A DNA stretch of 64,000 bases from contig JAEEYO010000015.1 of NCBI GenBank assembly GCA_016288205.1, forward strand, positions 62,001-126,000, written 5' to 3'. Below the pieces are notes generated by a model, which was not told the origin of the DNA, made no database searches, and saw only the letters and a list, made by a program, of their open reading frames with translations. A program made the position numbers and the translations under genes. Every line of letters begins with the position of its first letter. The stretch's first letter is position 1. The stretch is from Treponema sp. (lineage in GTDB: Bacteria; Spirochaetota; Spirochaetia; Treponematales; Treponemataceae). Below, in pieces: positions 1 through 64,000 of this stretch.

Positions 1-355
1 TGTAAAGCAGGGTCGCGTTCAGGACCACGTCACGCCCCTTATTAATAGAAAGAAAATCATCGATTTTTCTCTGGATCGCGGGATAGACAATCTCCTCCTG
101 CTTTTTTATCAGGGCCGGGTCGGAGAAGACGATGGAGCCCAGGTTCCTCCTGTTGATTTTTCCGTCGCTACCCAAAAGCTCCACTCCCCTTTCCGAAGCA
201 AGTGTCCCGAATGTCCCGAGGATTTTTTCAGCGCACTCATCCACGGCCTCATGTCCGAGCAGGTCAGCATCGGAGGAGACGAATCCCTTTTCCTCAAGAA
301 TCCGTGACGCAAGATTTTTTCCCGCCGCCATCGGACCCGTAACACAGAGAATCAA
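1..355 (-). CDS. coaE: Dephospho-CoA kinase, N-terminal part (gene runs off the window)
   Basis: Translating the minus strand from 355 gives a P-loop (GPMAAGKN) within the first 15 residues, followed by SSDADLLGHEAVDE and KINRRNLGSIVFSDP, the pattern of CoaE, which phosphorylates dephospho-CoA in the last step of coenzyme A synthesis. About 118 codons are visible and the C-terminal third or so lies beyond the window. The start is a TTG at 355-353 that overlaps the polA stop (352-354), so the two genes are probably translationally coupled in one operon. The P-loop has Ala-Ala-Gly-Lys-Asn rather than the usual GxGKS/T, seen directly; I infer this is a lineage variant and not a defect. Confidence 0.85.
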   Translation of the reverse strand, partial: MILCVTGPMAAGKNLASRILEEKGFVSSDADLLGHEAVDECAEKILGTFGTLASERGVELLGSDGKINRRNLGSIVFSDPALIKKQEEIVYPAIQRKIDDFLSINKGRDVVLNATLLY

Positions 356-3192
356 TGGAAGGCTCCCCAGTTGCTTCCGCTCTCAATGCTCACACGCAGA
401 GGCACCCTAAGCTTAATGACGTTCTCCATCTTGTCGCGGATAAGGGCTGTCGCTTTCTCAGGAAGTCCGTCAGTGTCATCGCACTCGAAAATCAACTCGT
501 CATGCACCTGGAGCAGCATTCTCAGGTGTCCGTTCAGGTCAGAATCAGCTTCAATGGCAGACTGGACCTCGACCATCGCACGCTTTACAATGTCCGCCGC
601 GCTTCCCTGAATGGGTGTGTTCACCGCAATCCTTTCCGCCGCATTTTGTTCTATTTTATTCTTGCTGTTGATTCCACGGATAAACCTCCGCCGTCCCGAG
701 ATGGTCTCCACGAATCCGTTCTGTCTCGCCGAGTCCACGGTGGAGTTCAGGAACTTCTTCACGTCCGAATATGTAGTGAAATACTGGTCAATGAAATTCT
801 TGGCCTCCGTCCTGCTGATTCCCAAATCAGACGCAAGCCTGAAAGCGGACATTCCGTACATCACGCCGAAGTTCACGGTCTTGGCAAAACGCCGCATCTC
901 CGCTGTGACATCCTCCGGCTTGATTCCGTAAATGAGCGACGCGGTGGATTTATGCACGTCCACACCCTGAGTGAATGCCGAGCAGAGATTCGGATCCCCC
1001 GAAAGATGAGCCAGGATCACAAGCTCAATCTGGGCATAGTCGGCTGAAATCAAAACTGTGCCGGGAACTGCCGTAAAAGCGCTCCTGATTTTTCGTCCAG
1101 CGTCATCACGCACGGGAATGTTCTGCAGGTTCGGATCCCTTGACGAGAGACGGCCGGTAGCGGTTCCAGTCTGCAAAAATGATGTGTGCACGCGTCCGTT
1201 TGAGTCAGCAAGAGCCGGGAGAGTCTCCACATAGGTGCTCTGGAGTTTCGTCGCCCCACGGTACTCAAGGATTGCGGATGGCATGGGGTCGGTCGTCCTC
1301 TGCACAAGCTCCTCAAGAACCTCGTTGTCGGTGCTGTATCCTGTCTTGGTCTTTTTTCCCGGAACCAGTCCACGCTCCTCGAAAAGGACGGTCTGAAGCT
1401 GCTTGGTGCTCGCAATGTTGAACTCATGTCCCGCAAGCGAATAGATTTCCTGCTCCTTGGTTTTTATCTGCTCCGAAAGCTCCACGCTGTAGTCCGCGAG
1501 AGATTTTTTGTCAAGGTGGATTCCGCGCGTCTCCATCTCGGAAAGAATCGGGAGCACTTTCATCTCAAGTCCGAAATAAAGCTCCTCAAGATTTTTCTCC
1601 TTCAGCTTCGCCTCATATTTTTTCCAGAGCTGCAGGGTAAAATCAGCGTCCTCCGCCGCATAGGGATAAGCCGCATCCAGCTCCACATCCGCGAATGTAT
1701 GTCCCTTTGGTACCACGTCGTTGAACTCAATGCCCTTAAGTCCAAGCACGGTCTCCCCCAGGTACTCAAGTCCGTAAGGTGATTTTCCGAGCGCGTCAGG
1801 ATTCAAAAGCCATGCGGCAACCATGGTGTCCACAAGGCGGCACGAAAGTCTCTTCGTATAACCCGCGGTATAAAGAACGTGCAGGTCAAACTTCGCATTG
1901 TGCATTGCCACAGTGACATCAGGACATTCAAAAATCCGTGCGAGCTGGGAAAGGCTCTCTTTTTTGTCAATCACGTCTATGGCGAACATTCCACCGGGAA
2001 GTATGACGGGCACATAGATTCCGCTCCCACACTCAGTGCTCAAGCTGAAGCCTACAAGATTTGCCGCAAAGGGGTTCAGTCCGTCAGTCTCCGTGTCAAA
2101 GGCGACTGTCTTTTCCGCAGAGGAGAGGATTGAGTCAACAAAGGAAGTAAGTTCCTTGAGCGACGTACACGGCTTGTAGTTTCCCTGATTTTTTTTCACC
2201 TCTGGACGAAGCTCATCATCCGGAGACGCGATTCTGGAAGTCTCATTTTTTGCAGCCGCATCCATTCCGTCCGCAGCATCTTTTGAGGCACCGCCAATTT
2301 CAAGGAAGGATTTCGCAACCGAAAAAGCCCCCCTGTCCATGAGAAGCTTTCCCGCAGACCCAAAATCCAGATTGTCAGTGCGCATGGAGTCAAAGTCAAT
2401 CTCAAGAGGAACGTCCTCCCTGAGCGAAATGAGTTTCTTTGAAAAATATGCGTTGTCCCTGTCACCGCGGATTTTCTCACCGAGCGCGCCCTTGATTTCC
2501 GACGCATGCTCATAGATTCCGTCCAAGGTTCCGTACTCACCCAAAAGCTTGAGCGCAGTCTTGTCACCCACGCCCTTCACACCCGGAACATTGTCCGCGC
2601 TGTCTCCCACGAGCGAAAGATAGTCCAGAATCTTCTCGGGACCGATTCCCCACTTCGTCCTTACATCATCCACGCCGACACATTCCCATCCGCCGTTGAA
2701 TTTATCCGGCTGCATCTCAAGGCAAGTATCCGTCACAAGCTGCAGGAGATCCTTGTCCGCGCTCAGAATCCTGCAGGGTCGATTTTCCTCCGCACATTTT
2801 TTAGCCACCGTCGCAATCACGTCGTCAGCCTCAAAGCCGTCCACACGCAAGACCGGAATCTTCATCGCCTCAAGGATTTCCTCAATCCACGGAACCTGGG
2901 CATGAAGGTCATCGGGAGTCTTCTGTCTTGTCGCCTTGTACTCGGCATACATCTCGTGCCTGAACGTGGGAACACGGGAATCAAATGCCGCAGCCAGAAA
3001 AGCCGGGTGATTCTTTGAGATTAGAGCCTTGAGGTTCTTGAAAAAAATCGTCAGCGCGCTTATGTTCTCCCCCGCCGCGTTGGTCAGAGGATGACTGATC
3101 AGAGCAAAATAGGCACGGTAAATGAGCCCATAAGAATCCAAAATATAAACCGCTTTTTCTAAAGCCGAGTTTTCTAAAACAATGTTTTCCAT
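352..3192 (-). CDS. polA: DNA polymerase I
   Basis: A 946-residue family A DNA polymerase with all three domains. Residues about 1-300 are the 5' nuclease (YGLIYRAYFAL start, GFEADDVIAT, GDSADNVPGVKGVG). Residues about 345-550 are the 3'-5' proofreading exonuclease with its acidic residues intact (VAFDTETDG, MHNAKFDLHVL, YAAEDADFT). The polymerase domain has motif A (SADYAQIELVILAHLSGD), motif B (RRFAKTVNFGVMYGMS) and motif C (LQVHDELIFE). It fills gaps and removes RNA primers during replication and repair. coaE overlaps the stop. Immediately upstream lies a low-complexity tract and an Rpn remnant. There is no Shine-Dalgarno sequence; an extended -10-like TGCTAAACT ends 6 bases before the ATG, so the mRNA may be leaderless. 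Confidence 0.97.
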   Translation of the reverse strand: MENIVLENSALEKAVYILDSYGLIYRAYFALISHPLTNAAGENISALTIFFKNLKALISKNHPAFLAAAFDSRVPTFRHEMYAEYKATRQKTPDDLHAQVPWIEEILEAMKIPVLRVDGFEADDVIATVAKKCAEENRPCRILSADKDLLQLVTDTCLEMQPDKFNGGWECVGVDDVRTKWGIGPEKILDYLSLVGDSADNVPGVKGVGDKTALKLLGEYGTLDGIYEHASEIKGALGEKIRGDRDNAYFSKKLISLREDVPLEIDFDSMRTDNLDFGSAGKLLMDRGAFSVAKSFLEIGGASKDAADGMDAAAKNETSRIASPDDELRPEVKKNQGNYKPCTSLKELTSFVDSILSSAEKTVAFDTETDGLNPFAANLVGFSLSTECGSGIYVPVILPGGMFAIDVIDKKESLSQLARIFECPDVTVAMHNAKFDLHVLYTAGYTKRLSCRLVDTMVAAWLLNPDALGKSPYGLEYLGETVLGLKGIEFNDVVPKGHTFADVELDAAYPYAAEDADFTLQLWKKYEAKLKEKNLEELYFGLEMKVLPILSEMETRGIHLDKKSLADYSVELSEQIKTKEQEIYSLAGHEFNIASTKQLQTVLFEERGLVPGKKTKTGYSTDNEVLEELVQRTTDPMPSAILEYRGATKLQSTYVETLPALADSNGRVHTSFLQTGTATGRLSSRDPNLQNIPVRDDAGRKIRSAFTAVPGTVLISADYAQIELVILAHLSGDPNLCSAFTQGVDVHKSTASLIYGIKPEDVTAEMRRFAKTVNFGVMYGMSAFRLASDLGISRTEAKNFIDQYFTTYSDVKKFLNSTVDSARQNGFVETISGRRRFIRGINSKNKIEQNAAERIAVNTPIQGSAADIVKRAMVEVQSAIEADSDLNGHLRMLLQVHDELIFECDDTDGLPEKATALIRDKMENVIKLRVPLRVSIESGSNWGAFH

Positions 3193-3207
3193 GCTTTCAG
3201 TTTAGCA

Positions 3208-3246
3208 CATAAAGCGAAAAGTGAAAAGTGAGAGATGGAAAGCGGA
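3208..3246. repeat. Purine-rich low-complexity tract (GAAAAGTG-type)
   Basis: Degenerate tandem copies of GAAAAGTG/GAGAGATGGAAAGCGG lie between polA and the Rpn remnant. Similar tracts sit on the other side of that remnant (3543-3586) and between a PIN toxin gene and rqcH (7749-7785, opposite orientation). No coding sense is evident. Confidence 0.6.
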
Positions 3247-3251
3247 GGTAA

Positions 3252-3541
3252 TTACACATGTGTTTCCACCGGGATGTTCCTTGCCATCTCCCGGACTTGC
3301 TCCAGCGGAATATTTGTCGCCTGTGCTATCTGCTCAACGGAAAGGACGTTCATCCGCAGAAGATTCTCCGTGGCTTCAATGCCTTTTTCCATGCCTTGTA
3401 CAATGCCCTTGGACAGTCCTTGTGCCATTCCCTCGGCAAGTGCCTCTCTTCTTGCGGCTCTCTGTATGTCCCTGTCGTGTAAGTTCATTGCGGCGTAGTT
3501 CCTCCTGAATTTCTCGTTCTCTTTCATTCTCTCGACGGCCT
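3252..3541 (-). pseudogene. C-terminal remnant of an Rpn/PDDEXK-family nuclease-transposase gene
   Basis: The peptide MKENEKFRRNYAAMNLHDRD onward matches the last ~90 residues of the intact gene at 21545-22402, with near-identical DNA over the last ~150 bases. The nuclease domain is absent: similarity starts at about 3541 (GCCGTCGAGAG on the minus strand) and stops abruptly at a purine-rich low-complexity tract. This copy has a longer Gly-rich linker (GMAQGLSKGIVQGMEKGIEA, where the intact gene has GMQQKALEA). An ATG at 3527 could give a 91-residue product but no ribosome site is convincing. Most likely a decayed or recombined copy. Confidence 0.8.
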
Positions 3542-3542
3542 G

Positions 3543-3586
3543 GTGGAAAGTGGAGAGTTGAAAGTGGAAAACTGAAAGAGTGGGTG
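3543..3586. repeat. Purine-rich low-complexity tract (GGAAAGTGG-type)
   Basis: Repeats of TGGAAAGTGG / GTTGAAAGTGG directly abut the point where similarity of the Rpn remnant ends. With the tract at 3208-3246 it brackets the remnant, in the same strand sense. Confidence 0.6.
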
Positions 3587-3650
3587 CTGAATAGTTTTAG
3601 ATGATTAAAATATTTGGCATCCTTACAAAAAAATTATCTTTTATAAAGCA

Positions 3651-4244
3651 CTAAGTATCTATCTTTTCCAACATCATGCCAGCAGGAAACATTTCATTTA
3701 AAAATTTAAACATAGTTTCTGTTTCTGATTTATTATTCTTGGCAATAACGAAACGCTTATATCCTGACATTGCCCTCAACCGTCTTCTTCTATCTCTCGA
3801 CTCAGTATCACTCGATTCATTCAAATCCTTAATAACCCAATACGTTTTCCCATCAATTTCTTCATCTATGATAAAACAAGAACCTTCATGATCCCACTCA
3901 TCTCTGATAGTCCAAATATCAATATTCTTTTTTTTGATCTCATCGTCACTTATTTTGTCTCCCACCTCTGGGTAATCACCAAACATCTCATAAAATAATG
4001 GATCATCTGGATATTGTAACCTATCAAGACAAAGATTTTTCACAAACACTTTTAATTCCGGTGTAAGAATCTTATTTAGGCATTCCATAGCAATATTATG
4101 AACTTTTTCTTTCGCCTGCTTATAATAATCGTACATTTTATCTTCATCTTCCGTTTCACATGCCAATTTATCCGCATTCTCTTTTTCTTTTTTCAATGCC
4201 TCTGTATATTTTGCCATCTCTGCAACGATTTCTTCGTCATTCAT
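3651..4244 (-). CDS. Uncharacterised 197-residue soluble protein downstream of a YoeB-like toxin
   Basis: Not recognised. The first ~60 residues are charged and probably helical (MNDEEIVAEMAKYTEALKKE); the middle is acidic with aromatic pairs (DPLFYEMFGDYPEVGD, EWDHEGSCFIIDEE); there is an Arg-rich stretch (SRDRRRRLRAMSGYKRF) near the end. No signal peptide or membrane segment. The start has a good ribosome site (AGGAGG, minus strand). It begins 19 bases after the YoeB-like gene ends, so the two are probably cotranscribed. Position after an apparently antitoxin-less toxin makes an antitoxin or immunity role conceivable, but this is inference from context only. Confidence 0.7.
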   Translation of the reverse strand: MNDEEIVAEMAKYTEALKKEKENADKLACETEDEDKMYDYYKQAKEKVHNIAMECLNKILTPELKVFVKNLCLDRLQYPDDPLFYEMFGDYPEVGDKISDDEIKKKNIDIWTIRDEWDHEGSCFIIDEEIDGKTYWVIKDLNESSDTESRDRRRRLRAMSGYKRFVIAKNNKSETETMFKFLNEMFPAGMMLEKIDT

Positions 4245-4263
4245 TTTCTTCCTCCTATAAAAT

Positions 4264-4587
4264 CTAAATATGCAATCCTTGCAACAAATTTTTCTTCTCC
4301 CTACTTACACCATCTGAATAATGATCCCTACAAGCAGTTATCAAAGTTTTCCTATTTTCATTATCCTCTATAAAAGTATAAATAAGTCGATTCTTTTCAT
4401 CAATTCTTCTTGAATAACATCCCTTGCTACCCCTGAGCACTTCAGGCTTTCCAATTCCCTCGAGGGCACCATTTCTTTGAATAGATTTTATCAATTCATT
4501 TATTCTCTGTGTTATTTTTTTATTTTTCTCTTGCCAGTATACATAGTCACTGAATCCTTTTGCATTGAATAAAAGCAAATTCTCCAT
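4264..4587 (-). CDS. YoeB/Txe-family mRNA interferase-like toxin
   Basis: Residues 1-88 follow the YoeB pattern: FSDYVYWQEKNKKITQRINEL, GKPEVLRGSKGCYSRRIDEKNRLIY and a C-terminal CRDHYSD. YoeB toxins cleave mRNA at the ribosome and are held by a YefM antitoxin normally encoded just upstream. Here the protein is 107 residues, with about 17 extra residues after the usual His-Tyr end, and there is no yefM upstream: the 232 bases to the divergent vapB hold no ORF of that kind. The Arg and His-Tyr residues expected for catalysis are present. Upstream, the minus strand has ATGGT-N6-ACCAT, a possible operator. The gene downstream (3651-4244) is the only candidate partner. Confidence 0.82.
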   Translation of the reverse strand: MENLLLFNAKGFSDYVYWQEKNKKITQRINELIKSIQRNGALEGIGKPEVLRGSKGCYSRRIDEKNRLIYTFIEDNENRKTLITACRDHYSDGVSREKKNLLQGLHI

Positions 4588-4760
4588 ATTACCAATCCTA
4601 TACTATATATGGTTTATACACCATTTCTAATTTCTAACAATGTTTTCTTTACAATTTTCCATAAAAGTTGATACTTTTACAGCTACTCATTTAAAGTATA
4701 ATTTCCATACCAGGGATTGTCAACAGATATTTCCATGAAAGTAAAATGTAGCAAGTGGAA

Positions 4761-4819
4761 CAATGAATTTTGCTTGATTTTTCATACATTCTGTCGTATA
4801 TTATAAATGGAGGCACGAT
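4761..4819 (+). promoter_or_regulatory. Promoter and ribosome site of vapBC
   Basis: TTGATT (about 4776-4781), a 17-base spacer and TATATT, followed by GGAGG seven bases before the vapB ATG. Divergent from the YoeB-like gene. Confidence 0.55.
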
Positions 4820-5098
4820 ATGGCAATGTTGCAAGTACGCGATATGGACGACCGTTTATATGACAGGCTAAAGTTCGCCGCAAAACTCGATAACCGCTCA
4901 ATCAGTCAGCAGGTAATCACAATTTTGCAGAATTATTTTACCTCCGTTCCTGTAAAATCCAAAAATGCGACGGAGGAATTCCTGAAATTGGCAGGGACAT
5001 GGGAAGACTCCCGCTCTGCAGAAGAAATAATAGACGACATTTATGGCTCAAGAGTAAATTCCACAAGATTTGAGGCTTTGGATGGCATATTTGATTGA
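4820..5098 (+). CDS. vapB: Ribbon-helix-helix antitoxin of a VapBC pair
   Basis: The N-terminus MAMLQVRDMDDRLYDRLKF... with LDNRSISQQVITILQNYF is the FitA/Arc-type ribbon-helix-helix DNA-binding fold. The C-terminal half (residues ~50-92) is the variable toxin-binding arm. It would bind and neutralise the PIN-domain toxin encoded next, and repress the operon. The toxin gene start overlaps the last 17 bases of this gene, typical for these modules. Confidence 0.85.
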   Translation: MAMLQVRDMDDRLYDRLKFAAKLDNRSISQQVITILQNYFTSVPVKSKNATEEFLKLAGTWEDSRSAEEIIDDIYGSRVNSTRFEALDGIFD

Positions 5099-5480
5099 TA
5101 CAGACACAATAATTTTTGCTCTCCGCAAAGATAAATCCGTTCTCGCAAAATTTGAAGAGAACATGAATATCCCAATTTCGATTTCGATGATTACTTATGC
5201 AGAACTTGTCTTTGGTGCAAAACGCTCACAAAATGAACAAAAGAATATGATAAAAGTAAATCATATTCGTGAAATCTACCCTATTGAAGAATTGAATGAA
5301 GGTGTTATGGAGGTTTTCGCCGACATAAAGGCAAAGATGTTCGACAAAGGAATACGAATTGAGGACATGGATTTGCTCATCGCAGCCACGGCAATATACA
5401 ATGAATTGACATTGGTGACAAACAATACCAAGCATTTTGAAAATGTTCCGAATTTGAAACTTGAGAACTGGAAGAGATGA
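5082..5480 (+). CDS. vapC: PIN-domain ribonuclease toxin
   Basis: A 132-residue PIN domain with the expected acidic residues: N-terminal YLIDTDTIIFAL, then MITYAELVFGA, IEDMDLLIAATA and the closing TNNTKHF. Start chosen as ATG 5082 (MAYLIDTD); an in-frame TTG at 5070 is less likely. VapC toxins cut specific RNAs, often tRNA, when released from VapB. The stop codon is immediately followed by, and overlaps as ATGA, a remnant of an Rpn-family gene, so the cassette joins foreign DNA exactly at its end. Confidence 0.9.
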   Translation: MAYLIDTDTIIFALRKDKSVLAKFEENMNIPISISMITYAELVFGAKRSQNEQKNMIKVNHIREIYPIEELNEGVMEVFADIKAKMFDKGIRIEDMDLLIAATAIYNELTLVTNNTKHFENVPNLKLENWKR

Positions 5481-5713
5481 TTGGGATGATCTTGGAGGAA
5501 TTTGACGAGGAGCTTTACAAGCAGAACGTCCGCGAGGATGGATATCTTGAGGGAGTTGAGGAGGGTATCAGCAGGGGGCAGATGCAGAAAGCCATCGAAT
5601 CCGCAGAAAATTTCCTTCGGAAAGGGATACCCGTTGAAACAATTTCAGAATGCATCGGGCTTTCTCTGGAACAAGTGGGGGAGATTGCACAGTCCATCTC
5701 CGTAAAGGCATAG
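5477..5713 (+). pseudogene. C-terminal remnant of the second Rpn-type gene, fused in operon with vapC
   Basis: The 78 residues starting MIGMILEEFDEELYKQNVRE match the C-terminal part of the intact gene at 16067-16990, with nearly identical DNA from GATTGGGATGATCTTGG onward, then diverge in the last 40 residues. The nuclease domain is missing. The ATG at 5477 overlaps the vapC stop (ATGA), so it could be translated by coupling as a short helical protein. No 5' part of the gene remains upstream of vapB. Confidence 0.8.
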
Positions 5714-5715
5714 AT

Positions 5716-5749
5716 ATAAAAAACAAGGGGTAGCGTAGCAGCCACCCCT
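5716..5749 (-). terminator. Rho-independent terminator of ilvE
   Basis: On the minus strand AGGGGTGGC / GCTACCCCT form a 9-bp stem with one mismatch and a 6-base loop, followed by TGTTTTTTAT. It lies 30 bases past the ilvE stop. Confidence 0.8.
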
Positions 5750-5778
5750 CGCTGGAAAATCAGTCTTATGATGTTGCC

Positions 5779-6804
5779 TTACGCTATCTGGTAGATCCAT
5801 CCCTCGGGAGCCTTTTCGGTACCCATCTGGATTCCTGTCAGGGTCTCACGAAGCTTTCCGAGCACGGGACCGATCGCATCCATACCGGCGGGAACATTGA
5901 TTTCCGTGTCATGGTCCACAATCTTTCCGATGGGGGAAATAACGGCGGCGGTTCCACAAAGTCCAATCTCGGCGAAATCCTTGAGCTCGCTCTTGTTGAC
6001 CTTTCTTTCCTCCACCTCAATGTGCAGATATTCTTTCGCGACATGAAGCAGAGAACGTCTTGTGATTGAGGGCAGGATGCTGTTTGATTTCGGAGTAACA
6101 AGCTTTCCGTCCTTTGTGACAAAAAGAATGTTGGCGCCACCAGTCTCTTCTATATAAGTGTGCGTCGCGGGATCAGTGTAGATGTTCTCGGCGAATCCCT
6201 TTTTGTGTGCGTCCACGATGTTGTGGAGGCTCATAGCATAGTTGAGGCCGGCCTTGATGTCACCGGTTCCGTGTGGAGCGGCTCTGTCCAAATCAGAAAT
6301 GCGGACTGTAATCGGCTTCACACCTCCCTTGAAATAGGGACCTACCGGAGTAACGAGAATCCTGAACTGATACTCATCCGCTGGCTTAACACCGATGACG
6401 GCGTTTGATCCGAACATATAGGGACGGATATAGAGAGTCGCACCTGAGCCGAAGGGCGGAACAAATTCGAGGTTAGCTTTAACGGTGTCAATGACGGCCT
6501 TGATAAATCTATCTTTCGGGAAAACGGGCATCTCCAGTCTCTCGCAGGAATCCTTCATGCGGTCGGCGTTCAGATCGGGACGGAAGCAGACGATTTTTCC
6601 ATCCGATGTCGTATAAGCCTTGAGACCTTCGAAGCATGTCTGGGCATACTGCAATACGCCAGCACATTCTGAAATTGTTACCGTATGGTCGGAGGTAAGA
6701 GTGCCTTCATCCCATGCACCGTTCTTGAAATTGGAAACGAAGCTTTTGTTTGTCTCCATGTAACCAAAGGGCAGCGCGCCCCAGTCAAGATTTTTGCTTG
6801 CCAT
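5779..6804 (-). CDS. ilvE: Branched-chain amino acid aminotransferase
   Basis: A 341-residue fold-type IV PLP enzyme. Recognised from FGYMETNKSFVSNFKNGAWD, LQYAQTCFEGLKAY, ATLYIRPYMFGSNAVIGVKP, the lysine segment DIKAGLNYAMSLHNIVDAHK, TYIEETGGANILFV and GTAAVISPIGKI. It interconverts Leu, Ile and Val with their 2-oxo acids using glutamate/2-oxoglutarate in the cytoplasm. Length is normal for the family. It stands alone between toxin-antitoxin modules, with its own promoter (6840-6868), ribosome site (AAAGAGGTG) and terminator. Confidence 0.96.
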   Translation of the reverse strand: MASKNLDWGALPFGYMETNKSFVSNFKNGAWDEGTLTSDHTVTISECAGVLQYAQTCFEGLKAYTTSDGKIVCFRPDLNADRMKDSCERLEMPVFPKDRFIKAVIDTVKANLEFVPPFGSGATLYIRPYMFGSNAVIGVKPADEYQFRILVTPVGPYFKGGVKPITVRISDLDRAAPHGTGDIKAGLNYAMSLHNIVDAHKKGFAENIYTDPATHTYIEETGGANILFVTKDGKLVTPKSNSILPSITRRSLLHVAKEYLHIEVEERKVNKSELKDFAEIGLCGTAAVISPIGKIVDHDTEINVPAGMDAIGPVLGKLRETLTGIQMGTEKAPEGWIYQIA

Positions 6805-6839
6805 ATCTTACACCTCTTTAAGTTGAACCTTATTCCCGC

Positions 6840-6868
6840 ATTATATCACTATTCAAAGATTAGTTCAA
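6840..6868 (-). promoter_or_regulatory. ilvE promoter
   Basis: Minus strand TTGAAC (6868-6863), 17-base spacer, TATAAT (6845-6840), about 35 bases upstream of the ATG. Confidence 0.7.
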
Positions 6869-6943
6869 GGGAGAGAAAAACTGTGTACTCTGCATCCTAT
6901 AGCAACACGAGCAGTACCGTTCCACAGAAAATAGCCATTTACA

Positions 6944-6994
6944 GATTGACTTTATAGCCATTCTATTTTACACTACTAAAAGAAGGAGGCACAA
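6944..6994 (+). promoter_or_regulatory. Promoter and ribosome site of the Phd/PIN module
   Basis: TTGACT, a 17-base spacer, TACACT, then AAGGAGGCACAAC before the ATG at 6996. The ribosome site resembles that of the first vapBC module (GGAGGCAC in both). Confidence 0.55.
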
Positions 6995-6995
6995 C

Positions 6996-7295
6996 ATGAA
7001 TGCAATTCCCCTTTATGAAGCAAAAAACAAACTGCCGCTTTTTATGCACCAGGCGGAAAGTCTTGGACCTGTATTCATCTCGCGAAGGAACAAAACTGTC
7101 GGTGTGCTTCTTTCATTCGAGGAATACAAAAAACTCACGGCATCAAAAAAAGACGAAAGCATTTTAGACAGAGCCGCTGAATTCCGTGAAAAAACCGCCG
7201 GGCTTTTTACGAACGAGGACATCGACATGATTTTCAATTCCAGGAATGAATCCCCGGACGCTTACGAAAGCGATGTGTTTAACGGAGTGTTTTGA
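6996..7295 (+). CDS. Phd/YefM-family antitoxin
   Basis: A 99-residue protein whose first ~55 residues (MNAIPLYEAKNKLPLFMHQA, PVFISRRNKTVGVLLSFEEY) match the Phd/YefM DNA-binding fold; the rest is an acidic, flexible toxin-binding tail. It pairs with the PIN toxin starting 18 bases later. Role: neutralises the toxin and autoregulates the operon. Confidence 0.85.
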   Translation: MNAIPLYEAKNKLPLFMHQAESLGPVFISRRNKTVGVLLSFEEYKKLTASKKDESILDRAAEFREKTAGLFTNEDIDMIFNSRNESPDAYESDVFNGVF

Positions 7296-7313
7296 AAATG
7301 AGTCTGAGTTTTT

Positions 7314-7748
7314 GTGAAGAAGAACCTCATTATCTTTTTGGATGCGAACATCATTTCGGAAATCATAAAACCCAACCCCAGTCTCAATGTCCTGAAAAAA
7401 ATCGCGGAGCATACGTCTGACTGCGCCATCTGCTCCCCTGTTTGGGAAGAACTCAAATTCGGAGTCTTTCTTATGAAGGACGGGCAGAACAAGAAATACC
7501 TTGAAAAATTTATCTGCGAGGATGTGCACGAGAATTTCAAAATCAAAAACTACACAGAAAGAGCGGCTGATATTCATGCCATGTTACGTGCAGAACTCTG
7601 CAAATCAGGAAGACCGACACAAAAAAGCGACAGTATGATTGCATCCATAGCCATTGCGAATCACATGATTTTAGTAACCCGCAACACAAAGCATTTTTCC
7701 GCCATTCAGGAAATAAGCGAGCTAAAGATTGAAAACTGGTTTGAATAA
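7314..7748 (+). CDS. PIN-domain toxin paired with a Phd-type antitoxin
   Basis: A 144-residue VapC-like PIN domain: FLDANIISEIIKPNP, CSPVWEELKFGV, KSDSMIASIAIANH and LVTRNTKHF supply the catalytic acids and the C-terminal signature. Start is a GTG at 7314, the only start in frame near the end of the antitoxin gene; the gap is 18 bases. It differs from the 5082-5480 toxin in sequence and in antitoxin class. Confidence 0.88.
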   Translation: MKKNLIIFLDANIISEIIKPNPSLNVLKKIAEHTSDCAICSPVWEELKFGVFLMKDGQNKKYLEKFICEDVHENFKIKNYTERAADIHAMLRAELCKSGRPTQKSDSMIASIAIANHMILVTRNTKHFSAIQEISELKIENWFE

Positions 7749-7785
7749 ACTTTCCACTTTCCGTTTTCCACTTTCAACTTTTCAC
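7749..7785. repeat. Pyrimidine-rich low-complexity tract (CTTTCCAC-type)
   Basis: ACTTTCCACTTTCCG and TTTTCCACTTTCAAC copies fill the gap between the toxin and rqcH genes. It is the reverse complement type of the tracts at 3208-3246 and 3543-3586. Confidence 0.6.
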
Positions 7786-7789
7786 TCGC

Positions 7790-9256
7790 TCAGCTTTCCA
7801 CCCGCAGCTCGTCCAGCCGCCGGAGTTTTTCCTGGTCCAGTTTTATGAAAAGATTTTTTTCCTGCGTCGGAAGGACCAAACCTTTGGGACCGTTTTTCGC
7901 ACGGCGCAGATATTTTACCTCGGTGTAGTACAAATCAGCCTGGGCGTTCTGCCTTGCCTTTGAATGATAGACCGCAAGATTTCCCGCGTACAGAAGAATC
8001 TCAAGAGGAACCGTCTTTCCCTTTTTCGCCTTGATGAAAACATAGCCTCCCGCATAGTCCCTCGTGTGAAGCCACATGTCCTGACCGCGCACCGTATGCC
8101 GGAGAAGATCGTCGTTCTCAGCCGCGGTACGTCCCACGATGATTGTCCAGCCGTCCACCTCGAAGTGCAGACCCGCGTGTGCTTTCTCTGTCTTTTGCTT
8201 GGGCGTGGAATCCTTACGGAGCATCTGCTCGATTTTCAGCACGTTCTTTTCCTTAAGAATCGCCTGATACTCAGTCTCCAGAGCCGCAATATTTTTCTCG
8301 GAGATAGAGATGTCATGCAGAAGACTCTCCATGCCAGACTGAGCCTTTTTATATTGCTCGTAGTACGCCGTCGCATTTTCCTGTGCGCTCTTTCCGCTCT
8401 CCATCCTGATTCTGACATTTTTCCCGGTGTCATAATCCACACACTCAAGGAATGAGCCGCCGTCGTAATCGGAGGAGTATGCGAGAATCAGGTCGCCGGT
8501 GTGCCTGAGGGAGTCCGCGCTCTCGAACTGATTTTTTTTCGCACGCAATCTGTCCAAGGCACCCTGCATTTTTGAGTGACGCACGTTGTACCATTTTTCC
8601 GCCTGCTGCAAAAGTGACTCTCGGGAAAGGGACGTCGCCTGCTCGGAATAAAACGCGTCGATTTTTTTATTGAAAGAAAGGGAGTCAAAATCAGAGCCGG
8701 GATGTTTCGCATTCCACAGATTCCTGAGCTCGTCGCTGAAAGTCCTGACCGGAAATTTCTCAAGGGAAAGTCTCTTCTCTTCCTCATCCGGGACTCTCTG
8801 TTCCAAGGAAAAAGTCGCCCCGCTCACCTCGTTTTTTTTCGGACGACGGAACATGCAGTCAAGAATCACGCCGTTCTCATCCGTCACAATCACATTCGCC
8901 GCGCCAGACCACAATCTTATGTAGATGAAAAGACGCTCCTTCCACGTGGACACATCCATTTTCACAATGCGGTCCAAACCAATCTGCTCGCATGAGTTGA
9001 TTCTCATTCCCTGCACCCTTGAGCGAAGGAATTCATGGAAGCGGAGAGGACTTGAGTTTTTTGGAACCTTGTAATCCGTGCTGCTGATTCTGCACACCCC
9101 GGCCCCCGTGCAGATTACGACGTTGAAAATATCGCCGCCCTTTACCGTGCGGAAAGAAATCATGTCGTAGGTCGGCTGCACGATTTCCTGAATGAATGCG
9201 CCGGACAAATCCAGCTCGTCTAAAACAAGATTGAGTTCATTGCAATTAAGTGACAT
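7790..9256 (-). CDS. rqcH: RqcH/NEMF-family ribosome quality-control protein (NFACT)
   Basis: A 488-residue NFACT protein: N-terminal domain from ELNLVLDELDLSGAFIQEIVQP, the conserved Asp-Arg in QIGLDRIVKMDVS, a central coiled coil (~residues 220-340), and the C-terminal NFACT-R domain (VDGWTIIVGRTAAENDDLL, GQDMWLHTRDYAGGYVFIK, LAVYHSKARQNAQADLYYTEVKYLRRAKN). RqcH homologues bind obstructed large ribosomal subunits and add alanine tails to stalled peptides; the Asp-Arg pair is the residue pair needed for tRNA binding in studied members. Shorter than the ~570-residue Bacillus protein. Function by family; not tested here. Confidence 0.9.
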   Translation of the reverse strand: MSLNCNELNLVLDELDLSGAFIQEIVQPTYDMISFRTVKGGDIFNVVICTGAGVCRISSTDYKVPKNSSPLRFHEFLRSRVQGMRINSCEQIGLDRIVKMDVSTWKERLFIYIRLWSGAANVIVTDENGVILDCMFRRPKKNEVSGATFSLEQRVPDEEEKRLSLEKFPVRTFSDELRNLWNAKHPGSDFDSLSFNKKIDAFYSEQATSLSRESLLQQAEKWYNVRHSKMQGALDRLRAKKNQFESADSLRHTGDLILAYSSDYDGGSFLECVDYDTGKNVRIRMESGKSAQENATAYYEQYKKAQSGMESLLHDISISEKNIAALETEYQAILKEKNVLKIEQMLRKDSTPKQKTEKAHAGLHFEVDGWTIIVGRTAAENDDLLRHTVRGQDMWLHTRDYAGGYVFIKAKKGKTVPLEILLYAGNLAVYHSKARQNAQADLYYTEVKYLRRAKNGPKGLVLPTQEKNLFIKLDQEKLRRLDELRVES

Positions 9257-9295
9257 CGTTTTCCTATTTATAGCAAATTACACTTGCACAAAATA

Positions 9296-10612
9296 TTATT
9301 TGTGAATCACACTCTGGATCTCAGAAAGCTTCTGCTCAACCGCGTATGTCGTCTGTGCCTGATTCTCAAGTCGCTGGGCAAGCATTTTGCTCAAGAAGAT
9401 TCCATAGTGCGGATTTTTCCTGATGAGCGAGAGGAACGCCGTCTTCGGAACCTTAATCAGCTTGCAGTTTGAACCCACGGCCCTTACAGTTGCAGTTCTA
9501 CGGTCATTCAAAAGGAAGGCCATCTCACCGATGAACATATCGTTCGGAGTAAGAAGCGTCGTGTATTTTTTGTTCACGTAAACCGCGAACTGACCTGAGA
9601 CAATGAAGTAAAGGTCGTTGCTCATCTCGTCCTGACGGCAAACCACTTCCTTGTCCGCGTACTCAATGGCATCGAAGGGCTTCATGATTCCCGGAACCGA
9701 GTTTGATGTGTTCACGCTGTTTGCAATGGAGAAAGTCACCTGGTTTCCTTTTTCGTTGTAAGCGAGTTTTTTCACGAACTGCTTGCTCAAAGAAATTCCG
9801 CGTCCGTGCATCTCCCCGCCGTCAGCCTTTTTCTCAAGCATCTTCCTCCAGTCAAATCCGTCGCCGTCATCCTCAATTCTGAAAGCCGACACATTTTTTC
9901 TGATGGCATAAGAAATCTTGATTTTTCTGTCCCTGTATTTCGGATCCTCCGCGCGCTGTTTGAGAAGGGCCATGATGTCCCCTCCATTCATAAGCCACTC
10001 GGATTTTTCCTTGTACGATATGTTCAGGTTTCCGTGCTCCACCGCGTTGGTCAGAAGCTCCATCAGGGTCATCTGCAGGCAGTCACGGTCATCAAGGGAA
10101 ATTCTGTTCGTTGTAAAAAGATAGCTCACGAGGAAGTTTGTGTAAAAGCGGATGTCCATGGGGTCGTTTCCGCAAACGAAGCGTCCCTCTTCCTGACCAC
10201 CGATTATGTCCTGCATTCCTCGCGTAAAAAGGAATTTCTGGTTCTGATAAAGAATCCTGAGCAAGCGTCCGAAATGCTCCTGAAAATCAGAGACGGTCAT
10301 CACTGAAATGATGTTCGCGTCCTTGAGCATCTCCATGTTGCGCACCGCCTCCCTGTCCTTGCAAACAGCTATTATTCCGCCGTAATGGAGCCATGCGTCC
10401 GCGTTGATTGAATCCAGTATCTGCGCGCAGTCAATGCCCTCGGAAGTATAGTCAAGCACCTTTATTTCCGGCATCTCGTAGTTTATGTAGCTTACAATCG
10501 ATTCGGTGTTCCCGAAAAAAGACGTGCTGAAAAACATGGGAAAAAGAGAATTGGCTTTTTTTGCCGCCGCAATCACATTCTTATTGGTTGACGCAACCAC
10601 GATTTTTTTCAT
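9296..10612 (-). CDS. Regulator with degenerate receiver, HATPase and cyclic-nucleotide-binding domains
   Basis: A 438-residue cytoplasmic protein in three parts. Residues 1-130 look like a receiver-type Rossmann fold without a clear phospho-acceptor Asp. Residues ~150-300 are a serine-kinase/anti-sigma type HATPase: N box LMELLTNAVEHGN, G1 EDDGDGFDW, G2 HGRGISLSKQ. Residues ~315-430 are a cNMP-binding domain (DEMSNDLYFIVSGQFAVYVN, MFIGEMAFLLNDRRTATVRA). I infer that it couples cyclic-nucleotide level to a kinase or anti-sigma-like output; the partner is unknown. The two cyclases in this window are possible sources of its ligand. Ribosome site GGAG eight bases before ATG. Confidence 0.85.
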   Translation of the reverse strand: MKKIVVASTNKNVIAAAKKANSLFPMFFSTSFFGNTESIVSYINYEMPEIKVLDYTSEGIDCAQILDSINADAWLHYGGIIAVCKDREAVRNMEMLKDANIISVMTVSDFQEHFGRLLRILYQNQKFLFTRGMQDIIGGQEEGRFVCGNDPMDIRFYTNFLVSYLFTTNRISLDDRDCLQMTLMELLTNAVEHGNLNISYKEKSEWLMNGGDIMALLKQRAEDPKYRDRKIKISYAIRKNVSAFRIEDDGDGFDWRKMLEKKADGGEMHGRGISLSKQFVKKLAYNEKGNQVTFSIANSVNTSNSVPGIMKPFDAIEYADKEVVCRQDEMSNDLYFIVSGQFAVYVNKKYTTLLTPNDMFIGEMAFLLNDRRTATVRAVGSNCKLIKVPKTAFLSLIRKNPHYGIFLSKMLAQRLENQAQTTYAVEQKLSEIQSVIHK

Positions 10613-10707
10613 AACTTAAACTCCAATGCTTCATAGGGAATCCCTAAAAATCAGAGACTCCACATAGCTAGAATCAGGAAACATCCCACTTCCTTATCGG
10701 ATTTTTC

Positions 10708-11301
10708 CTAGCCCCGATTTACATATTTCTTGTTCTCGGTGATGTCGATGTTGTAATACCGCTCCGTAGCAACCGTAGTAGGCGGTCCGTGTCCCGGCAT
10801 GACCACAAGCTCGTCATTCTGTGAGAAGATTTTTTTTTCAATGTTCGAGCAGAGCATCCTTTTGAAATAAGTCCCAGAAGTCTCACCCACGACCCCCGCG
10901 GTCAGACTGTCGCCTGTAAAAAGCACGTTTCCTATTTTAAAGCACATGCTGTCCGTAGAATGACCCATGATGGAAAAATAATCCACGTCCAGTCCCGCAA
11001 TCCGCAGCTTTCCGTCACCGCGGATCAGAACCGTCCTCTGGCTCTCAATCTCACAGTCGGCGGCATAAATCTGCGGCGAGTAGATTTTCATCAGAGTGGA
11101 AAGTCCTCCCAAAACAGCCTCGTTGTTCCGTGTTATGAGAACGGCGGAAAGTTTGTAGCCACCGCTTTCAATCTGCTCCACAAGCTGACTTGAAACCTTC
11201 CCCGGATCAATCACGATGGCCTCCTTTACAAGAGGATCGTCATTCACCACAAGATAGGAATTCGAGAATTCGTCAAGACAAAGATGGAAATAAATTTTCA
11301 A
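10708..11301 (-). CDS. Metallo-beta-lactamase-fold protein with lost first metal motif
   Basis: A 197-residue MBL-fold protein of glyoxalase-II-like layout: EAIVIDPG, MGHSTDSMCFKIG, VLFTGDSL and VMPGHGPPTT are in the right order. However, the hallmark HxHxDH after VLIT is replaced by ITRNNEAVLGG, so none of the first-motif metal ligands is present, while the later His and Asp remain. I infer a catalytically changed or inactive member, perhaps a regulatory or binding protein. It starts 3 bases after the pentapeptide gene and is surely cotranscribed with it. Confidence 0.88.
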   Translation of the reverse strand: MKIYFHLCLDEFSNSYLVVNDDPLVKEAIVIDPGKVSSQLVEQIESGGYKLSAVLITRNNEAVLGGLSTLMKIYSPQIYAADCEIESQRTVLIRGDGKLRIAGLDVDYFSIMGHSTDSMCFKIGNVLFTGDSLTAGVVGETSGTYFKRMLCSNIEKKIFSQNDELVVMPGHGPPTTVATERYYNIDITENKKYVNRG

Positions 11302-11304
11302 AGC

Positions 11305-11967
11305 CTACCTCCCGCTCCTTGCGTTTCCAAGTTCCCCGATCATGCCGCCCTTAGACCTGTCCATCAGGGCCTCCCTCGTATTTGAGAGCTTGAGCGAGAC
11401 ACCTTCCCTCGCCGACTCATAGAACGCCGTCTTTTTCAGATTGCAGTTGCTCATCGAAGTGTTTATGAGAATTGCCTTGATGAAGCGGCTGTTGTAGAGG
11501 TCGCTGTCGTCGAAGCTGGACTGGTACGCGGTGATTCCGTTGAAATTGTTGTGAATTAGGTCGCTGCCGGTAAAAATCGTGTGGACGAGCTTTACCCCCG
11601 AAAAGGACGAGAACTGTATGTTGCTCTTGAGGAATGTGCACTCGGTAATCGTGGAGAAATCGAACATGCACATGCGGCATCTCAAATCACTTGAATGAAT
11701 CGCGTTGAAGGTACAGTGCTGAAAATTGCACCCGTAGAATTTTTTCCCGGACAGATCCATATCCTCAATGTTGATTCCTTCCATGTTGAGCCCCACAATC
11801 TTGTCGTGGTCACGGATATAGGCCTTCAAGGATTCCGCCGTCTCATCAGGATTGGGACTGTGCTTCAGACAAAAGCCGCAGGACTCCATCAAATGTCCCG
11901 ACGCGTCGAACTGAGAAATTGCGGAGGCCTTGCACCCCGGATACTGGCATTTTTGAAACAAAAACAT
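11305..11967 (-). CDS. Pentapeptide-repeat protein with N-terminal Cys motif
   Basis: 220 residues. The N-terminus has CQYPGC and CGFCLKH, a probable small zinc-binding module. Residues ~60-190 are pentapeptide repeats (MDLSGKKFYGCNFQHCTFN, LKSNIQFSSFSG, DLIHNNFNG), which fold as a quadrilateral beta-helix; this class usually mediates protein binding. No enzyme motif. It forms an operon with the MBL-fold gene and is transcribed divergently from the zinc-ribbon protein gene. Promoter boxes TTGACT-N17-TAAAGT end six bases before the ATG, so the mRNA may be leaderless. Confidence 0.87.
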   Translation of the reverse strand: MFLFQKCQYPGCKASAISQFDASGHLMESCGFCLKHSPNPDETAESLKAYIRDHDKIVGLNMEGINIEDMDLSGKKFYGCNFQHCTFNAIHSSDLRCRMCMFDFSTITECTFLKSNIQFSSFSGVKLVHTIFTGSDLIHNNFNGITAYQSSFDDSDLYNSRFIKAILINTSMSNCNLKKTAFYESAREGVSLKLSNTREALMDRSKGGMIGELGNARSGR

Positions 11968-12019
11968 ATTTATACTTTACGCTATTGAAAACATTTAGTC
12001 AAATAGTTACAATGGAAAT
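11968..12019. promoter_or_regulatory. Divergent, apparently leaderless promoters
   Basis: Plus strand: TTGAAA (11985-11990), 17 bases, TACAAT (12008-12013), then GGAAAT and the ATG at 12020. Minus strand: TTGACT, 17 bases, TAAAGT, then six bases to the ATG at 11967. Neither gene has room for a ribosome site. Confidence 0.6.
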
Positions 12020-12301
12020 ATGTGCTGGAAATGCGGAAAAAATATTGAAACGGAAATCATCTCCCGAAGCTCGGAATGTCCCGAATGTCACGCGGACCTT
12101 CATTCATGCAGAAACTGCTCATTTTACGAGCCGGGAAGCCACTATGACTGCCATGAGACTGTGCAGGACCCCGTAAGCGACAAGGAACGCGCCAATTTTT
12201 GCGACAATTTCAAGGTGAGACGTGAATGGGGCTCAGTCAAATCAAAGCCGGATGAAAAAATCAAGGCGGCAAAATCAGCTTTCGACGCTCTTTTTTCGTG
12301 A
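12020..12301 (+). CDS. Small Cys-rich zinc-ribbon protein
   Basis: 93 residues with MCWKCGKNIE, CPECHADLHSCRNCSFYE and HYDCHE: at least two CxxC knuckles, indicating a zinc ribbon, followed by a conserved-looking EFRANFCDNFKV-type segment (KERANFCDNFKVRREWG). The last 20 residues are a short helix. Function unknown; such proteins bind protein or nucleic acid. It overlaps or closely abuts murI, with which it is probably cotranscribed. Confidence 0.75.
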   Translation: MCWKCGKNIETEIISRSSECPECHADLHSCRNCSFYEPGSHYDCHETVQDPVSDKERANFCDNFKVRREWGSVKSKPDEKIKAAKSAFDALFS

Positions 12302-12309
12302 GGCCCCCG

Positions 12310-13179
12310 ATGAAAGATTTTATTGATTTCGCATTCCTCGACAGCGGTACAGGCGGAATTCCGTACATGCTCTCGCTCAAGGACAAAAAAAAGGACGCAC
12401 GCTGCGTTTATCTCGGAGACACGGTTCATTTCCCCTATGGAGAAAAATCACCCGAGGAAGTGACACGCTGCGCATCCGAGTCCATAAGACTGATTGAAAA
12501 AAAATGGAGCCCCCGAGCCCTAGTGATTGCCTGCAACACAATCTCCGTCACCGCCCTTGACTCGCTCAGGAAAGAATTTCCCCATCTCTCCATAATCGGA
12601 ACCGTACCCGCAATCCGGCTCGCATCCCGTGTGACAAAGAATAAAAACATCGGTGTGCTCGCTACGAACGCCACGGTCAAAAACGGATACAATGCGAAAC
12701 TGATTTCGGACTTTGCATCGGACTGCCACATTTTCAGCCGAGGGGACCCGGAGCTCATTTCATTCATAGAGCACGATCTTTTTACCGCGAGCAAGGAAGA
12801 GCGGATGAAAGCCGTAAAGCCCGCCGTGGATTTTTTCGCATCCCACAACTGCGACACGATTGTCCTAGGATGCACTCACTTCACCCATGTGGCGGAGGAA
12901 ATCCAGGAAGCGGCCGGAGACTCGGTTGCCGTGGTGGACAGCAGGGACGGAGTTGCGAACCATGCCATCGACGTGGAATCCTCAGCCGGAGAGACCGTTG
13001 CGGAATCCATAAAAAACAAAGACCTGCCCCCGGACTGCGCGTTTTTCTGTACAGGACTCAGGGGCAAAAATGACGAGACTGAGTACGAGACTCTCTGCCG
13101 CAGATTCAACATCCCCTGGGGCGGCGTTTTGGAAAACTCAGAGGAAACAGAAAAAATAAACAAGAATATAATGGAGTAA
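12310..13179 (+). CDS. murI: Glutamate racemase
   Basis: 289 residues in the aspartate/glutamate racemase fold: FLDSGTGGIPYM, YLGDTVHFPYGEKS, the two catalytic cysteines in VIACNTIS and VLGCTHFTHV. It makes D-glutamate for peptidoglycan in the cytoplasm. I choose ATG 12310, which has GAGG six bases upstream; a GTG at 12298 in the same frame overlaps the upstream stop and would add four residues. The DUF368 transporter follows four bases later, and an ABC-F gene after that. Confidence 0.94.
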   Translation: MKDFIDFAFLDSGTGGIPYMLSLKDKKKDARCVYLGDTVHFPYGEKSPEEVTRCASESIRLIEKKWSPRALVIACNTISVTALDSLRKEFPHLSIIGTVPAIRLASRVTKNKNIGVLATNATVKNGYNAKLISDFASDCHIFSRGDPELISFIEHDLFTASKEERMKAVKPAVDFFASHNCDTIVLGCTHFTHVAEEIQEAAGDSVAVVDSRDGVANHAIDVESSAGETVAESIKNKDLPPDCAFFCTGLRGKNDETEYETLCRRFNIPWGGVLENSEETEKINKNIME

Positions 13180-13183
13180 AAAT

Positions 13184-14083
13184 ATGATCGAGGCAATAAA
13201 ACTGTTTTTAATTGGAATCGTGCTCGGAGCGGCAAATGTCATCCCCGGTGTCTCAGGAGGAACCATCGCAGTCGTGTTCAACATTTACGACCGGCTCATC
13301 AACTCCGTGACTTACAACATAAAGAAGCTTTGGAAAAACCGAGCCTTTCTGATTCCGCTGATTCTCGGTGCGGCCGTGGGACTCGTCGCCTTAAGCAAAG
13401 TCATCGTCCTGCTCTACAGTCGATTTCCTGTACAGACGAACAGTTTTTTCACGGGCCTGATTCTTGGAAGCATCCCCCTGCTCATTTCGTTCATAATTCC
13501 AAAAAACAAAGCGAAGATTTCCCCGGTAAAAACCCTCGCACTGATTCTGCCCTTCGCCGCAGGTCTCATCCTGATTCTGATTTTCTCACGTCTCAGCGGC
13601 ACTGCATCCGACTCAGCGGCACTCACGGCACTTCCCTCCCTGACTCTTCCACTTGTGATCAAACTCTTTTTCGGAGGTTTCCTCGGTGCGGTCGCAATGG
13701 TCATACCGGGCATCTCAGGCTCGCTTCTCATGCTGATTATCGGAGTCTATCCCATCATCATCGCGGCCATCCCATGCTTTTTCCATGCGGCAACTATGCT
13801 CCCGGCATTCCTGATTTTGTTCCCCGCAGGTCTCGGTGTTCTCGCAGGACTCCTTGCAGGCGCAAAGACAATCGGACTTCTTCTAAAGAAATTTCCAAGC
13901 GCGACCTATGCCGTCATCCTCGGTCTGATTGTAGGATCCGCCCTCACAATCTTCCCCTGGGAAGAGATTCTCGGCTCAGCGGTTTTGTGCGTAACAAGCA
14001 TTGTCGCTCTCGTCGCAGGATTTTTGCTCGCATATCTCAGCACGAAATTTTCACGCGATGAAAAATCCAGAGGAAACGCATGA
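13184..14083 (+). CDS. popT: DUF368/PopT-type polyprenyl-phosphate transporter
   Basis: 299 residues, strongly hydrophobic, about 8 membrane segments, with the two inverted family signatures: GAANVIPGVSGGTIAVVFNIYD near the N-terminus and GAVAMVIPGISGSLLMLIIGVY in the second half. DUF368 proteins (PopT) recycle undecaprenyl phosphate across the inner membrane, by published work on this family. Following murI by four bases, it fits a cell-wall precursor operon. Overlaps the ABC-F start by four bases (ATGA). Confidence 0.88.
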   Translation: MIEAIKLFLIGIVLGAANVIPGVSGGTIAVVFNIYDRLINSVTYNIKKLWKNRAFLIPLILGAAVGLVALSKVIVLLYSRFPVQTNSFFTGLILGSIPLLISFIIPKNKAKISPVKTLALILPFAAGLILILIFSRLSGTASDSAALTALPSLTLPLVIKLFFGGFLGAVAMVIPGISGSLLMLIIGVYPIIIAAIPCFFHAATMLPAFLILFPAGLGVLAGLLAGAKTIGLLLKKFPSATYAVILGLIVGSALTIFPWEEILGSAVLCVTSIVALVAGFLLAYLSTKFSRDEKSRGNA

Positions 14084-16032
14084 ACATTTTATCCGTAAAC
14101 AATCTTTCAAAAATCGGACGGGAGAGACCTCTTTTCACCGGAGTGACTTTCGGACTCAACGAGGGTGACAAGGCCGCCCTTATCGGACGCAACGGAACCG
14201 GGAAATCCACTCTGCTCCAGACCATCGCGGGAAGACTTGCGCCCGATGAAGGAAGCGTGGTGCTGAACAAAAGCCTCGCTCCCATTCAGAGTCAGGAAAG
14301 CTCGGTCATATCTTACCTGCCGCAGAATCCTGAGTTTCTTCCCGAGGACACAATCCGCTCGCACATCTTCCGCTCACAGTCCCCGAAGCTTCAGACAATC
14401 CGCGCATATCTGGACGTCTGCGGAAAAATGGAGGGAGGAATCACACCCGCGCTACAAAAGGAATTCGACTCGCTCAGTCTGCTCATGGACAACGGCAATC
14501 TTTGGAACTATGAGGCACAGGTGCGTTCAATTCTTTCGACACTCGGCATTCATGATTTGGAAAGAAAAATGTCGGAACTTTCAGGCGGCATGATAAAAAA
14601 AGTCGCGCTCGCTCAGGTTCTTGTGGAGGACTCTCCGCTTTTGCTTTTGGACGAGCCCACGAACCATCTTGACATCAGCACAATCTACTGGCTGCAGAAT
14701 CATCTTGCACAGACTTCCCGCGCCGTATTGATGGTAACTCACGACCGGTATTTTTTGGATGCGGTCTGCACGAACATTTACGAGCTTGCAAGGAACCGTC
14801 TCAAACTTTACACGGGAAACTACGCGACATATCTTGAGAAAAAAGAGTCGGAGGCCGTAGTCGAGGCTAACACGGAGAGACGGATTGAGTCGGTGCTGCG
14901 TGTCGAGAGGGACTGGCTCATGCGTGGCCCGTGCGCGAGAGGAACAAAGGCGAAGGCAAGGATACAGCACGACATGGCATTGATCAACCGCGAGAAATTT
15001 CAGGCCGACAAGGGGTTTTCCTTTGAGGTGGCGGGAAGAAGGCTCGGCGGAAAAGTTTTGGAGCTTCACAAAGTTTGTAAAAATTTTCCAAAGGGATTTT
15101 CTGAAAACAAAGCGTCGGAAAAAAATTGCGTTCCAGTCCTAAAAGATTTCAGCTACAAATTTACGAAGGGACAAAAAATCGGAATCTTTGGAGACAACGG
15201 CTCTGGAAAATCAACTCTGCTAAATATAATCACCGGGGAGCTCAAGCCGGACAGCGGTTCGGTGGAGTACGGAGAAAACACGGTCTTCGCATACTACAGG
15301 CAGAACATAGATTTCAAGGACACGTCGCTTTCTGTTCTGGAATACGCAAAGGAAGCCGCGGAGATTGTGAGGATGAACAGCGGAGTCACTTTGAGCACGT
15401 CGCAGTTTCTGGAGCAGTTCGGATTTGAGGGAAAGATTCTTCATTCACCGGTCAGCACTTTGAGCGGAGGCGAGAGGAAAAAGCTCTTTTTGGTAAGGCT
15501 GCTTCTCACGAATCCCAACTTTTTGATTCTGGACGAGCCCACGAACGACTTCGACATTTTCACCATGAACATTCTTGAGAATTTCCTGAGCTCATTCACA
15601 GGCTGTCTCCTGATTGTAAGCCACGACCGCTACTTCATGGACAAAACCGCCGACTCGCTTTTCATTTTGGAAGATGACGGCTCGGTCTCTGGCTACGTGG
15701 GAAAATGCAGCGAGTACCTGCAATACCGTGACATGAAAAAAGCCGAGGAAGAGAGCGCCGCGAAAAAAGAGAGGGAGAAAAAAAATCAGGAGACGGAAAA
15801 AACAGCCGTAAGAAACGAGCGTCCTAAAAAACTTTCGTTCAAGGAGCAGAAGGAGCTTGAGGCCCTGGAAACGGAGATTGCGGATCTTGAGGGAAAACAG
15901 AAGTCCCTTGAAGAAGATATGTCATCCGCCGACTACGCAAAATCCTCCGCCGCGGGAGCTGAATACAAAAAGATTTCCGCCCGGCTCGAAACAGCCTACG
16001 CAAGGTGGGAGGAACTTTCCTCGCTTGTTTGA
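14080..16032 (+). CDS. ABC-F family ATPase (Uup-like)
   Basis: 650 residues with two ABC cassettes and no membrane segment. Cassette 1: Walker A GRNGTGKSTLLQ, signature LSGGMIKKVALAQ, Walker B LLLLDEPTNHLD. Cassette 2: GDNGSGKSTLLN, LSGGERKKLFLVRL, ILDEPTNDFD. A linker lies between and the last ~90 residues form a Lys/Glu-rich coiled coil, as in Uup. ABC-F proteins act on the ribosome or, for Uup, on branched DNA and ribosome assembly. Exact subfamily cannot be fixed by eye. Confidence 0.93.
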   Translation: MNILSVNNLSKIGRERPLFTGVTFGLNEGDKAALIGRNGTGKSTLLQTIAGRLAPDEGSVVLNKSLAPIQSQESSVISYLPQNPEFLPEDTIRSHIFRSQSPKLQTIRAYLDVCGKMEGGITPALQKEFDSLSLLMDNGNLWNYEAQVRSILSTLGIHDLERKMSELSGGMIKKVALAQVLVEDSPLLLLDEPTNHLDISTIYWLQNHLAQTSRAVLMVTHDRYFLDAVCTNIYELARNRLKLYTGNYATYLEKKESEAVVEANTERRIESVLRVERDWLMRGPCARGTKAKARIQHDMALINREKFQADKGFSFEVAGRRLGGKVLELHKVCKNFPKGFSENKASEKNCVPVLKDFSYKFTKGQKIGIFGDNGSGKSTLLNIITGELKPDSGSVEYGENTVFAYYRQNIDFKDTSLSVLEYAKEAAEIVRMNSGVTLSTSQFLEQFGFEGKILHSPVSTLSGGERKKLFLVRLLLTNPNFLILDEPTNDFDIFTMNILENFLSSFTGCLLIVSHDRYFMDKTADSLFILEDDGSVSGYVGKCSEYLQYRDMKKAEEESAAKKEREKKNQETEKTAVRNERPKKLSFKEQKELEALETEIADLEGKQKSLEEDMSSADYAKSSAAGAEYKKISARLETAYARWEELSSLV

Positions 16033-16066
16033 AAGTCCCCCAAGCAGAGATTTTGCACAACAGGTT

Positions 16067-16990
16067 TTATGACAGGGCTGGAACTTGCACCTTTAATTCT
16101 GCACCAAGCGTCTCAGCCGGAATGCCTACATATTTTGCTATTTTGTAAATATCCATGCCGTCATCCAACATGTTTTTTGCAGTCTCAATCGCTTTCTGCC
16201 GTTGACCTCTGTCAATTCCGTCTCCCAGACCTTCGTCATATCCTTCCAGATACCCATCCTCGCGGACGTTCTGCTTGTAAAGCTCCTCGTCAAATTCTTC
16301 CAAGATCATCCCAATCACCTCCGCTTTCTGTCGCCTGAAAAATCCGTCGAGAAAGTTTCCCTTGATCGCCTCATCCACGGCTCTTTCTATCGCATCGGAA
16401 TCCGCGAATCCAATTTGTGCGTTTTCCCGAACCATTACGACAAACCTACTGTAATCATATAATGCTTTGCATTTTTTTTGAAGTCCCCCGCAGTGATTTT
16501 CGTTGATGTTTTTGAAATGTGCCGTCCATTCATAGTCCCCGCTTTTGTCTGGTGATTTGAATGCGTCCGAAAGGTGCATCTCAAACTCATCCGGGGTCTC
16601 TCCAAGTCCGTTGTAGAACACGATGAATTTCGGGGTTGGAATCATAATCATCCCGCCTCGATTCGGATCCTTCTTGTTCTCGGCAAGAAATTTCTGGTAG
16701 AGCTGCGAGAAATAGAGTAACCCACGTAACGGCATGTTCTGATTCATGCTCGACTGTTGCTCGTAAAGGCAGATCTGGTCGTCAATCAAAAACGACACGT
16801 CGTTGTGCATGGTGATGTAAATCACGTTCTCGATCGTGTTCAGCTGCAATGCGTCAGGATCGGTATAGTGCGAGTCATTCAGTGCGTTGTAAAGATCCAG
16901 TCTCCATCGCTTGCTCTCCTCTGTGTCGCGTCCGAAAATCGCCTTGAAAAGTCTGTCCTTGTACTCGCGGTTTGTTGATGTTGGGCTCAT
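16067..16990 (-). CDS. Rpn-family nuclease/putative transposase, intact copy B
   Basis: 307 residues. The N-terminal ~230 residues carry a PD-(D/E)XK-like core: NREYKDRLFKAIFG, then VSFLIDDQICLYEQQSSMNQ, with PLRGLLYFSQLYQKF and FIVFYNGLG. The C-terminal ~80 residues (MILEEFDEELYKQNVRE onward) are helical and end in a small helix-turn-helix-like segment (YKIAKYVGIPAETLGAEL). Rpn proteins promote recombination independently of RecA in E. coli. The remnant at 5477-5713 derives from a close relative. Ribosome site AAGGAG precedes the ATG. Confidence 0.82.
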   Translation of the reverse strand: MSPTSTNREYKDRLFKAIFGRDTEESKRWRLDLYNALNDSHYTDPDALQLNTIENVIYITMHNDVSFLIDDQICLYEQQSSMNQNMPLRGLLYFSQLYQKFLAENKKDPNRGGMIMIPTPKFIVFYNGLGETPDEFEMHLSDAFKSPDKSGDYEWTAHFKNINENHCGGLQKKCKALYDYSRFVVMVRENAQIGFADSDAIERAVDEAIKGNFLDGFFRRQKAEVIGMILEEFDEELYKQNVREDGYLEGYDEGLGDGIDRGQRQKAIETAKNMLDDGMDIYKIAKYVGIPAETLGAELKVQVPALS

Positions 16991-17005
16991 TTGGAATTCT
17001 CCTTT

Positions 17006-17137
17006 CTATACTAATAGCCGCGAATCTTCGCCACGGTAATCAAAATGACAGATAATTTCATGTTTTTTATAATAGATTGGAGTTTTTGAAGATTTCCATG
17101 CAAAAATGCGTATATTCTCAGCCTCAGCGTGCGTCAT
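17006..17137 (-). other. Possible 43-codon coding remnant upstream of the Rpn copy
   Basis: Between the HD-GYP stop and the Rpn start, one frame reads MTHAEAENIRIFAWKSSKTP and continues to a Tyr/Lys-rich end before a stop at 17006. It looks protein-like but has no ribosome site and I recognise no family. It may be a gene fragment or chance. Confidence 0.2.
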
Positions 17138-17165
17138 TGTTCCGACTACACCATATAGGATTTTT

Positions 17166-18878
17166 TCAGAGCATGTGCACCGACGTGCTGTAGTACGCTT
17201 CAAGCTGGGACCTGCACTGCAAGAACACCTTTCCAATCTCCGGGTCAAAGTGATGTCCCAAATCATTGGCGATGATTTCAAAAGCCTCGTCGAAGGACTG
17301 GGCCTCCTTGTAACATCGCTTGCTCACGAGAGCGTCAAAGACATCCGCCAAAGCCATGATTCTTGCCTCAAGCGGAATCTCAGTTCCTTTAAGATGCTCT
17401 GGATAACCGCTTCCGTCCCATTTCTCATGGTGGTAGTGCGCAACGTTTACGGCGATTCTCTTGAACTCAACGTCCTCGATCTCATCAAGGACCTTCGCAA
17501 CAATCACGGCTCCTTTCGCCGCATGATTTTTCATCTTGCTGTATTCCTCTTCGGTGAATCTTCCGGGCTTCCGCAAAATGGAATCATCCACGGCGATTTT
17601 TCCAAGGTCGTGCATTGGGGCGGCCTTTATGACGTTGGCGCAAAAAGAAGGTGTGCAGGAAGTGAGCTCAGGATGCTTTAGAAGCTCGTCCGCAAAAATC
17701 TTTATGCAGTCGCTTGTGCGGAGGATGTGCCCCCCCGTGGAGTTGTCGCGGCTTTCTACCATCGTGGCCATTCCCTTGATGATGGACTCCTGCATGACAA
17801 TCACCTGCTGCGTTTTTTCTTCTATTAATTTCTTCAACTCCTTGTTGTGAAGGTTGATTCCCTCTATGTAATTCTGCTGCTCGGTGTCATCGCGGAGCTC
17901 AAAAAGATATCCGAGCCTTTTTCCGTTTGTAGAAATCTGGTGGATTGTGCAGATCGCGGATTTGTCGTTGCAAGTGATTTTAAAATCCTGGTTGCAGTGC
18001 TCATGCCAGCTCCAGTTCGCATCTTTGTAGTGAAGGGAGTGAATCAAGTCGGTGCAAGAGGGTGGAATCTGGGAGTCAACCGGAACGTCATTCAGCTCGG
18101 GAAAAAGCATGACGGCAAAATCATCTGAGCTCAAAAAGCGGCCCTTGTTGTCAAAGGCAATGTAGCCGTATCCTCCGCGGGATTTGTAGACGTTCATCAA
18201 ATTGAGCTGAAGGTCGTAGGTGTTCGCACGGAGAGAGAAAAGGATGAAGAAAATCTCCATCAGAATGTATGTGTAGGGCATCATGTTGAGCTTGACTTTC
18301 AACGAAAGCGGAATTATGTAGGTGAGTGTTCCAAAGACGAGCATGAGCAAAAGAGTGAACAAAGTGCGCTTCGAGACCTTCTTTTTTCTGAAGATTGAGT
18401 GGACCACCACAGCCATTGCCGCTATGTTGATTGCAGCAAGATAGGCTATGTAAAAATACATCGCAGGTCCTGTCTCATACGTTATTATCGTGAGGCCGAA
18501 ATATTTTTCTACCCCGGGCATTTTGAAAAAGAGGTTACTGTCCTTTGTGGTCGCAATCATAAAGCTTATCACGATGGCATAGGCAAGGAGACCGAAACGC
18601 AACGGAAGGTAAAATTTTTTGCCACACATCTCCACGACCACAATCAGCATGAAAAGAATCGTAAAAATGCTTCCTATATATGAGACAAGATTCCCCGACA
18701 TCGCAGCTTCCAGAGTGTCCGAATAAACCGACATGGCATATCCGAAATTTGAAATCAGCGTCGTCAGGAACATCATCAGATAGTTCTTGTTAATTTTGCT
18801 CGCGTTGATTTCATAAAAAACAATCAGCGTCGCAAGAGAAATAAAAACTGCTATAAGATAGACCGGTTGCAAACTCAT
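17166..18878 (-). CDS. Seven-helix membrane receptor with HD-GYP domain
   Basis: 570 residues from ATG 18878. The first ~230 residues hold about seven membrane helices like the 7TM sensor region found before histidine kinases; then a PAS-like stretch (GYGYIAFDNKGRFLSSDDF), a coiled coil, and a C-terminal HD-GYP domain with its metal and signature residues: GGHILRTSDC, PMHDLGKIAVDD, HYHHEKWDGSGYP, RIMALADVFDAL. HD-GYP proteins hydrolyse cyclic di-GMP. The ATG at 18887 overlaps the -10 box, so the second ATG is the likely start, seven bases after TATAAT and without a ribosome site. Confidence 0.92.
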   Translation of the reverse strand: MSLQPVYLIAVFISLATLIVFYEINASKINKNYLMMFLTTLISNFGYAMSVYSDTLEAAMSGNLVSYIGSIFTILFMLIVVVEMCGKKFYLPLRFGLLAYAIVISFMIATTKDSNLFFKMPGVEKYFGLTIITYETGPAMYFYIAYLAAINIAAMAVVVHSIFRKKKVSKRTLFTLLLMLVFGTLTYIIPLSLKVKLNMMPYTYILMEIFFILFSLRANTYDLQLNLMNVYKSRGGYGYIAFDNKGRFLSSDDFAVMLFPELNDVPVDSQIPPSCTDLIHSLHYKDANWSWHEHCNQDFKITCNDKSAICTIHQISTNGKRLGYLFELRDDTEQQNYIEGINLHNKELKKLIEEKTQQVIVMQESIIKGMATMVESRDNSTGGHILRTSDCIKIFADELLKHPELTSCTPSFCANVIKAAPMHDLGKIAVDDSILRKPGRFTEEEYSKMKNHAAKGAVIVAKVLDEIEDVEFKRIAVNVAHYHHEKWDGSGYPEHLKGTEIPLEARIMALADVFDALVSKRCYKEAQSFDEAFEIIANDLGHHFDPEIGKVFLQCRSQLEAYYSTSVHML

Positions 18879-18914
18879 GTCTTCCATTATAATACATTTT
18901 TTTCAGATTGTCAT
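18879..18914 (-). promoter_or_regulatory. Promoter of the HD-GYP gene (leaderless layout)
   Basis: Minus strand ATGACA (18914-18909), 17 bases, TATAAT (18891-18886), then seven bases to the ATG at 18878. The first in-frame ATG (18887) lies inside the -10 box, which decides the start. Confidence 0.65.
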
Positions 18915-18982
18915 ATAAATTTGTTCCCGCACAACACCACTCACAGAAACAAGGGTAAAGTCTACTTTTTTTCCAAAACATA

Positions 18983-19046
18983 ATGACAAACCCGAGGGAT
19001 TGCATTATAATTTATGTCAGATAAACCTATCTTCTGGAGGCCTGAT
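18983..19046 (+). promoter_or_regulatory. Promoter and ribosome site of the poly-G lipoprotein gene
   Basis: ATGACA (18983-18988), 17 bases, TATAAT (19006-19011), and GGAGG (19036-19040) seven bases before GTG 19047. Confidence 0.65.
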
Positions 19047-21315
19047 GTGAAAAAGTTCGCTTTGCCACTGCTTGCTACTATACTTTTGACGGGGGGGGGT
19101 ACTGACCTCCTGTGACAATTTCCTGAAGGGAGCTGAGATCAAAGAAGAGATTGAGTCTCAGATTGCTTATGCCAACGCACCCGCCTACAAAATCCGGGTG
19201 AACACTCCGAAGAGCCGGGGAGTCATAAAGTCGCCCGCAGGTGGAGAGACAGAGAAAAAAGTCACCGACACTTTCAACCTGAGCTTCGATCCTGACTCTG
19301 AGTGGGAATTCATCCGCTGGAAGATTTTCGACTCCTCCACGAAGACTGAGATTCCAAACGGAACTTACCTCAACCTCACCTCTCCAAATGAACCTGACAC
19401 CGAATGTACCTTTGTGAACGCGCCTAGGGATGGAGTAGACCTTTGCCTTGAGCCGGTTCTTACAGCAAGACCCAACGTTCTTTCTTATTCCCCGATTTTT
19501 GGCTCCGACACCTGCAAGGACAGCTCCATCCAGATACTCTTCGACCACGACATGGACCCCTGCTCCATATACTACACCAACGAGGAAAAACAGGAGCTTT
19601 TGGACAGCGGAGTTACAGAAGAAAACCTTCTGAGCACGGAAGTCAACGGCGAGACAAAATACTACGGATATGATAAGAACCGTGGAAACGACAGACACCC
19701 AAAATGGCAATCATACTTCAAGAACATTTCAATCACGGACGCTGACACAGGAGCAAATCTGAACAAATACTTTGCGGCTCCCGTGTTCGAGTCTCCGAGA
19801 AGGCTCTCCATCCCCGTACAAAAATTCGATCGTCATAGCACGGGCAGGAACACCCCCATCTCCATTCCCCTCTGGACTCAGGTTGCCGTGCAGCTTGACA
19901 AGGAGTTTTCCTGCTATGTGGAGGGCAAGTCCGTCAATATGCCTTCGCAAAAAACTTGGGTATATCAGATAACGAGCGAGAGCGACACGTCGGTGCCGAA
20001 TATAACCCGGGTCAATGTGAGCCAAGCGGACGGCTCAAGCAGCACTGCCCTGCAGGTACTCAGTGCAAGTCAAATAAGTTCCAAAACCATTCCTGTAAAT
20101 GCTCTGAGGCAGATAGGCTGTGACATTGCGATTCATGACAACGGAAGCGGTCCCTCAGGTGACTTTCAGATTAAGATGAAACGGCTCGGCTACTATAATT
20201 CCAGCGGAAGCTACACCGCAGTCTCGGCATCCACCACAGAAACGACAGTAAACTACCAGAGTGTCGCCAGTCAAAACGCAGTCTACAACGGAACCGTAGA
20301 GCTCGCCGACCTGAACCTTTTGGAAGAAGGTGTGTACGGCATAAGCTTCGTATTCAAGGACAGAAGCGGAAACCAAACTACATATCCGGCGGACGGAAAA
20401 ATGTATTGCTTCCAGTATAAGAACACATCTCCTACCCCCATCCCCACGGATCTTATGGTCATCAGCAAAGCGTCGGATTCAGTCAAAATAGCGTGGCTCA
20501 TCTCAGGCAACAACTTCGACCAGTACTCAATCAGATGGGAAGGACGCAGTGCCAGGGGAGAGACATACTCAGGCTCCGACACATTCGCAAAGGGAGTCTC
20601 ATCATATACCATAAGCGGAACCAAAGACAGCGGAACACTCAGAGTCTACTTGTGGACGACAAAATCAACTGGCGAAGAGGGAGGACGCGCCGGTCTTAGC
20701 GTATACGAGTCTTCATCGGTTGCTTGTACGCTCCTTGTTTCTATAAAGAATATCTATACAGATGCGGACGGGAAGGCTTATGTTGATGCGGATGTTACGA
20801 AGGGAACGATTCATACAGACGACAGCATACAGATTCTCGGCATGGGTAAAACCATTAATACGACGGTTTCGAAAATAACACAGTATTCTAGAGTTTATAC
20901 GGAAGCATCTGAAGGCGACCAAGTCAGCATCTATTTCACAACGGCCATAAACCAAAGCGACTTAACCGAAGGAATGTGTATCTGCACTCCGGGAGAAATG
21001 CAGAACCACAAGAAATTCAAGGCGTTCATATATTTCCTTTCAACGGAGGAAGGAGGAAGGTCCACCCAGATCCCAGCAGGGTACAGACCACAATTCTATT
21101 TTACCAACCCGAACAACCCGAACCTAAAAAACCCCATGGTTGGACAAACATCCATCTCAGAGCCGCTGAACCCCGGCACGAGCATTATAACGGACGTTAC
21201 CTTTGCTAGCGTTGGCATGAAAGATGGTATGCCGATATGTGAGGGTGCGGAATTCTTAGTCCGTGAGGGTGGAAGAGTCGTGGGCTTTGGTAAAATAAAG
21301 GCCCTGCTGGACTAG
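19047..21315 (+). CDS. Large surface lipoprotein with frame-breaking poly-G tract in its signal peptide
   Basis: From GTG 19047 the reading frame gives a signal peptide core KKFALPLLATILLTGGG, then hits TGA at 19113 because of nine G residues at 19091-19099. With eight G residues it would read on into GVLTSCDNFLKGAEIKE, a textbook lipobox, and continue in frame to the TAG at 21313: 755 residues. The body has Ig-like and fibronectin-like stretches (SIQILFDHDMDP, DLMVISKASDSVKIAWLISG, STALQVLSASQISSKT) as in Big_5-containing spirochaetal lipoproteins. As written the gene is OFF, unless a GTG at 19198 starts a leaderless cytoplasmic form (705 residues). Phase variation is inferred; a base-call error in the tract is the alternative. 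Confidence 0.8.
19091..19099 (+). repeat. Nine-G homopolymer inside a signal-peptide coding region
   Basis: G9 lies just before the lipobox codons. Tract lengths of 8 (or 5, 11) put the start, lipobox and body in one frame; 9 does not. Confidence 0.9.
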
Positions 21316-21357
21316 TGACCAGCTGAATAATATGGGAGGTATTAATCAGTACCTTAA

Positions 21358-21383
21358 GGCGAGGAAATTCCTCGCCTTTTTTT
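21358..21383 (+). terminator. Rho-independent terminator after the lipoprotein gene
   Basis: GGCGAGG, a five-base loop AAATT, CCTCGCC and seven T residues. It lies 43 bases past the lipoprotein stop. Confidence 0.9.
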
Positions 21384-21544
21384 GCGGGAAGAGGATTCCA
21401 AAAAATAACAAAATTTTATAAAAATCTTTTGCATTTTGATTACCGTAGTTAAGGTTCGGGGAATATAAATATGTAAGGAAATTCTAAAACCCTAAGTTTG
21501 CGTGTTTTTAGAGTTTCCCAAAATATTTTCAAAAAGGAGTTCCC

Positions 21545-22402
21545 ATGCAAGAAAATTGCTGCCACAGAAAATCGTTTGACGAGCTGACATTCACCGATGA
21601 CATAATGTTTCAAGCCGTCCTTAGCGACCCGGAGATTGCGTCCGAGCTTGTTGAGAGGCTTCTGCATATCAAGGTCAAAAAAGTGGAGTACCCGGAACTT
21701 GAGAAGGTCATCGCCCCATATTACTCGTCCAAGGGCGTGCGTCTTGACGTATACCTGAAGGATCCCGAGAAAGTAATAGACGTGGAGATGCAGTCGCACC
21801 CACAGGAGGCGCTTGGTCTCAGGACAAGGTACTACCAGAGCATGATGGATGCTGATTGTCTTCTGAAGGGACAGGATTATCCCGATCTTCCCGCGAGCTA
21901 CATTCTCTTCATCTGCAAGACTGATCCGTTCAAGGATGATGAGGAGAAAAAATGCGGTCTGCCATTTTATACTTTCGAGACCGTGTGCCGTGAGGACGGA
22001 AAGGTAAAAATGGATGACAAAACTCTAAAAGTGATTTATAATGCAAGTGCGTATGAAAAAGCTGAGGACGAAAAGATTCGGGCCTTTCTCCGATTCATAC
22101 ACACGAACAACACCGGTGAGGATGACTTTTCCCGGCGGCTTTCCATGGCCGTCGAGAGAATGAAAGAGAACGAGAAATTCAAAAGGGAGTACGCAGTCAT
22201 GAACTTACACGACAGGGACATACAGAGAGCCGCAAGAAGAGAGGCACTTGCACAAGGCATGCAACAAAAAGCTCTCGAAGCCACGGAGAATCTTCTGCGG
22301 ATGAACGTCCTTTCCGTTGAGCAGATAGCACAGGCGACAAACATTCCGCTGGAGCAAGTCCGGGAGATGGCAAGGAACATCCCGGTGGATTCCCGAGTTT
22401 AG
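21545..22402 (+). CDS. PD-(D/E)XK nuclease family transposase (Rpn-like), intact copy A
   Basis: 285 residues of the PDDEXK_2-like group: SFDELTFTDDIMFQAVLSDP, then the catalytic core KGVRLDVYLKDPEKVIDVEMQ (Asp and Glu-x-Gln), followed by RTRYYQSMMDADCLLKGQDY and YILFICKTDPF. The C-terminal ~85 residues are helical and repeat-like, ending in VEQIAQATNIPLEQVREMA. The remnant at 3252-3541 has nearly identical DNA for this tail. Ribosome site AAGGAG. These genes are usually multi-copy; here two types occur twice each. Confidence 0.87.
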   Translation: MQENCCHRKSFDELTFTDDIMFQAVLSDPEIASELVERLLHIKVKKVEYPELEKVIAPYYSSKGVRLDVYLKDPEKVIDVEMQSHPQEALGLRTRYYQSMMDADCLLKGQDYPDLPASYILFICKTDPFKDDEEKKCGLPFYTFETVCREDGKVKMDDKTLKVIYNASAYEKAEDEKIRAFLRFIHTNNTGEDDFSRRLSMAVERMKENEKFKREYAVMNLHDRDIQRAARREALAQGMQQKALEATENLLRMNVLSVEQIAQATNIPLEQVREMARNIPVDSRV

Positions 22403-22428
22403 TCACTTCCCACTCTCCGTTCCAGCAA

Positions 22429-24027
22429 TCAGGCGGCGTGGGAGAATTCCTTTACTTCCTCAATCTTGGAAAGCACCCTACCGTCATCAAGTGCGGAGAG
22501 AGCCATGTCGTAGCCTTCCTTCAAGGTCTTTGCCTTTCCGCTGATGTAAAGGAGGGCACCGGCGTTCAGTCCCACGGCGTAACGGATCGTGCGCCTTCCC
22601 TTTCCCTCAAGCACCTCCATGGCAAGCCTAGCGTTGTCCTCGCCCGAACCTCCCGAAAGCTCGCTCTCGTCAGCATCCGTAATCCCGAATTTCTCCGGGC
22701 TGATTGTGTAGCGGTACTCCTTTCCGTCTCCGTTAATCTGGTAGACCAAAGTCTCCGCGCAGGGTGAAATCTCGTCATAGCCGTCCTTGCTCGAAATCAC
22801 CATGACACGCTTCGCACCGAGACTCTTCGCCGCACGGGCATAATCCTGCATCAGATCCGGGGAATAAACACCCAGCACCTCGTACTCAGCCCCGGCAGGA
22901 TTCAAAAGCGGTCCCAGGATGTTCATGATTGTCTTCACGCCAAGAGCCTTTCTTACGGGAGCCGCAAAACGCATGGCAGAATGGTAGACCGGAGCCATCA
23001 AAAATCCGAAGCCAGTCTCCTCAATCTGACGCGCGGTTTTCTCCGGGGGATTGTCAATCTTGATTCCAAGGCTCTCATAAAAATCAGCCGCCCCGGATTT
23101 ACTTGACACAGCCCTGTTTCCGTGCTTTGCCACCCCCTGACCGCAAGCCGCAGCCGTAAGAGCCGAAAGAGACGAGATGTTGAAGCTTCCTTTTCCGTCA
23201 CCGCCGGTACCCACAATCTCCGCAAGTCCCTTCATTTTAAGCGGAAGAGGCTTTTTCTTTTTCAAGAGCACCGAAGCGCATCCAATCATCTCGGAAGCGG
23301 AGGGTCCCTTCGCGGCCATCGCCACAAGGATAGAGGCCATCACACGCTCGTCCATGGTTCCGTCAGTCATGTTCTCCATGAAAAGAGCCGCCTGTTCCTC
23401 GCTCAAATCCTTTTTCTCCATCAGCTGATTCAAAAATTCCGAGACATGCAGGTTCTCGCGACGGTAGTTCAGGAAAGCACGGAAGATGTCGTCCCCCTTC
23501 TGCGACGCGATTGACTCAGGATGGAACTGCACTCCCTCAATCATCATCGTCTTGTGCCTGATTCCCATGATGTCCCCGTCCTCCGACCTCGCGGTGATTT
23601 CAAAGCAATCGGGAAGAGTTGACTCGTCAATGACAAGCGAATGATAGCGCGTAAAGGAAGATTTTTTTCCGATGATTCTGAAAAGTCCGCGTCCGTCAAG
23701 GTCCATCTCCTCCACTACCCCGTGGCAGATTCTCTTCGCCTGAATGATTTTCGCCCCGAAAGCCTCACCGATCGCCTGATGACCAAGGCACACGCCAAGG
23801 ATGGGAACCTTTCCCGCAAAGTGCCTGATCGCATCCTCCGACACACCGGCATCCCTCGGCTCACCTGGCCCCGGACTGATTACAAGGGCCGTCATGGGAA
23901 GAGCTTCCAAATCCTCGACCGTGCACTCCTTCGAGCGGATTACCCTCACCTCATCCTCGGAAAGTCTCTGCAATGCCTGCACCACGTTATATGTAAAAGA
24001 ATCGTAATTGTCAATGACTACAATCAT
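22429..24027 (-). CDS. trpGD: Fused anthranilate synthase amidotransferase / anthranilate phosphoribosyltransferase
   Basis: 532 residues. Residues 1-190 are the TrpG glutaminase with its triad: Cys in ILGVCLGHQAIGEAFG and His-Glu in GVQFHPESIAS. Residues ~195-532 are TrpD: EIVGTGGDGKGSFNISSLSA, KHGNRAVSSKSGAADFYESL, NILGPLLNPAG. It supplies ammonia to TrpE and transfers phosphoribose to anthranilate in tryptophan synthesis. trpE, trpC and trpF are not in the window. The promoter carries an 18-bp dyad almost identical to that of trpB, 7.4 kb away. Confidence 0.95.
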   Translation of the reverse strand: MIVVIDNYDSFTYNVVQALQRLSEDEVRVIRSKECTVEDLEALPMTALVISPGPGEPRDAGVSEDAIRHFAGKVPILGVCLGHQAIGEAFGAKIIQAKRICHGVVEEMDLDGRGLFRIIGKKSSFTRYHSLVIDESTLPDCFEITARSEDGDIMGIRHKTMMIEGVQFHPESIASQKGDDIFRAFLNYRRENLHVSEFLNQLMEKKDLSEEQAALFMENMTDGTMDERVMASILVAMAAKGPSASEMIGCASVLLKKKKPLPLKMKGLAEIVGTGGDGKGSFNISSLSALTAAACGQGVAKHGNRAVSSKSGAADFYESLGIKIDNPPEKTARQIEETGFGFLMAPVYHSAMRFAAPVRKALGVKTIMNILGPLLNPAGAEYEVLGVYSPDLMQDYARAAKSLGAKRVMVISSKDGYDEISPCAETLVYQINGDGKEYRYTISPEKFGITDADESELSGGSGEDNARLAMEVLEGKGRRTIRYAVGLNAGALLYISGKAKTLKEGYDMALSALDDGRVLSKIEEVKEFSHAA

Positions 24028-24048
24028 AGTTTCCTCCTGAAAAGCTCT

Positions 24049-24095
24049 GTTACTTTTTACAGTAACATTCTATCAATAGAAACAGATTGTGTCAA
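24049..24095 (-). promoter_or_regulatory. trpGD promoter with abutting 18-bp operator
   Basis: On the minus strand: TTGACA, 17-base spacer, TAGAAT, then immediately GTTACTGTAAAAAGTAAC (24066-24049), an inverted repeat with 6-base arms. AGGAGG follows before the ATG at 24027. The trpB promoter has the same order with GTTACTATAAAAAGTATC. Confidence 0.8.
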
Positions 24096-24179
24096 GCATT
24101 TTTTTTATTTTTTTCCGGATTTTTCCTCTCAGGTGAAGGGAACCTGTAAAACCTCAGCTTTTAGAGCCAGCTTTGAATC

Positions 24180-24207
24180 TTGACACAAAAGAAATTCCGA
24201 GTAAAAT
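24180..24207 (+). promoter_or_regulatory. Promoter of the DUF4143 ATPase gene
   Basis: TTGACA, a 16-base spacer and TAAAAT, with about 33 bases of leader to the ATG at 24240; only a weak GGGG ribosome site. Confidence 0.55.
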
Positions 24208-24239
24208 AAAATCAGACTTTAGATTTCTCGGGGTTTTTT

Positions 24240-25466
24240 ATGTACATAAAGCGGAATTTGGAACAGGCATTTCTTGAGGCATCCACTTACTACCCGGTCC
24301 TCGTACTGTGCGGGCAGAGACAAGTAGGAAAATCAACAATGCTCAATGCAATCAAGGAAAAAGACAGACGCTACGTGACTTTGGATGACATAACGGCACG
24401 AAGACTTGCTGAAAATGATCCGGAACTTTTTTTCGAGACCTACGGCACGAAACTTATAATCGATGAATTCCAGAGAGTACCTTCCCTGCTCCTGGAGATA
24501 AAGAAAATCGTGGACGAAAAATCACTTTCAGGCGAGAATAACAACGGAATGTTCTGGCTCTCCGGCTCACAGCAGTTCCGAATGATGAAATCAATCTCAG
24601 AATCTCTCGCTGGCAGGGTCGGGATTTTCCCTCTTTCATCATTTTCACAAAGCGAGCTTGAGTCCATAAACCGTCCGGCCTTCAGTCCGAAAATCCAGGA
24701 TTTGAAAAGCAAGCCGCCGATAAAATCTCTTAGCTCCGTACATTCCGCCTACGAGAAAATTTTCAAGGGTGGAATGCCCAAGCTGAACACATCCAGAATT
24801 CCGAGAGAACGTTTTTTCATGGATTACATAAACACATACATTGAGCGCGACATACACGATTTGGAGCAGGTGGGAAAACTGAATGAGTTCTACAGCTTTC
24901 TTGTTTTCATTGCGGCAAGAACAGGTCAGGAACTAAAATATGACGAGATTGCAAAAGGCGTGGGTATTTCCGCTCCGACCGCAAAATCATGGGTCTCCAT
25001 ACTTGAAAGAAGCGGCATAATCTTCATCTTGCATCCATATTATCAAAACATTACGAGCCGCCTTGTGAAGACACCGAAAGTATATTTTCTTGACACAGGG
25101 CTTGCCTCATATCTATGCCGATGGCCCAATGCCGAGACGCTTGAAAACGGAGCCATGTCCGGAGCATTTTTTGAGACTTTCGTAATCTCCGAGATAGTCA
25201 AAAGCTACTACAACGCGGGAAAAGACTTGAACCTTTACTACTACAGGGACATAGACAAAAAGGAAATAGACCTTCTTGTCGCCGATGCGGATGGAGTCAC
25301 GCCGATTGAGATAAAAAAAGCAAAAAATCCCTCGGATGCGGGCAGAAATTTTCCGGTGCTGAAAAAACTTAACGTTCCGTTGAATCCTGCCCTCATACTG
25401 TGCATGGCGGATGAATTGGTTCCCTACTCCAAGGACTCATGGTTATGCCCCATCAGCCTGATTTGA
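24240..25466 (+). CDS. AAA-type ATPase with DUF4143 C-terminal domain
   Basis: 408 residues. The AAA core has Walker A LCGQRQVGKSTML, Walker B KLIIDEFQRVPSLL and sensor FWLSGSQQFRMM. The middle shows a winged-helix-like segment (YDEIAKGVGISAPTAKSWVS), and the C-terminus the nuclease-like DUF4143 motif (YYYRDIDKKEIDLLVADADG, TPIEIKKAKNPSDAG). This common family is of unknown cellular function; a PD-(D/E)XK-type fold is proposed for its C-terminus. Single gene with its own promoter. Confidence 0.92.
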   Translation: MYIKRNLEQAFLEASTYYPVLVLCGQRQVGKSTMLNAIKEKDRRYVTLDDITARRLAENDPELFFETYGTKLIIDEFQRVPSLLLEIKKIVDEKSLSGENNNGMFWLSGSQQFRMMKSISESLAGRVGIFPLSSFSQSELESINRPAFSPKIQDLKSKPPIKSLSSVHSAYEKIFKGGMPKLNTSRIPRERFFMDYINTYIERDIHDLEQVGKLNEFYSFLVFIAARTGQELKYDEIAKGVGISAPTAKSWVSILERSGIIFILHPYYQNITSRLVKTPKVYFLDTGLASYLCRWPNAETLENGAMSGAFFETFVISEIVKSYYNAGKDLNLYYYRDIDKKEIDLLVADADGVTPIEIKKAKNPSDAGRNFPVLKKLNVPLNPALILCMADELVPYSKDSWLCPISLI

Positions 25467-25498
25467 GAAGCGCAGATTTTTCATCATCCCTGAAAAAA

Positions 25499-26998
25499 TC
25501 AGAGAGGAATGTTTCCGTGCTTCTTCGCGGGGGCCACGTTCTGAGTTTTGTTTGAAAGGAACTCAAGGCTTCTTGCCACGCGCTCACGGGTCTGCTCAGG
25601 ATCAATGATTTCGCTTACATAATCACGCTGGGCTGCGATTGTTGGAGTCATGATCGTGTCCTTGTATTCCTGGGACTTCTGAGCGACAAGGGCAGCTTGT
25701 GCAGGATCCTTCATCTCTTTCGCATAAAGGATTCCAAGAGCTCCCTCGGCACCCATGACGGCAATCTCAGCTTTTGGCCATGCATAGACAAAATCAGCTC
25801 CCAGATGCTTTGAACACATGGCGATGTATGCTCCACCGTAAGCCTTTCTTGTAATCACAGTCACCTTGGGAACGGTCGCCTCGCTGTATGCGTAAATCAC
25901 TTTTGCACCGTGGCGGATGATTCCCTTCTGCTCCTCATCAGGACCGGGAAGGAAGCCTGGCACGTCAACGAAATTCACGAGCGGCACATTGTATGCGTCA
26001 CAGTAGCGGACGAAGCGGGCAATTTTGTCGGAGGAGTCGCAGTTCAAAAGACCGCCCCACACGGCAGGATTGTTCGCAACGATTCCGACGGACTTTCCCT
26101 CAATCTTAGCAAAGCCGACCACGGACATGGGAGCGAACTCAGCCATCACCTCAAAGAAAGAGTCGTCGTCAACCACGCAGTCAATCACCTCGCGGATGTC
26201 GTAGCCCTTCTTGCTTTCCTCGGGAAGAACCTCGGCAATCTTCTTCGTCTTTTTGCGCTCGTCAAACTTAAACTTTGCGTCGGCAACAATCTCCTCGCCG
26301 TAATAATGCGGGATGTAATCAAGAAGACGGCGAACCTGCTCGTAGCACTCCTTTTCGCTTGTGGACCTGAAATGCGCGACACCGCTCTTTGTTGAATGGA
26401 TTGTGGCGCCCCCAAGCTCCTCGGCAGTGATGTCCATTGAAAGGACGCTCTTCACGACCTTGGGACCCGTTATGAAAAGCTGGCTGATCTGGTCAACCGC
26501 GAAAATAAAATCCGTGATTCCGGGAGAGTAAACCGCACCGCCCGCACATGGACCCGCGATGATGCTGATTTGGGGAACAGTACCGGATGCCCTTACATTC
26601 TGATAGAACAAATCTCCGTAACCGCAAAGTGCGTCCACACCTTCCTGAATGCGAGCTCCGCCCGAGTCGTTGAGCCCGATAACCGGACAGCGCGCGTCAA
26701 TGGCCTTCTCAATCAGCTCGGCGATTTTCTGACCGTGAACTTTTCCAAGGCTACCACCCTGCACCGTAAAATCCTGAGCATAGACGGCAACCTTTTTTCC
26801 GTTGATTTTTCCGAATCCGGTGATTACTCCGTCGTAGGGAATCTCTTTCTTTTCCATGCCGAAACTCGTGCAGTTGTGCCTGGCCGCGGAATAGATTTCA
26901 AAGAAAGTGTCCGGATCACAAAGCGCATTGATTCTCTCAATAGCATGAAGCTTTCCTTTCTCATGCTGCTTCTCAACATTGTAGGTATAATTTGCCAT
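25499..26998 (-). CDS. Acyl-CoA carboxylase/decarboxylase carboxyltransferase subunit
   Basis: 499 residues, the PccB/MmdA family: YDGVITGFGKINGKKVAVYAQDFTVQGGS, LNDSGGARIQEGVDALCGYGD, ISIIAGPCAGGAVYSPGITDF, and in the second half NNPAVWGGLLNCDSSDKIARF and KAYGGAYIAMCSKHLGADF. It transfers a carboxyl group between biotin and acyl-CoA (propionyl- or methylmalonyl-CoA most likely). The biotin carrier, biotin carboxylase or membrane decarboxylase subunits are not adjacent, so substrate and direction stay open. Confidence 0.92.
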   Translation of the reverse strand: MANYTYNVEKQHEKGKLHAIERINALCDPDTFFEIYSAARHNCTSFGMEKKEIPYDGVITGFGKINGKKVAVYAQDFTVQGGSLGKVHGQKIAELIEKAIDARCPVIGLNDSGGARIQEGVDALCGYGDLFYQNVRASGTVPQISIIAGPCAGGAVYSPGITDFIFAVDQISQLFITGPKVVKSVLSMDITAEELGGATIHSTKSGVAHFRSTSEKECYEQVRRLLDYIPHYYGEEIVADAKFKFDERKKTKKIAEVLPEESKKGYDIREVIDCVVDDDSFFEVMAEFAPMSVVGFAKIEGKSVGIVANNPAVWGGLLNCDSSDKIARFVRYCDAYNVPLVNFVDVPGFLPGPDEEQKGIIRHGAKVIYAYSEATVPKVTVITRKAYGGAYIAMCSKHLGADFVYAWPKAEIAVMGAEGALGILYAKEMKDPAQAALVAQKSQEYKDTIMTPTIAAQRDYVSEIIDPEQTRERVARSLEFLSNKTQNVAPAKKHGNIPL

Positions 26999-27024
26999 CT
27001 GAAACTCCTCTAGGGTTTTGGTAC

Positions 27025-27081
27025 TTCAACTATCAGGGTTGAAACTGCGTTAATTCTAACAGATTTGATACCATTTGTCAA
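27025..27081 (-). promoter_or_regulatory. Carboxyltransferase promoter with downstream dyad
   Basis: Minus strand TTGACA (27081-27076), 17 bases, TAGAAT (27058-27053). Just after the expected start of transcription lies TTCAAC-N7-GTTGAA (27025-27043), a possible repressor site. Confidence 0.6.
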
Positions 27082-27126
27082 TATGACAAAAAGTGTAAAT
27101 TTGTCAAAAACAGAGCAGAACCCCAA

Positions 27127-28179
27127 TCAGTTGAAGCGGATTTTCTGCCACACGTCGTGCACTTTGTCCAGGTCGTCACCGAGGTCCTGCTTCAAGGTAC
27201 AGCTGTATGCCTGCTCGGCGTTGTACATGGACGGCTTCGTGGTGTACTGGAGTGCCTCAAGATTCGCGACACAGGGATAGCGGAACTCGTCGATGAACAC
27301 GGCGTAATTCTCAGGTCTGTGGATGAAATTGATGAACTCGTTGGCAAGCTCGTAATGGGGCGCGTCCTTCAAAATGACCATGCTGTCCAAAGTTGCGGGA
27401 CCACCCTCAGGAGGAATGAAGAAATCAATAGTGTCCTCCCAGCGGCTCTCGTCCACCTCACCGAAAACAATCTCCGGGTAGCCCTGACAAAGCCAGAAAT
27501 CACCGGATGCGAAGGACTTACCGAATCCCTCCGCGTCAAACTTCGCGATGTTCGGCTTCCACTCATTCGCAATCACTTCGTAAGCGGCGTTCAGATCAGA
27601 CTCGCTCGTGCTGTTCATGTCGAATCCCTTGTAAAGGAGGGCGCAACCAATCACCTCGCGCATCTCGTCCATCATCGTGGCATGACCCTTGAACTGAGGA
27701 TCAGCGAAAATACCGTAGCTTCTCTCGTAGTCACCGCTCACCTTCGTCTTGTTCACCATGATTCCGGTGGCACTGAGGGCATAGGGAACCGCGTATTTCA
27801 TATCAGGATCGTAATCAGCCTTTTCCAGAATGACCGGATTGATTTTGCTCCTGTTGGTGAATTTGCTCTGGTCAATCTCACGAAGCATTCCCTGCTTAAT
27901 CATGATGGAAACAAAATCGTTGGAGGGAACGGCAATGTCATATCCCTTGGCACCGGCACGCAGCTTGGCATACATCTCGTCGCAGGTGGAATAGCTGTCC
28001 AGCTTGACCTTGCAGTCGAACTCCTTTTCAAAAGAGCGGAGAAGCGATTCGGGCGTGTAATAAGTCCAGTTGTAAAGATAAAGCGTGCGGTCATCGGATT
28101 TTTTTGCGCATGAAATAAAAAGGGAAGATAAAAGCACGGAACAGAAAAGTCCGCGGAAAAGTTTGGTGAAGCGTTTCAA
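27127..28179 (-). CDS. potD: PotD-like polyamine-binding lipoprotein, copy 1
   Basis: 350 residues from a TTG at 28179 preceded by AGGAG eight bases upstream; this start gives a clean lipoprotein signal KRFTKLFRGLFCSVLLSSLF ending ISC. The mature protein matches PotD: TLYLYNWTYYTPESLL, GYDIAVPSNDFVSIMIKQGML, PYALSATGIMVNKTKV, FWLCQGYPEIVFGE. It would bind spermidine or putrescine in the periplasm for an ABC importer. No permease or ATPase gene is near. Paralogue of the next gene, in tandem. Confidence 0.9.
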   Translation of the reverse strand: MKRFTKLFRGLFCSVLLSSLFISCAKKSDDRTLYLYNWTYYTPESLLRSFEKEFDCKVKLDSYSTCDEMYAKLRAGAKGYDIAVPSNDFVSIMIKQGMLREIDQSKFTNRSKINPVILEKADYDPDMKYAVPYALSATGIMVNKTKVSGDYERSYGIFADPQFKGHATMMDEMREVIGCALLYKGFDMNSTSESDLNAAYEVIANEWKPNIAKFDAEGFGKSFASGDFWLCQGYPEIVFGEVDESRWEDTIDFFIPPEGGPATLDSMVILKDAPHYELANEFINFIHRPENYAVFIDEFRYPCVANLEALQYTTKPSMYNAEQAYSCTLKQDLGDDLDKVHDVWQKIRFN

Positions 28180-28225
28180 TTTGAATACTCCTGAAATGTT
28201 TTGTTGGTTATACCCCATAAATTTG

Positions 28226-28257
28226 GCATATACGGTAGATTTTTTAACCGCATATAC
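28226..28257. promoter_or_regulatory. Paired GCATATAC elements between the two PotD genes
   Basis: GCATATAC occurs at 28226 and 28250, 24 bases apart (about two helical turns), upstream of PotD copy 1. A regulator site is possible; nothing confirms it. Confidence 0.3.
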
Positions 28258-28404
28258 TTTAGACTCAGGGTCGCGCCGATTAGGACATCTCTAAAAATCA
28301 TCTATGATTATTTAAAGATGCCCAGCGTTCCCCTGGATGCCGCCCATGACTTCAACGAAGATTGACGGCACGTCTGTTTATAATTCTCAATTATTCATTG
28401 ATAA

Positions 28405-29460
28405 TTATTCGCTGAATCTGATTTCCTGCCATCTCTCGTTGAATTTGTCAAGGTTCTCGCCAAGATCCATCTTGAGAGTACAGTTGGAAATTTGAGCCGC
28501 ATCGTAAACCGGAGTCGTCGTCATGTACTGCTCGGCCTCCATGTTGATGAAGCACGGGAAGTTGAATGCGTCAAGGAATTTCGCGTACTCCTCGGGGCGG
28601 TGGATAAAGTTAATGAACTCATTCGCCATGTCAGCGTGCTTTGCGTCCTTGAGGATACACATGCTGTCCATGTAGGAAGCTCCACCCTCGGCGGGGATGA
28701 AGAAGTCAATCGTCTCGTCCCATTTTTCCTCGGGAACCTCTCCGTAAACGACCTCGGCATATCCGTGACAGAGCCAGAAATCTCCGTTTGCAAAGGATTT
28801 TCCGAATCCCTCCGCGTCAAACTTCACGAGATTGGGCTTCCATGACTCCTCAATCATCTTCGCGGCGGCATCCAGCTCAATGTCGCTCGTACTGTTCACG
28901 TCGCATTTCAGGTGCACAAGAGCGTCTCCCATCACCTCGCGCATGTCGTCCATCATCGTGGCATGCCCCTTGAACTGCGGGTCGGCGAAAATGCTCCAGT
29001 CGCGGACATAGGATCCCTCGGGAACCTTCGTCTTGTTCACGCACACACCGGCGGCACCAATATAATATGGAACGGCATATTTCATCTGCGGGTCATAGGT
29101 CGCCTTCTGCAATGCAACCGGATTGATTTTTCCCTTGTTGGTGAATTTCGTCTGGTCAATCTCCTGCAGCATTCCCTGATTGATCATAATGGAAACATAG
29201 TCCTGCGAGGGCACAACAATGTCATATCCCTTGGCACCGGCCTTCAGCTTGGAATACATCTCCTCGTTCGAGGCATAGCAGTCAACCTTCACTGTAACAC
29301 CGAACTCCTTTTTGAAATCCTCAAGAACTTCATCCGGAGTGTAGTAAGTCCAGTTGTAAAGGTACAATGTCTTTCCGTCATCTTTTGAGCAGGACGCAAG
29401 ACCCAGAGCAAACGCGGCAACGCATACCGCAAGCGAAAAAGCGGTGATACTTTTTTTCAT
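28405..29460 (-). CDS. potD: PotD-like polyamine-binding lipoprotein, copy 2
   Basis: 351 residues with signal peptide KKSITAFSLAVCVAAFALGL and lipobox ASC. The body is closely similar to copy 1 along its length (TLYLYNWTYYTPDEVL, GYDIVVPSQDYVSIMINQGML, FADPQFKGHATMMDDMRE, FWLCHGYAEVVYGE). Family role: periplasmic polyamine binding; T. pallidum has a characterised PotD. It precedes copy 1 with a 225-base gap. Ribosome site AGGAGG. Ligand differences between the copies cannot be read off. Confidence 0.92.
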   Translation of the reverse strand: MKKSITAFSLAVCVAAFALGLASCSKDDGKTLYLYNWTYYTPDEVLEDFKKEFGVTVKVDCYASNEEMYSKLKAGAKGYDIVVPSQDYVSIMINQGMLQEIDQTKFTNKGKINPVALQKATYDPQMKYAVPYYIGAAGVCVNKTKVPEGSYVRDWSIFADPQFKGHATMMDDMREVMGDALVHLKCDVNSTSDIELDAAAKMIEESWKPNLVKFDAEGFGKSFANGDFWLCHGYAEVVYGEVPEEKWDETIDFFIPAEGGASYMDSMCILKDAKHADMANEFINFIHRPEEYAKFLDAFNFPCFINMEAEQYMTTTPVYDAAQISNCTLKMDLGENLDKFNERWQEIRFSE

Positions 29461-29568
29461 TAAAGTATCCTCCTAGGTGATTTTTTTGTAAATGAAATTA
29501 TTCCCATTTATGGCGATTGTGTCAAGTGGAAAAAAGGAGAATTAATCCTTACAAGTTACCGGGTCTGA

Positions 29569-29600
29569 TTGACAGGATGACTTTCCTGTGCTATCTTTTT
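29569..29600 (+). promoter_or_regulatory. Promoter with internal dyad for the solute-binding protein gene
   Basis: TTGACA (29569-29574), 17-base spacer, TATCTT. The spacer contains ACAGGA-N6-TCCTGT (29572-29589), a perfect 6+6 dyad that would block polymerase if occupied. Ribosome site AAGGAG before ATG 29632. Confidence 0.6.
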
Positions 29601-29631
29601 TCAGGGAAATTAAAGTCCAAGGAGAAAAAGT

Positions 29632-31362
29632 ATGAAAAAATTTGTTTTGGCGCTGTGCATGTTGTGCGGTCTTGCCCTGTGTGCGGACGCGAAGAAAACT
29701 GACGGCGCATCCGGATCAAACAAAAAAGCAAATTCAAAGACGAGCATTTCCGTCTTCACGATGCAGCAGAGGGAATATCCTCCCAAGAGCAATCCGGCGT
29801 ACAAATGGATTGAGAAAAATTTCGGAGTGACATTTGACTGGGACATCCTCGTGGGCGACAAGGACGTCAAGATCGGAATCCTCATCAACTCCGGCGACCT
29901 CCCCGACATGGTTGAGGTGGACTCAAGACGCTTCCAGAATGCGGGATGCCTTCGCGACCTGAAGCCGCTCCTTGAGAAATACGGACCCAATCTGATGCGG
30001 CATTACTCAAGTATATGGAAGAAAATGATTGACTCCGACTCCGAAAAAGACGCTGCGGGAAACATTGTGGCAGAGCACATCTACTCGCTTCCGAGTTTCA
30101 GCGCGGTGGACGGCATTCCCTCCGACACATACTACAACGTGAACGCATGGTGGATTCAGAAGGCTGTCCTGAAAGAATTCGGATATCCAAAAATCAAAAC
30201 CGTTGACCAGTATTTCGACCTGATTGAAAAATACTATCAACTGCATCCCACAATTGACGGCAAGAATACGATTCCCTTCTCGCTCATCACGGCGGACTGG
30301 GAGGCATTCAATCTGTGGAATCCGCCTCAGTTTCTCGGGGGAAATCCGAATGAGGGAAACGGACACGTCGTAAGAGAGGGCGGAAAGCTCATCTATGAGG
30401 ACATGTTCACGGACGCAAACGCAAAGAGATGGTTCAAGCTCGCAAACTCATATTTCCAGAGAGGACTGATTGACCCCGAATCTTTCACCGACACACGAGA
30501 ACAGTATTACAGTAAAATTTCTGAGGGACGCGTTCTCGGCATGTTCATCCAGGGATGGGAATTCATGGGTGAGCCGGAAGAGATTCTCTGGTACATGGGA
30601 AAAGATGAGAGAACCTACGCTCCCCTGCCCCTGACATTCGACGAATCAATCAGGCCGCACTACCGCGACTATCCGCTCCCGGACCTTCAGAGGGGATACG
30701 GAATCACCGTGAGATGCCCGGAGGACAAGGCGATCAGAATCATTCAGTTCATGGACAAAATGCTTGAGGAAGAGAACCAGAGAATCCTTTACTGGGGATT
30801 TGAGGGCAAGGACTACAAGATTGACAAAAACGGCTCGGTTACGGGAACCAAGGGCGCGGCATACAGGACGGCAAAGCAGCGTGCGGAACAGAAAGACCCG
30901 GTCTGGCTCAACAACAACCGTGCTCTTCTTTGGTCTTACGAGGCTCCCAAGCTTGAGGGAAAGATGCCGAGCGGCTACACGCGGAATATGAACGAGCTTC
31001 CCTGGGAATACGCGGCGACACAGGCACAGGTTGACCTTGATTTGTGGAAGGCATACGGAGTCTCATCCTACACAGAGCTCATGGATCCCAATCCTCCGAA
31101 AAACGCGCCCTGGTATCCGATGTGGCAGTGCAGCCCAGATTTTAACACGCACAATCAAGACGAATATGATGCGGCCATTGCGATGACGAGTTTTGAGCAA
31201 ATCCAGAGAGAGTATCTTCCCCGCCTGATTATGACAAAGCCCGCAAACTTTGAGAATCTGTGGAATGAATACTGCTCCAAGATGAAACCCCTCACGAGAG
31301 CATACAACAAATACATGCAGCAAAAGCTCGACCAGCGCGTGAAGATATTCGGAGGACAATAG
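29632..31362 (+). CDS. Extracellular solute-binding protein (LplA-like, sugar ABC type)
   Basis: 576 residues with a signal peptide (MKKFVLALCMLCGLALCADA). Whether it is a lipoprotein is unclear: LALC is a poor lipobox, ADA-KK a plausible signal peptidase I site. The body is a large family 1-like binding protein (SISVFTMQQREYPPKSNPAY, NSGDLPDMVEVDSRRF, YYNVNAWWIQKAVLKEFGYP, GYGITVRCPEDKAIRIIQFM). Such proteins usually sit beside two permease genes; none is here, so it is an orphan receptor or shares a distant transporter. Confidence 0.85.
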   Translation: MKKFVLALCMLCGLALCADAKKTDGASGSNKKANSKTSISVFTMQQREYPPKSNPAYKWIEKNFGVTFDWDILVGDKDVKIGILINSGDLPDMVEVDSRRFQNAGCLRDLKPLLEKYGPNLMRHYSSIWKKMIDSDSEKDAAGNIVAEHIYSLPSFSAVDGIPSDTYYNVNAWWIQKAVLKEFGYPKIKTVDQYFDLIEKYYQLHPTIDGKNTIPFSLITADWEAFNLWNPPQFLGGNPNEGNGHVVREGGKLIYEDMFTDANAKRWFKLANSYFQRGLIDPESFTDTREQYYSKISEGRVLGMFIQGWEFMGEPEEILWYMGKDERTYAPLPLTFDESIRPHYRDYPLPDLQRGYGITVRCPEDKAIRIIQFMDKMLEEENQRILYWGFEGKDYKIDKNGSVTGTKGAAYRTAKQRAEQKDPVWLNNNRALLWSYEAPKLEGKMPSGYTRNMNELPWEYAATQAQVDLDLWKAYGVSSYTELMDPNPPKNAPWYPMWQCSPDFNTHNQDEYDAAIAMTSFEQIQREYLPRLIMTKPANFENLWNEYCSKMKPLTRAYNKYMQQKLDQRVKIFGGQ

Positions 31363-31428
31363 ATTCAGTGCCAAGCATCGGATTAAGTCCGGCAATGACA
31401 GATTATTGGATCCGCAGAAAAAATCCTA

Positions 31429-31475
31429 TTGACAAAATCCGCGAAGAAGATTATATTGTTACTATAAAAAGTATC
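31429..31475 (+). promoter_or_regulatory. trpBA promoter with abutting 18-bp operator
   Basis: TTGACA (31429-31434), 17 bases, TATATT (31452-31457), then immediately GTTACTATAAAAAGTATC (31458-31475). It differs from the trpGD operator at 2 of 18 positions and has the same placement. Confidence 0.8.
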
Positions 31476-31498
31476 ATTTTAATTATGAGGACTGGAAG

Positions 31499-32767
31499 AT
31501 GATTTATTCAACAGACGGATTTTTTGACCTGTACGGCGGAAAATATGTGGCGGAAGTTTTGAGACGGCCGCTGGATGAGCTTGAGGACGCGTTCAGGTAT
31601 TACATGCAGGATTATGATTTTCTTGAGGAGCTGAACACAATCCGGCGTGATTATATAGGAAGAGAAACACCGCTTTACTTTGCGGAGACTGCGACAAAAC
31701 TCCTTGGTGGCGCGCAGATTTACATAAAGCTTGAGGGACTTGCAAACACTGGTGCGCATAAAATCAACAATGCCATCGGTCAGTGCCTTCTTGCAAAAAG
31801 GATGGGAAAAAAAAGAATCATCGCGGAGACTGGAGCGGGTCAGCACGGTCTTGCTACGGCGGCGGCATGTGCGAAGCTTGGTCTGGACTGCACCATATAT
31901 ATGGGCGAGGTCGATGTGAGGCGGCAGCAACCGAATGTGGCGGCGATGGAACTTTACGGTGCGAAGGTTCATGCGGTCAAATCTGGAAGCAGGACGCTGA
32001 AGGATGCCGTGAACGAAGCCATGCGTGACTGGGCGGCACACCCGGACTCAACCCATTACGTACTCGGAAGCGCGTTGGGACCAGCCCCATTTCCTGACAT
32101 CGTGAGGGAATTTCAGTCGGTGATCGGAAACGAAGTCAAGGCACAGTGCGAGCAGAGAGGAATCAAAATAGGAGCGATGGTGGCCTGCGTCGGAGGCGGA
32201 AGCAACTCAATCGGATTTTTCTCGCCATTCATTGACGAAAAGGAGCCGAGGCTAATCGGTGCGGAGGCCGGTGGAATTGGACCGGGCATCGGAGAGAACG
32301 CGAGCCGCATGACAGGCAACGCAAGCCGCGAGGGAATCCTTCAGGGATACAAGAGCCGTTTCCTTCTTGATGAGGACGGACAGGTACTTCCAACGAGGTC
32401 AATCAGCGCGGGACTTGATTACTGCGGAATCGGACCTCAGCTTGCCGCATTGGGAAAGAGCGGACGTGTTGAGTTTACGGCAATCCGCGACAAGGAGGCA
32501 CTTGAGGCAGTGTCTTTCTTCGCAAAAAACGAGGGAGTCCTTTTCGCACTGGAGAGCGCACACGCAGGAGCCGCAGCCATGAAGATTGCAAAGGAAGTTC
32601 CGAGCGACAAGGCAATCATAATCAATATGTCGGGACGCGGAGACAAGGATGTTTTCATCACGAGCCCAGTTTTCCGACCAGCCGAGTGGCTTGATTTCCT
32701 TCATGCGGAGATTGAGCGTCTTGAGGAAAAGAAGGACATCCACGACGCGCGCTCAATGCAGGGATGA
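31499..32767 (+). CDS. trpB: Tryptophan synthase beta chain
   Basis: 422 residues. PLP lysine in NTGAHKINNAIGQ, phosphate-binding GGGSNSIGFFSPF, and the conserved ETGAGQHGLATAAACA and MGEVDVRRQQPNVAAM. It condenses indole with serine. trpA follows after 36 bases in the same operon. Normal length for TrpB1. Confidence 0.97.
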   Translation: MIYSTDGFFDLYGGKYVAEVLRRPLDELEDAFRYYMQDYDFLEELNTIRRDYIGRETPLYFAETATKLLGGAQIYIKLEGLANTGAHKINNAIGQCLLAKRMGKKRIIAETGAGQHGLATAAACAKLGLDCTIYMGEVDVRRQQPNVAAMELYGAKVHAVKSGSRTLKDAVNEAMRDWAAHPDSTHYVLGSALGPAPFPDIVREFQSVIGNEVKAQCEQRGIKIGAMVACVGGGSNSIGFFSPFIDEKEPRLIGAEAGGIGPGIGENASRMTGNASREGILQGYKSRFLLDEDGQVLPTRSISAGLDYCGIGPQLAALGKSGRVEFTAIRDKEALEAVSFFAKNEGVLFALESAHAGAAAMKIAKEVPSDKAIIINMSGRGDKDVFITSPVFRPAEWLDFLHAEIERLEEKKDIHDARSMQG

Positions 32768-32803
32768 TTTTATCCCGCGAAAATTTGAATCAGGAGTAAT
32801 ATA

Positions 32804-33559
32804 ATGGAAAAGATAAAATTGATGAGCCACCTTGTTGCGGGCTACCCCACCGACTCCCTTGCTCTTACGGCAGCACGTTCCCTGATTGCGGGAGGAGCAG
32901 ACATACTTGAGATACAGCTTCCATTCAGCGACCCGAGCGCGGACGGCCCGGCCATCCAGGATGCATGCACGAAGGTTCTCTCAAGAAAATACAGGACAAG
33001 CGACGGACTTGCATTCATAAAAAAAATCCACGAGGAATTCCCCGACACACCGATTTACCTTATGAGCTACGGTTCTCTCGTATACACCCCGGGAGTATCT
33101 GATTTCTGCAAGAGAGCCGCAGCCGCAGGAGTAAAGGGCATGATTATCCCCGACCTTCCCTTTGACCATGACGAGGGACTTACGGACGCATGCAAAGAAA
33201 ACGGCATGATAAACATACCTGTCGCGGCACCGAGCATGAGCGACGAAAGACTGGACAAACTTGCGCACGCGGGATTTCCTTTTATCTATGCGGCACTGAG
33301 GGCAGGAATCACAGGCACGCAGACAACCATAGACGAGGGCACGCTTAACTTCCTTAAAAAAGTGAGCGCGGGAGGAAGCAAGGTTTACGGAGGATTCGGA
33401 ATCAGCACGGGAGAGCAGTCAAAGGCGCTCGCATCATCGGTTGATGCAATCGTCGCGGGAAGCGTATTCGTGCGTCTCATCACCGAAGCCCAGGATGACG
33501 AGAAAAAACTTGCACAGACAGTCACGGCAAAAGCAAAGGAACTCACCGGACAGGCATAA
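32804..33559 (+). CDS. trpA: Tryptophan synthase alpha chain
   Basis: 251 residues, TIM barrel: catalytic Glu in DILEIQLPFSDPSADGPAIQ and Asp in the following DGP; MSYGSLVYTPGVSDF, GMIIPDLPFDHDEG and GGFGISTGEQSKAL. It releases indole from indole-glycerol phosphate and passes it to TrpB. Confidence 0.96.
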   Translation: MEKIKLMSHLVAGYPTDSLALTAARSLIAGGADILEIQLPFSDPSADGPAIQDACTKVLSRKYRTSDGLAFIKKIHEEFPDTPIYLMSYGSLVYTPGVSDFCKRAAAAGVKGMIIPDLPFDHDEGLTDACKENGMINIPVAAPSMSDERLDKLAHAGFPFIYAALRAGITGTQTTIDEGTLNFLKKVSAGGSKVYGGFGISTGEQSKALASSVDAIVAGSVFVRLITEAQDDEKKLAQTVTAKAKELTGQA

Positions 33560-33594
33560 ATCCGAATCACCTTTCACACACAAAATAAAAAAAG

Positions 33595-33646
33595 CCCGGA
33601 CGCAAACCGTAAAATCCATGCGGTTTTAAATCCGGGTGTTTTTTTT
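33595..33646 (+). terminator. Rho-independent terminator of trpBA
   Basis: CCCGGA (33595-33600) pairs with TCCGGG (33631-33636), with an inner AAACCG/CGGTTT stem, followed by GTGT and a T run. Confidence 0.85.
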
Positions 33647-33663
33647 CATGCACCACTTTCTTG

Positions 33664-34419
33664 TCAGCTCAGTTTCTTTCCCAGAAAATCCACAAATGAG
33701 ACATCCCCGATCAAGTATTCCTTGTCCTTGCTGTCTGCGATTATCCTGTCCATCCCCTCCTGATACTCTTCATCCGAAATCAAATGCAGCTGAGACATAT
33801 CGCGGTTTCTTACCTCGTCAAGGATATCGGCATAATAGAATTTTTTGATGAAAGTGTGTACCGCCGCCTGGGTCTCAAAATGAAGGTCGTCAAGCCATTT
33901 AAAAATATCTATTGATTTTGGGAAACGCTCGCCGTCAAGTTTCTCAATCTGCGGATAGTATTTATAAACCCAGTAATGCCGCATGTAGTCATTGTTGATA
34001 TTGTAAATGCTCACGCTGCCCTCTGGCTTCAGCACCCTGCGGACCTCTTTCAGGGCCTTTATCTTGTCGTCAAAATGATGGAACGCGAACCTTATCTTTA
34101 TATAATCAACCGACCCGTCCTCAAGCGGTATGTCACAGGCATCGCCAACCATCAGCTCCGCGCCCAGATTTTTTTGTCTTGCAACCTCAAGCATGTCCGG
34201 TGATTTGTCAATTCCAATCCATTTGATGTTCAGGCCCTTGTATTCCTCGGTCTGCCTCACCAAATAATTTCCTGTCCCGCACGCGAGGTCAAGCACGGTA
34301 AAAGATTCTCCGTCACCACGGGCAATAAGTTCCGCTATGTTCTGATCCTTCTCCACGGAATGTCTTATCTTGTTGTCATCATACTTCGGCGCGATTTTTG
34401 AATAATCCGTTTTCTTCAT
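33664..34419 (-). CDS. Class I SAM-dependent methyltransferase
   Basis: 251 residues. SAM-binding motif I VLDLACGTGNYLV, then WIGIDKSPDMLEVARQK, AELMVGDACDIPLEDGSVD and IRFAFHHFDDKIKALKEV. Resembles UbiE/COQ5-type small-molecule methyltransferases; substrate unknown. Next to it lies an apparent deletion remnant of an S-adenosylhomocysteine nucleosidase gene, which would have recycled its by-product. Confidence 0.9.
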   Translation of the reverse strand: MKKTDYSKIAPKYDDNKIRHSVEKDQNIAELIARGDGESFTVLDLACGTGNYLVRQTEEYKGLNIKWIGIDKSPDMLEVARQKNLGAELMVGDACDIPLEDGSVDYIKIRFAFHHFDDKIKALKEVRRVLKPEGSVSIYNINNDYMRHYWVYKYYPQIEKLDGERFPKSIDIFKWLDDLHFETQAAVHTFIKKFYYADILDEVRNRDMSQLHLISDEEYQEGMDRIIADSKDKEYLIGDVSFVDFLGKKLS

Positions 34420-34467
34420 TTTTCACTCTCTCCTTTTCTCAATTATAGAATATTTTTACTTAATTTT

Positions 34468-34556
34468 CTACATCTCTGAAACCAAGGCAAGCGTTATGTC
34501 CCTCGCGATTCTGGTTCCAGTTCACTATCCCCGGCACAGATAATTCCGACTTTCAT
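34468..34556 (-). pseudogene. Internally deleted MTA/SAH nucleosidase-like gene
   Basis: A ribosome site (GGGAGAG) and ATG at 34556 open MKVGIICAGDSELEP, the typical N-terminus of 5'-methylthioadenosine/S-adenosylhomocysteine nucleosidase. After 15 residues that frame ends; the neighbouring frame reads IARDITLALVSEM and a stop at 34468, as a C-terminus might. The simplest reading is loss of about 600 bases of a normal ~230-codon gene. Identity rests on the short N-terminus, so it is tentative. Confidence 0.45.
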
Positions 34557-34583
34557 TTTTTTCTCTCCCTCCCGCAAAAAATC

Positions 34584-35171
34584 CTAATCATACATCCAGC
34601 GCGATGTGATTTTTGAAACCTTGCCATTCTCAAAGTCAATGCAAAGCTCATACCATGCAAAATCTCCGAACGAACATTTTCCGTCGCTTGTGTATTCAAA
34701 ACTGTTGTCAGGAGCATAAAGCGGCGCACCAATCAAATTCACGACCTCAACTTTGTCCATCCCAGGTTTCAGCTTGGGAATGTTGTACGGATTAAAACTT
34801 GAGTCGCATTCAGTATCAATCAGCGGATTATACACGCACCGCCCCTCAAGACCCCAGACAAATTCACAGAGCGGAAGCAGTACGGAAAAAATGATTATGA
34901 CAATCTCAAGCGGAAGAAAAACGAATCCGAGTCCCTCAAAAAGTGATTTTCTCATTATAACGGCGGCAACAATCCACCCGATGAAACCAAGTCCGATAAA
35001 AAAGCTTATGACGTACTCTGAAAATTCACCACAACCAAGAGCTTCAACAAGAGTCTTGTCCCTAAGCGCATAAAACACCGCTCCGACGGAACAGCCCAAA
35101 ACAAGATTTATGAGAGCACCGATTACAAGAAACATTAGAAACGCGCACAGCTTTTTTGCGAAACGTTTCAT
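34584..35171 (-). CDS. Membrane protein with C-terminal BamE/SmpA-like domain
   Basis: 195 residues. Three or four membrane helices in the first ~110 residues (LCAFLMFLVIGALINLVLG, VISFFIGLGFIGWIVAAVIM, LEIVIIIFSVLLPLCEFVW), then an outside domain with KLKPGMDKVEVVNLIGAP and WYELCIDFENGKVSKITSRW, the SmpA/OmlA (BamE-like) pattern, which in other proteins stabilises envelope complexes. Exact role unknown. Good ribosome site (GGAGG). Confidence 0.75.
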   Translation of the reverse strand: MKRFAKKLCAFLMFLVIGALINLVLGCSVGAVFYALRDKTLVEALGCGEFSEYVISFFIGLGFIGWIVAAVIMRKSLFEGLGFVFLPLEIVIIIFSVLLPLCEFVWGLEGRCVYNPLIDTECDSSFNPYNIPKLKPGMDKVEVVNLIGAPLYAPDNSFEYTSDGKCSFGDFAWYELCIDFENGKVSKITSRWMYD

Positions 35172-35204
35172 AAAACCTCCGTCTTCAGAGATGCCATCCC
35201 TTTT

Positions 35205-35738
35205 TTATTTTACCAGCAACTTCTTCGTCGCAAAGTCATACCATTTTTTACCCTCAACGGTATCGAGCAGGATTCCGTCATCCTCCAGAGACTCTATGCC
35301 GCCCCAGTAAAAGTGCGAGACCGTGCGTTTCAAATTCCGAGTTTCGCTTATGACATCGGACAGGAAAATCTTTGCATATTCCTCACCATTCCGGTACACC
35401 ATAAACAGGACATAATCAGCACCGAAATCAGGGTGAACCAGTCCGCCCCAGTCATCAAGAATGCAGAACTCTCCGTTGTTGGAAACTCTCGCATAAAGAT
35501 ACCATTGTGGAATGTTCCATTTTTCCTTCGCGAAATACAGTGAATCTGAATCAGTAACGTATTTCTCCGGCACAAACAACTCATAGCATGTCGTAAGATT
35601 TTCCTCAGCATCGCAAATCAGGAAGTAACGTTTGTTTTTGGAACATCTTGTGTAGGTCTCCGGCGGCGGCATCGGCTCATCCGCAAAAATCGGCACGGCA
35701 AGAAACATCAAGATTATGAATCTGAATATTGATTTCAT
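35205..35738 (-). CDS. Uncharacterised exported protein
   Basis: 177 residues with a signal peptide (MKSIFRFIILMFLAVPIFAD). The mature part is Trp/Tyr-rich beta-type sequence (WNIPQWYLYARVSNNGEFCI, DDWGGLVHPDFGADYVLFM). No family recognised. Ribosome site AGGAG. Same strand and spacing as the neighbouring small envelope gene, so perhaps one operon. Confidence 0.7.
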   Translation of the reverse strand: MKSIFRFIILMFLAVPIFADEPMPPPETYTRCSKNKRYFLICDAEENLTTCYELFVPEKYVTDSDSLYFAKEKWNIPQWYLYARVSNNGEFCILDDWGGLVHPDFGADYVLFMVYRNGEEYAKIFLSDVISETRNLKRTVSHFYWGGIESLEDDGILLDTVEGKKWYDFATKKLLVK

Positions 35739-35785
35739 GCGCTTCTCCTGTTATTGATAATCAGATAATACTACAGTGCAATCCA

Positions 35786-36022
35786 TTACGCAAATCTACC
35801 TCTTATCTCAGAAAAAGCCTCTCCTAATGGCGTTACACGTCCGTTTTCCATATCCTCAAAGCCTTTCTGCATTTTTTTTGAAAATGCTTCTTGTGTTTCT
35901 GAAAGGCTCTCATATTTAGACTGATTATACTGATATAACAAAAAAGCCAGATATTTTGAGGCGTCCTCAAGACAATTTTCCGGCAACGCTTTGACCTGCT
36001 CACAAACTGATTCGTATGACAT
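35786..36022 (-). CDS. Small antitoxin-like protein without adjacent toxin
   Basis: 78 residues from ATG 36022, which has GGAGG five bases upstream; an ATG at 36034 overlaps that ribosome site and is less likely. Composition (YESLSETQEAFSKKMQKGFE, NGRVTPLGEAFSEIRGRF) resembles small helical antitoxins in the DUF2281/VapB-like group. No toxin gene lies next to it on either side. Confidence 0.6.
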   Translation of the reverse strand: MSYESVCEQVKALPENCLEDASKYLAFLLYQYNQSKYESLSETQEAFSKKMQKGFEDMENGRVTPLGEAFSEIRGRFA

Positions 36023-36038
36023 CTGAACCTCCATTCAA

Positions 36039-37382
36039 TCACTTGTCCATGATGGTGATTTCGACGCGGCGGTTCTTTGCCCTTCCTTCCTCAGTGGTGT
36101 TGGGGGCGATGGGGAGTGTGTCGCCGAATCCAAGTGTGAAAACTTCCTGTCTTTCACGCACGCCAAGATTAATCAGATAGTCGGCTACGGTCTGGGCACG
36201 GTCGGCACTGAGCTGCTTTGAGTCAACACCGTTGTTTGCCACGGCAGTGTGTCCGCTGATGAGCAAATCGTTGTCGGGGAAAAGGGACAGAATCTGCGCG
36301 ATTCTCTCAAGCTTGTCAATCTCTCCGTCAAGAAGCTCCGGGCTGTCCGGCTTGAACTGGATATTTTCTATGGAGATTGTGAGTCCCTTGTCGCTTTTGA
36401 TTACGTTCACGTTCTTGAGTCCCAGGTCGTCAATCTGCTTTTTGACTTCCTCCACGTTCTCCTCGGTGGCTGTGCGGACAAAATCCGTTACCTCGGCATG
36501 GGCTGTCCCGCGGAACTCATACATCCTTCCGTAAGCGGTCTCAATCAGGATTCGGAAATTCTCGGTGTAATGGTCAATCGCGCCCTTCTCGGCATCCCAG
36601 TAGACAAGCTCCTCGCTGAATCCCATTGTGGCCTGTGGGTAGTCGGCATAGGGGTCGGCTACTGCACGGGGATTCCTGTACGGAGTCTCCATATACATTG
36701 AATACTTCACGCGGAAAACATGCAGCTTGCTTTCTTCCTTTGAAAGAACCTGATTGTTCGGTTTTTTGGAATAGGCAGCCGCCGCATAGCTGTACTGACG
36801 GACCTTCTTCTGCTCCCTGTCCACGGTTCCAAGATATGTGTAGGTTGCTGTAAACGGCACCTTGTACGGAGTCTGGATTCCGAAATTCATCCTGAGGTCA
36901 TGCGCCTCATGTCCCTCGGCTGTCCAGGTGTCTCCTGGCTTTACGGGATGGTCGGGGAAAATCGGCACGTCACGCACGGTGGGCATAAAATACTGGTCGT
37001 CAATGGTATATACTCCGAGCGGGCTCCTGTCAAAAATGCTCAGGTACTCCTCGCCCCAAGAAAAGGATCCTGTTCCCACGGCGGAAACGGCACTTTCGGT
37101 CGTCATAAAGGATGACTGATGCCTCGCGCTTCCGTCCTTATCTACGGAAAGAACCTGGGTGGAGATTCTGTTGATGATTTCCGCACGGTGATTCAGCCTC
37201 ATGTTCACATAGACATCCTCGTTCACGGTGGAAAGAATGCGGTAGGAGTCTCCGTCCTGAAATTTAAACCTGAATGTGACGGGACCGCCGGATGTGTCGT
37301 AAGTCTCGGCTGCGGCTGAAAACGCAAGGAATGCAAACAGCGAAAGAACAAGGCTGATTTTTTTCTTCATATTAAATTTCAC
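36039..37382 (-). CDS. Exported OmpA-family protein
   Basis: 447 residues from a GTG at 37382 (GAGGGG eight bases upstream; the ATG four codons later has none). Signal peptide KKKISLVLSLFAFLAFSAAA. A beta-rich domain fills residues ~25-320. The C-terminal ~110 residues are OmpA-like: NIQFKPDSPELLDGEIDKLE, LLISGHTAVANNGVDSKQLS, ADRAQTVADYLINLGV and EEGRAKNRRVEITIM, the peptidoglycan-binding signature. It probably links outer membrane and cell wall. First of three envelope genes on this strand reading toward 36 kb; the other two lie upstream. Confidence 0.9.
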   Translation of the reverse strand: MKFNMKKKISLVLSLFAFLAFSAAAETYDTSGGPVTFRFKFQDGDSYRILSTVNEDVYVNMRLNHRAEIINRISTQVLSVDKDGSARHQSSFMTTESAVSAVGTGSFSWGEEYLSIFDRSPLGVYTIDDQYFMPTVRDVPIFPDHPVKPGDTWTAEGHEAHDLRMNFGIQTPYKVPFTATYTYLGTVDREQKKVRQYSYAAAAYSKKPNNQVLSKEESKLHVFRVKYSMYMETPYRNPRAVADPYADYPQATMGFSEELVYWDAEKGAIDHYTENFRILIETAYGRMYEFRGTAHAEVTDFVRTATEENVEEVKKQIDDLGLKNVNVIKSDKGLTISIENIQFKPDSPELLDGEIDKLERIAQILSLFPDNDLLISGHTAVANNGVDSKQLSADRAQTVADYLINLGVRERQEVFTLGFGDTLPIAPNTTEEGRAKNRRVEITIMDK

Positions 37383-37572
37383 TTTAGTTTCCCCTCAGAC
37401 GCTCCTGATTTACCGGAAGCATCCTATTGTCAAATTCCTTTTCGGCAGATTTCCACTCTTGCACTAGGACGAAAAATCCCGGCAAAATATATGGAAACCT
37501 GCAAAAAAGCCGCCCACCCAAACGATAAACCACGGGAAAACAGATTCGTTACAAAATGCTGTATATCAGCCT

Positions 37573-40500
37573 CTATTTCTCAAGGATGAATTCCACGCGG
37601 CGGTTCTTCCAGCGGTTCTTCAAATCATTCTTGTCGGCGATTGTCTCAAGTCCACCCTTGCCCTCTGCCCTCAGGCGTGCTGACGAAATCTTGCCCTCGC
37701 CGGAAAGCCACCTAACCACGAACTGAGCGCGCTCAAGAGACAGTGCCTTAAGACCGCGACCCCACGGACCGTCCCTGTTTTCCTCAGGATTGTCCTCTTC
37801 CCTTCCGTTGAACTGATTCATGGGATTCGCATGACCCACGACAGTCACCTTGTAGTTTGAGAATTTACCCAGAATCTGTGCCACACGGTTCAGGACACGG
37901 ATGTTGTTCGCTTTCTGCTCAGGCGTAAGGCTGCTCCTCTCAAGAACCTTTCCGCTCGCATCTCTCTCACCCGCAAGAAGGAAGTCCGCAGCATCTCCAC
38001 GGAATACAATGGAAGGAACCTGCATCTTGAGCCGTCCGCCGTCGAAAAGCACGAGCACGTCCACAGGGATGATTCCCTCGTAAACCGAAGTCATGCCAAG
38101 CTCGTCGGTAACAGTCAGCTTGTACGGATAGTCCTCCGCAGACATTACGATTTCTCCGTTGTTTCCACGTCCGTCCCAGACCACGGTCGCACGGTAAGTA
38201 TCCGACTGAGTCTCATCCGACGGCATTGATTTTCCGCTTGTCCTCCAGAAAGTCTCCGAAGTGTTGCGGCTGTCCATCACCACGAGACTCCATGAGCGCA
38301 CCTTGGATTTTGTCTTTACGAAAAGAAGCATGTCAAGCTCGTCCTCAAGACCGTCGTTATCCGGGCTGAAATACTGGCCTTCCTCAGGATTCGCGGAAGA
38401 AATCACTGTAAGGACAGGAGCCTGTGCCGTACAGACAAATGGAGCCGAAACCTCGTCAATCACATTTCCCTTCTCATACTCAGCGTGGAGCTTTCCGACA
38501 AAGGTTCCCTCTATCACATTTCCGTCCTCGCCCTTGCCGTCCCACACAAAATGAGCCGGTATTGCCCTCAAAGTTCCGCCATCAGTGCCGTTCCATGTCT
38601 TTACCACGGTTCCAAGCGGATTCATGATTGAGAAAGTCCATGTCGTGAGTCCCTCGGCAAGAGTTGTCCGCACATTGAAATTCTGTGAGTCCACCACACC
38701 GTCGCCGTTCGGAGAGATTCCGGATTCCGCAAGGGTAATGAACGCACGAGCTTCCCTTGTGTCAACGCGCACAGAATCAATCTTGGAGCTGCCCCTGTTT
38801 CCGGCGGGATCCACGGCAAACACCTCCACGGAATAAAGTCCGTCCGGCACCCTGTTTCCGTTCGTATCAATAGCGGCCCACTCAAAATCACCGGCCTTGA
38901 GTTTTTTTCCGCCGTTATCCTGCCATGAAATTTTCCACACGGCCTTTCCTGATGAGTCACGAACCTCGCAGTTCCAGACCTCCTCCTCGCTGCACTCAAC
39001 GACCTTCACGGGAAGAATCTGCCTTGTGCTGAATTTCGGATCAAGACCATCGGGAGAGAAGATTTTCCACTGGCTTTCTATAGCGACCACAGGAGGCTTG
39101 GTGTCAAGCACGACGGAGCGTTTCACAGGAGAGACGGGGGAGCCGTTTTTCGCGACGGACACAAATGAAACCTCGTACTCACCGTCGGGACAGATTTTTC
39201 CGGAGTCATCAAGACCGTTCCAAACAATGGACTCGGGGATGGTCTCGCTTCCACGGAATGTACGGACCGCACCATTTGCCCCCGCAATCTCCACGGTATA
39301 TGACTCGATTCCTCCTGATGATTTCGCGGACGGATAGATTGAGATGCTGTCCTTGCGACCGTCAGAGTTGGGAGAGAAAATATCCTCGGAAAGAGAAAGC
39401 ATCAGCTCGGTCTTTGATGTGTCAATCGTAAATTCGGTGGAGCGGACCACACTGGAGTTTCCAGCGGAATCAGAGACGGAGAGCTCGTAATAATATTTTC
39501 CGTCGCCAGCAAAACGTCCGTCGCTTTCGGATCCGTTCCAAACAAGGGTGTCGGTCAATCTGGAACCGAAGCTGTAAGTCCTGATTACATTTCCATCCTG
39601 ATTTTTTATCGCACCGTTCCAAACCTTTACTTCCTTAAAAGGAGGTTCGGCGGAAGTCTGTCTCTGGGAAATCTGTATGTCCTTTTCTCCGTTTGAGATC
39701 GCGTTCTTCACTTTAAGCTCGGCCTTAGGCGCGGTATTGTCCAGAATAAAAACCGGCGACTCACATACCGGGGGCACATATCCGTTGATGTACTTAGCGG
39801 AAAGCCTTGCCCTGTACTCACCTTCCGGCAGGATTTTTCCATCCGAGCCCTTTCCGTCAAATGAGAATGCCGAGATTCCTTCCTCGCCTCCCGATGTCTC
39901 GAAAAGATGCTTTCCCTCTGATGAAATGACGGAAATCTTCCATGACTCAAGGCTGTTCACCTTGCTCGCCTGAACCGGGAGAGACACATCAAAGTCGGCT
40001 GTGTCAAGAATTCCGTCCCCGTTCGGAGAGAAATACCGGATCCCCCTGAGGCTGATTGAGATGGCCGGTTTTGTCGCGGAGAAAATGATGTTGTTCACAA
40101 GCGCGTGCTCGGATGTGTTTCCCGCCTTGTCGGTCGCATAAATCTCATAGGTGTAAACTCCGTCAGGAACCACGGCACCGATGTCGTTCGTTCCGTCCCA
40201 AATCACCTCGGGAGCAGGGCGAGAGTTTTCCCATCTGTACGTGCGGACCTTCTTTCCGTCAGCGTTGTAGATTATGGCTCCGGTCCAAAGTGTCTCCTCG
40301 GATCCCTCCTGCTGAATTCTGAGGGATGTCTTTTCTCCCTCGCCGAAAGATTTCTCATCGTCGGTCATGGGGCCGAAAGAGATTGTCGGAGGCGTACAGT
40401 CAACAATCACAGAGTACTCGCGCGAGATACCGGTGTTGTCATTGTCATCGGTCGCGGAAAAAACATAATAGTAGATTCCGTCGGGAGCAACCTCACCAGG

Positions 40501-40893
40501 CACAAGTCCAACGGCAGCGGCTTCCTCACCAAGGAGACCGTTCCACACCACGGATGACGGCACATCAATTCCGGTTTTCGGGCTCACGAGTTTTTTGAAA
40601 AATCCCTTCACGCTCAGATGCTCGTCGTCCTTTCTTTTGTTTCCTATAGTACGCACGGGCTTTCTGTCGGAGTTGAAGATTGTAAGCTTCCATTCCTTGA
40701 TGAATCTTTTCTCCTTTACCTTCAGCGGAATCTCAAGCGTGTCCTTCACTCCGTCATTGTTCGGTGAAATATATTCAGGAGCGCGCTCCGCAAAAACTCC
40801 TGCGGCGGAAAAGGCGAGCGACGCGAAAATCATTGTCATATATTTTTTTATTGCCATACGGCTTGTTATTGTCATAGGTCTCATTTTCTTCAT
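37573..40893 (-). CDS. Large exported FlgD/CHU_C-type Ig repeat protein with OmpA C-terminus
   Basis: 1106 residues. Signal peptide near residues 15-36 (MTMIFASLAFSAAGVFA). At least five repeats follow, each opening with an ISPNNDGVKDT-type motif (YFSPNGDGILDTADFDV, IFSPNSDGRKDSISIYP, GISPNGDGVVDSQNFNV, YFSPDNDGLEDELDMLL) and holding a VWNG...DGxYxY FlgD-like unit. The last ~150 residues are OmpA-like (KVTVVGHANPMNQFNG, LSLERAQFVVRWL, NRWKNRRVEFILE). Likely anchored to peptidoglycan and reaching outward, but the role is unknown. Confidence 0.9.
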   Translation of the reverse strand: MKKMRPMTITSRMAIKKYMTMIFASLAFSAAGVFAERAPEYISPNNDGVKDTLEIPLKVKEKRFIKEWKLTIFNSDRKPVRTIGNKRKDDEHLSVKGFFKKLVSPKTGIDVPSSVVWNGLLGEEAAAVGLVPGEVAPDGIYYYVFSATDDNDNTGISREYSVIVDCTPPTISFGPMTDDEKSFGEGEKTSLRIQQEGSEETLWTGAIIYNADGKKVRTYRWENSRPAPEVIWDGTNDIGAVVPDGVYTYEIYATDKAGNTSEHALVNNIIFSATKPAISISLRGIRYFSPNGDGILDTADFDVSLPVQASKVNSLESWKISVISSEGKHLFETSGGEEGISAFSFDGKGSDGKILPEGEYRARLSAKYINGYVPPVCESPVFILDNTAPKAELKVKNAISNGEKDIQISQRQTSAEPPFKEVKVWNGAIKNQDGNVIRTYSFGSRLTDTLVWNGSESDGRFAGDGKYYYELSVSDSAGNSSVVRSTEFTIDTSKTELMLSLSEDIFSPNSDGRKDSISIYPSAKSSGGIESYTVEIAGANGAVRTFRGSETIPESIVWNGLDDSGKICPDGEYEVSFVSVAKNGSPVSPVKRSVVLDTKPPVVAIESQWKIFSPDGLDPKFSTRQILPVKVVECSEEEVWNCEVRDSSGKAVWKISWQDNGGKKLKAGDFEWAAIDTNGNRVPDGLYSVEVFAVDPAGNRGSSKIDSVRVDTREARAFITLAESGISPNGDGVVDSQNFNVRTTLAEGLTTWTFSIMNPLGTVVKTWNGTDGGTLRAIPAHFVWDGKGEDGNVIEGTFVGKLHAEYEKGNVIDEVSAPFVCTAQAPVLTVISSANPEEGQYFSPDNDGLEDELDMLLFVKTKSKVRSWSLVVMDSRNTSETFWRTSGKSMPSDETQSDTYRATVVWDGRGNNGEIVMSAEDYPYKLTVTDELGMTSVYEGIIPVDVLVLFDGGRLKMQVPSIVFRGDAADFLLAGERDASGKVLERSSLTPEQKANNIRVLNRVAQILGKFSNYKVTVVGHANPMNQFNGREEDNPEENRDGPWGRGLKALSLERAQFVVRWLSGEGKISSARLRAEGKGGLETIADKNDLKNRWKNRRVEFILEK

Positions 40894-40925
40894 ATTATAT
40901 ACCTCGCATTACACCTGATTGCTTC

Positions 40926-42011
40926 TCACTCATCCTCGTCATCATCAAAGATGCTGTCTCCCCAAAGAATAATCTCAGGACTCTCGTCATCCTGGCTTCC
41001 CATGTAGAAAGACACACCCGCGCTGATCGCATGGATTTCCGCATAGACATTCTGATAGGCGACTGACGGAACAATCTCATTTTTCTTCCACTCATCGCCG
41101 CTCTTGCTTGAGTCTGATTTTATAACAAAATGCATCGTAAGACCCACGGACGGCCAGCTGAGACCAGAATCGTTCATGATTTCGCGCATGTTTCCGTCCC
41201 AGCCCACATTGATTGCGAACAAATCGCTGTATGAGAATCCCAGGGCCACATCCCACGCCACGTTCTGGAAGGTCGGGAAATAAAGGTCGCTGCTGAACGC
41301 ACAGGTAAAACGCTTGTCGAAGGAGCCCAGCTGGAAAAGCGTCGCACCGAAAGAAATGCGCGGAGTAAAGATTCCGGGATAACCCGCTCCGTCGTGAGAG
41401 CCGTCAATGCCTGTGACCTCGTAAGAAGAAAGCGGCTTACCCATGTTCAAAACGGAGATTCCGAGTCGCGCATCCTTCAGGAACGCCAGTTTCTCAAACG
41501 AGTAAAGGAATCCCAAATCCGCGCCCACGGTAAAATCAGATCCATTGCCGAAATAGTAGCCGCCGTAAAGATTGAGTCCCACGGAGACGCTCGGTATCAC
41601 GTCCTTTGAAAAACCGAGATGAAGCCCCACGTTGTTTCCAAGATCCATCAGGGGATTCTTCGAGAACGCACCCTCAGCCGCAGCCGTAAAGACAAGCCAT
41701 TTTGAAGGCAGAATTACACCGGCCTGAAATCCGCCGCCGACACCTGAGTAGCCGTCAGAGTCAGACACATCGACCAGCGCGGTTCCGCTCAGATTGAACA
41801 TGGTTCTCTCCACTTTTGACGTGAGAGCCGGATTGAAGCTGATTGAGCCTGGCACCACAGTGCAGAAAGGACCTCCGCTAGCAGATGACGCCCCTGAAAG
41901 TAGCTCAGGATTTGAAACCTTAAAGAGATTTTCACCACCAAACGGCGGATTGTAAGCAAAAAGATTCATGGCGGCACAAAAAACTGCGGCCAGTGCAAGT
42001 GATTTTTTCAT
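40926..42011 (-). CDS. UPF0164-type outer-membrane beta-barrel protein
   Basis: 361 residues from ATG 42011 (GGGGG five bases upstream; the in-frame TTG at 42035 is less likely). Signal peptide KKSLALAAVFCAAMNLFA, then NPPFGGENLFKVSNPELLSG and alternating strands (VGLNLYGGYYFGNGSDFTVGA, RISFGATLFQLGSFDKRF). It resembles the UPF0164/FadL-like proteins of T. pallidum. Acidic C-terminal tail (DSIFDDDEDE) is unusual for a barrel, which usually ends in an aromatic residue. Cotranscribed with the two genes downstream. Confidence 0.82.
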   Translation of the reverse strand: MKKSLALAAVFCAAMNLFAYNPPFGGENLFKVSNPELLSGASSASGGPFCTVVPGSISFNPALTSKVERTMFNLSGTALVDVSDSDGYSGVGGGFQAGVILPSKWLVFTAAAEGAFSKNPLMDLGNNVGLHLGFSKDVIPSVSVGLNLYGGYYFGNGSDFTVGADLGFLYSFEKLAFLKDARLGISVLNMGKPLSSYEVTGIDGSHDGAGYPGIFTPRISFGATLFQLGSFDKRFTCAFSSDLYFPTFQNVAWDVALGFSYSDLFAINVGWDGNMREIMNDSGLSWPSVGLTMHFVIKSDSSKSGDEWKKNEIVPSVAYQNVYAEIHAISAGVSFYMGSQDDESPEIILWGDSIFDDDEDE

Positions 42012-42074
42012 TGATTCCCCCAACTGATTTCCCAAAATTCTCTCTTTTATATAGAAAACACATTTATTTCCATT

Positions 42075-42103
42075 AATATACAGTTTTTTGTCATAAAAAT
42101 CAA
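42075..42103 (-). promoter_or_regulatory. Promoter of the three-gene envelope operon
   Basis: Minus strand TTGATT (42103-42098), 17 bases, TATATT (42080-42075), about 60 bases before the ATG at 42011. Confidence 0.6.
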
Positions 42104-42138
42104 CAGTTCGAATCTATGCGGGAAAAGCCGGGGAAAAA

Positions 42139-42303
42139 CTACATTTTCAGCCTTTCCAGAACCTTCTGGAACGGGGCATTGAAATCCTTCGCGGCATCCT
42201 CAGGTCTGGCATTATACTTCTGCACGGCAATCAAAATGGAAGATTTTTTTTGAATTTTTTTGAAAAATTTATGAGACGGAATTCTGTCTGTTTCAGGAAA
42301 TCC
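42139..42303 (-). pseudogene. Coding remnant downstream of the Xre gene
   Basis: Directly after the Xre stop, the same frame reads on as GFPETDRIPSHKFFKKIQKK and ends with QKYNARPEDAAKDFNAPFQK, VLERLKM and a stop at 42139. The composition is protein-like, with no start codon or ribosome site. It may be the end of a lost gene. No family recognised. Confidence 0.3.
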
Positions 42304-42636
42304 TCAATGCCCCAGACATTTGGAAATATCCTCAGCTACGGCAAGCAGAAGTTTTCTCTGCGCTTCGGGCAGGTTTTTGTAAACATAGAGCAATTTTCGG
42401 GATTCCTCGTTCGAGTTTTCCCATGATGTCTTGGAGTTTTCACCAGTCACCAAATACTCGACGCTTGTGTTCAGGACTTTCGCAAGACGCACGGCAACCT
42501 CGGCGGACGGAATGCAAGCCTGACTGCTCACATAACTCACGAGCGAGCGGATAGTTATCCCTGCCTTAGCCGCCACTTCCTTGTTAGACAGCCCCGAAAA
42601 TGCGATTTCATCTCTTAAGCGTTCTCTAAAGTCCAT
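42304..42636 (-). CDS. Xre-family transcriptional regulator divergent from the giant repeat gene
   Basis: 110 residues. N-terminal helix-turn-helix: FRERLRDEIAFSGLSNKEVA, AKAGITIRSLVSYVSSQACI, PSAEVAVRLAKVLNTSVEYL. The C-terminal 40 residues are helical (LLYVYKNLPEAQRKLLLAVA). It is transcribed away from the 1694-residue gene, and a 9+9 bp dyad in the shared gap is its likely operator. Confidence 0.88.
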   Translation of the reverse strand: MDFRERLRDEIAFSGLSNKEVAAKAGITIRSLVSYVSSQACIPSAEVAVRLAKVLNTSVEYLVTGENSKTSWENSNEESRKLLYVYKNLPEAQRKLLLAVAEDISKCLGH

Positions 42637-42654
42637 ACAGTCTTAAAATAACAG

Positions 42655-42689
42655 AATACTGTAGTTTTTTGATTGCTTTTTACAGTATT
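42655..42689. promoter_or_regulatory. Inverted repeat between the Xre regulator and the giant gene
   Basis: AATACTGTA (42655-42663) and TACAGTATT (42681-42689) are perfect 9-bp arms separated by 17 bases. The dyad lies 19 bases upstream of the Xre ATG and 112 bases before the giant gene. A further ACAGT half-site lies at 42637. Confidence 0.65.
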
Positions 42690-42800
42690 TAGTAATATAA
42701 TTTTAAAGAAGGGAAAAAAACTGGACAGCTGGCACTGTTCACGGTCTTATACCTCGGGGAAAATGTGGTAGAACGCATATTATTATGGAGGGAAATATAC

Positions 42801-45800
42801 ATGAAAAAGAAACTTAAGAAGATTTTACTTGCACTGATTTTTGTCGCGCTTTTACCGACAGGAAATATCTTTGCTCAATCAAGAGCAATTTCTGCAAACG
42901 GGGTCACGGTTCCAAGCTGGATGCAAAACTGTATTATTATCAACTCAGAATACCCGTTCGGCAGGCGTACAATCGGGCAAGTACTTTCAATACCTCAGAA
43001 AAAAACAAAACTTAAACAGGTAACTGTAAACAACACGAAAGTTTCTCTGGATTACGTTCTCGCAGAAGACGACGGAAGCATAATATGGAGTCTGTATTTG
43101 GAATTTACCTGCGTAAAATCCGGGAATGGAGGCAACTGCTATATCTCCATGCTTAAATTTGAAGAACCTCTTTCATTTAAAAAGGAAACAGTAACATGCT
43201 CCAGTCCATACGACTTTAACTATGGATATTGTCTTGGAATTCTATACGAGTGTTCACAAAAGATGTTCATAGATGAGGTTAGGTTTAATGAACAAAAGGC
43301 CTATGAGGAAAAAATCAAAAAGATAGAAGAAAATTTGCTAAATGATTTCGTAAGCCGGACTTCATCAAAATACATCGACGACGAGCTTCTTGATCTTGGT
43401 GAAATAAATGCCAATGCCTTTGGAAATGACTATTTGTTCCGTCTGTATGCGGTGGCAAACCGAGCGAGCGTAAAAAAGGGATTAACACCATGCTATTATC
43501 AGAAAATCGGGGATGCCGCACCCGTATACGACACAAGCAAATGGAAATTCTTGGACAGAATTTATCAGAAGAATGAAATATACCTGGACGAATCAGCCAC
43601 AGGATTCATTATCCGCGGTGACTGGAAAGATAACTTAACTCTCGCAAGAAAAGACTTCGAACATAAAGCTCAGATAGAAGCAAAGCGGAAAGTACAGAGA
43701 GACAAAGAAGATGAGGAGTTCATCGCTAAAGTCCTTGCCATGAAACCAAGCTCGTGGTATACCAATGGGAAAATTCAATATTCCTCTGAAGAACATTTTT
43801 CTTTCGATTTCAGCTGGGGAGGTTACAGCAGTTACACAGAAAGCGATTATATAACAGACAATGCACGTATATATGCAATACTGAACAAGGCAAGTGAAAA
43901 AGCCGGGTTCTCACCATGTTATTACCAAATGCAAGGCGGGAAAAAAATATTTGATTCAAAAAAATGGCAGCTCGGAAATTGGCGGATCGAAAAATGGGAT
44001 CACGAAGTTACACTTGTTACATGGGAAAAAACTGACACCATAAAACAGGACAGCACATGCAACGGATTTTTTCACAATTATTGGGGTATATATCGCAACG
44101 TTCCCAAAGCCGTCGAACAAAAGATAGCAGAGGAAAAAGCCCTGAAAGCAAAGGAGGATGTGGAGTTCATCGCTAAGGTTCTTGCTATGGAACCAGACAA
44201 ATGGTCTGACTCAGGGGAAATACACTATGGTCAGGGATTCTGGTTTAATTCCAAAAGCTATTTCACCAGTCAAGAGCCAGAAATCGAAGAACTCGACTCC
44301 ATCCGCCCTGGCATCATGTCAGAAATAGAAGACGCAGCCCGCATGTATTCCATATTGAACAAGGCGAGTGTAAAACTCGGCTTCTCCCCATGCTATTATC
44401 AAATTCAAGACGGAAACAAAGTCTATGACAGTGACAAATGGGACTTAGGAGAATGGAAGGCAGGAGGAAGCGGAAGGAGTGGCCGGAACTACTACAGCCG
44501 GGAAAAAGTCGATACCATAAAATGTGACGAATCCGCAAACGGATTCCGCCGCGATAAATCATACGACGGCTACCCAGGAACAGTATACCGAATTGATTCC
44601 AAGGCAGTGGAAGAGCACAAAGCAAAGTTGAAAGCTGAGGAATTGGCAAAAAAGGCAAGGTATAAGGCACAAAGAGAGAAAAATGATGCAGAGGACATCG
44701 TAAAAATCCTCGCAATGGCTCCTAAATACTGGAGCAACTCCGGAAAAATAGAATATGGGCAGTATCGCTTCTATTTCTCCAGCAACGAGTACAGCATAAG
44801 TGGCATAAACCCAAGATATGATGAAGCTCGCATATCCGCAATAATGAACAAGGCAAGTGAAAAAGCCGGGTTCTCACCGTGCTATTATCAGGAGCTGGAT
44901 GGAGCAAAGGTCTTTGACAGCGACAAGTGGCAGCTTGGAGAATGGGAGTATTATTACGGATGGACGAAACAGAAAACAATAAAAAAAGACAATGACTCAA
45001 ACGGCTTCTATTACAACTCCCAGGGAGATATATACGGAGATATATACCGCTACGATCCAGAGTACGTCGCACAAAAAAAAGCCGAAGAAGAGGCTCAAAA
45101 AGCAAAAGAATTGGCGGAAAAAGAAGCTCAAAAGGCGAGGGAGCAAGCCGCAAAAGCAGAACGTGAAGCAAAGTTAAAGGCAATTCGCGACAAAGAGGAT
45201 GAAGAGATCATCGCAAAAATCCTCAAGATGGAAATAAGGAATTACAGTACGCCTGACTCTCTGTATTATGACTCTGGAAGCGTCATGTATAACGACTACT
45301 ACGGTCAGGGGCTTTGGTTTAACGCAGCTGGATACGGCAGTGACGGACGCAAGCTAAAGGATGCAACCCGCCTACATGCCATAATGAACAAGGCAAGTGA
45401 AAAAGCCGGTTTCTCACCGTGTTATTATCAGGAACAGGATGGAGCAAAGATCTTTGACAGCGACAAATGGCAGCTCGGAGAATGGAAAGGAGCCTCCATC
45501 GGATGGGAAAAAGGCAGAACCATAAAACAGCAAAAAGACAAGAACGGCTTCTATTGCACTGAAACCAGTATATACCGCAATGATCCAAAGGTAGTTGCTG
45601 AATTAGAAGAAAAGAAACGTGCCGAGGAGGAAGCAAAGAAAGCTGAGGAATTGGCAAAAAAGGCAAGATACAAAGCTCAAAGAGACAAGGAAGACGAGGA
45701 GTTCATTGCCAAGGTTCTTTCAATGAAGATGGACAATTGGTATGAATCCGGTGAGTTACAATACGAAAAATACAAATTCCAGTTCAATTTAAGCGGATAT

Positions 45801-47885
45801 GAAAATCCCGGATGTAATGAGATAAAAGACGAACCCCGCATCTATTCCATACTGAACAAGGCAAGTACAAAATCTGGATTCGCACCGTGCTATTATCAGG
45901 AACAGGACGGAGAAAAAGTTTTTGACAGCGAAAAATGGCAGCTTGGTAAATGGCAATACAACGGCGGATGGGAGCGCAGCAGAAGCATAAAGCGGGATAA
46001 AAGCAAGAACGGATTCTATTTCGACACCAGCCATTACGGTTCAGTCGGATGGGGAAATATATGCCGAAATGATCCAGAGGTAGTCGCTGAGTTACTGGAG
46101 AAGAAACATGCCGAAGAAGAGGCTTTAAATGCAAAATTAAAAGCTCAGAGAGATGAGGAAGACATTGAACTCATCGAAGAGATTCTTTCAAGGGAACCAA
46201 ACAATTGGTATGACTCGGGGGAAATACGCTATGGTTGGGAATTTCGGTTTAATTCCAAAGGCTATACCAAAAGCAAAGGGGCAAAAATAGAAGACGTAGC
46301 CCGCATGTATTCCATATTGAACAAGGCGAGTGTAAAACTTGGACTCTCCCCTTGCTATTATCAGATTCAAAATGGAAATAAAATCTATGACAGTGACAAA
46401 TGGGACTTAGGAGAATGGAAGGCAGGAGGAAGCGGAAGGAGTGACTGGGATTACTACAGCTGGGAAAAAGTTAACACCATAAAATGTGATGAATCCGCAA
46501 ACGGCTTCCGCCGCGAAAAATCATACGACGGCTACCATAATGGATCGGTATACAGAATTGATTTCAAGGCAGTGGAAGAACACAAAGCAAAGCTGAAAGC
46601 CGAGGAGGAAGCAAAGAAAGCTGAGGAATTGGCAAAAAAGGCAAAATATAAGGCAGATAGAGAAAAAAAGGATGCCGAGGATGTCATAAAAATTGCTGAA
46701 ATGAAATTTGAATATTGGAGTAACTCCGGAGAAATAAAGTATGGACGCTATATGTTCAATTTCTCCAGCAGCGATTACTACAGCATAAGTAGCATAAATC
46801 CAAGATATGATGATGCACGAATATTTGCAATAATGAACAAGGCAAGCGAAGAGGCTGGTTTCAGACCTTGCTATTACCAGGAGCAGGATGGAGAAAAGGT
46901 CTTTGACAGCAACAAGTGGCAGCTTGGAGAATGGGAGTATTATTATGGATGGACGAAACAGAAAACAATAAAAAAAGACAATGACTCAAATGGATTTTAT
47001 TACAAATCTCAAGGAGCTATATACGGGGATATATATCGCAATGATCCAGAGGCAGTTGCTAAGTTAGAAGAAAAGAAACGTGCCGAGGAGGAGGCCAAGA
47101 AAGCCAAAGAACTGGCAGAGAAAGCAGAGAGAGAAGCGATGCTTAGAGCAAGGAGAGACGCAGAAGATGAGAAATACATCGCAAGCATCCTTGCAATGGA
47201 GCCTGAGCAATATTATAAATCTGGTGAAGTCCAATACGGAACATTTGACAATCGCTTCGACGCAACAAACTACAGCTGCAGACTAAGTTCTGTAACAGCA
47301 GATACTGTACGCACCTATGCCATACTGAATAAGGCAAGCGAGAAAGCTGGATTCAAACCATGCTATTATCAGGTACAGGATGAAGAAAAAATCTTTGACA
47401 GTGAAAAATGGCAGCTCGGAGAATGGAATTACGATAGATGGGAAAAGACAAAAACCATAAAGCAAGAAAATACCTCCAACGGATTCTATTATTACAATTC
47501 TTACGTTCTCCGCAACGATTTTGAACTCGTCATGCAAAAAGTCCGACAAAATGAGGAGATTCAAATTGCAATTGAGCTTTGTTCCATGGTTTCCAAGTAC
47601 CGTCACGGCAGATTCGAATATGAAAGAATTCCAGAAAATTTCCCGTTGGATTCTGAGATATGCGTTTTTGCAATCATGAACCGGGCAAGTACACTTGCAG
47701 AACTTTCTCCTTGCTATTATCAGATGCAAAATGGAACACAAGTCTTTGACACGGACAAGTGGATCTTTGAATATGACAAGGACACAGGCACATATACAAA
47801 CGGCGACAGCATACAAGAGACAAAGAAGGGAAATGGCTTTAGGTTCGATAAAAAGAAACGCATGATAATAAGAAACAAAAAGTAA
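42801..47885 (+). CDS. Giant exported protein of ten Cys-Tyr-Tyr-Gln repeats
   Basis: 1694 residues from ATG 42801 (GGAGG eight bases upstream; an earlier in-frame GTG at 42765 is less likely). Signal peptide MKKKLKKILLALIFVALLPT, then a unique ~180-residue domain. Ten repeats of ~117-180 residues follow; each has an (A/S)I(L/M)NKASEKAGFSPCYYQ-type motif, then FDSDKWQLGEW, a W-rich stretch, TIKxD..NGFY and I/VYR. Repeats 2-9 are joined by Lys/Glu/Ala-rich coiled-coil linkers (AEEEAKKAEELAKKARYKAQ). Each unit has a conserved single Cys. No known domain is recognised. Likely secreted or surface-exposed. Confidence 0.85.
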   Translation: MKKKLKKILLALIFVALLPTGNIFAQSRAISANGVTVPSWMQNCIIINSEYPFGRRTIGQVLSIPQKKTKLKQVTVNNTKVSLDYVLAEDDGSIIWSLYLEFTCVKSGNGGNCYISMLKFEEPLSFKKETVTCSSPYDFNYGYCLGILYECSQKMFIDEVRFNEQKAYEEKIKKIEENLLNDFVSRTSSKYIDDELLDLGEINANAFGNDYLFRLYAVANRASVKKGLTPCYYQKIGDAAPVYDTSKWKFLDRIYQKNEIYLDESATGFIIRGDWKDNLTLARKDFEHKAQIEAKRKVQRDKEDEEFIAKVLAMKPSSWYTNGKIQYSSEEHFSFDFSWGGYSSYTESDYITDNARIYAILNKASEKAGFSPCYYQMQGGKKIFDSKKWQLGNWRIEKWDHEVTLVTWEKTDTIKQDSTCNGFFHNYWGIYRNVPKAVEQKIAEEKALKAKEDVEFIAKVLAMEPDKWSDSGEIHYGQGFWFNSKSYFTSQEPEIEELDSIRPGIMSEIEDAARMYSILNKASVKLGFSPCYYQIQDGNKVYDSDKWDLGEWKAGGSGRSGRNYYSREKVDTIKCDESANGFRRDKSYDGYPGTVYRIDSKAVEEHKAKLKAEELAKKARYKAQREKNDAEDIVKILAMAPKYWSNSGKIEYGQYRFYFSSNEYSISGINPRYDEARISAIMNKASEKAGFSPCYYQELDGAKVFDSDKWQLGEWEYYYGWTKQKTIKKDNDSNGFYYNSQGDIYGDIYRYDPEYVAQKKAEEEAQKAKELAEKEAQKAREQAAKAEREAKLKAIRDKEDEEIIAKILKMEIRNYSTPDSLYYDSGSVMYNDYYGQGLWFNAAGYGSDGRKLKDATRLHAIMNKASEKAGFSPCYYQEQDGAKIFDSDKWQLGEWKGASIGWEKGRTIKQQKDKNGFYCTETSIYRNDPKVVAELEEKKRAEEEAKKAEELAKKARYKAQRDKEDEEFIAKVLSMKMDNWYESGELQYEKYKFQFNLSGYENPGCNEIKDEPRIYSILNKASTKSGFAPCYYQEQDGEKVFDSEKWQLGKWQYNGGWERSRSIKRDKSKNGFYFDTSHYGSVGWGNICRNDPEVVAELLEKKHAEEEALNAKLKAQRDEEDIELIEEILSREPNNWYDSGEIRYGWEFRFNSKGYTKSKGAKIEDVARMYSILNKASVKLGLSPCYYQIQNGNKIYDSDKWDLGEWKAGGSGRSDWDYYSWEKVNTIKCDESANGFRREKSYDGYHNGSVYRIDFKAVEEHKAKLKAEEEAKKAEELAKKAKYKADREKKDAEDVIKIAEMKFEYWSNSGEIKYGRYMFNFSSSDYYSISSINPRYDDARIFAIMNKASEEAGFRPCYYQEQDGEKVFDSNKWQLGEWEYYYGWTKQKTIKKDNDSNGFYYKSQGAIYGDIYRNDPEAVAKLEEKKRAEEEAKKAKELAEKAEREAMLRARRDAEDEKYIASILAMEPEQYYKSGEVQYGTFDNRFDATNYSCRLSSVTADTVRTYAILNKASEKAGFKPCYYQVQDEEKIFDSEKWQLGEWNYDRWEKTKTIKQENTSNGFYYYNSYVLRNDFELVMQKVRQNEEIQIAIELCSMVSKYRHGRFEYERIPENFPLDSEICVFAIMNRASTLAELSPCYYQMQNGTQVFDTDKWIFEYDKDTGTYTNGDSIQETKKGNGFRFDKKKRMIIRNKK
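43330..47860 (+). repeat. Ten tandem ~0.35-0.54 kb coding repeats with higher-order duplication
   Basis: The CYYQ codons occur near 43491, 43917, 44391, 44879, 45419, 45889, 46353, 46868, 47360 and 47712. Units 3 and 7 share a special segment (AGGSGRS then CDESANGFRR), and units 4 and 8 share YYYGWTKQKTIKKDNDSNGF, so a four-unit block seems to have been duplicated. Confidence 0.85.
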
Positions 47886-47937
47886 AACCCAAGGTGGAAA
47901 CATCGGAGAGAGAATTATTTTATGGAGGAAACTGAGT

Positions 47938-48063
47938 ATGACAGTCCAAACATTGACAAAAAAACAAGAAGAGATGCATGAGAAAATCAGGGAAAATGCA
48001 GAAAAACTTGGCTTGACAAAACAAAAGCCTGTTTTGGAACCTTTTTATGATGGTGTAGCTTAG
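47938..48063 (+). CDS. 41-residue helical mini-ORF at the start of a cassette-like block
   Basis: ATG 47938 follows TATGGAGGAAACTGAGT, giving MTVQTLTKKQEEMHEKIREN and 21 further residues to the TAG at 48061. It looks like the charged N-terminus of a longer protein, so it may be a truncated gene. The leader sequence recurs almost exactly at 49313, before the next cassette-like ORF. Confidence 0.45.
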   Translation: MTVQTLTKKQEEMHEKIRENAEKLGLTKQKPVLEPFYDGVA

Positions 48064-48074
48064 GAGGATTTTTT

Positions 48075-48188
48075 ATGGCAAATTTTTAAGGGACAGTCAA
48101 AAAAAAAGACGTGAGCCTGGAAACTCTTTCAAAGCAAATTCAAGAACAACAGACTCAAATAGAGAATTTAGAAAATAAACTATCATGA
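48075..48188 (+). pseudogene. Short coiled-coil ORF interrupted by a stop at codon 5
   Basis: A ribosome site (TAGGAGG) and ATG 48075 give MANF then TAA (48087), after which the same frame continues as GTVKKKDVSLETLSKQIQEQ, QTQIENLENKLS to TGA 48186. One base change in the TAA would restore a 37-residue coiled-coil protein. A GTG at 48111 could start the last 25 residues. Confidence 0.35.
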
Positions 48189-48195
48189 TTTGATA
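48179..48195. repeat. Short hairpin CTATCA/TGATAG upstream of the PD-(D/E)XK gene
   Basis: CTATCA-N5-TGATAG followed by CTTGAATCTTTATTAT. A similar hairpin, CTATCAT-CAA-ATGATAG, lies at 49985-50001 before the FtsZ-like gene. Confidence 0.45.
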
Positions 48196-48231
48196 GCTTG
48201 AATCTTTATTATTATAGATGGAGGATAAAAA

Positions 48232-49239
48232 ATGAGACCAAATCTTTTTTCAATTGCAACAAAAGAACTTTCACAGGATGCATTTATTACATGGCTCTTA
48301 CAATGGGCAGAGGATTCTTGCTTAAATGAAAACAAAGAATTATGTAATACTGGAAAGGAGTTTATTAAAAAACTTATTTCACTAAAGTTCAGTTCTGAAA
48401 AACTCGTAATAAAAAAAGTAAATGCTGGCCGGCAATGGGAAAACATTGATATCTGGGCTGAAATCAATGACGAGTATGTAATAATCATCGAAGATAAAGT
48501 AGACACAGCCGAGCATGATAATCAGCTTGAGCGTTATAAAAAAACTGTCGAGGACTATTATGGGAAAAATATCAAAATACTCTTTGTGTATTTAAAAACA
48601 GGTCTTGAATGTTTGGATGATATTCAAAAAGTAAAAGACAAAGGATGGGAATATTTTAGCAGAAAAGATTTTATTGAATTCCTTCAAAATAAAAAACCCA
48701 AAAATGAAATATACGCGGACTTTGTTTCTAATTTAGCAGAAATTCAAAAAGAAAGTGAAAGTTTTACTGAATTTGAGAAGTTGAACTCTTGGGAAGCAAC
48801 AAAAGGTCTTTATTCATATATCGAAAGCAAATTTGAAGATGATTGGTCTCATTGGGATTATGTCCCAAATCCAAATGGTGGTTTTCTTGGAATGTGGTTT
48901 CATTTTACTCCACTTTCAAGCGAAAAGAATTGTGAGTTGTATCTTCAGATAGAAAATTCTTGTAATAACAAAATAAATCTTTTCATAAAAATTTGCGGGA
49001 AATGGGACCGCACTCTTGATGATTTATATGGTATTCTGGATTTTATTCTTAAAGATGCAGAAAATATAAATTTGGATATTTCTAAACCTGCAAAATATAG
49101 AATTGGAGAATACACATCTGTTGCAATCGTAAATGATGTATTTATAAAAACAGAAAACGGAAAGTTAGACTTAGAAAATATGTTGGATAAAATAAATAAA
49201 GCAATCCTCTTAATAGATAATGTAACAGCTAAAATGTAG
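48232..49239 (+). CDS. PD-(D/E)XK nuclease superfamily protein (PDDEXK_4-like)
   Basis: 335 residues. N-terminus FSIATKELSQDAFITWLLQW, then the nuclease core: NIDIWAEINDEYVIIIEDKVD (Asp, Glu-x-Lys) followed by HDNQLERYKKTVEDYYG. The second half is a unique domain of about 170 residues. This matches the PDDEXK_4 pattern, common on islands and with some defence links, but the activity is unknown. Ribosome site GGAGG. The codon composition is AT-rich relative to the flanking chromosome, suggesting transfer. Confidence 0.8.
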   Translation: MRPNLFSIATKELSQDAFITWLLQWAEDSCLNENKELCNTGKEFIKKLISLKFSSEKLVIKKVNAGRQWENIDIWAEINDEYVIIIEDKVDTAEHDNQLERYKKTVEDYYGKNIKILFVYLKTGLECLDDIQKVKDKGWEYFSRKDFIEFLQNKKPKNEIYADFVSNLAEIQKESESFTEFEKLNSWEATKGLYSYIESKFEDDWSHWDYVPNPNGGFLGMWFHFTPLSSEKNCELYLQIENSCNNKINLFIKICGKWDRTLDDLYGILDFILKDAENINLDISKPAKYRIGEYTSVAIVNDVFIKTENGKLDLENMLDKINKAILLIDNVTAKM

Positions 49240-49252
49240 TAACATCTTGAAC

Positions 49253-49315
49253 GTCTAACAAAGGTTCGTAGCCGACAGGCAGTCAAGCTGCCTGCGGTTT
49301 AAAATATTGTTATAT
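49253..49315 (+). other. attC-like integron recombination site
   Basis: Starts with GTCTAAC (49253-49259), fitting RYYYAAC, and ends with GTTATAT (49309-49315), one mismatch from GTTRRRY. TAACAA and TTGTTA outer arms pair. The centre is CCG-A-CAGGCAG, a TCAAG loop, and CTGCCTGCGG: an imperfect palindrome with one unpaired A, as in attC sites. The segment TTCGTAGCCGAC resembles that of common attC elements. 63 bp total. It lies between two unrelated ORFs, as cassette sites do. Confidence 0.7.
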
Positions 49316-49329
49316 GGAGGAAACTGAAA

Positions 49330-49455
49330 ATGACAATTATTGATGAAAATGGAATGTCCCAGAAAATGGAGGCATTTATATGGCATCAACAACAAGTGAG
49401 AACTACGTTACGGAAACTATTTTGGTTCCCCTTTATAACCGCTCTGCAGGGCTAA
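49330..49455 (+). CDS. Possible 41-residue ORF overlapping the next gene
   Basis: TATGGAGGAAACTGAAA precedes ATG 49330, which opens MTIIDENGMSQKMEAFIWHQ and runs to TAA 49453. It overlaps the 192-residue ORF in another frame, so at most one is the main product. The 5' leader matches that at 47921. I rate real expression as doubtful; it may only be the entry stretch of a cassette. Confidence 0.25.
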   Translation: MTIIDENGMSQKMEAFIWHQQQVRTTLRKLFWFPFITALQG

Positions 49456-49958
49456 GAAAACTCATCTCAAAAAAATTTGGCACAAAACTTAATTTTGGAG
49501 ATTCTATCCAGTTTACAGGGATAAAACTTGATGAAGTGCGGACACTTATCTCATATAAAGTAAAAGTCTATGAATCGTTGATAAAAGCTACTGGAAAAAA
49601 TCCAAAACTTTCTATCATTCTTAATGATGACGAAGGTATAAATGTTTTGCCTGACACAATGGGAGAGGAAGACATGAATGTGATAAGTTTTAAGTATGAA
49701 GGGGAAGAAGAAAGGAATCAATATTGTTTCTGGTTCGAAAGAGATGGAATCGCATTATATTTGCCCGAGGAATTTACCAAATCATATAATAATCACAGAA
49801 ATAAGTTCAAACTCAAAAATGGAAATTTGAGAATGGAGATTGTATCAAAGAAAGATTTTTGGACGCTTACCACAGATGAAATTGCAAATAAAATAGCAAA
49901 ACAAACAAAAGAGTTCGTAAAAGCATACGATGAAGCTGAACTGGAAAACAAAAAATAA
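49380..49958 (+). CDS. Unknown 192-residue protein, likely a cassette gene
   Basis: ATG 49380 with GGAGG seven bases upstream. The sequence is soluble, AT-rich in codon choice, and not recognised: SENYVTETILVPLYNRSAGL, RKLISKKFGTKLNFGDSIQF, then EEERNQYCFWFERDGIALYL, ending in a Lys/Glu helix. No signal peptide. It lies just after the attC-like site and before the FtsZ-like gene. Confidence 0.7.
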   Translation: MASTTSENYVTETILVPLYNRSAGLRKLISKKFGTKLNFGDSIQFTGIKLDEVRTLISYKVKVYESLIKATGKNPKLSIILNDDEGINVLPDTMGEEDMNVISFKYEGEEERNQYCFWFERDGIALYLPEEFTKSYNNHRNKFKLKNGNLRMEIVSKKDFWTLTTDEIANKIAKQTKEFVKAYDEAELENKK

Positions 49959-49961
49959 CCA

Positions 49962-50001
49962 GTCTAGCAAAAACATGCGACTCTCTATCATCAAATGATA
50001 G
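49962..50001 (+). other. Degenerate second recombination-site-like palindrome
   Basis: GTCTAGC (49962-49968), GCGACT, and the hairpin CTATCAT-CAA-ATGATAG (49985-50001) echo the attC layout, but the closing GTTRRRY is missing. It may be a decayed attC or only a hairpin. Confidence 0.3.
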
Positions 50002-50051
50002 TCCATAACCTTTATAATATCACACATAAAACAACACCAACGGAGGAATGT

Positions 50052-50699
50052 ATGGCAGATTCAATCATAAAACTTGTAGGTATTGGTGGGTGCGGAATCA
50101 GCATCATAAACAGCATTGTTGACAAGAACATAAAGGGTGTTGAATGCATTGCGATAGACGCGAATAAACGGGCACTGGATATCTCGAATGCACAGAAAAA
50201 ACTTCTGATAGGGGAAAAATCTGTAGACGGTCTTGGTTCTGGAGGAGCACCGGAAGTTGGGGAGAGTGCCGCTCGGGAAGACGTCGAAGCTATAAAGGAA
50301 TTATTCCCTGAGAAACAGGACTGTATCGCCGTCATTGTTGCAGGCATGGGAGGGGGTACGGGAACTGGTGCCGCGCCAATAGTAGCAGAAATAGCCAGAA
50401 AAAATGGTGCGTCTACCATCGCAATAGTCTGCAAGCCGTTTGATTTTGAGGGTAAAGTGAAAATGCAGTGTGCGGAGGACGGACTTAAAAAACTGCGTGA
50501 AAGCGTAGAAAACGTCATAACACTTAAGAATCAAGGAATTGTGACAGCCGCAGATGATTTACAACTTTCCGAAATATCTTACAAGGATGCATTTAAAATC
50601 ATTAATAATGCCGCGAACAAATTTGTTCAAATGCTTTCTGAGCTAGTTTATGACGATAATATTAAGGGGAATGTAAAATTCATGAAGTCAATATTGTGA
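50052..50699 (+). CDS. Short FtsZ-like GTPase without the C-terminal domain
   Basis: 215 residues from ATG 50052 (GGAGG upstream; the ORF extends upstream in frame to 49995 but those codons cover the hairpin). The FtsZ GTPase domain is clear: IIKLVGIGGCGISIINSIVD, GLGSGGAPEVGESAARED, the tubulin signature AGMGGGTGTGAAPIVAEIAR, and VCKPFDFEGKVKM. It ends at helix H7 with NNAANKFVQMLSELVYDD and GNVKFMKSIL, where the T7 loop of FtsZ (NxDFxD) should be; the catalytic Asp is a Lys, and the C-terminal polymer-contact domain is absent. It is not the cell-division FtsZ (380-420 residues). Function unknown; it may bind GTP without normal polymerisation. Confidence 0.88.
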   Translation: MADSIIKLVGIGGCGISIINSIVDKNIKGVECIAIDANKRALDISNAQKKLLIGEKSVDGLGSGGAPEVGESAAREDVEAIKELFPEKQDCIAVIVAGMGGGTGTGAAPIVAEIARKNGASTIAIVCKPFDFEGKVKMQCAEDGLKKLRESVENVITLKNQGIVTAADDLQLSEISYKDAFKIINNAANKFVQMLSELVYDDNIKGNVKFMKSIL

Positions 50700-50758
50700 C
50701 ATGCAAATGAGTTTACCATATAAAGAAAATTCCCTATAATCACCATCAGGAGAAAAGT

Positions 50759-51520
50759 ATGGAATTCGCGGACATCATCAGCAGGCTTCGGGCGGAAAAA
50801 GGATTGACTCAGGCAAAACTGGCTGAAAAATGCGGCGTGGACGAATCCACCGTCGGGAAATGGGAGTACAAGCTCAGGAAAAACATCTATTTTGACAGCA
50901 TCACGAAGCTTGCGGACGCATTCGATGTTTCGACCGATGTGTTCCGTCCGGACAATCCCGGAATCTTCGATCTGCCCCATCCGCATTTTGAGCAAAGATC
51001 CGTGGGAGAAGAAAAATCCGAGCCACTGTTTGAGGATGTTCCGCTGCGTTTCGGAAGCACGGTTCCCAACGAAAGACAGTCGAAAATCCTGAGATTCTGC
51101 AAGATATACCTTGACGGGCTCGACAAAAGCCATTTCACAAGGGGAGCTGGACAGAACTCGGAGTACGGAACAGGAATCTATTTTTATGAAAGCAAAATTG
51201 ATCTGCTCTTGTGGATCGGATTCACGCCGGACATGCAGCAGAAAAATCCGCGATGCGCGTTTTCAATCGCAATAAACACGGAAATCAAAATCCCTGACGA
51301 GGAACTTGCAGCGTTTGACGCGGTGTGCATCCCGGACGGAGAGGGAGAAAACTGGGTGTACATTCCAATCAAGCATCCCATAACGAGCACATTCGAAACG
51401 GAGCTGCCGGGAGACCTAAAGAAAGCGAGCGACGAGGCACTTTTTTCCGCAATGGGAATCGCAAGAAAAGCCCTGGACAAATCAATGAGGCAATTCAAGA
51501 GCGAGAGAAAATCAATATGA
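50759..51520 (+). CDS. Xre-type regulator with uncharacterised C-terminal domain
   Basis: 253 residues. N-terminal helix-turn-helix (IISRLRAEKGLTQAKLAEKC, GVDESTVGKWEYKLRKNIYF, DSITKLADAFDVSTDVF). The remaining ~180 residues are a beta-rich domain (YGTGIYFYESKIDLLLWIGF, GENWVYIPIKHPITSTF) I do not recognise; it may sense a ligand. Ribosome site AGGAG. It converges on the LuxR-fusion gene, with 20 bases between stops. It may regulate the FtsZ-like gene upstream, by position only. Confidence 0.82.
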   Translation: MEFADIISRLRAEKGLTQAKLAEKCGVDESTVGKWEYKLRKNIYFDSITKLADAFDVSTDVFRPDNPGIFDLPHPHFEQRSVGEEKSEPLFEDVPLRFGSTVPNERQSKILRFCKIYLDGLDKSHFTRGAGQNSEYGTGIYFYESKIDLLLWIGFTPDMQQKNPRCAFSIAINTEIKIPDEELAAFDAVCIPDGEGENWVYIPIKHPITSTFETELPGDLKKASDEALFSAMGIARKALDKSMRQFKSERKSI

Positions 51521-51540
51521 AAAAAGATATACGGAGCAGC

Positions 51541-54354
51541 CTAGCGGATCTTTGCCATAAGCTGCACCCTGCTGTGCACGTCAAGTTTTTTGAAGACGTT
51601 CTTTTTGTGTGTCACCACCGTCCCCGGAGAGATGCAAAGATTATCCGCAATCTCCTTGTCGCTGAGCCCCTGCGAAATCAGCATGGCAATCTGTCTCTCC
51701 CTTGCCGAAAGCTCATGCTCGTCAAACAACGTTTTCTGGCTGTCGGTAAGCGAAATATCAGAACTGCCTGATATTAGTTTCTGTCCCGGCTCCACAGTTC
51801 TTCTCTCTTGCGTCTCAGTCCTGGTATCCGCATCATCCGAAGCTCCCTTGTTTCCGTAGAGAGCCTTGTTGACAATGGAAAAGACATTCCGCTGAATCAT
51901 CTTGGAAAGCGAGTAGATTGTATATATTGTCCTGTAAAGCTCATCCTTCGTGAATGGCGGAATCAGACAGGCAGCGGCACCACGTCGGATAAACTCATTC
52001 TGCTTTGAAGCCTCCGAAAGCGGAAGCATCAAAATGAAAGGAATGTCCTGAAGCGAAATTACGTCCGAACACTTTCTGAAAAGCTCCATGCCGCTTATGA
52101 CCGGAAGAATGTAATTGCAGATTATGATGTCCGGCTTGTGACCATTAGATTGAAGGAAATTCCACGCGTCCGCACCCGATGACATTGTGTAGAGCACGCA
52201 ATGCCCGTGAAGAAGTCCCTCCATGAATTTCATGACCATGATGTTCTCCTCCGCCAACAGGATTACGGGAGGTCTGCCGCCGACGGAAAACATATCGTCC
52301 GTAATCGCAGGCTCCATATCAGAGTCAGTAAATTTTTTGTTATACTCACTCTCGAACTTTGAGGTAAGGGCAGGAAGATCCGCGCTCTGGGCAATCTGAT
52401 TCTCCTCCTTGAAAGAAATGCGAAAAACAAATCCGTCCCGGAATTCACTCTGTGTAAGCCGTCCCTCGTAAAGCTCCAGGACCTTTCTCACCAGCCTGAA
52501 GTCAAGTCCGTTGGTCTCATTTTCCTCCTGCTCAGTAAAATCTTCCTCGCTGGTCCTCTTGTGGATTATGTCGTGCACAGAAGGCTCCGTCGCGCAGTCC
52601 ATGATTACTGTGACAGTATTTCCGCTTTTTTCCAGCCTCAGATTCAAGCTCGAATTCGGCCTTGCATAACGGATTGTGGTGTAAAGAGAATTCGTAAAGA
52701 CAAGCTCTATCAGGCTCTGGTTCGCAAGGATGATTGTTCCGTCCTCCACATCGGTCTTGAAATCAATCTCCACCATTTTTCTTGACGCAATGAGCCGCGC
52801 GGTCTCGACACAGCTCAGATAAAACTCCTTCAGAAGAATCCTGTTTACCTCAAGCGGCCTTCCAGACCCCAATGACGCGAGAGCCGTAAGATAGTCGTTG
52901 GTCTGGACGGCGGAACGCTCAACAATTCCCTGAATTTTCTGCACCGACTCCACATGGGATTTCATCTGCGGAAGTCTTAGCGCGCTGGTGATTGTGTTGC
53001 TGAGTTTAAGCAGCTGCTCCGTGACGGAATCAAAAAGCCCCCTTTCCTCACGCAGGGCAAAAAGCGATTTCCTGCAGTTATCAATCTCCCGGCGCTGAAC
53101 GTCAAGTTTTCTCCGCGTCTTTTCAATTATCATTCTGACCGCCGGAATGCACATGGAAAGGAGCATGAAATCATAAAGGAAGTAATCCCTGTTCAGCACG
53201 ATGGTCTCTTTCGGAATGGCGACCGAAAAACGCAGCAGATTCGAAATGGCAATATATATGAAGAGAAGCAGCATGGGAATCCACCAGTAGGTCACGTAGA
53301 ACATGTCCGAATGGGGTCTTTTCCTGCCCCGGAACCACATGACAAAAAGACCGAGGCTCATCACGATTACCGCGACCGAGTAGATTCCGAACGCGAGCGA
53401 CGGACTGTACGCCACAAGGACGAGCAGGGACGCTATGGCATTTGTTCCGATTATCCCCGTCATCTCCCACCTGAAAATCTTCATGTCCATGGTCTCGCTG
53501 ACAATCCGGCAGAAAGAAACGGCGGTCATGCTCAGAACAGCAAAGGTCATAAAGTACGTGAGTCTCGGAGCGTGCGGAATTACGGCGATGAAATTCCAGA
53601 TGAAAACCTGCCCCAGTCCCTTGATTTGCAGCATCAGCAGGAACTGCAGGAAAGCGGTTATGCCCAGAAGAAGATAGGCGGAATCCTTGAAGACAAGGGC
53701 GATCGCAAAGATGATGACAATCAGCACGAAGCAGATTACGATGATGCCGAAGTTGAAGGTCGCAAGAATCAGGTTTGAGGAATTGTAGTTTCTTGCAGGC
53801 TGCAGCGAGAAGCTTACCGGAGCTCCCAGATACGCGCACATTCTGACTCTTACCCTGTGGACCGGACCGTCAGACAAATCGGACTCATCCAGAGGGATTA
53901 CAAGACGCCACGAGGGCACGGACATATAGCTTTTCTTCAGGCTGCGACCCGTCCTTCCGTAAAATTTCCAAGCCCCGTCCTTCATGATAAAAAGCTCGGC
54001 GATGTCAATGTGCTCGCTGCCAAGATCCAGATAAAAATTCTTGCCGTCCTCAGCCTGGGTATCCTTAAAGGCAAGCTCCACCCAAAGAACCCCCTTGTAG
54101 AAACCCGTGCTGAACGAGCGCGCAATCGGATGAAAATAAGAGCTCGGTATCTGATTGCACCGCATGGTAGCGGTACCATCATTATAGTAGGAGACTTCAA
54201 GCGGTATGCTCAGGTTCTTCGGCTGCTCAACCTCCAAAATTCCCAGTTCCTTTGTGGTAGAAAAGATATAGCGTGCCTGAGAGTCGGCTTTTACCATGAA
54301 AAACAGCAAAAAAACAAGCAAAAACGCCCTTTTTAGTGACTCAAAATGCTTCAT
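51541..54354 (-). CDS. 7TM receptor / degenerate kinase / degenerate receiver / LuxR-HTH fusion
   Basis: 937 residues. Signal peptide, a 7TMR-DISM extracellular domain (to ~190), seven membrane helices (~195-400), a coiled coil, then a kinase-like ATPase region in which only the N-box Asn remains (LVFTNSLYTTIRYA) and G1 is lost (DCATEPS). A receiver-like domain follows with the phospho-Asp replaced by Asn (IIICNYILPVISGMELF). The C-terminus is a LuxR helix-turn-helix: LSARERQIAMLISQGLSDKE, IADNLCISPGTVVTHKKNVF. I infer a membrane-bound transcription factor that works without phosphotransfer. The promoter lies only six bases from the ATG. Confidence 0.9.
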   Translation of the reverse strand: MKHFESLKRAFLLVFLLFFMVKADSQARYIFSTTKELGILEVEQPKNLSIPLEVSYYNDGTATMRCNQIPSSYFHPIARSFSTGFYKGVLWVELAFKDTQAEDGKNFYLDLGSEHIDIAELFIMKDGAWKFYGRTGRSLKKSYMSVPSWRLVIPLDESDLSDGPVHRVRVRMCAYLGAPVSFSLQPARNYNSSNLILATFNFGIIVICFVLIVIIFAIALVFKDSAYLLLGITAFLQFLLMLQIKGLGQVFIWNFIAVIPHAPRLTYFMTFAVLSMTAVSFCRIVSETMDMKIFRWEMTGIIGTNAIASLLVLVAYSPSLAFGIYSVAVIVMSLGLFVMWFRGRKRPHSDMFYVTYWWIPMLLLFIYIAISNLLRFSVAIPKETIVLNRDYFLYDFMLLSMCIPAVRMIIEKTRRKLDVQRREIDNCRKSLFALREERGLFDSVTEQLLKLSNTITSALRLPQMKSHVESVQKIQGIVERSAVQTNDYLTALASLGSGRPLEVNRILLKEFYLSCVETARLIASRKMVEIDFKTDVEDGTIILANQSLIELVFTNSLYTTIRYARPNSSLNLRLEKSGNTVTVIMDCATEPSVHDIIHKRTSEEDFTEQEENETNGLDFRLVRKVLELYEGRLTQSEFRDGFVFRISFKEENQIAQSADLPALTSKFESEYNKKFTDSDMEPAITDDMFSVGGRPPVILLAEENIMVMKFMEGLLHGHCVLYTMSSGADAWNFLQSNGHKPDIIICNYILPVISGMELFRKCSDVISLQDIPFILMLPLSEASKQNEFIRRGAAACLIPPFTKDELYRTIYTIYSLSKMIQRNVFSIVNKALYGNKGASDDADTRTETQERRTVEPGQKLISGSSDISLTDSQKTLFDEHELSARERQIAMLISQGLSDKEIADNLCISPGTVVTHKKNVFKKLDVHSRVQLMAKIR

Positions 54355-54434
54355 AGTACCATTATACCATTAAAACGGGTAAAATCAAGAGAAAAATACC
54401 ATAAAAATGGGGTAGATACCCCGCGTTTATGGTA
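54355..54434 (-). promoter_or_regulatory. Leaderless promoter and 38-bp dyad upstream of the LuxR fusion
   Basis: Minus strand TTGATT (54388-54383), 16 bases, TATAAT (54366-54361), six bases to ATG 54354. Upstream is a symmetric dyad at 54397-54434: outer arms TACCATAAA / TTTATGGTA and inner arms GGGGTA / TACCCC, 15 of 19 positions paired. TACCAT half-sites recur at 54357, 54365 and 54397. Confidence 0.7.
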
Positions 54435-54444
54435 GATACTGGAC

Positions 54445-54630
54445 TTGCGGAATTCAGCAACTCCCATTAATATAGTCAACAGTTAAATAAAAAAAGTGAT
54501 TGATGTATAAAGTCTTGTAGGAGAGAGTTACAGGATTTTCGGACATCGGAGAGAGACAAGAAAAATACAAAGGTAAAAATCTTTCAAGAACGCTGGTTAA
54601 TCTGAAAAGCTTAATCAGCGTATTTTTTTG
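54445..54630 (+). ncRNA. Candidate small RNA with own promoter and terminator
   Basis: Plus strand TTGCGG (54445-54450), 17 bases, TAATAT (54468-54473); expected start near 54480. A strong terminator hairpin at 54590-54621 (ACGCTGGTTAA pairs with TTAATCAGCGT) is followed by ATTTTTTT. No ORF longer than five codons lies between. The T run is on the plus strand, while both flanking genes are on the minus strand. The product would be ~150 bases. Confidence 0.5.
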
Positions 54631-54657
54631 TCCCCAGTGCCGATTTTCAGGACATGA

Positions 54658-57600
54658 CTACTGCAGGAAATAAGTCCTCATCTTTCCCTTGCCCTTCACC
54701 TCTACGTCCACGCCTTCACTGTAAGAGAACAAATCCCGTGTCTGCTCGAAGACCGCTTCCGTCACGTGAATCTTTTTTGGAATTCCCGTGCTTTCCATCC
54801 TGCTCGCGACATTTACCGTATCGCCCCAAATGTCATAGATGAATTTCGATTTTCCGATTACACCCGCCACAAGATTTCCACAGTTGATGCCGACCCTGAT
54901 GTCCACATTGAATCCGGTCTCTTCGTTAAACCTGCTCACATCCTCCAAAAGTCCCTGCGCAAATTTTATCATTCGCACCGTGTTTTCGCCGTCGTCCTCA
55001 GAAGAAAGACCACAGGCCGCCATATATGCGTCTCCAATCGTCTTGATTTTCTCGATGCCCTCACGCCTTGCCCTCTCGTCGAATTTTGAGACCATCTGGT
55101 TCAGCATGGTGACAACCTTTTCCGCAGAAAGAGAGTCGCTCATTTTCGTAAAATTCACTATGTCGGTAAAAAGCACCGCGACATCCGGGAATTTCTTTGC
55201 TATGGTCTTGTCAGGATGATCGGTCAATTCTTTGGCGACTTCAGAGGGAAGAATGTTCAGAAGAAGCTTTTCCGACTTTTCATTCGCGACTTTCAGTTCC
55301 TGGGTCCGCTCCTCGACTTTTTTCTCCAGCACAATCTGGTAGCGTCTCATCTTGTAGATTTTGTACCGCACGGAAAGGACGGAAATCAATCCGACAGCAA
55401 GCACAATCAGAATCCAGAACCAGGGTCTCTGCCAAATGTGCGGGAGCTTGGTGATTGTTACGGGCATGCTCGGCTCGCTTTCAAGTCCATCGTTGTTGAG
55501 CGCCGTTACGTAAAATTTGTATGTGCCCGGCTTGATGTTCGTATATGAGACGGTCCTCAGGCTTCCCCAGTCAGAATAATCGGATTCAAAGCCCTCGAGT
55601 CTGTAGCGGAACATGACCCTTTCCGGAGCCATGGATGTAATTCCAGTGTATTTTATGCTCAGACGCTTGGCAGTCGGCGGAACGATGATTTCCTCTCCGT
55701 GATAGTCGAAATGCTCCGAGTCAATTGAATACCCCTGGACTTCAACTCTCGGTGCCCTTTGCTTTCCCCCGGATCTTATCGGACTGTAGAGTGCGAATCC
55801 ATCCACCAGAGTGAACCACAAATTCCCGGACGAATCCTTGAGAGAACATGACGTGGATGTGACACCGCCCGTGTTCAGTCCGTCCGCTTTTCCGTAATTG
55901 TGCACGGTGAGTTTTACCCTTGTCCTTTCAATCACTTCCTGCATTTCGGACATCCTTGCGGAAATGATTCCCTTGTTGGAGAGCATCCACGCAGTGCCGG
56001 TAAAATCAGTGAGCAGCTGAAAAACACTGTCGGTTCCCAATCCATTCAGGGAATTGAAATTCACGAATTTTCCGGTCTCCTTGTCAAGGCGGGAAAGTCC
56101 GGTTCCAGTGCCAATCCAGACAGCGCCGTCCTCCTCATGGATTTTAAAAATCACGTTTCCGGCAAGTCCGTCGCCGGTGGTGTAATGCTTGGCAACTTTT
56201 TCATCCCTCAGGATATAGACTCCGCCTCCGTTTGTTCCGACCCAAATCTGTTTTTCAGAATCCTCGTAAAGCCACATGATGTAATTGTTGCTCATGTCCA
56301 AGCTGGCAGAAAGATTTTCAACCTTTCCGTCCCTTCGGATTACATTCAGGCCACGTGCGGTACCCACATAATACTCGCCCTTCGTCGTCTTGATTGAGAC
56401 ACGGTTTCGGTTTCCGGCAATCCCGTCGTCCACGGACCAAGTTTTTATGCTTCCGTCCTTGAACATGCTGATTTGCGGAATGTCGTTGGAGAATGCTGAC
56501 ACTATGATTTCACCGTCGCCGGTAGCTCCCACATGACGGATTCGTACTCCCTGCGTCAATTCCGTGAGTTTGTTTGTAGTGAAGGCCCCGTCCTTGTAAC
56601 AAAGGAGCCCCATATCCGAACCAAGCCAGACAAGATTTCTCATTTTGTCTTCACAGATTGCATTGATCGCGCTGTCCGTCTTTACGGTAAGGAATTTTCC
56701 ACGGGTCATTTTGTAAAGTCCCCCGCGGTTCAGTCCAAGCCAGATGTTTCCCTCGTCATCCTCAAGGATTTCATTCACACCGTCATCGGGAAGTCCGTTG
56801 CTTGAGTCGAAATACGCGAAGTTTCCGTTGTGAATGACCACCACCCCTTTGTCGGTGCCAATCCACATGTTTCCGGATAAATCCTGCACAATGTCAGTGA
56901 CGACGGATCCAGCCTCATTGTCGTGGCTCAAATCATAGACGGTTTCTTTTCCGTCAGAAACTTTTACCGCGTAATGCGGCTCCACGGAAAACCAGAATGC
57001 ACCCATATTATCCTGGGTCACATCGTAAATTTCCTTCGCATCCAGGGATTTGAATCCGCCGAATCTTTTTAGGACGGAATTTTCATAAATGTACGCATTG
57101 CTTCCGGTCGTCATCCAAATTCTTCCGCTGGTATCGCAGTAAAGCCCGGAAACGGTTATCTTCTCTGTTATGTCCCTGTCGAGCTCAGGAAAACACACCT
57201 GTCTGTTCGGAGTCATGTAGCAGAGGCCGGTCGCGGTTCCAATCCAAATGTTGTGGTCAAAATCCTCGGCAAGCACATTGACCTTATTGTTCAAAAGTCC
57301 GTTGTCCACGGTATATTTCGTTACGGAGCCGTCCGGAGAAATGCAGGAAAGTCCCTCGTCGTTGTGTCCCACCCAGAGGTTCCCCGCAGAGTCCTGCAAA
57401 ACCGAATGTGCCGTGGCAAAATTGTATTTTTCATCTACGGCGCGGTTGTAAAGGGTGAATTCAACTCCATCAAAGCGGACAAGACCGTCGTAAGTCCCCA
57501 GATAGATATACCCCTTGTCATCCTGCATGAGATCCACAACCGTCATGCCGGGAAGGCCGTCCTCCGTGGTCCAGTTTTTTCCAACATAATCATTCAAAAA

Positions 57601-57684
57601 ACTTTGATCGACACCGGGAGCTGAAAAAACTTCGGCACAGAGCAAAGCCGTCAAAATAAAACAAACAGAGATCCTCTTAAGCAT
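54658..57684 (-). CDS. Beta-propeller / Y_Y_Y receptor with class III adenylate cyclase
   Basis: 1008 residues from ATG 57684; the frame is open further upstream but that part is not protein-like and crosses the promoter. Signal peptide LKRISVCFILTALLCAEVFS, then two-component-type propeller repeats (residues ~25-640: GYIYLGTYDGLVRFDGVEF, NLWVGHNDEGLSCI, NIWIGTATGLCYM), a Y_Y_Y domain (~690-760), one membrane helix, a coiled coil, and a cyclase domain: LFTDIVNFTKMSDSL, KTIGDAYMAACGL, DIRVGINCGNLVAGVIG, YDIWGDTVNVASRME. Both metal Asp residues are present. A periplasmic signal probably controls cAMP synthesis inside. Confidence 0.93.
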   Translation of the reverse strand: MLKRISVCFILTALLCAEVFSAPGVDQSFLNDYVGKNWTTEDGLPGMTVVDLMQDDKGYIYLGTYDGLVRFDGVEFTLYNRAVDEKYNFATAHSVLQDSAGNLWVGHNDEGLSCISPDGSVTKYTVDNGLLNNKVNVLAEDFDHNIWIGTATGLCYMTPNRQVCFPELDRDITEKITVSGLYCDTSGRIWMTTGSNAYIYENSVLKRFGGFKSLDAKEIYDVTQDNMGAFWFSVEPHYAVKVSDGKETVYDLSHDNEAGSVVTDIVQDLSGNMWIGTDKGVVVIHNGNFAYFDSSNGLPDDGVNEILEDDEGNIWLGLNRGGLYKMTRGKFLTVKTDSAINAICEDKMRNLVWLGSDMGLLCYKDGAFTTNKLTELTQGVRIRHVGATGDGEIIVSAFSNDIPQISMFKDGSIKTWSVDDGIAGNRNRVSIKTTKGEYYVGTARGLNVIRRDGKVENLSASLDMSNNYIMWLYEDSEKQIWVGTNGGGVYILRDEKVAKHYTTGDGLAGNVIFKIHEEDGAVWIGTGTGLSRLDKETGKFVNFNSLNGLGTDSVFQLLTDFTGTAWMLSNKGIISARMSEMQEVIERTRVKLTVHNYGKADGLNTGGVTSTSCSLKDSSGNLWFTLVDGFALYSPIRSGGKQRAPRVEVQGYSIDSEHFDYHGEEIIVPPTAKRLSIKYTGITSMAPERVMFRYRLEGFESDYSDWGSLRTVSYTNIKPGTYKFYVTALNNDGLESEPSMPVTITKLPHIWQRPWFWILIVLAVGLISVLSVRYKIYKMRRYQIVLEKKVEERTQELKVANEKSEKLLLNILPSEVAKELTDHPDKTIAKKFPDVAVLFTDIVNFTKMSDSLSAEKVVTMLNQMVSKFDERARREGIEKIKTIGDAYMAACGLSSEDDGENTVRMIKFAQGLLEDVSRFNEETGFNVDIRVGINCGNLVAGVIGKSKFIYDIWGDTVNVASRMESTGIPKKIHVTEAVFEQTRDLFSYSEGVDVEVKGKGKMRTYFLQ

Positions 57685-57787
57685 AAAGTAATTATAAATT
57701 AGGTTCGGAAAAAAATCAACTGAACACGAATTTGTTAAGTAACGTTTCGCTAGACACAGACGGAATCTTGCGTTATAATCATTCTGT
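57685..57787. promoter_or_regulatory. Divergent leaderless promoters for the cyclase and trxB
   Basis: Minus: TTGATT (57719-57714), 17 bases, TATAAT (57696-57691), six bases to ATG 57684. Plus: TAGACA (57751-57756), 17 bases, TATAAT (57774-57779), eight bases to ATG 57788. Neither gene has a ribosome site. Confidence 0.7.
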
Positions 57788-58735
57788 ATGGGTAATAATA
57801 TAGAAGATAATTTCGAATTCATCATAATCGGGGCGGGAGCTGCGGGTCTTTCTGCGGCACAATATGCTTCCCGGGCAAACATAAAGACTCTCGTAATTGA
57901 CCAGGGACTTCCGGGCGGACAGGCGACGAACATCTCAAACCTTGAGAACTATCCCGGGGTTTTTCCTCCCGTAAGCGGTCCCGCGTGGATTGAGAGCATG
58001 AAAAATCAGGCGGAGTCCTTCGGCGCAAAAATCATCCAGGCGCAGGTTTCCAAGGCACAGCGTACGGACGGCGGTTTTTCAGTCGAAACCTCAAGGGGCG
58101 TATTTTCATCCGACACAATGCTGATTGCGACCGGAGCCGAGCACAGAAAGCTTGCCATTCCGGGTGAGACAGAGCTTTCAGGACGCGGAGTTTCATATTG
58201 TGCCACATGCGACGGCCCCTTTTTCAGGAACAAGAGCGTCGTGGTTGTAGGAGGCGGAGACTCAGCTTGCGACGAGGCAACATATCTTTCCACAATCTGC
58301 TCCAGCGTAACGATCGTGCACAGAAAATCACAGTTCAGAGCTCAAAAAGCAGTGGCGGCAAGGGTGCTCTCAAACCCGAAGATAACGGTACGCTTCAACT
58401 CACAGCTCACTCAGATCCTCGGCGAGAAAAAGGTTTCCTCGGTGGAACTCACCGACACAATCACGGGGGAAAAATCCACTCTGGAGACATCGGCGGTATT
58501 CATTTTCGTCGGCATGATTCCACGCACGGGACTTTTCAGCGAGCTCACATTTGATGATGCCGGCTACATCAAGACCAGCGAGGACATGGAGACATCGGTG
58601 CCGGGACTTTTTGCGGCGGGTGACGTGAGATCAAAATCCTTCCGGCAGATTGTGACGGCATGTTCGGACGGTGCCATCGCGGCAAATACGGCTGCAAAAT
58701 TCCTAAGAGAAAAAAACAACGAGGTCTACAAATAA
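57788..58735 (+). CDS. trxB: Thioredoxin reductase
   Basis: 315 residues. FAD site FIIIGAGAAGLSAAQYASRA, redox pair in YCATCDGPFF, NADPH site VVVVGGGDSACDEATYL, and the C-terminal LFAAGDVRSKSFRQIVTACS. It reduces thioredoxin with NADPH in the cytoplasm. The GH3 gene starts right at its stop. Transcript probably leaderless (see promoter). Confidence 0.95.
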   Translation: MGNNIEDNFEFIIIGAGAAGLSAAQYASRANIKTLVIDQGLPGGQATNISNLENYPGVFPPVSGPAWIESMKNQAESFGAKIIQAQVSKAQRTDGGFSVETSRGVFSSDTMLIATGAEHRKLAIPGETELSGRGVSYCATCDGPFFRNKSVVVVGGGDSACDEATYLSTICSSVTIVHRKSQFRAQKAVAARVLSNPKITVRFNSQLTQILGEKKVSSVELTDTITGEKSTLETSAVFIFVGMIPRTGLFSELTFDDAGYIKTSEDMETSVPGLFAAGDVRSKSFRQIVTACSDGAIAANTAAKFLREKNNEVYK

Positions 58736-60460
58736 ATGAAAGCGAAAAGACTTCTGTGGATTCCATTATTTTTTGTACTGTGCTTTATACCTATTTGGTC
58801 CCAGGCCACATCAGCGACGGAGCTTCCCGAGGACATTGACTTCTGGAGCGACTATCCGGCGGAGCAGCTCGCAAGGACGATCACCGACCGCATGACCGAC
58901 GAGGAGCTTTTTTCCCAGATTCTGATGTTCGGATGGGCAGGAGCAGAGCCAAGCGACTTGCTGAACTCATGGGTCACGAACAGGGGACTCGGCAGCGTAA
59001 AAGTCTTCGGATGGAACACGGCGAACATACAGCAGGTGGCGCGCTCGGTAAAACAGGTGCAGGAAGAGGCATCCCAGCGCAGGTTCAAAATCCCGCTCTT
59101 TGTCGCGACGGACCAGGAGGGAGGATACATCAGGCACGTAAAGGGAGAGACCTCAGTAACACCGGGAAACCTCGCCATAGGTGCCTCAGGATACCCCATC
59201 GACTCCTATTACTCAGGATATTACATCAACCGTGAGATACGCGCGCTCGGAATCAACATGAACTTCGCCCCCACGGTGGATCTTTACACGAACCTCGACT
59301 CATCCGTAATCGGACCACGCTCATTCGGCGTAAAACCGGACAATGCGGGAATCCTCGGTGTGGAATTCGCCAAGGGATCCTCAGACGCGGGCGTGATTCC
59401 GACGGCAAAGCATTTCCCCGGTCACGGAGACACAAGCATAGACAGCCACGGTCGTCTTCCCCAGATCCAGATTTCCGAGGAGACCTTCAAAAACCGCGAG
59501 CTCGTCCCTTTCAAGCATCTCATCCGCGCGAACATCCCCGCAATCATGAGCGGACACCTCAGCTTCCCGCAGATTGAGACCGACGGAACCCCCGCAAGTC
59601 TTTCAAAGCACATGCTCACGGATTTGCTGCGCGGAGAACTCGGCTTCAAGGGAATCATAATCACCGACGACATGATGATGGTGGGAGCGATCGGATTCGC
59701 GGGAAGTTTCTCAAAGGCTGTGACAATGGCAATCAGGGCCGGAAACGACATAATCATCTCATCCACCACAGCCCCTCTGAACAGCGCGCTCTGGACCGAG
59801 AATCTTGCCCTGATGAAATCTGACTCGGAATTCCACGCAAGGGTAAAGGACGCCGCATACCGTGTGATTCTCTCAAAGCTACAGTATTTCAAATCCGAGA
59901 ACGCCGCACCGCTCTACCCCGACGACACGAAAATCTACGACTCCATCCCGGACAAGGACGGAGAAAAATTCTTCTTGGAGCAGGCATGCCGTTCAATCAG
60001 CGTGTACAAAAAAGGCGATTCGCTTCCTCTCAAGCTCGGTGAGGATGGCAGCATGTTGATTGCAGGACCCTTCCAGAATTTCTTCAACGAAGGAACCAGA
60101 CGCTACCCCAACGCAAGGACCTTCCATTTCAGCTATGACCTCCGCTCGGACGAAAGCAATTTCTCGGAATGGGACGCGACAGGACTCCAATCCGCGGCAA
60201 GGGCATACGACACGATTGTCATCGCTGTATATGACTGGCACACGGCGAACATAGCGAAACGGCTCAAGAACTCGGGTAAAAAAGTCATAATCTTCTCGGT
60301 TCTTTCCCCGGTCTATGTCCTGGACGGATTTGAATGGGCGGACACCGTAATCTGCGGCTACTCCTACTCCGACTACTCCTTCCGTGCCATGTGGGGCGTG
60401 CTGAACGGAGAATTCGAGGCAGAGGGCAAAATCCCGCTTGACCTGACGCAGGTAAACTGA
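58736..60460 (+). CDS. Exported glycoside hydrolase family 3 enzyme (NagZ-like)
   Basis: 574 residues. Signal peptide KAKRLLWIPLFFVLCFIPIW, then a GH3 barrel: LFVATDQEGGYIRHVKG, the NagZ loop TAKHFPGHGDTSIDSH and the nucleophile Asp in IIITDDMMMVGAIGF. A further domain fills residues ~400-574. GH3 NagZ-type enzymes remove N-acetylglucosamine from muropeptides; this one is exported, unlike the cytoplasmic enterobacterial NagZ. It overlaps none but starts one base after the trxB stop. Confidence 0.9.
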   Translation: MKAKRLLWIPLFFVLCFIPIWSQATSATELPEDIDFWSDYPAEQLARTITDRMTDEELFSQILMFGWAGAEPSDLLNSWVTNRGLGSVKVFGWNTANIQQVARSVKQVQEEASQRRFKIPLFVATDQEGGYIRHVKGETSVTPGNLAIGASGYPIDSYYSGYYINREIRALGINMNFAPTVDLYTNLDSSVIGPRSFGVKPDNAGILGVEFAKGSSDAGVIPTAKHFPGHGDTSIDSHGRLPQIQISEETFKNRELVPFKHLIRANIPAIMSGHLSFPQIETDGTPASLSKHMLTDLLRGELGFKGIIITDDMMMVGAIGFAGSFSKAVTMAIRAGNDIIISSTTAPLNSALWTENLALMKSDSEFHARVKDAAYRVILSKLQYFKSENAAPLYPDDTKIYDSIPDKDGEKFFLEQACRSISVYKKGDSLPLKLGEDGSMLIAGPFQNFFNEGTRRYPNARTFHFSYDLRSDESNFSEWDATGLQSAARAYDTIVIAVYDWHTANIAKRLKNSGKKVIIFSVLSPVYVLDGFEWADTVICGYSYSDYSFRAMWGVLNGEFEAEGKIPLDLTQVN

Positions 60461-60630
60461 TTTATACAAAAAAAACTTTTTTTTCCTTGCATGTTACCTT
60501 TAAAAGCGTTAAAATGTTTTATAGGCAGGCATGCGATCATGAATTTGGTCTGACATGCCCACAGGTCACTCTTTCCGCAAGGATAAAGTGTTAAAATCTT
60601 CTATATTATATATTATAAATGGAGTTCATT
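60461..60630 (+). other. Structured intergenic leader upstream of the SH3 protein gene
   Basis: 170 bases with two possible hairpins: GGCATG pairing CATGCC (about 60532-60560) and CACTCTTTCC-GCAA-GGATAAAGTG (60567-60590), a stem with a GCAA tetraloop. Ribosome site GGAG precedes ATG 60631. It could be an RNA regulatory element; I recognise no known riboswitch. Confidence 0.3.
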
Positions 60631-61113
60631 ATGAAGAAAAGAATTTTACTGGCACTCTTTGCCCTTATGAGCATTTCAGTCTTCGCGGCGGAAAAATTCA
60701 AAAAGGGAGACACAGTTTACGTAACGAGCAAAACGGTCGCTATGAAATCAGGAACGGGAACATTCTCAAAGACAGTTGACAATGCTTCATACGCCGAGAT
60801 GCTGAAAGTCCTTTCCGTAAAAGGCAACAAGGTTGAGGTACAGAAACAGACCGGAAGCAGGGCCTCTGGATGGATTTCAAACGGAAGCCTCACAAAAAAG
60901 AAGATTGTCGCAAAGGGAAACAATGTCACCGCATCCACCGAAGAGCTCGCACTTGCAGGAAAGGGATTCTCGGAGGAAGCTGAGAACGCATACAAGGCAT
61001 CCAACGCAAACCTTGATTTCGACGCAGTTGACGCGATTGAGGCAATTGTCGTTTCCGAAGCCGACATGAAGGACTTCATTTCCGAAGGACATCTTGCCGG
61101 AGGAGAAGAATAA
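60631..61113 (+). CDS. Exported SH3-like domain protein
   Basis: 160 residues from ATG 60631 (GGAG six bases upstream; the earlier in-frame ATG at 60619 overlaps the ribosome site). Signal peptide KKRILLALFALMSISVFA; a bacterial SH3-like domain follows (GDTVYVTSKTVAMKSGTG, RASGWISNGSLTKKK), then an acidic helical tail. Probably a periplasmic cell-wall or protein-binding domain. Overlaps the M48 gene start by one base, so one operon. Confidence 0.8.
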   Translation: MKKRILLALFALMSISVFAAEKFKKGDTVYVTSKTVAMKSGTGTFSKTVDNASYAEMLKVLSVKGNKVEVQKQTGSRASGWISNGSLTKKKIVAKGNNVTASTEELALAGKGFSEEAENAYKASNANLDFDAVDAIEAIVVSEADMKDFISEGHLAGGEE

Positions 61114-62060
61114 TGAAAAAATCCGCAGCCGCAATAGCCGCGCTAATTCTGATCTCAACGAACGTACACGCGAAGGGACTGCCCAAAGTCTCGGACCTCA
61201 AGGACGCGTTCAAGAGCCAGAGCAAATCAGCGGCGGAAGACATTGAGGAAGCGTTTTCAGAAATCACCGCGCCCGGAAAAGATGCCATTGGCGAAATAGG
61301 GACCGTGGTGGACTCATTTTCAAAAGCGGCGGAGGACATCACACCGGAAAATGAGTACTACATCGGACGGTCTGTAGCCGCGAACATACTTTCCAACTAC
61401 AAGACTGTGAAAAATCCCAAGCTGGAAACCTACCTCAACTCAATCTGTACGGCCTTAGTGCTCAACAGCGAGGATCCTGAGCTTTACAACGGCTACCACG
61501 TGAAGATTCTGGAAAGCGATGAAATCAACGCGTTCTCCACATCCGGGGGACACATTTTCATTACCAAGGGGCTGATTGCCTGCACCGATTCCGAAGACAC
61601 ACTCGCAGCCGTAATCGCACATGAGATCGCGCACATCCAGCTCAAGCACTCCGTGAAATCAATCAAGGCGAACCGATTCAACGACGCATTGCTCACATCC
61701 GCATCCGTAACCAGCGATGCTCTCGGAATGGAAAAGCTCTCGAAATCAATGGAGGGAGCAGCCGGAGACGCATACTCAAGTCTGGTCAACAGCGGATTCT
61801 CCCAGACACAGGAATTTGAGGCGGACAAAGCGGCCCTAAAACTGATGGCCGACGCAGGCTACGATCCCAAGGCAATGGTGACGATGCTTGAGAAGATGAA
61901 AAAAGTCCAGACATCCGCGCCAAAATCCGGATTCTACAAAACGCACCCAAGCCCGGCATCAAGAATCGGCAACGTGAAGGCCTACCTTAACAAATACAAG
62001 GTAAAGGACTCAAAGAGCTACAGAACGGAAAGATATACAAAAGCGACAAGCACAAAATGA
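61113..62060 (+). CDS. Exported M48-family metalloprotease
   Basis: 315 residues. Signal peptide KKSAAAIAALILISTNVHA. Zinc site HEIAHIQLKH (HExxH) with the third ligand Glu in EFEADKAALKLMADAGYDP, and GGHIFITKGLIACTD before it. M48 proteins of this BepA/LoiP type act in periplasmic outer-membrane quality control. Translated by coupling after the SH3 protein. Confidence 0.92.
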   Translation: MKKSAAAIAALILISTNVHAKGLPKVSDLKDAFKSQSKSAAEDIEEAFSEITAPGKDAIGEIGTVVDSFSKAAEDITPENEYYIGRSVAANILSNYKTVKNPKLETYLNSICTALVLNSEDPELYNGYHVKILESDEINAFSTSGGHIFITKGLIACTDSEDTLAAVIAHEIAHIQLKHSVKSIKANRFNDALLTSASVTSDALGMEKLSKSMEGAAGDAYSSLVNSGFSQTQEFEADKAALKLMADAGYDPKAMVTMLEKMKKVQTSAPKSGFYKTHPSPASRIGNVKAYLNKYKVKDSKSYRTERYTKATSTK

Positions 62061-62116
62061 CAAACAACAAGGGGACTGATTTTTTTCAGCCCCCGACATT
62101 TATTTAAGGACAGACT

Positions 62117-64000
62117 ATGAAATCAACAAAAAAAATCTTACGCCTCCTGATTACGGGCACGACAGTCTTTGTGCTCGTCACCATCGCGCATATCCTGGGT
62201 GTATTCTCATGGATTGAAAACAAGGCCTATGACGGAAGGATGCAGGCCACCGCTGATTTGTTCCATCCCTCGGAGGAGATCGGCGTCGTTCTGCTTGATC
62301 AGGACAGCCTTGACTGGGCAAAAGAATCCCTTGAATGGGGATGGCCCTGGCCCAGAAGCTCATACGCAAAGATGATTGACTTTTTCCGCCGTGGAAACGC
62401 AGCGTCCATCGCCTTTGATATGCTCTACACCGAGCCTTCTCTCTACGGATCTGAGGATGATGAAACGTTGGGCGATGCATGCTCCAGATTCGGAAAGGTA
62501 GTCCAAACGGTCTACTATAGTTCCGAAGGAAGTGCCCCGCTCTACCCCGTGGACCCCATCAAGGAGGGAGCCGCAATTCTCGGAAGCGTCACAAGCAGCC
62601 TTGATGCCGACGGATTTGCCAGACGCAACAGATTCCATGCCACAACCGGAGAGCCCGGACTCGCAGTTGCAAGCCTTATTCTCGGCGAGGACCTTCCTGA
62701 TTTGGACGCAATCCCCAAGGCAAAAGGGGGCGGCATGTACATCCGTTTCCAAAAATCCCTTGACAACTATATTCCATATACGGCGCAACAGATTCTTGAA
62801 AGCGAGTTTGCCATTGAGGAAGCCGAGGCGAACGGAACTGAGGTAGATTTTTCCGGCGACCTTTTGGATCCCGCGATGTTCGAGGGAATGCACATCTTCT
62901 TCGGACTCTACGCGGCTGGACTTTTCGATATCTGTACCACGCCAATCTCCGCAAAATATCCAGGAGTCGGAGTTCACATCTGCCAGCTGGACACAATCCT
63001 GAGCGAGACATATCTTCGCGACGCTCCCCTGTGGCTTGTCCTTTTGCTGATTGCCCTGACCACACTCGCGGGATGCCTTGCAGGAGGTGTCTCAAAGCAG
63101 GCGAATACAAAGTCCATCATCGGTCAGACCCTGATTTTCATCCTGCTCTGTGCCGTATATGTCGCAGCGAACTTCGGAGCCTTCATCCCCGGCCTGATTC
63201 TTCCACTCGGCGCACCAATCATCGCGCTCGTCATCTCATTCTTCGCAACGGTTCTCGAGACCTACCTGAGCGAGGGAAAGCAGAAACGTTACCTCAAGGC
63301 GGCGTTCAAGCAGTACCTGAGCCCGGCCGTCATCGACAATCTGATTGACAATCCTGACTTATTGAAGCTCGGAGGCGAGAGACGTGAGATTACGGCATTC
63401 TTCTCGGACATCCAGGGATTCACGTCCATTTCCGAAAATCTTACCCCGGAGCAGATGACATCCTTCCTGAACACATACCTCAGCGAAATGTCCGACATCA
63501 TCCTTGCCCACGGAGGAACGATTGACAAATACGAGGGCGATGCAATCATCGCATTCTGGAACGCTCCGACCTTCCAAGACGACCATGCGAAAAGGGGACT
63601 TGAGGCCGCTCTTGCATGCCAGAAAAAATTACAGGAGATGCAGGGAATCCTCATGGAGATTACGGGCCGCCCAGTAAAGCAGAGAATCGGACTCAACACG
63701 GGAATCGCGACGGTCGGAAACTTCGGCTCAAAGAACCGTTTCGACTACACCATGATGGGAGACACGGTAAACCTCGCCTCTCGTCTTGAGGGAATCAACA
63801 AGCAGTTCGGAACCTACACCATGTGCTCACAGGCAACGATGGAAGGAGCCCTGAAAAACGGATGTGACCTGCATTTCAGACCGGTCGCCGACATTGCCGT
63901 AGTGGGAAGAAAGGAGGCCGTAAAAGTCTTCAACCCCATGGACCAGTCCGAAGCCGCGAGCCAAAAGAAAGCGGAGGAAATTTTCGCGCAGGGATACGTT
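62117..64000 (+). CDS. CHASE2-domain class III adenylate cyclase (C-terminus beyond window)
   Basis: 628 codons visible from ATG 62117. One N-terminal membrane helix (LLITGTTVFVLVTIAHILGV), a CHASE2 sensor domain (AYDGRMQATADLFHPSEEIG, WGWPWPRSSYAKMIDFFRRG), three membrane helices (~residues 300-400), and a cyclase domain: EITAFFSDIQGFTSISENL, GTIDKYEGDAIIAFWNAP, RIGLNTGIATVGNFGS, YTMMGDTVNLASRLEG. Both metal Asp residues are present. It makes cyclic AMP in response to an outside signal. Ribosome site AAGGA. The last residues run off the window. Confidence 0.92.
   Translation, partial: MKSTKKILRLLITGTTVFVLVTIAHILGVFSWIENKAYDGRMQATADLFHPSEEIGVVLLDQDSLDWAKESLEWGWPWPRSSYAKMIDFFRRGNAASIAFDMLYTEPSLYGSEDDETLGDACSRFGKVVQTVYYSSEGSAPLYPVDPIKEGAAILGSVTSSLDADGFARRNRFHATTGEPGLAVASLILGEDLPDLDAIPKAKGGGMYIRFQKSLDNYIPYTAQQILESEFAIEEAEANGTEVDFSGDLLDPAMFEGMHIFFGLYAAGLFDICTTPISAKYPGVGVHICQLDTILSETYLRDAPLWLVLLLIALTTLAGCLAGGVSKQANTKSIIGQTLIFILLCAVYVAANFGAFIPGLILPLGAPIIALVISFFATVLETYLSEGKQKRYLKAAFKQYLSPAVIDNLIDNPDLLKLGGERREITAFFSDIQGFTSISENLTPEQMTSFLNTYLSEMSDIILAHGGTIDKYEGDAIIAFWNAPTFQDDHAKRGLEAALACQKKLQEMQGILMEITGRPVKQRIGLNTGIATVGNFGSKNRFDYTMMGDTVNLASRLEGINKQFGTYTMCSQATMEGALKNGCDLHFRPVADIAVVGRKEAVKVFNPMDQSEAASQKKAEEIFAQGYV

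Follow-up and report, generated by a model that had tools for sequence, protein, structure and literature searches.

A truncated FtsZ gene in an accessory region

What is a gene for half of FtsZ doing in a Treponema genome that also has a complete ftsZ? The single ordinary FtsZ of the source genome (3.5 Mb, 99% complete) is a 514-aa protein whose gene lies on contig C65, downstream of an ftsA-like gene. In the window, by which we mean the whole stretch of 64,000 nucleotides analysed here, a 215-residue open reading frame encodes only the N-terminal nucleotide-binding domain of FtsZ, helix H7, and a 15-residue tail. This gene, here called FtsZ-mini copy A, and other features are listed in Table 1. 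An earlier note made from the DNA letters had described it as a minimal FtsZ-like GTPase without the C-terminal domain. The reading frame is as described, and the protein does stop after H7.

Copy A matches the Pfam Tubulin/FtsZ family (PF00091) over residues 6-165 with an E-value of 5.5e-39 (135 bits; cut-off 33) and has the GGGTGTG motif, which makes it a member of the FtsZ-tubulin superfamily. Against TIGR00065 (ftsZ), model positions 18-209 of 353 are aligned with 190 bits, below the equivalog cut-off of 295. The closest solved sequences are FtsZ (T. maritima 1w5f, E-value 2.9e-40), and among FtsZs of the genus the full-coverage matches are 37-48% identical to it. The AF2 model (pLDDT 89.6, pTM 0.88) was built from 25 aligned sequences, 21 of which are FtsZ and may bias it toward the FtsZ fold; it comprises the entire N-terminal domain, H7 as a helix from 177 to 200, and a short helix at the C-terminus. 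When only four sequences were used, H7 was modelled poorly. By Foldseek, the model lies on the N-terminal half of FtsZ chains with an rmsd of about 1.6 A (TMq 0.84).

The FtsZ_C domain (PF12327) is absent from copy A and is found once per genome, in ordinary ftsZ only. Because the sole PF12327 match of the source genome is the ftsZ gene on C65, a hidden C-terminal half located 3' of copy A is excluded. There is no frameshift whose repair would restore a full FtsZ. Copy A is not linked to ftsA; its neighbours are accessory genes.

Table 1. Positions of the FtsZ-mini genes, their control elements, and associated features. Locations without a prefix are positions in the window; L numbers denote loci, G000 the source genome, and C60 one of its contigs.
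Feature	Location	Strand	Remarks
Repeat protein, 1706 aa, with signal peptide	42765-47885		About ten diverged repeats (NKASEKAGFSPCYYQ...); no Pfam family
30-nt stretch, first	47914-47943		Ends in Shine-Dalgarno and ATGACA
Operator palindrome, second	48180..48196	+	CTATCA-TGATT-TGATAG; before PDDEXK_4 gene
PDDEXK_4 nuclease-like gene, 335 aa	48232..49239	+	PF14281 6.9e-9; PADLOC PDC-S26 3.4e-16; operator of the same type as copy A
30-nt stretch, second	49306-49335		Ends in Shine-Dalgarno and ATGACA
Orphan protein, 192 aa	49380..49958	+	Between nuclease and FtsZ-mini
Operator palindrome	49985..50001	+	CTATCA-TCAAA-TGATAG; 6-bp arms, 5-bp spacer; before copy A
-10 box TATAAT	50013..50018	+	11 bases 3' of operator; same spacing in other island genes
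Shine-Dalgarno GGAGG	50042..50046	+	Kept in all four copies
FtsZ-mini copy A, 215 aa	50052..50699	+	FtsZ N-terminal domain, H7, and tail
HTH_3 protein, 253 aa	50759..51520	+	Homologue in another WYL-linked locus, L110:7115-7978, E-value 2e-90
FtsZ-mini copy B, 215 aa	L034:9399-10046 = G000:C60:61398-62045		After two GmrSD-like genes, before BspA-type LRR gene
Putative WYL-domain regulator gene, preceded by operator motif	L043:15518; L034:13737-14729		Island edge
DnaA AAA+-only gene	L043:9520-10182		
DnaB C-terminal-only gene	L043:12805-13680		Broken Walker A
SMC head-only gene	L043:14373-14996		
FlhA N-half genes, examples	L071:2423-3205; L087:12224-13006; L070:14559-15356; L082:2593-3366; L107:12363-13160		
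FlhA C-half genes and neighbours	L130:1-3416; L131:17333-19685; L125:548-5045		Adjoin MoxR-like AAA gene and DUF2201 metallopeptidase/vWA gene
DnaB_C and DnaA AAA+ fusion, 385 aa	L124:9825-10982		Genome G063
DnaE (Pol III alpha) parts	L107:13277-14239; L107:14181-15446		PHP and polymerase/finger parts; overlapping ORFs in a WYL island
carB 3'-end copies	L100:466-1392; L100:7301-8947; L100:14645-17959; L104:82-1656; L104:7601-9226		Flank successive island units

Copies, relatives, and selection

A second FtsZ-mini (copy B), 69% identical to copy A, exists on contig C60 of the source genome, and one each is found in Treponema sp. Tb.RUG.153 (G125) and in uncultured Treponema SRR873595_bin.11 (G192). 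The family thus has four members in three genomes, all exactly 215 aa long, with the same start and stop. Same-length homologues in other genomes, whose lack would have told against a distinct short protein, are therefore present. The two copies of the source genome sit on different long contigs (206 and 139 kb), and their DNA is alike from the Shine-Dalgarno sequence to just beyond the stop codon and nowhere further. Pairwise dN/dS among the four is 0.12-0.37, and the genes are under purifying selection.

FtsZ-mini is rare: it is found in three of 200 genomes of the genus, and a search of 274 family genomes gave none beyond the genus (E-value 1e-57, a level at which distant short forms could escape). 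A scan of genome contigs returned only two Treponema MAGs with the short form, plus two distant matches to ordinary FtsZ. In the phylogenetic tree the four proteins group as a single clade (100/100) with a long stem, placed in the best tree beside Treponema FtsZ. Placement of the clade outside the FtsZ of the genus has p-AU values of 0.09-0.15, and an outside (horizontal) origin is not rejected. A plasmid or phage origin was also considered. In plasmids and phages, the tblastn matches are to complete FtsZ or stem from host contamination, with identities below 45%, the IMG/VR scan contained no FtsZ-mini, and Foldseek against viral models returned distant PhuZ/FtsZ alone.

Neighbourhood of the FtsZ-minis

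As the earlier note had stated, the genes flanking copy A are accessory: a PDDEXK_4 nuclease-like gene, a helix-turn-helix protein, and the 192-aa orphan, which has no family in Pfam, NCBIfam, PADLOC, or PHROGs. The G+C content is 31-44% across 42-51 kb of the window and about 50% outside. No Rfam family was found in 40-56 kb and no tRNA near copy A. The short protein is also found beside PDDEXK_4 in the two other genomes, G125 and G192 (two PDDEXK_4 genes), and two GmrSD-like proteins are present at the copy B locus. Across the four loci, PDDEXK_4 is thus found at three and GmrSD at the fourth, with no constant partner.

Two further observations concern this block. The 1706-aa repeat protein sits at its low-G+C edge. 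The two 30-nt stretches are 87% identical, and each opens a very short ORF ahead of the next gene; these may be leader peptides or remnants.

Residues kept and lost

The four FtsZ-minis were compared with 33 FtsZs of the genus and seven outgroups (L189 is given in E. coli numbering). The nucleotide-binding loops T1, T3, and T4 (GxGGxG, GLGxGG, GGGTGTG) are kept, as had been noticed from the sequence: the phosphate-loop residues G20, G22, G69, G71, and 105-GGGTGTG-111 are intact, as are F137, E138, and N165. Replaced in all four are N43 (by D), Q47 (by R/L/L/L), T132 (by C), P164 (by K), and L189 (by A/P), and in H7 position 192 is F and G195 is M. Q47, N43, L189, the H7 glycines, and the N/D/D of the T7 loop are invariant in the 33 genus FtsZs. 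F182 of H7 is S/T in three of the four. The guanine-contacting site (B. subtilis D187) is N or C, which alone is weaker evidence because nine genus FtsZs also have N there.

The T7 synergy loop NxDxxD, present in 33 of 33 genus FtsZs, is absent from all four FtsZ-minis. Its two catalytic Asp positions are occupied by N/S and F/L in the MAFFT alignment and by K and K when aligned by eye (GNVKFMK vs MNVDFAD). In both alignments the two Asp residues are gone, so the proposed loss of the catalytic Asp holds. The reported change of AINTD to AIDAN is real in copy A but confined to it, the other three having VDTD or MDTD.

On the GTP side, the assembly face includes Q47; in E. coli, the Q47K variant of FtsZ fails to support division and is presumed to be monomeric (PMC13423816). 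In FtsZ-mini both polymer faces are altered (Q47 and N43 on one, T7 absent on the other) while the phosphate loops are kept, and we predict a monomeric, catalytically dead pseudo-FtsZ. Of the features for GTP binding and hydrolysis, judged from the alignment, the phosphate loops remain while the base-pocket residues and the catalytic Asp are lost. The protein may still hold a phosphate ligand, and the conserved loops suggest that nucleotide may still matter for it. The earlier suggestion of a modified GTPase serving as a signalling or interference module is borne out in part: this is a modified, non-division FtsZ homologue in an interference-type (defence-like) island, but "GTPase" is not supported. 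Nor is binding of host FtsZ, also suggested there, supported as far as the usual contacts go: among the guanine-pocket and assembly residues N43, Q47, F182, and the D/N186 site differ from FtsZ, no T7 face is left, and the E. coli Q47K variant is a presumed monomer (PMC13423816).

A shared operator motif and a putative WYL-type regulator

Copy A has its own promoter, CTATCA-N5-TGATAG-N11-TATAAT, which matches at 18 of 18 defined bases and ends 34 nt before the ATG. The other three copies differ from it at 3-4 bases in the corresponding region (shuffle p 0.0005-0.002). Only two sites in the 64-kb window have the palindrome, one before copy A and one before the PDDEXK_4 gene, against 0.39 matches expected. 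Genome-wide, the pattern TCA-N5-TGATAG-N11-TAT has five matches in Treponema sp. Tb.RUG.153, all within the FtsZ-mini island, and four in the source genome, three of which flank its two FtsZ-minis. The reversed pattern, used as a control, has one match across all nine genomes.

The motif is also found upstream of a regulator gene at the island edge, which we take to encode a WYL-domain protein from a sequence resemblance recognised by eye. A 5-bp-spaced inverted repeat thus precedes both FtsZ-mini and the WYL gene, as in a BrxR-type regulon. The WYL gene, located on another contig, would presumably control copy A. Loci around relatives of the WYL gene, 740 kb in total, contain 107 motif matches, some of them ahead of WYL genes, vs four for the reversed motif; as this density comes in part from fetching WYL-linked loci, it is an association with the regulator and not a genome-wide rate.

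BrxR is a WYL repressor of defence genes that binds inverted repeats with a 5-bp spacer (PMC9122601). The Treponema arrangement resembles BrxR/CapW-type repressors (PMC9122601, PMC9122589) in having a WYL regulator in a defence island and a 5-bp-spaced inverted-repeat operator. It differs in that the operator has 6-bp arms and lies at the -35 position of many separate cargo genes, also on another contig.

Other single-domain genes in WYL islands

FtsZ is not the only protein reduced to one part in these islands, and the lengths of the other short forms vary little. Genes for the AAA+ domain of DnaA only (218-220 aa) exist at four loci, and those for the C-terminal part of DnaB only (258-317 aa) number at least nine, several with a degenerate Walker A. 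Genes for the N-part of the SMC head only encode 191-211 aa, and the P-loop is lost in L043 and L078. The transmembrane N-half of FlhA (Pfam positions 2-229 of 657, mostly 252-267 aa) is found alone at 17 loci around WYL regulators. Hda and DnaC/DnaI are also DnaA-like AAA+-only proteins, similar to the short DnaA beside the FtsZ-mini of Tb.RUG.153; unlike it they are housekeeping regulators or loaders and are not island-borne.

The 25 genomes selected for the WYL gene contain 29 FlhA pieces vs four in 21 without it, with the limit that a few pieces in G120 and G045 may belong to one gene. Short DnaA genes are in WYL-linked loci in four of four cases. There are 15 short DnaB genes in 15 WYL genomes, and among 13 genomes without WYL only G063 has any (two genes). 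Note that the WYL genomes were picked for carrying the gene, so that these counts are associations and not a random sample.

Several arrangements in these loci are recorded in Table 1. At L043 the short DnaA, DnaB, and SMC genes share one 6-kb stretch beside an FtsZ-mini. The run containing the C-half of FlhA resembles a MoxR-vWA ternary system whose variable module would be FlhA_C. The two DnaE ORFs may be one frameshifted short DnaE. The repeated carB 3' ends are suggestive of integration and tandem growth of islands at carB.

Possible roles of FtsZ-mini

The reading that we prefer, and hold tentatively, is that FtsZ-mini is a monomeric pseudo-FtsZ and one inactive-mimic module in a WYL-regulated repertoire of anti-phage-type conflict islands, in which it acts as a decoy or bait; the repertoire would also include the single-domain mimics of DnaA, DnaB, DnaE, SMC, and FlhA. 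The WYL regulation, the monomeric state, the anti-phage role, and the mode of action are all inferred. A WYL-family repressor would hold the promoter through the CTATCA-N5-TGATAG operator and release it upon infection or DNA damage. The mimic would then bind whatever recognises the N-terminal domain of FtsZ, such as a phage division inhibitor or hijacker, acting either as a decoy or, for the neighbouring nucleases, as bait. Phages commonly encode inhibitors of FtsZ, and immunity senses FtsZ-inhibitor complexes, the FtsZ-Gp0.4 complex itself being a trigger (PMC13423816). FtsZ, DnaA, DnaB, DnaE, and SMC are plausible targets of phage takeover, while FlhA is unexpected. Against the decoy reading, a decoy should track host FtsZ, yet the identity is only about 43%.

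Not every inhibitor is a suitable partner. For SulA, MciZ, Gp0.4, and Icd, the known or predicted binding site on FtsZ is the T7/C-terminal face; as FtsZ-mini lacks that face, a decoy for these classes is unlikely. Readers of the N-terminal domain are the likeliest partners, as both a T7-face decoy and the poisoning considered below are weakened.

The main rival, which we regard as rather unlikely, is a nucleotide- or phosphate-binding module re-purposed for a target that has nothing to do with FtsZ, for instance as a switch or sensor of the linked nucleases. The phosphate loops are perfectly kept while the base pocket and H7 are changed, the H7 Gly to Phe/Met changes common to all copies suggest a stable new surface, and the operator type is shared with PDDEXK_4. 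However, the four loci have no constant gene partner, and the fold still matches FtsZ at 1.6 A.

Poisoning of host FtsZ is less likely than decoy or bait as the way in which the mimic works by binding, and we consider it improbable. Like SulA, the derepressed protein would engage the T7 face of host FtsZ, here through its nucleotide face, cap the filaments, and halt division, resulting in growth arrest or abortive infection; the short DnaA, DnaB, SMC, and FlhA proteins would likewise poison their parents. FtsZ, DnaA, DnaB, SMC, and FlhA are all homo-oligomers, and the short forms keep the NTP/oligomerisation domains. On its upper face, FtsZ-mini retains F137, E138, and loops T3/T4, and a truncated FtsZ of 320 aa is a known division inhibitor (PMC9505478). 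On that same face, however, Q47 is R/L and N43 is D in all four copies, and Q47K gives a presumed monomeric, non-functional E. coli FtsZ (PMC13423816).

That FtsZ-mini is a fragment or pseudogene from an ftsZ duplication, or an assembly artefact, has very little probability: about 60% of FtsZ is missing, but start, stop, and length recur four times, twice on long contigs of one nearly complete genome, the dN/dS values are low, an own operator, -10 box, and Shine-Dalgarno sequence are present, and pseudogene and assembly error were ruled out by the constant length, codon statistics, and own promoter.

Comparison with known systems

FtsZ-mini shares with FtsZ the N-terminal GTPase-type fold, the T1/T3/T4 loops, and H7, and differs in the T7 Asp, C-terminal domain, ftsA linkage, replaced Q47, N43, and H7 glycines, and sub-cut-off score. 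FtsZl1/FtsZl2 (Makarova and Koonin 2010, PMC2875224), TubZ, and PhuZ are also members of the FtsZ-tubulin superfamily outside division, but they have C-terminal domains of their own and are far more diverged. The similarity of FtsZ-mini is 3e-40 to FtsZ vs 1.5e-7 to the PhuZ PHROG and 3e-4 to TubZ/RepX, so that it is neither TubZ nor PhuZ. FtsZl1/FtsZl2, judged from their description, are marked by inserts separating T1 from T4 and by a C-terminal region specific to the family (PMC2875224); FtsZ-mini ends after H7, has few indels relative to FtsZ, and on these features belongs to neither. It also lacks the C-terminal domain expected of archaeal CetZ. SulA, MciZ, phage Gp0.4, Kil, Hdi, and Icd are possible functional analogues if FtsZ-mini blocks division, but their folds are unrelated and several act on the T7/C-terminal face.

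A close parallel is that with the MoxR-vWA ternary conflict systems, which include inactive ParA/MinD, FtsK, and, rarely, FtsZ/tubulin modules with active copies in the same cell (PMC7159879). FtsZ-mini has likewise lost catalytic residues in a cell with an active 514-aa FtsZ. No MoxR-vWA pair is found beside the FtsZ-minis (it is present in other WYL islands of the genus), and these are standalone single-domain genes with a shared operator in WYL islands.

Implications

The use of inactive host modules by conflict systems has been proposed before: Kaur et al. 2020 suggested a decoy or dominant-negative role for inactive host-protein copies (PMC7159879). In the open-licence PMC literature, weak evidence of absence as this is, we found neither an N-terminal-only FtsZ nor a WYL-operator regulon of such short forms. 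To our knowledge, no FtsZ maintained as its N-terminal domain alone and no such regulon has been described. We also propose, with somewhat greater reserve than the decoy reading of FtsZ-mini itself, that the WYL islands are a dedicated regulon of often inactive single-domain mimics (FtsZ, DnaA, DnaB, DnaE, SMC, and FlhA halves), jointly deployed as decoys or jammers against phage takeover. Decoys are known from eukaryotic immunity.

If this is true, FtsZ-mini would provide the first known case of an FtsZ retained in half-length form for a decoy or jammer role, and bacteria would hold regulated libraries of dead essential-protein copies as immune modules. Each mimic would then point to a host protein attacked by Treponema phages, including the unexpected FlhA and SMC. 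The decoy idea would be directly testable with a 215-residue, probably soluble protein, and a natural FtsZ N-terminal domain with both polymer faces altered would be a useful tool.
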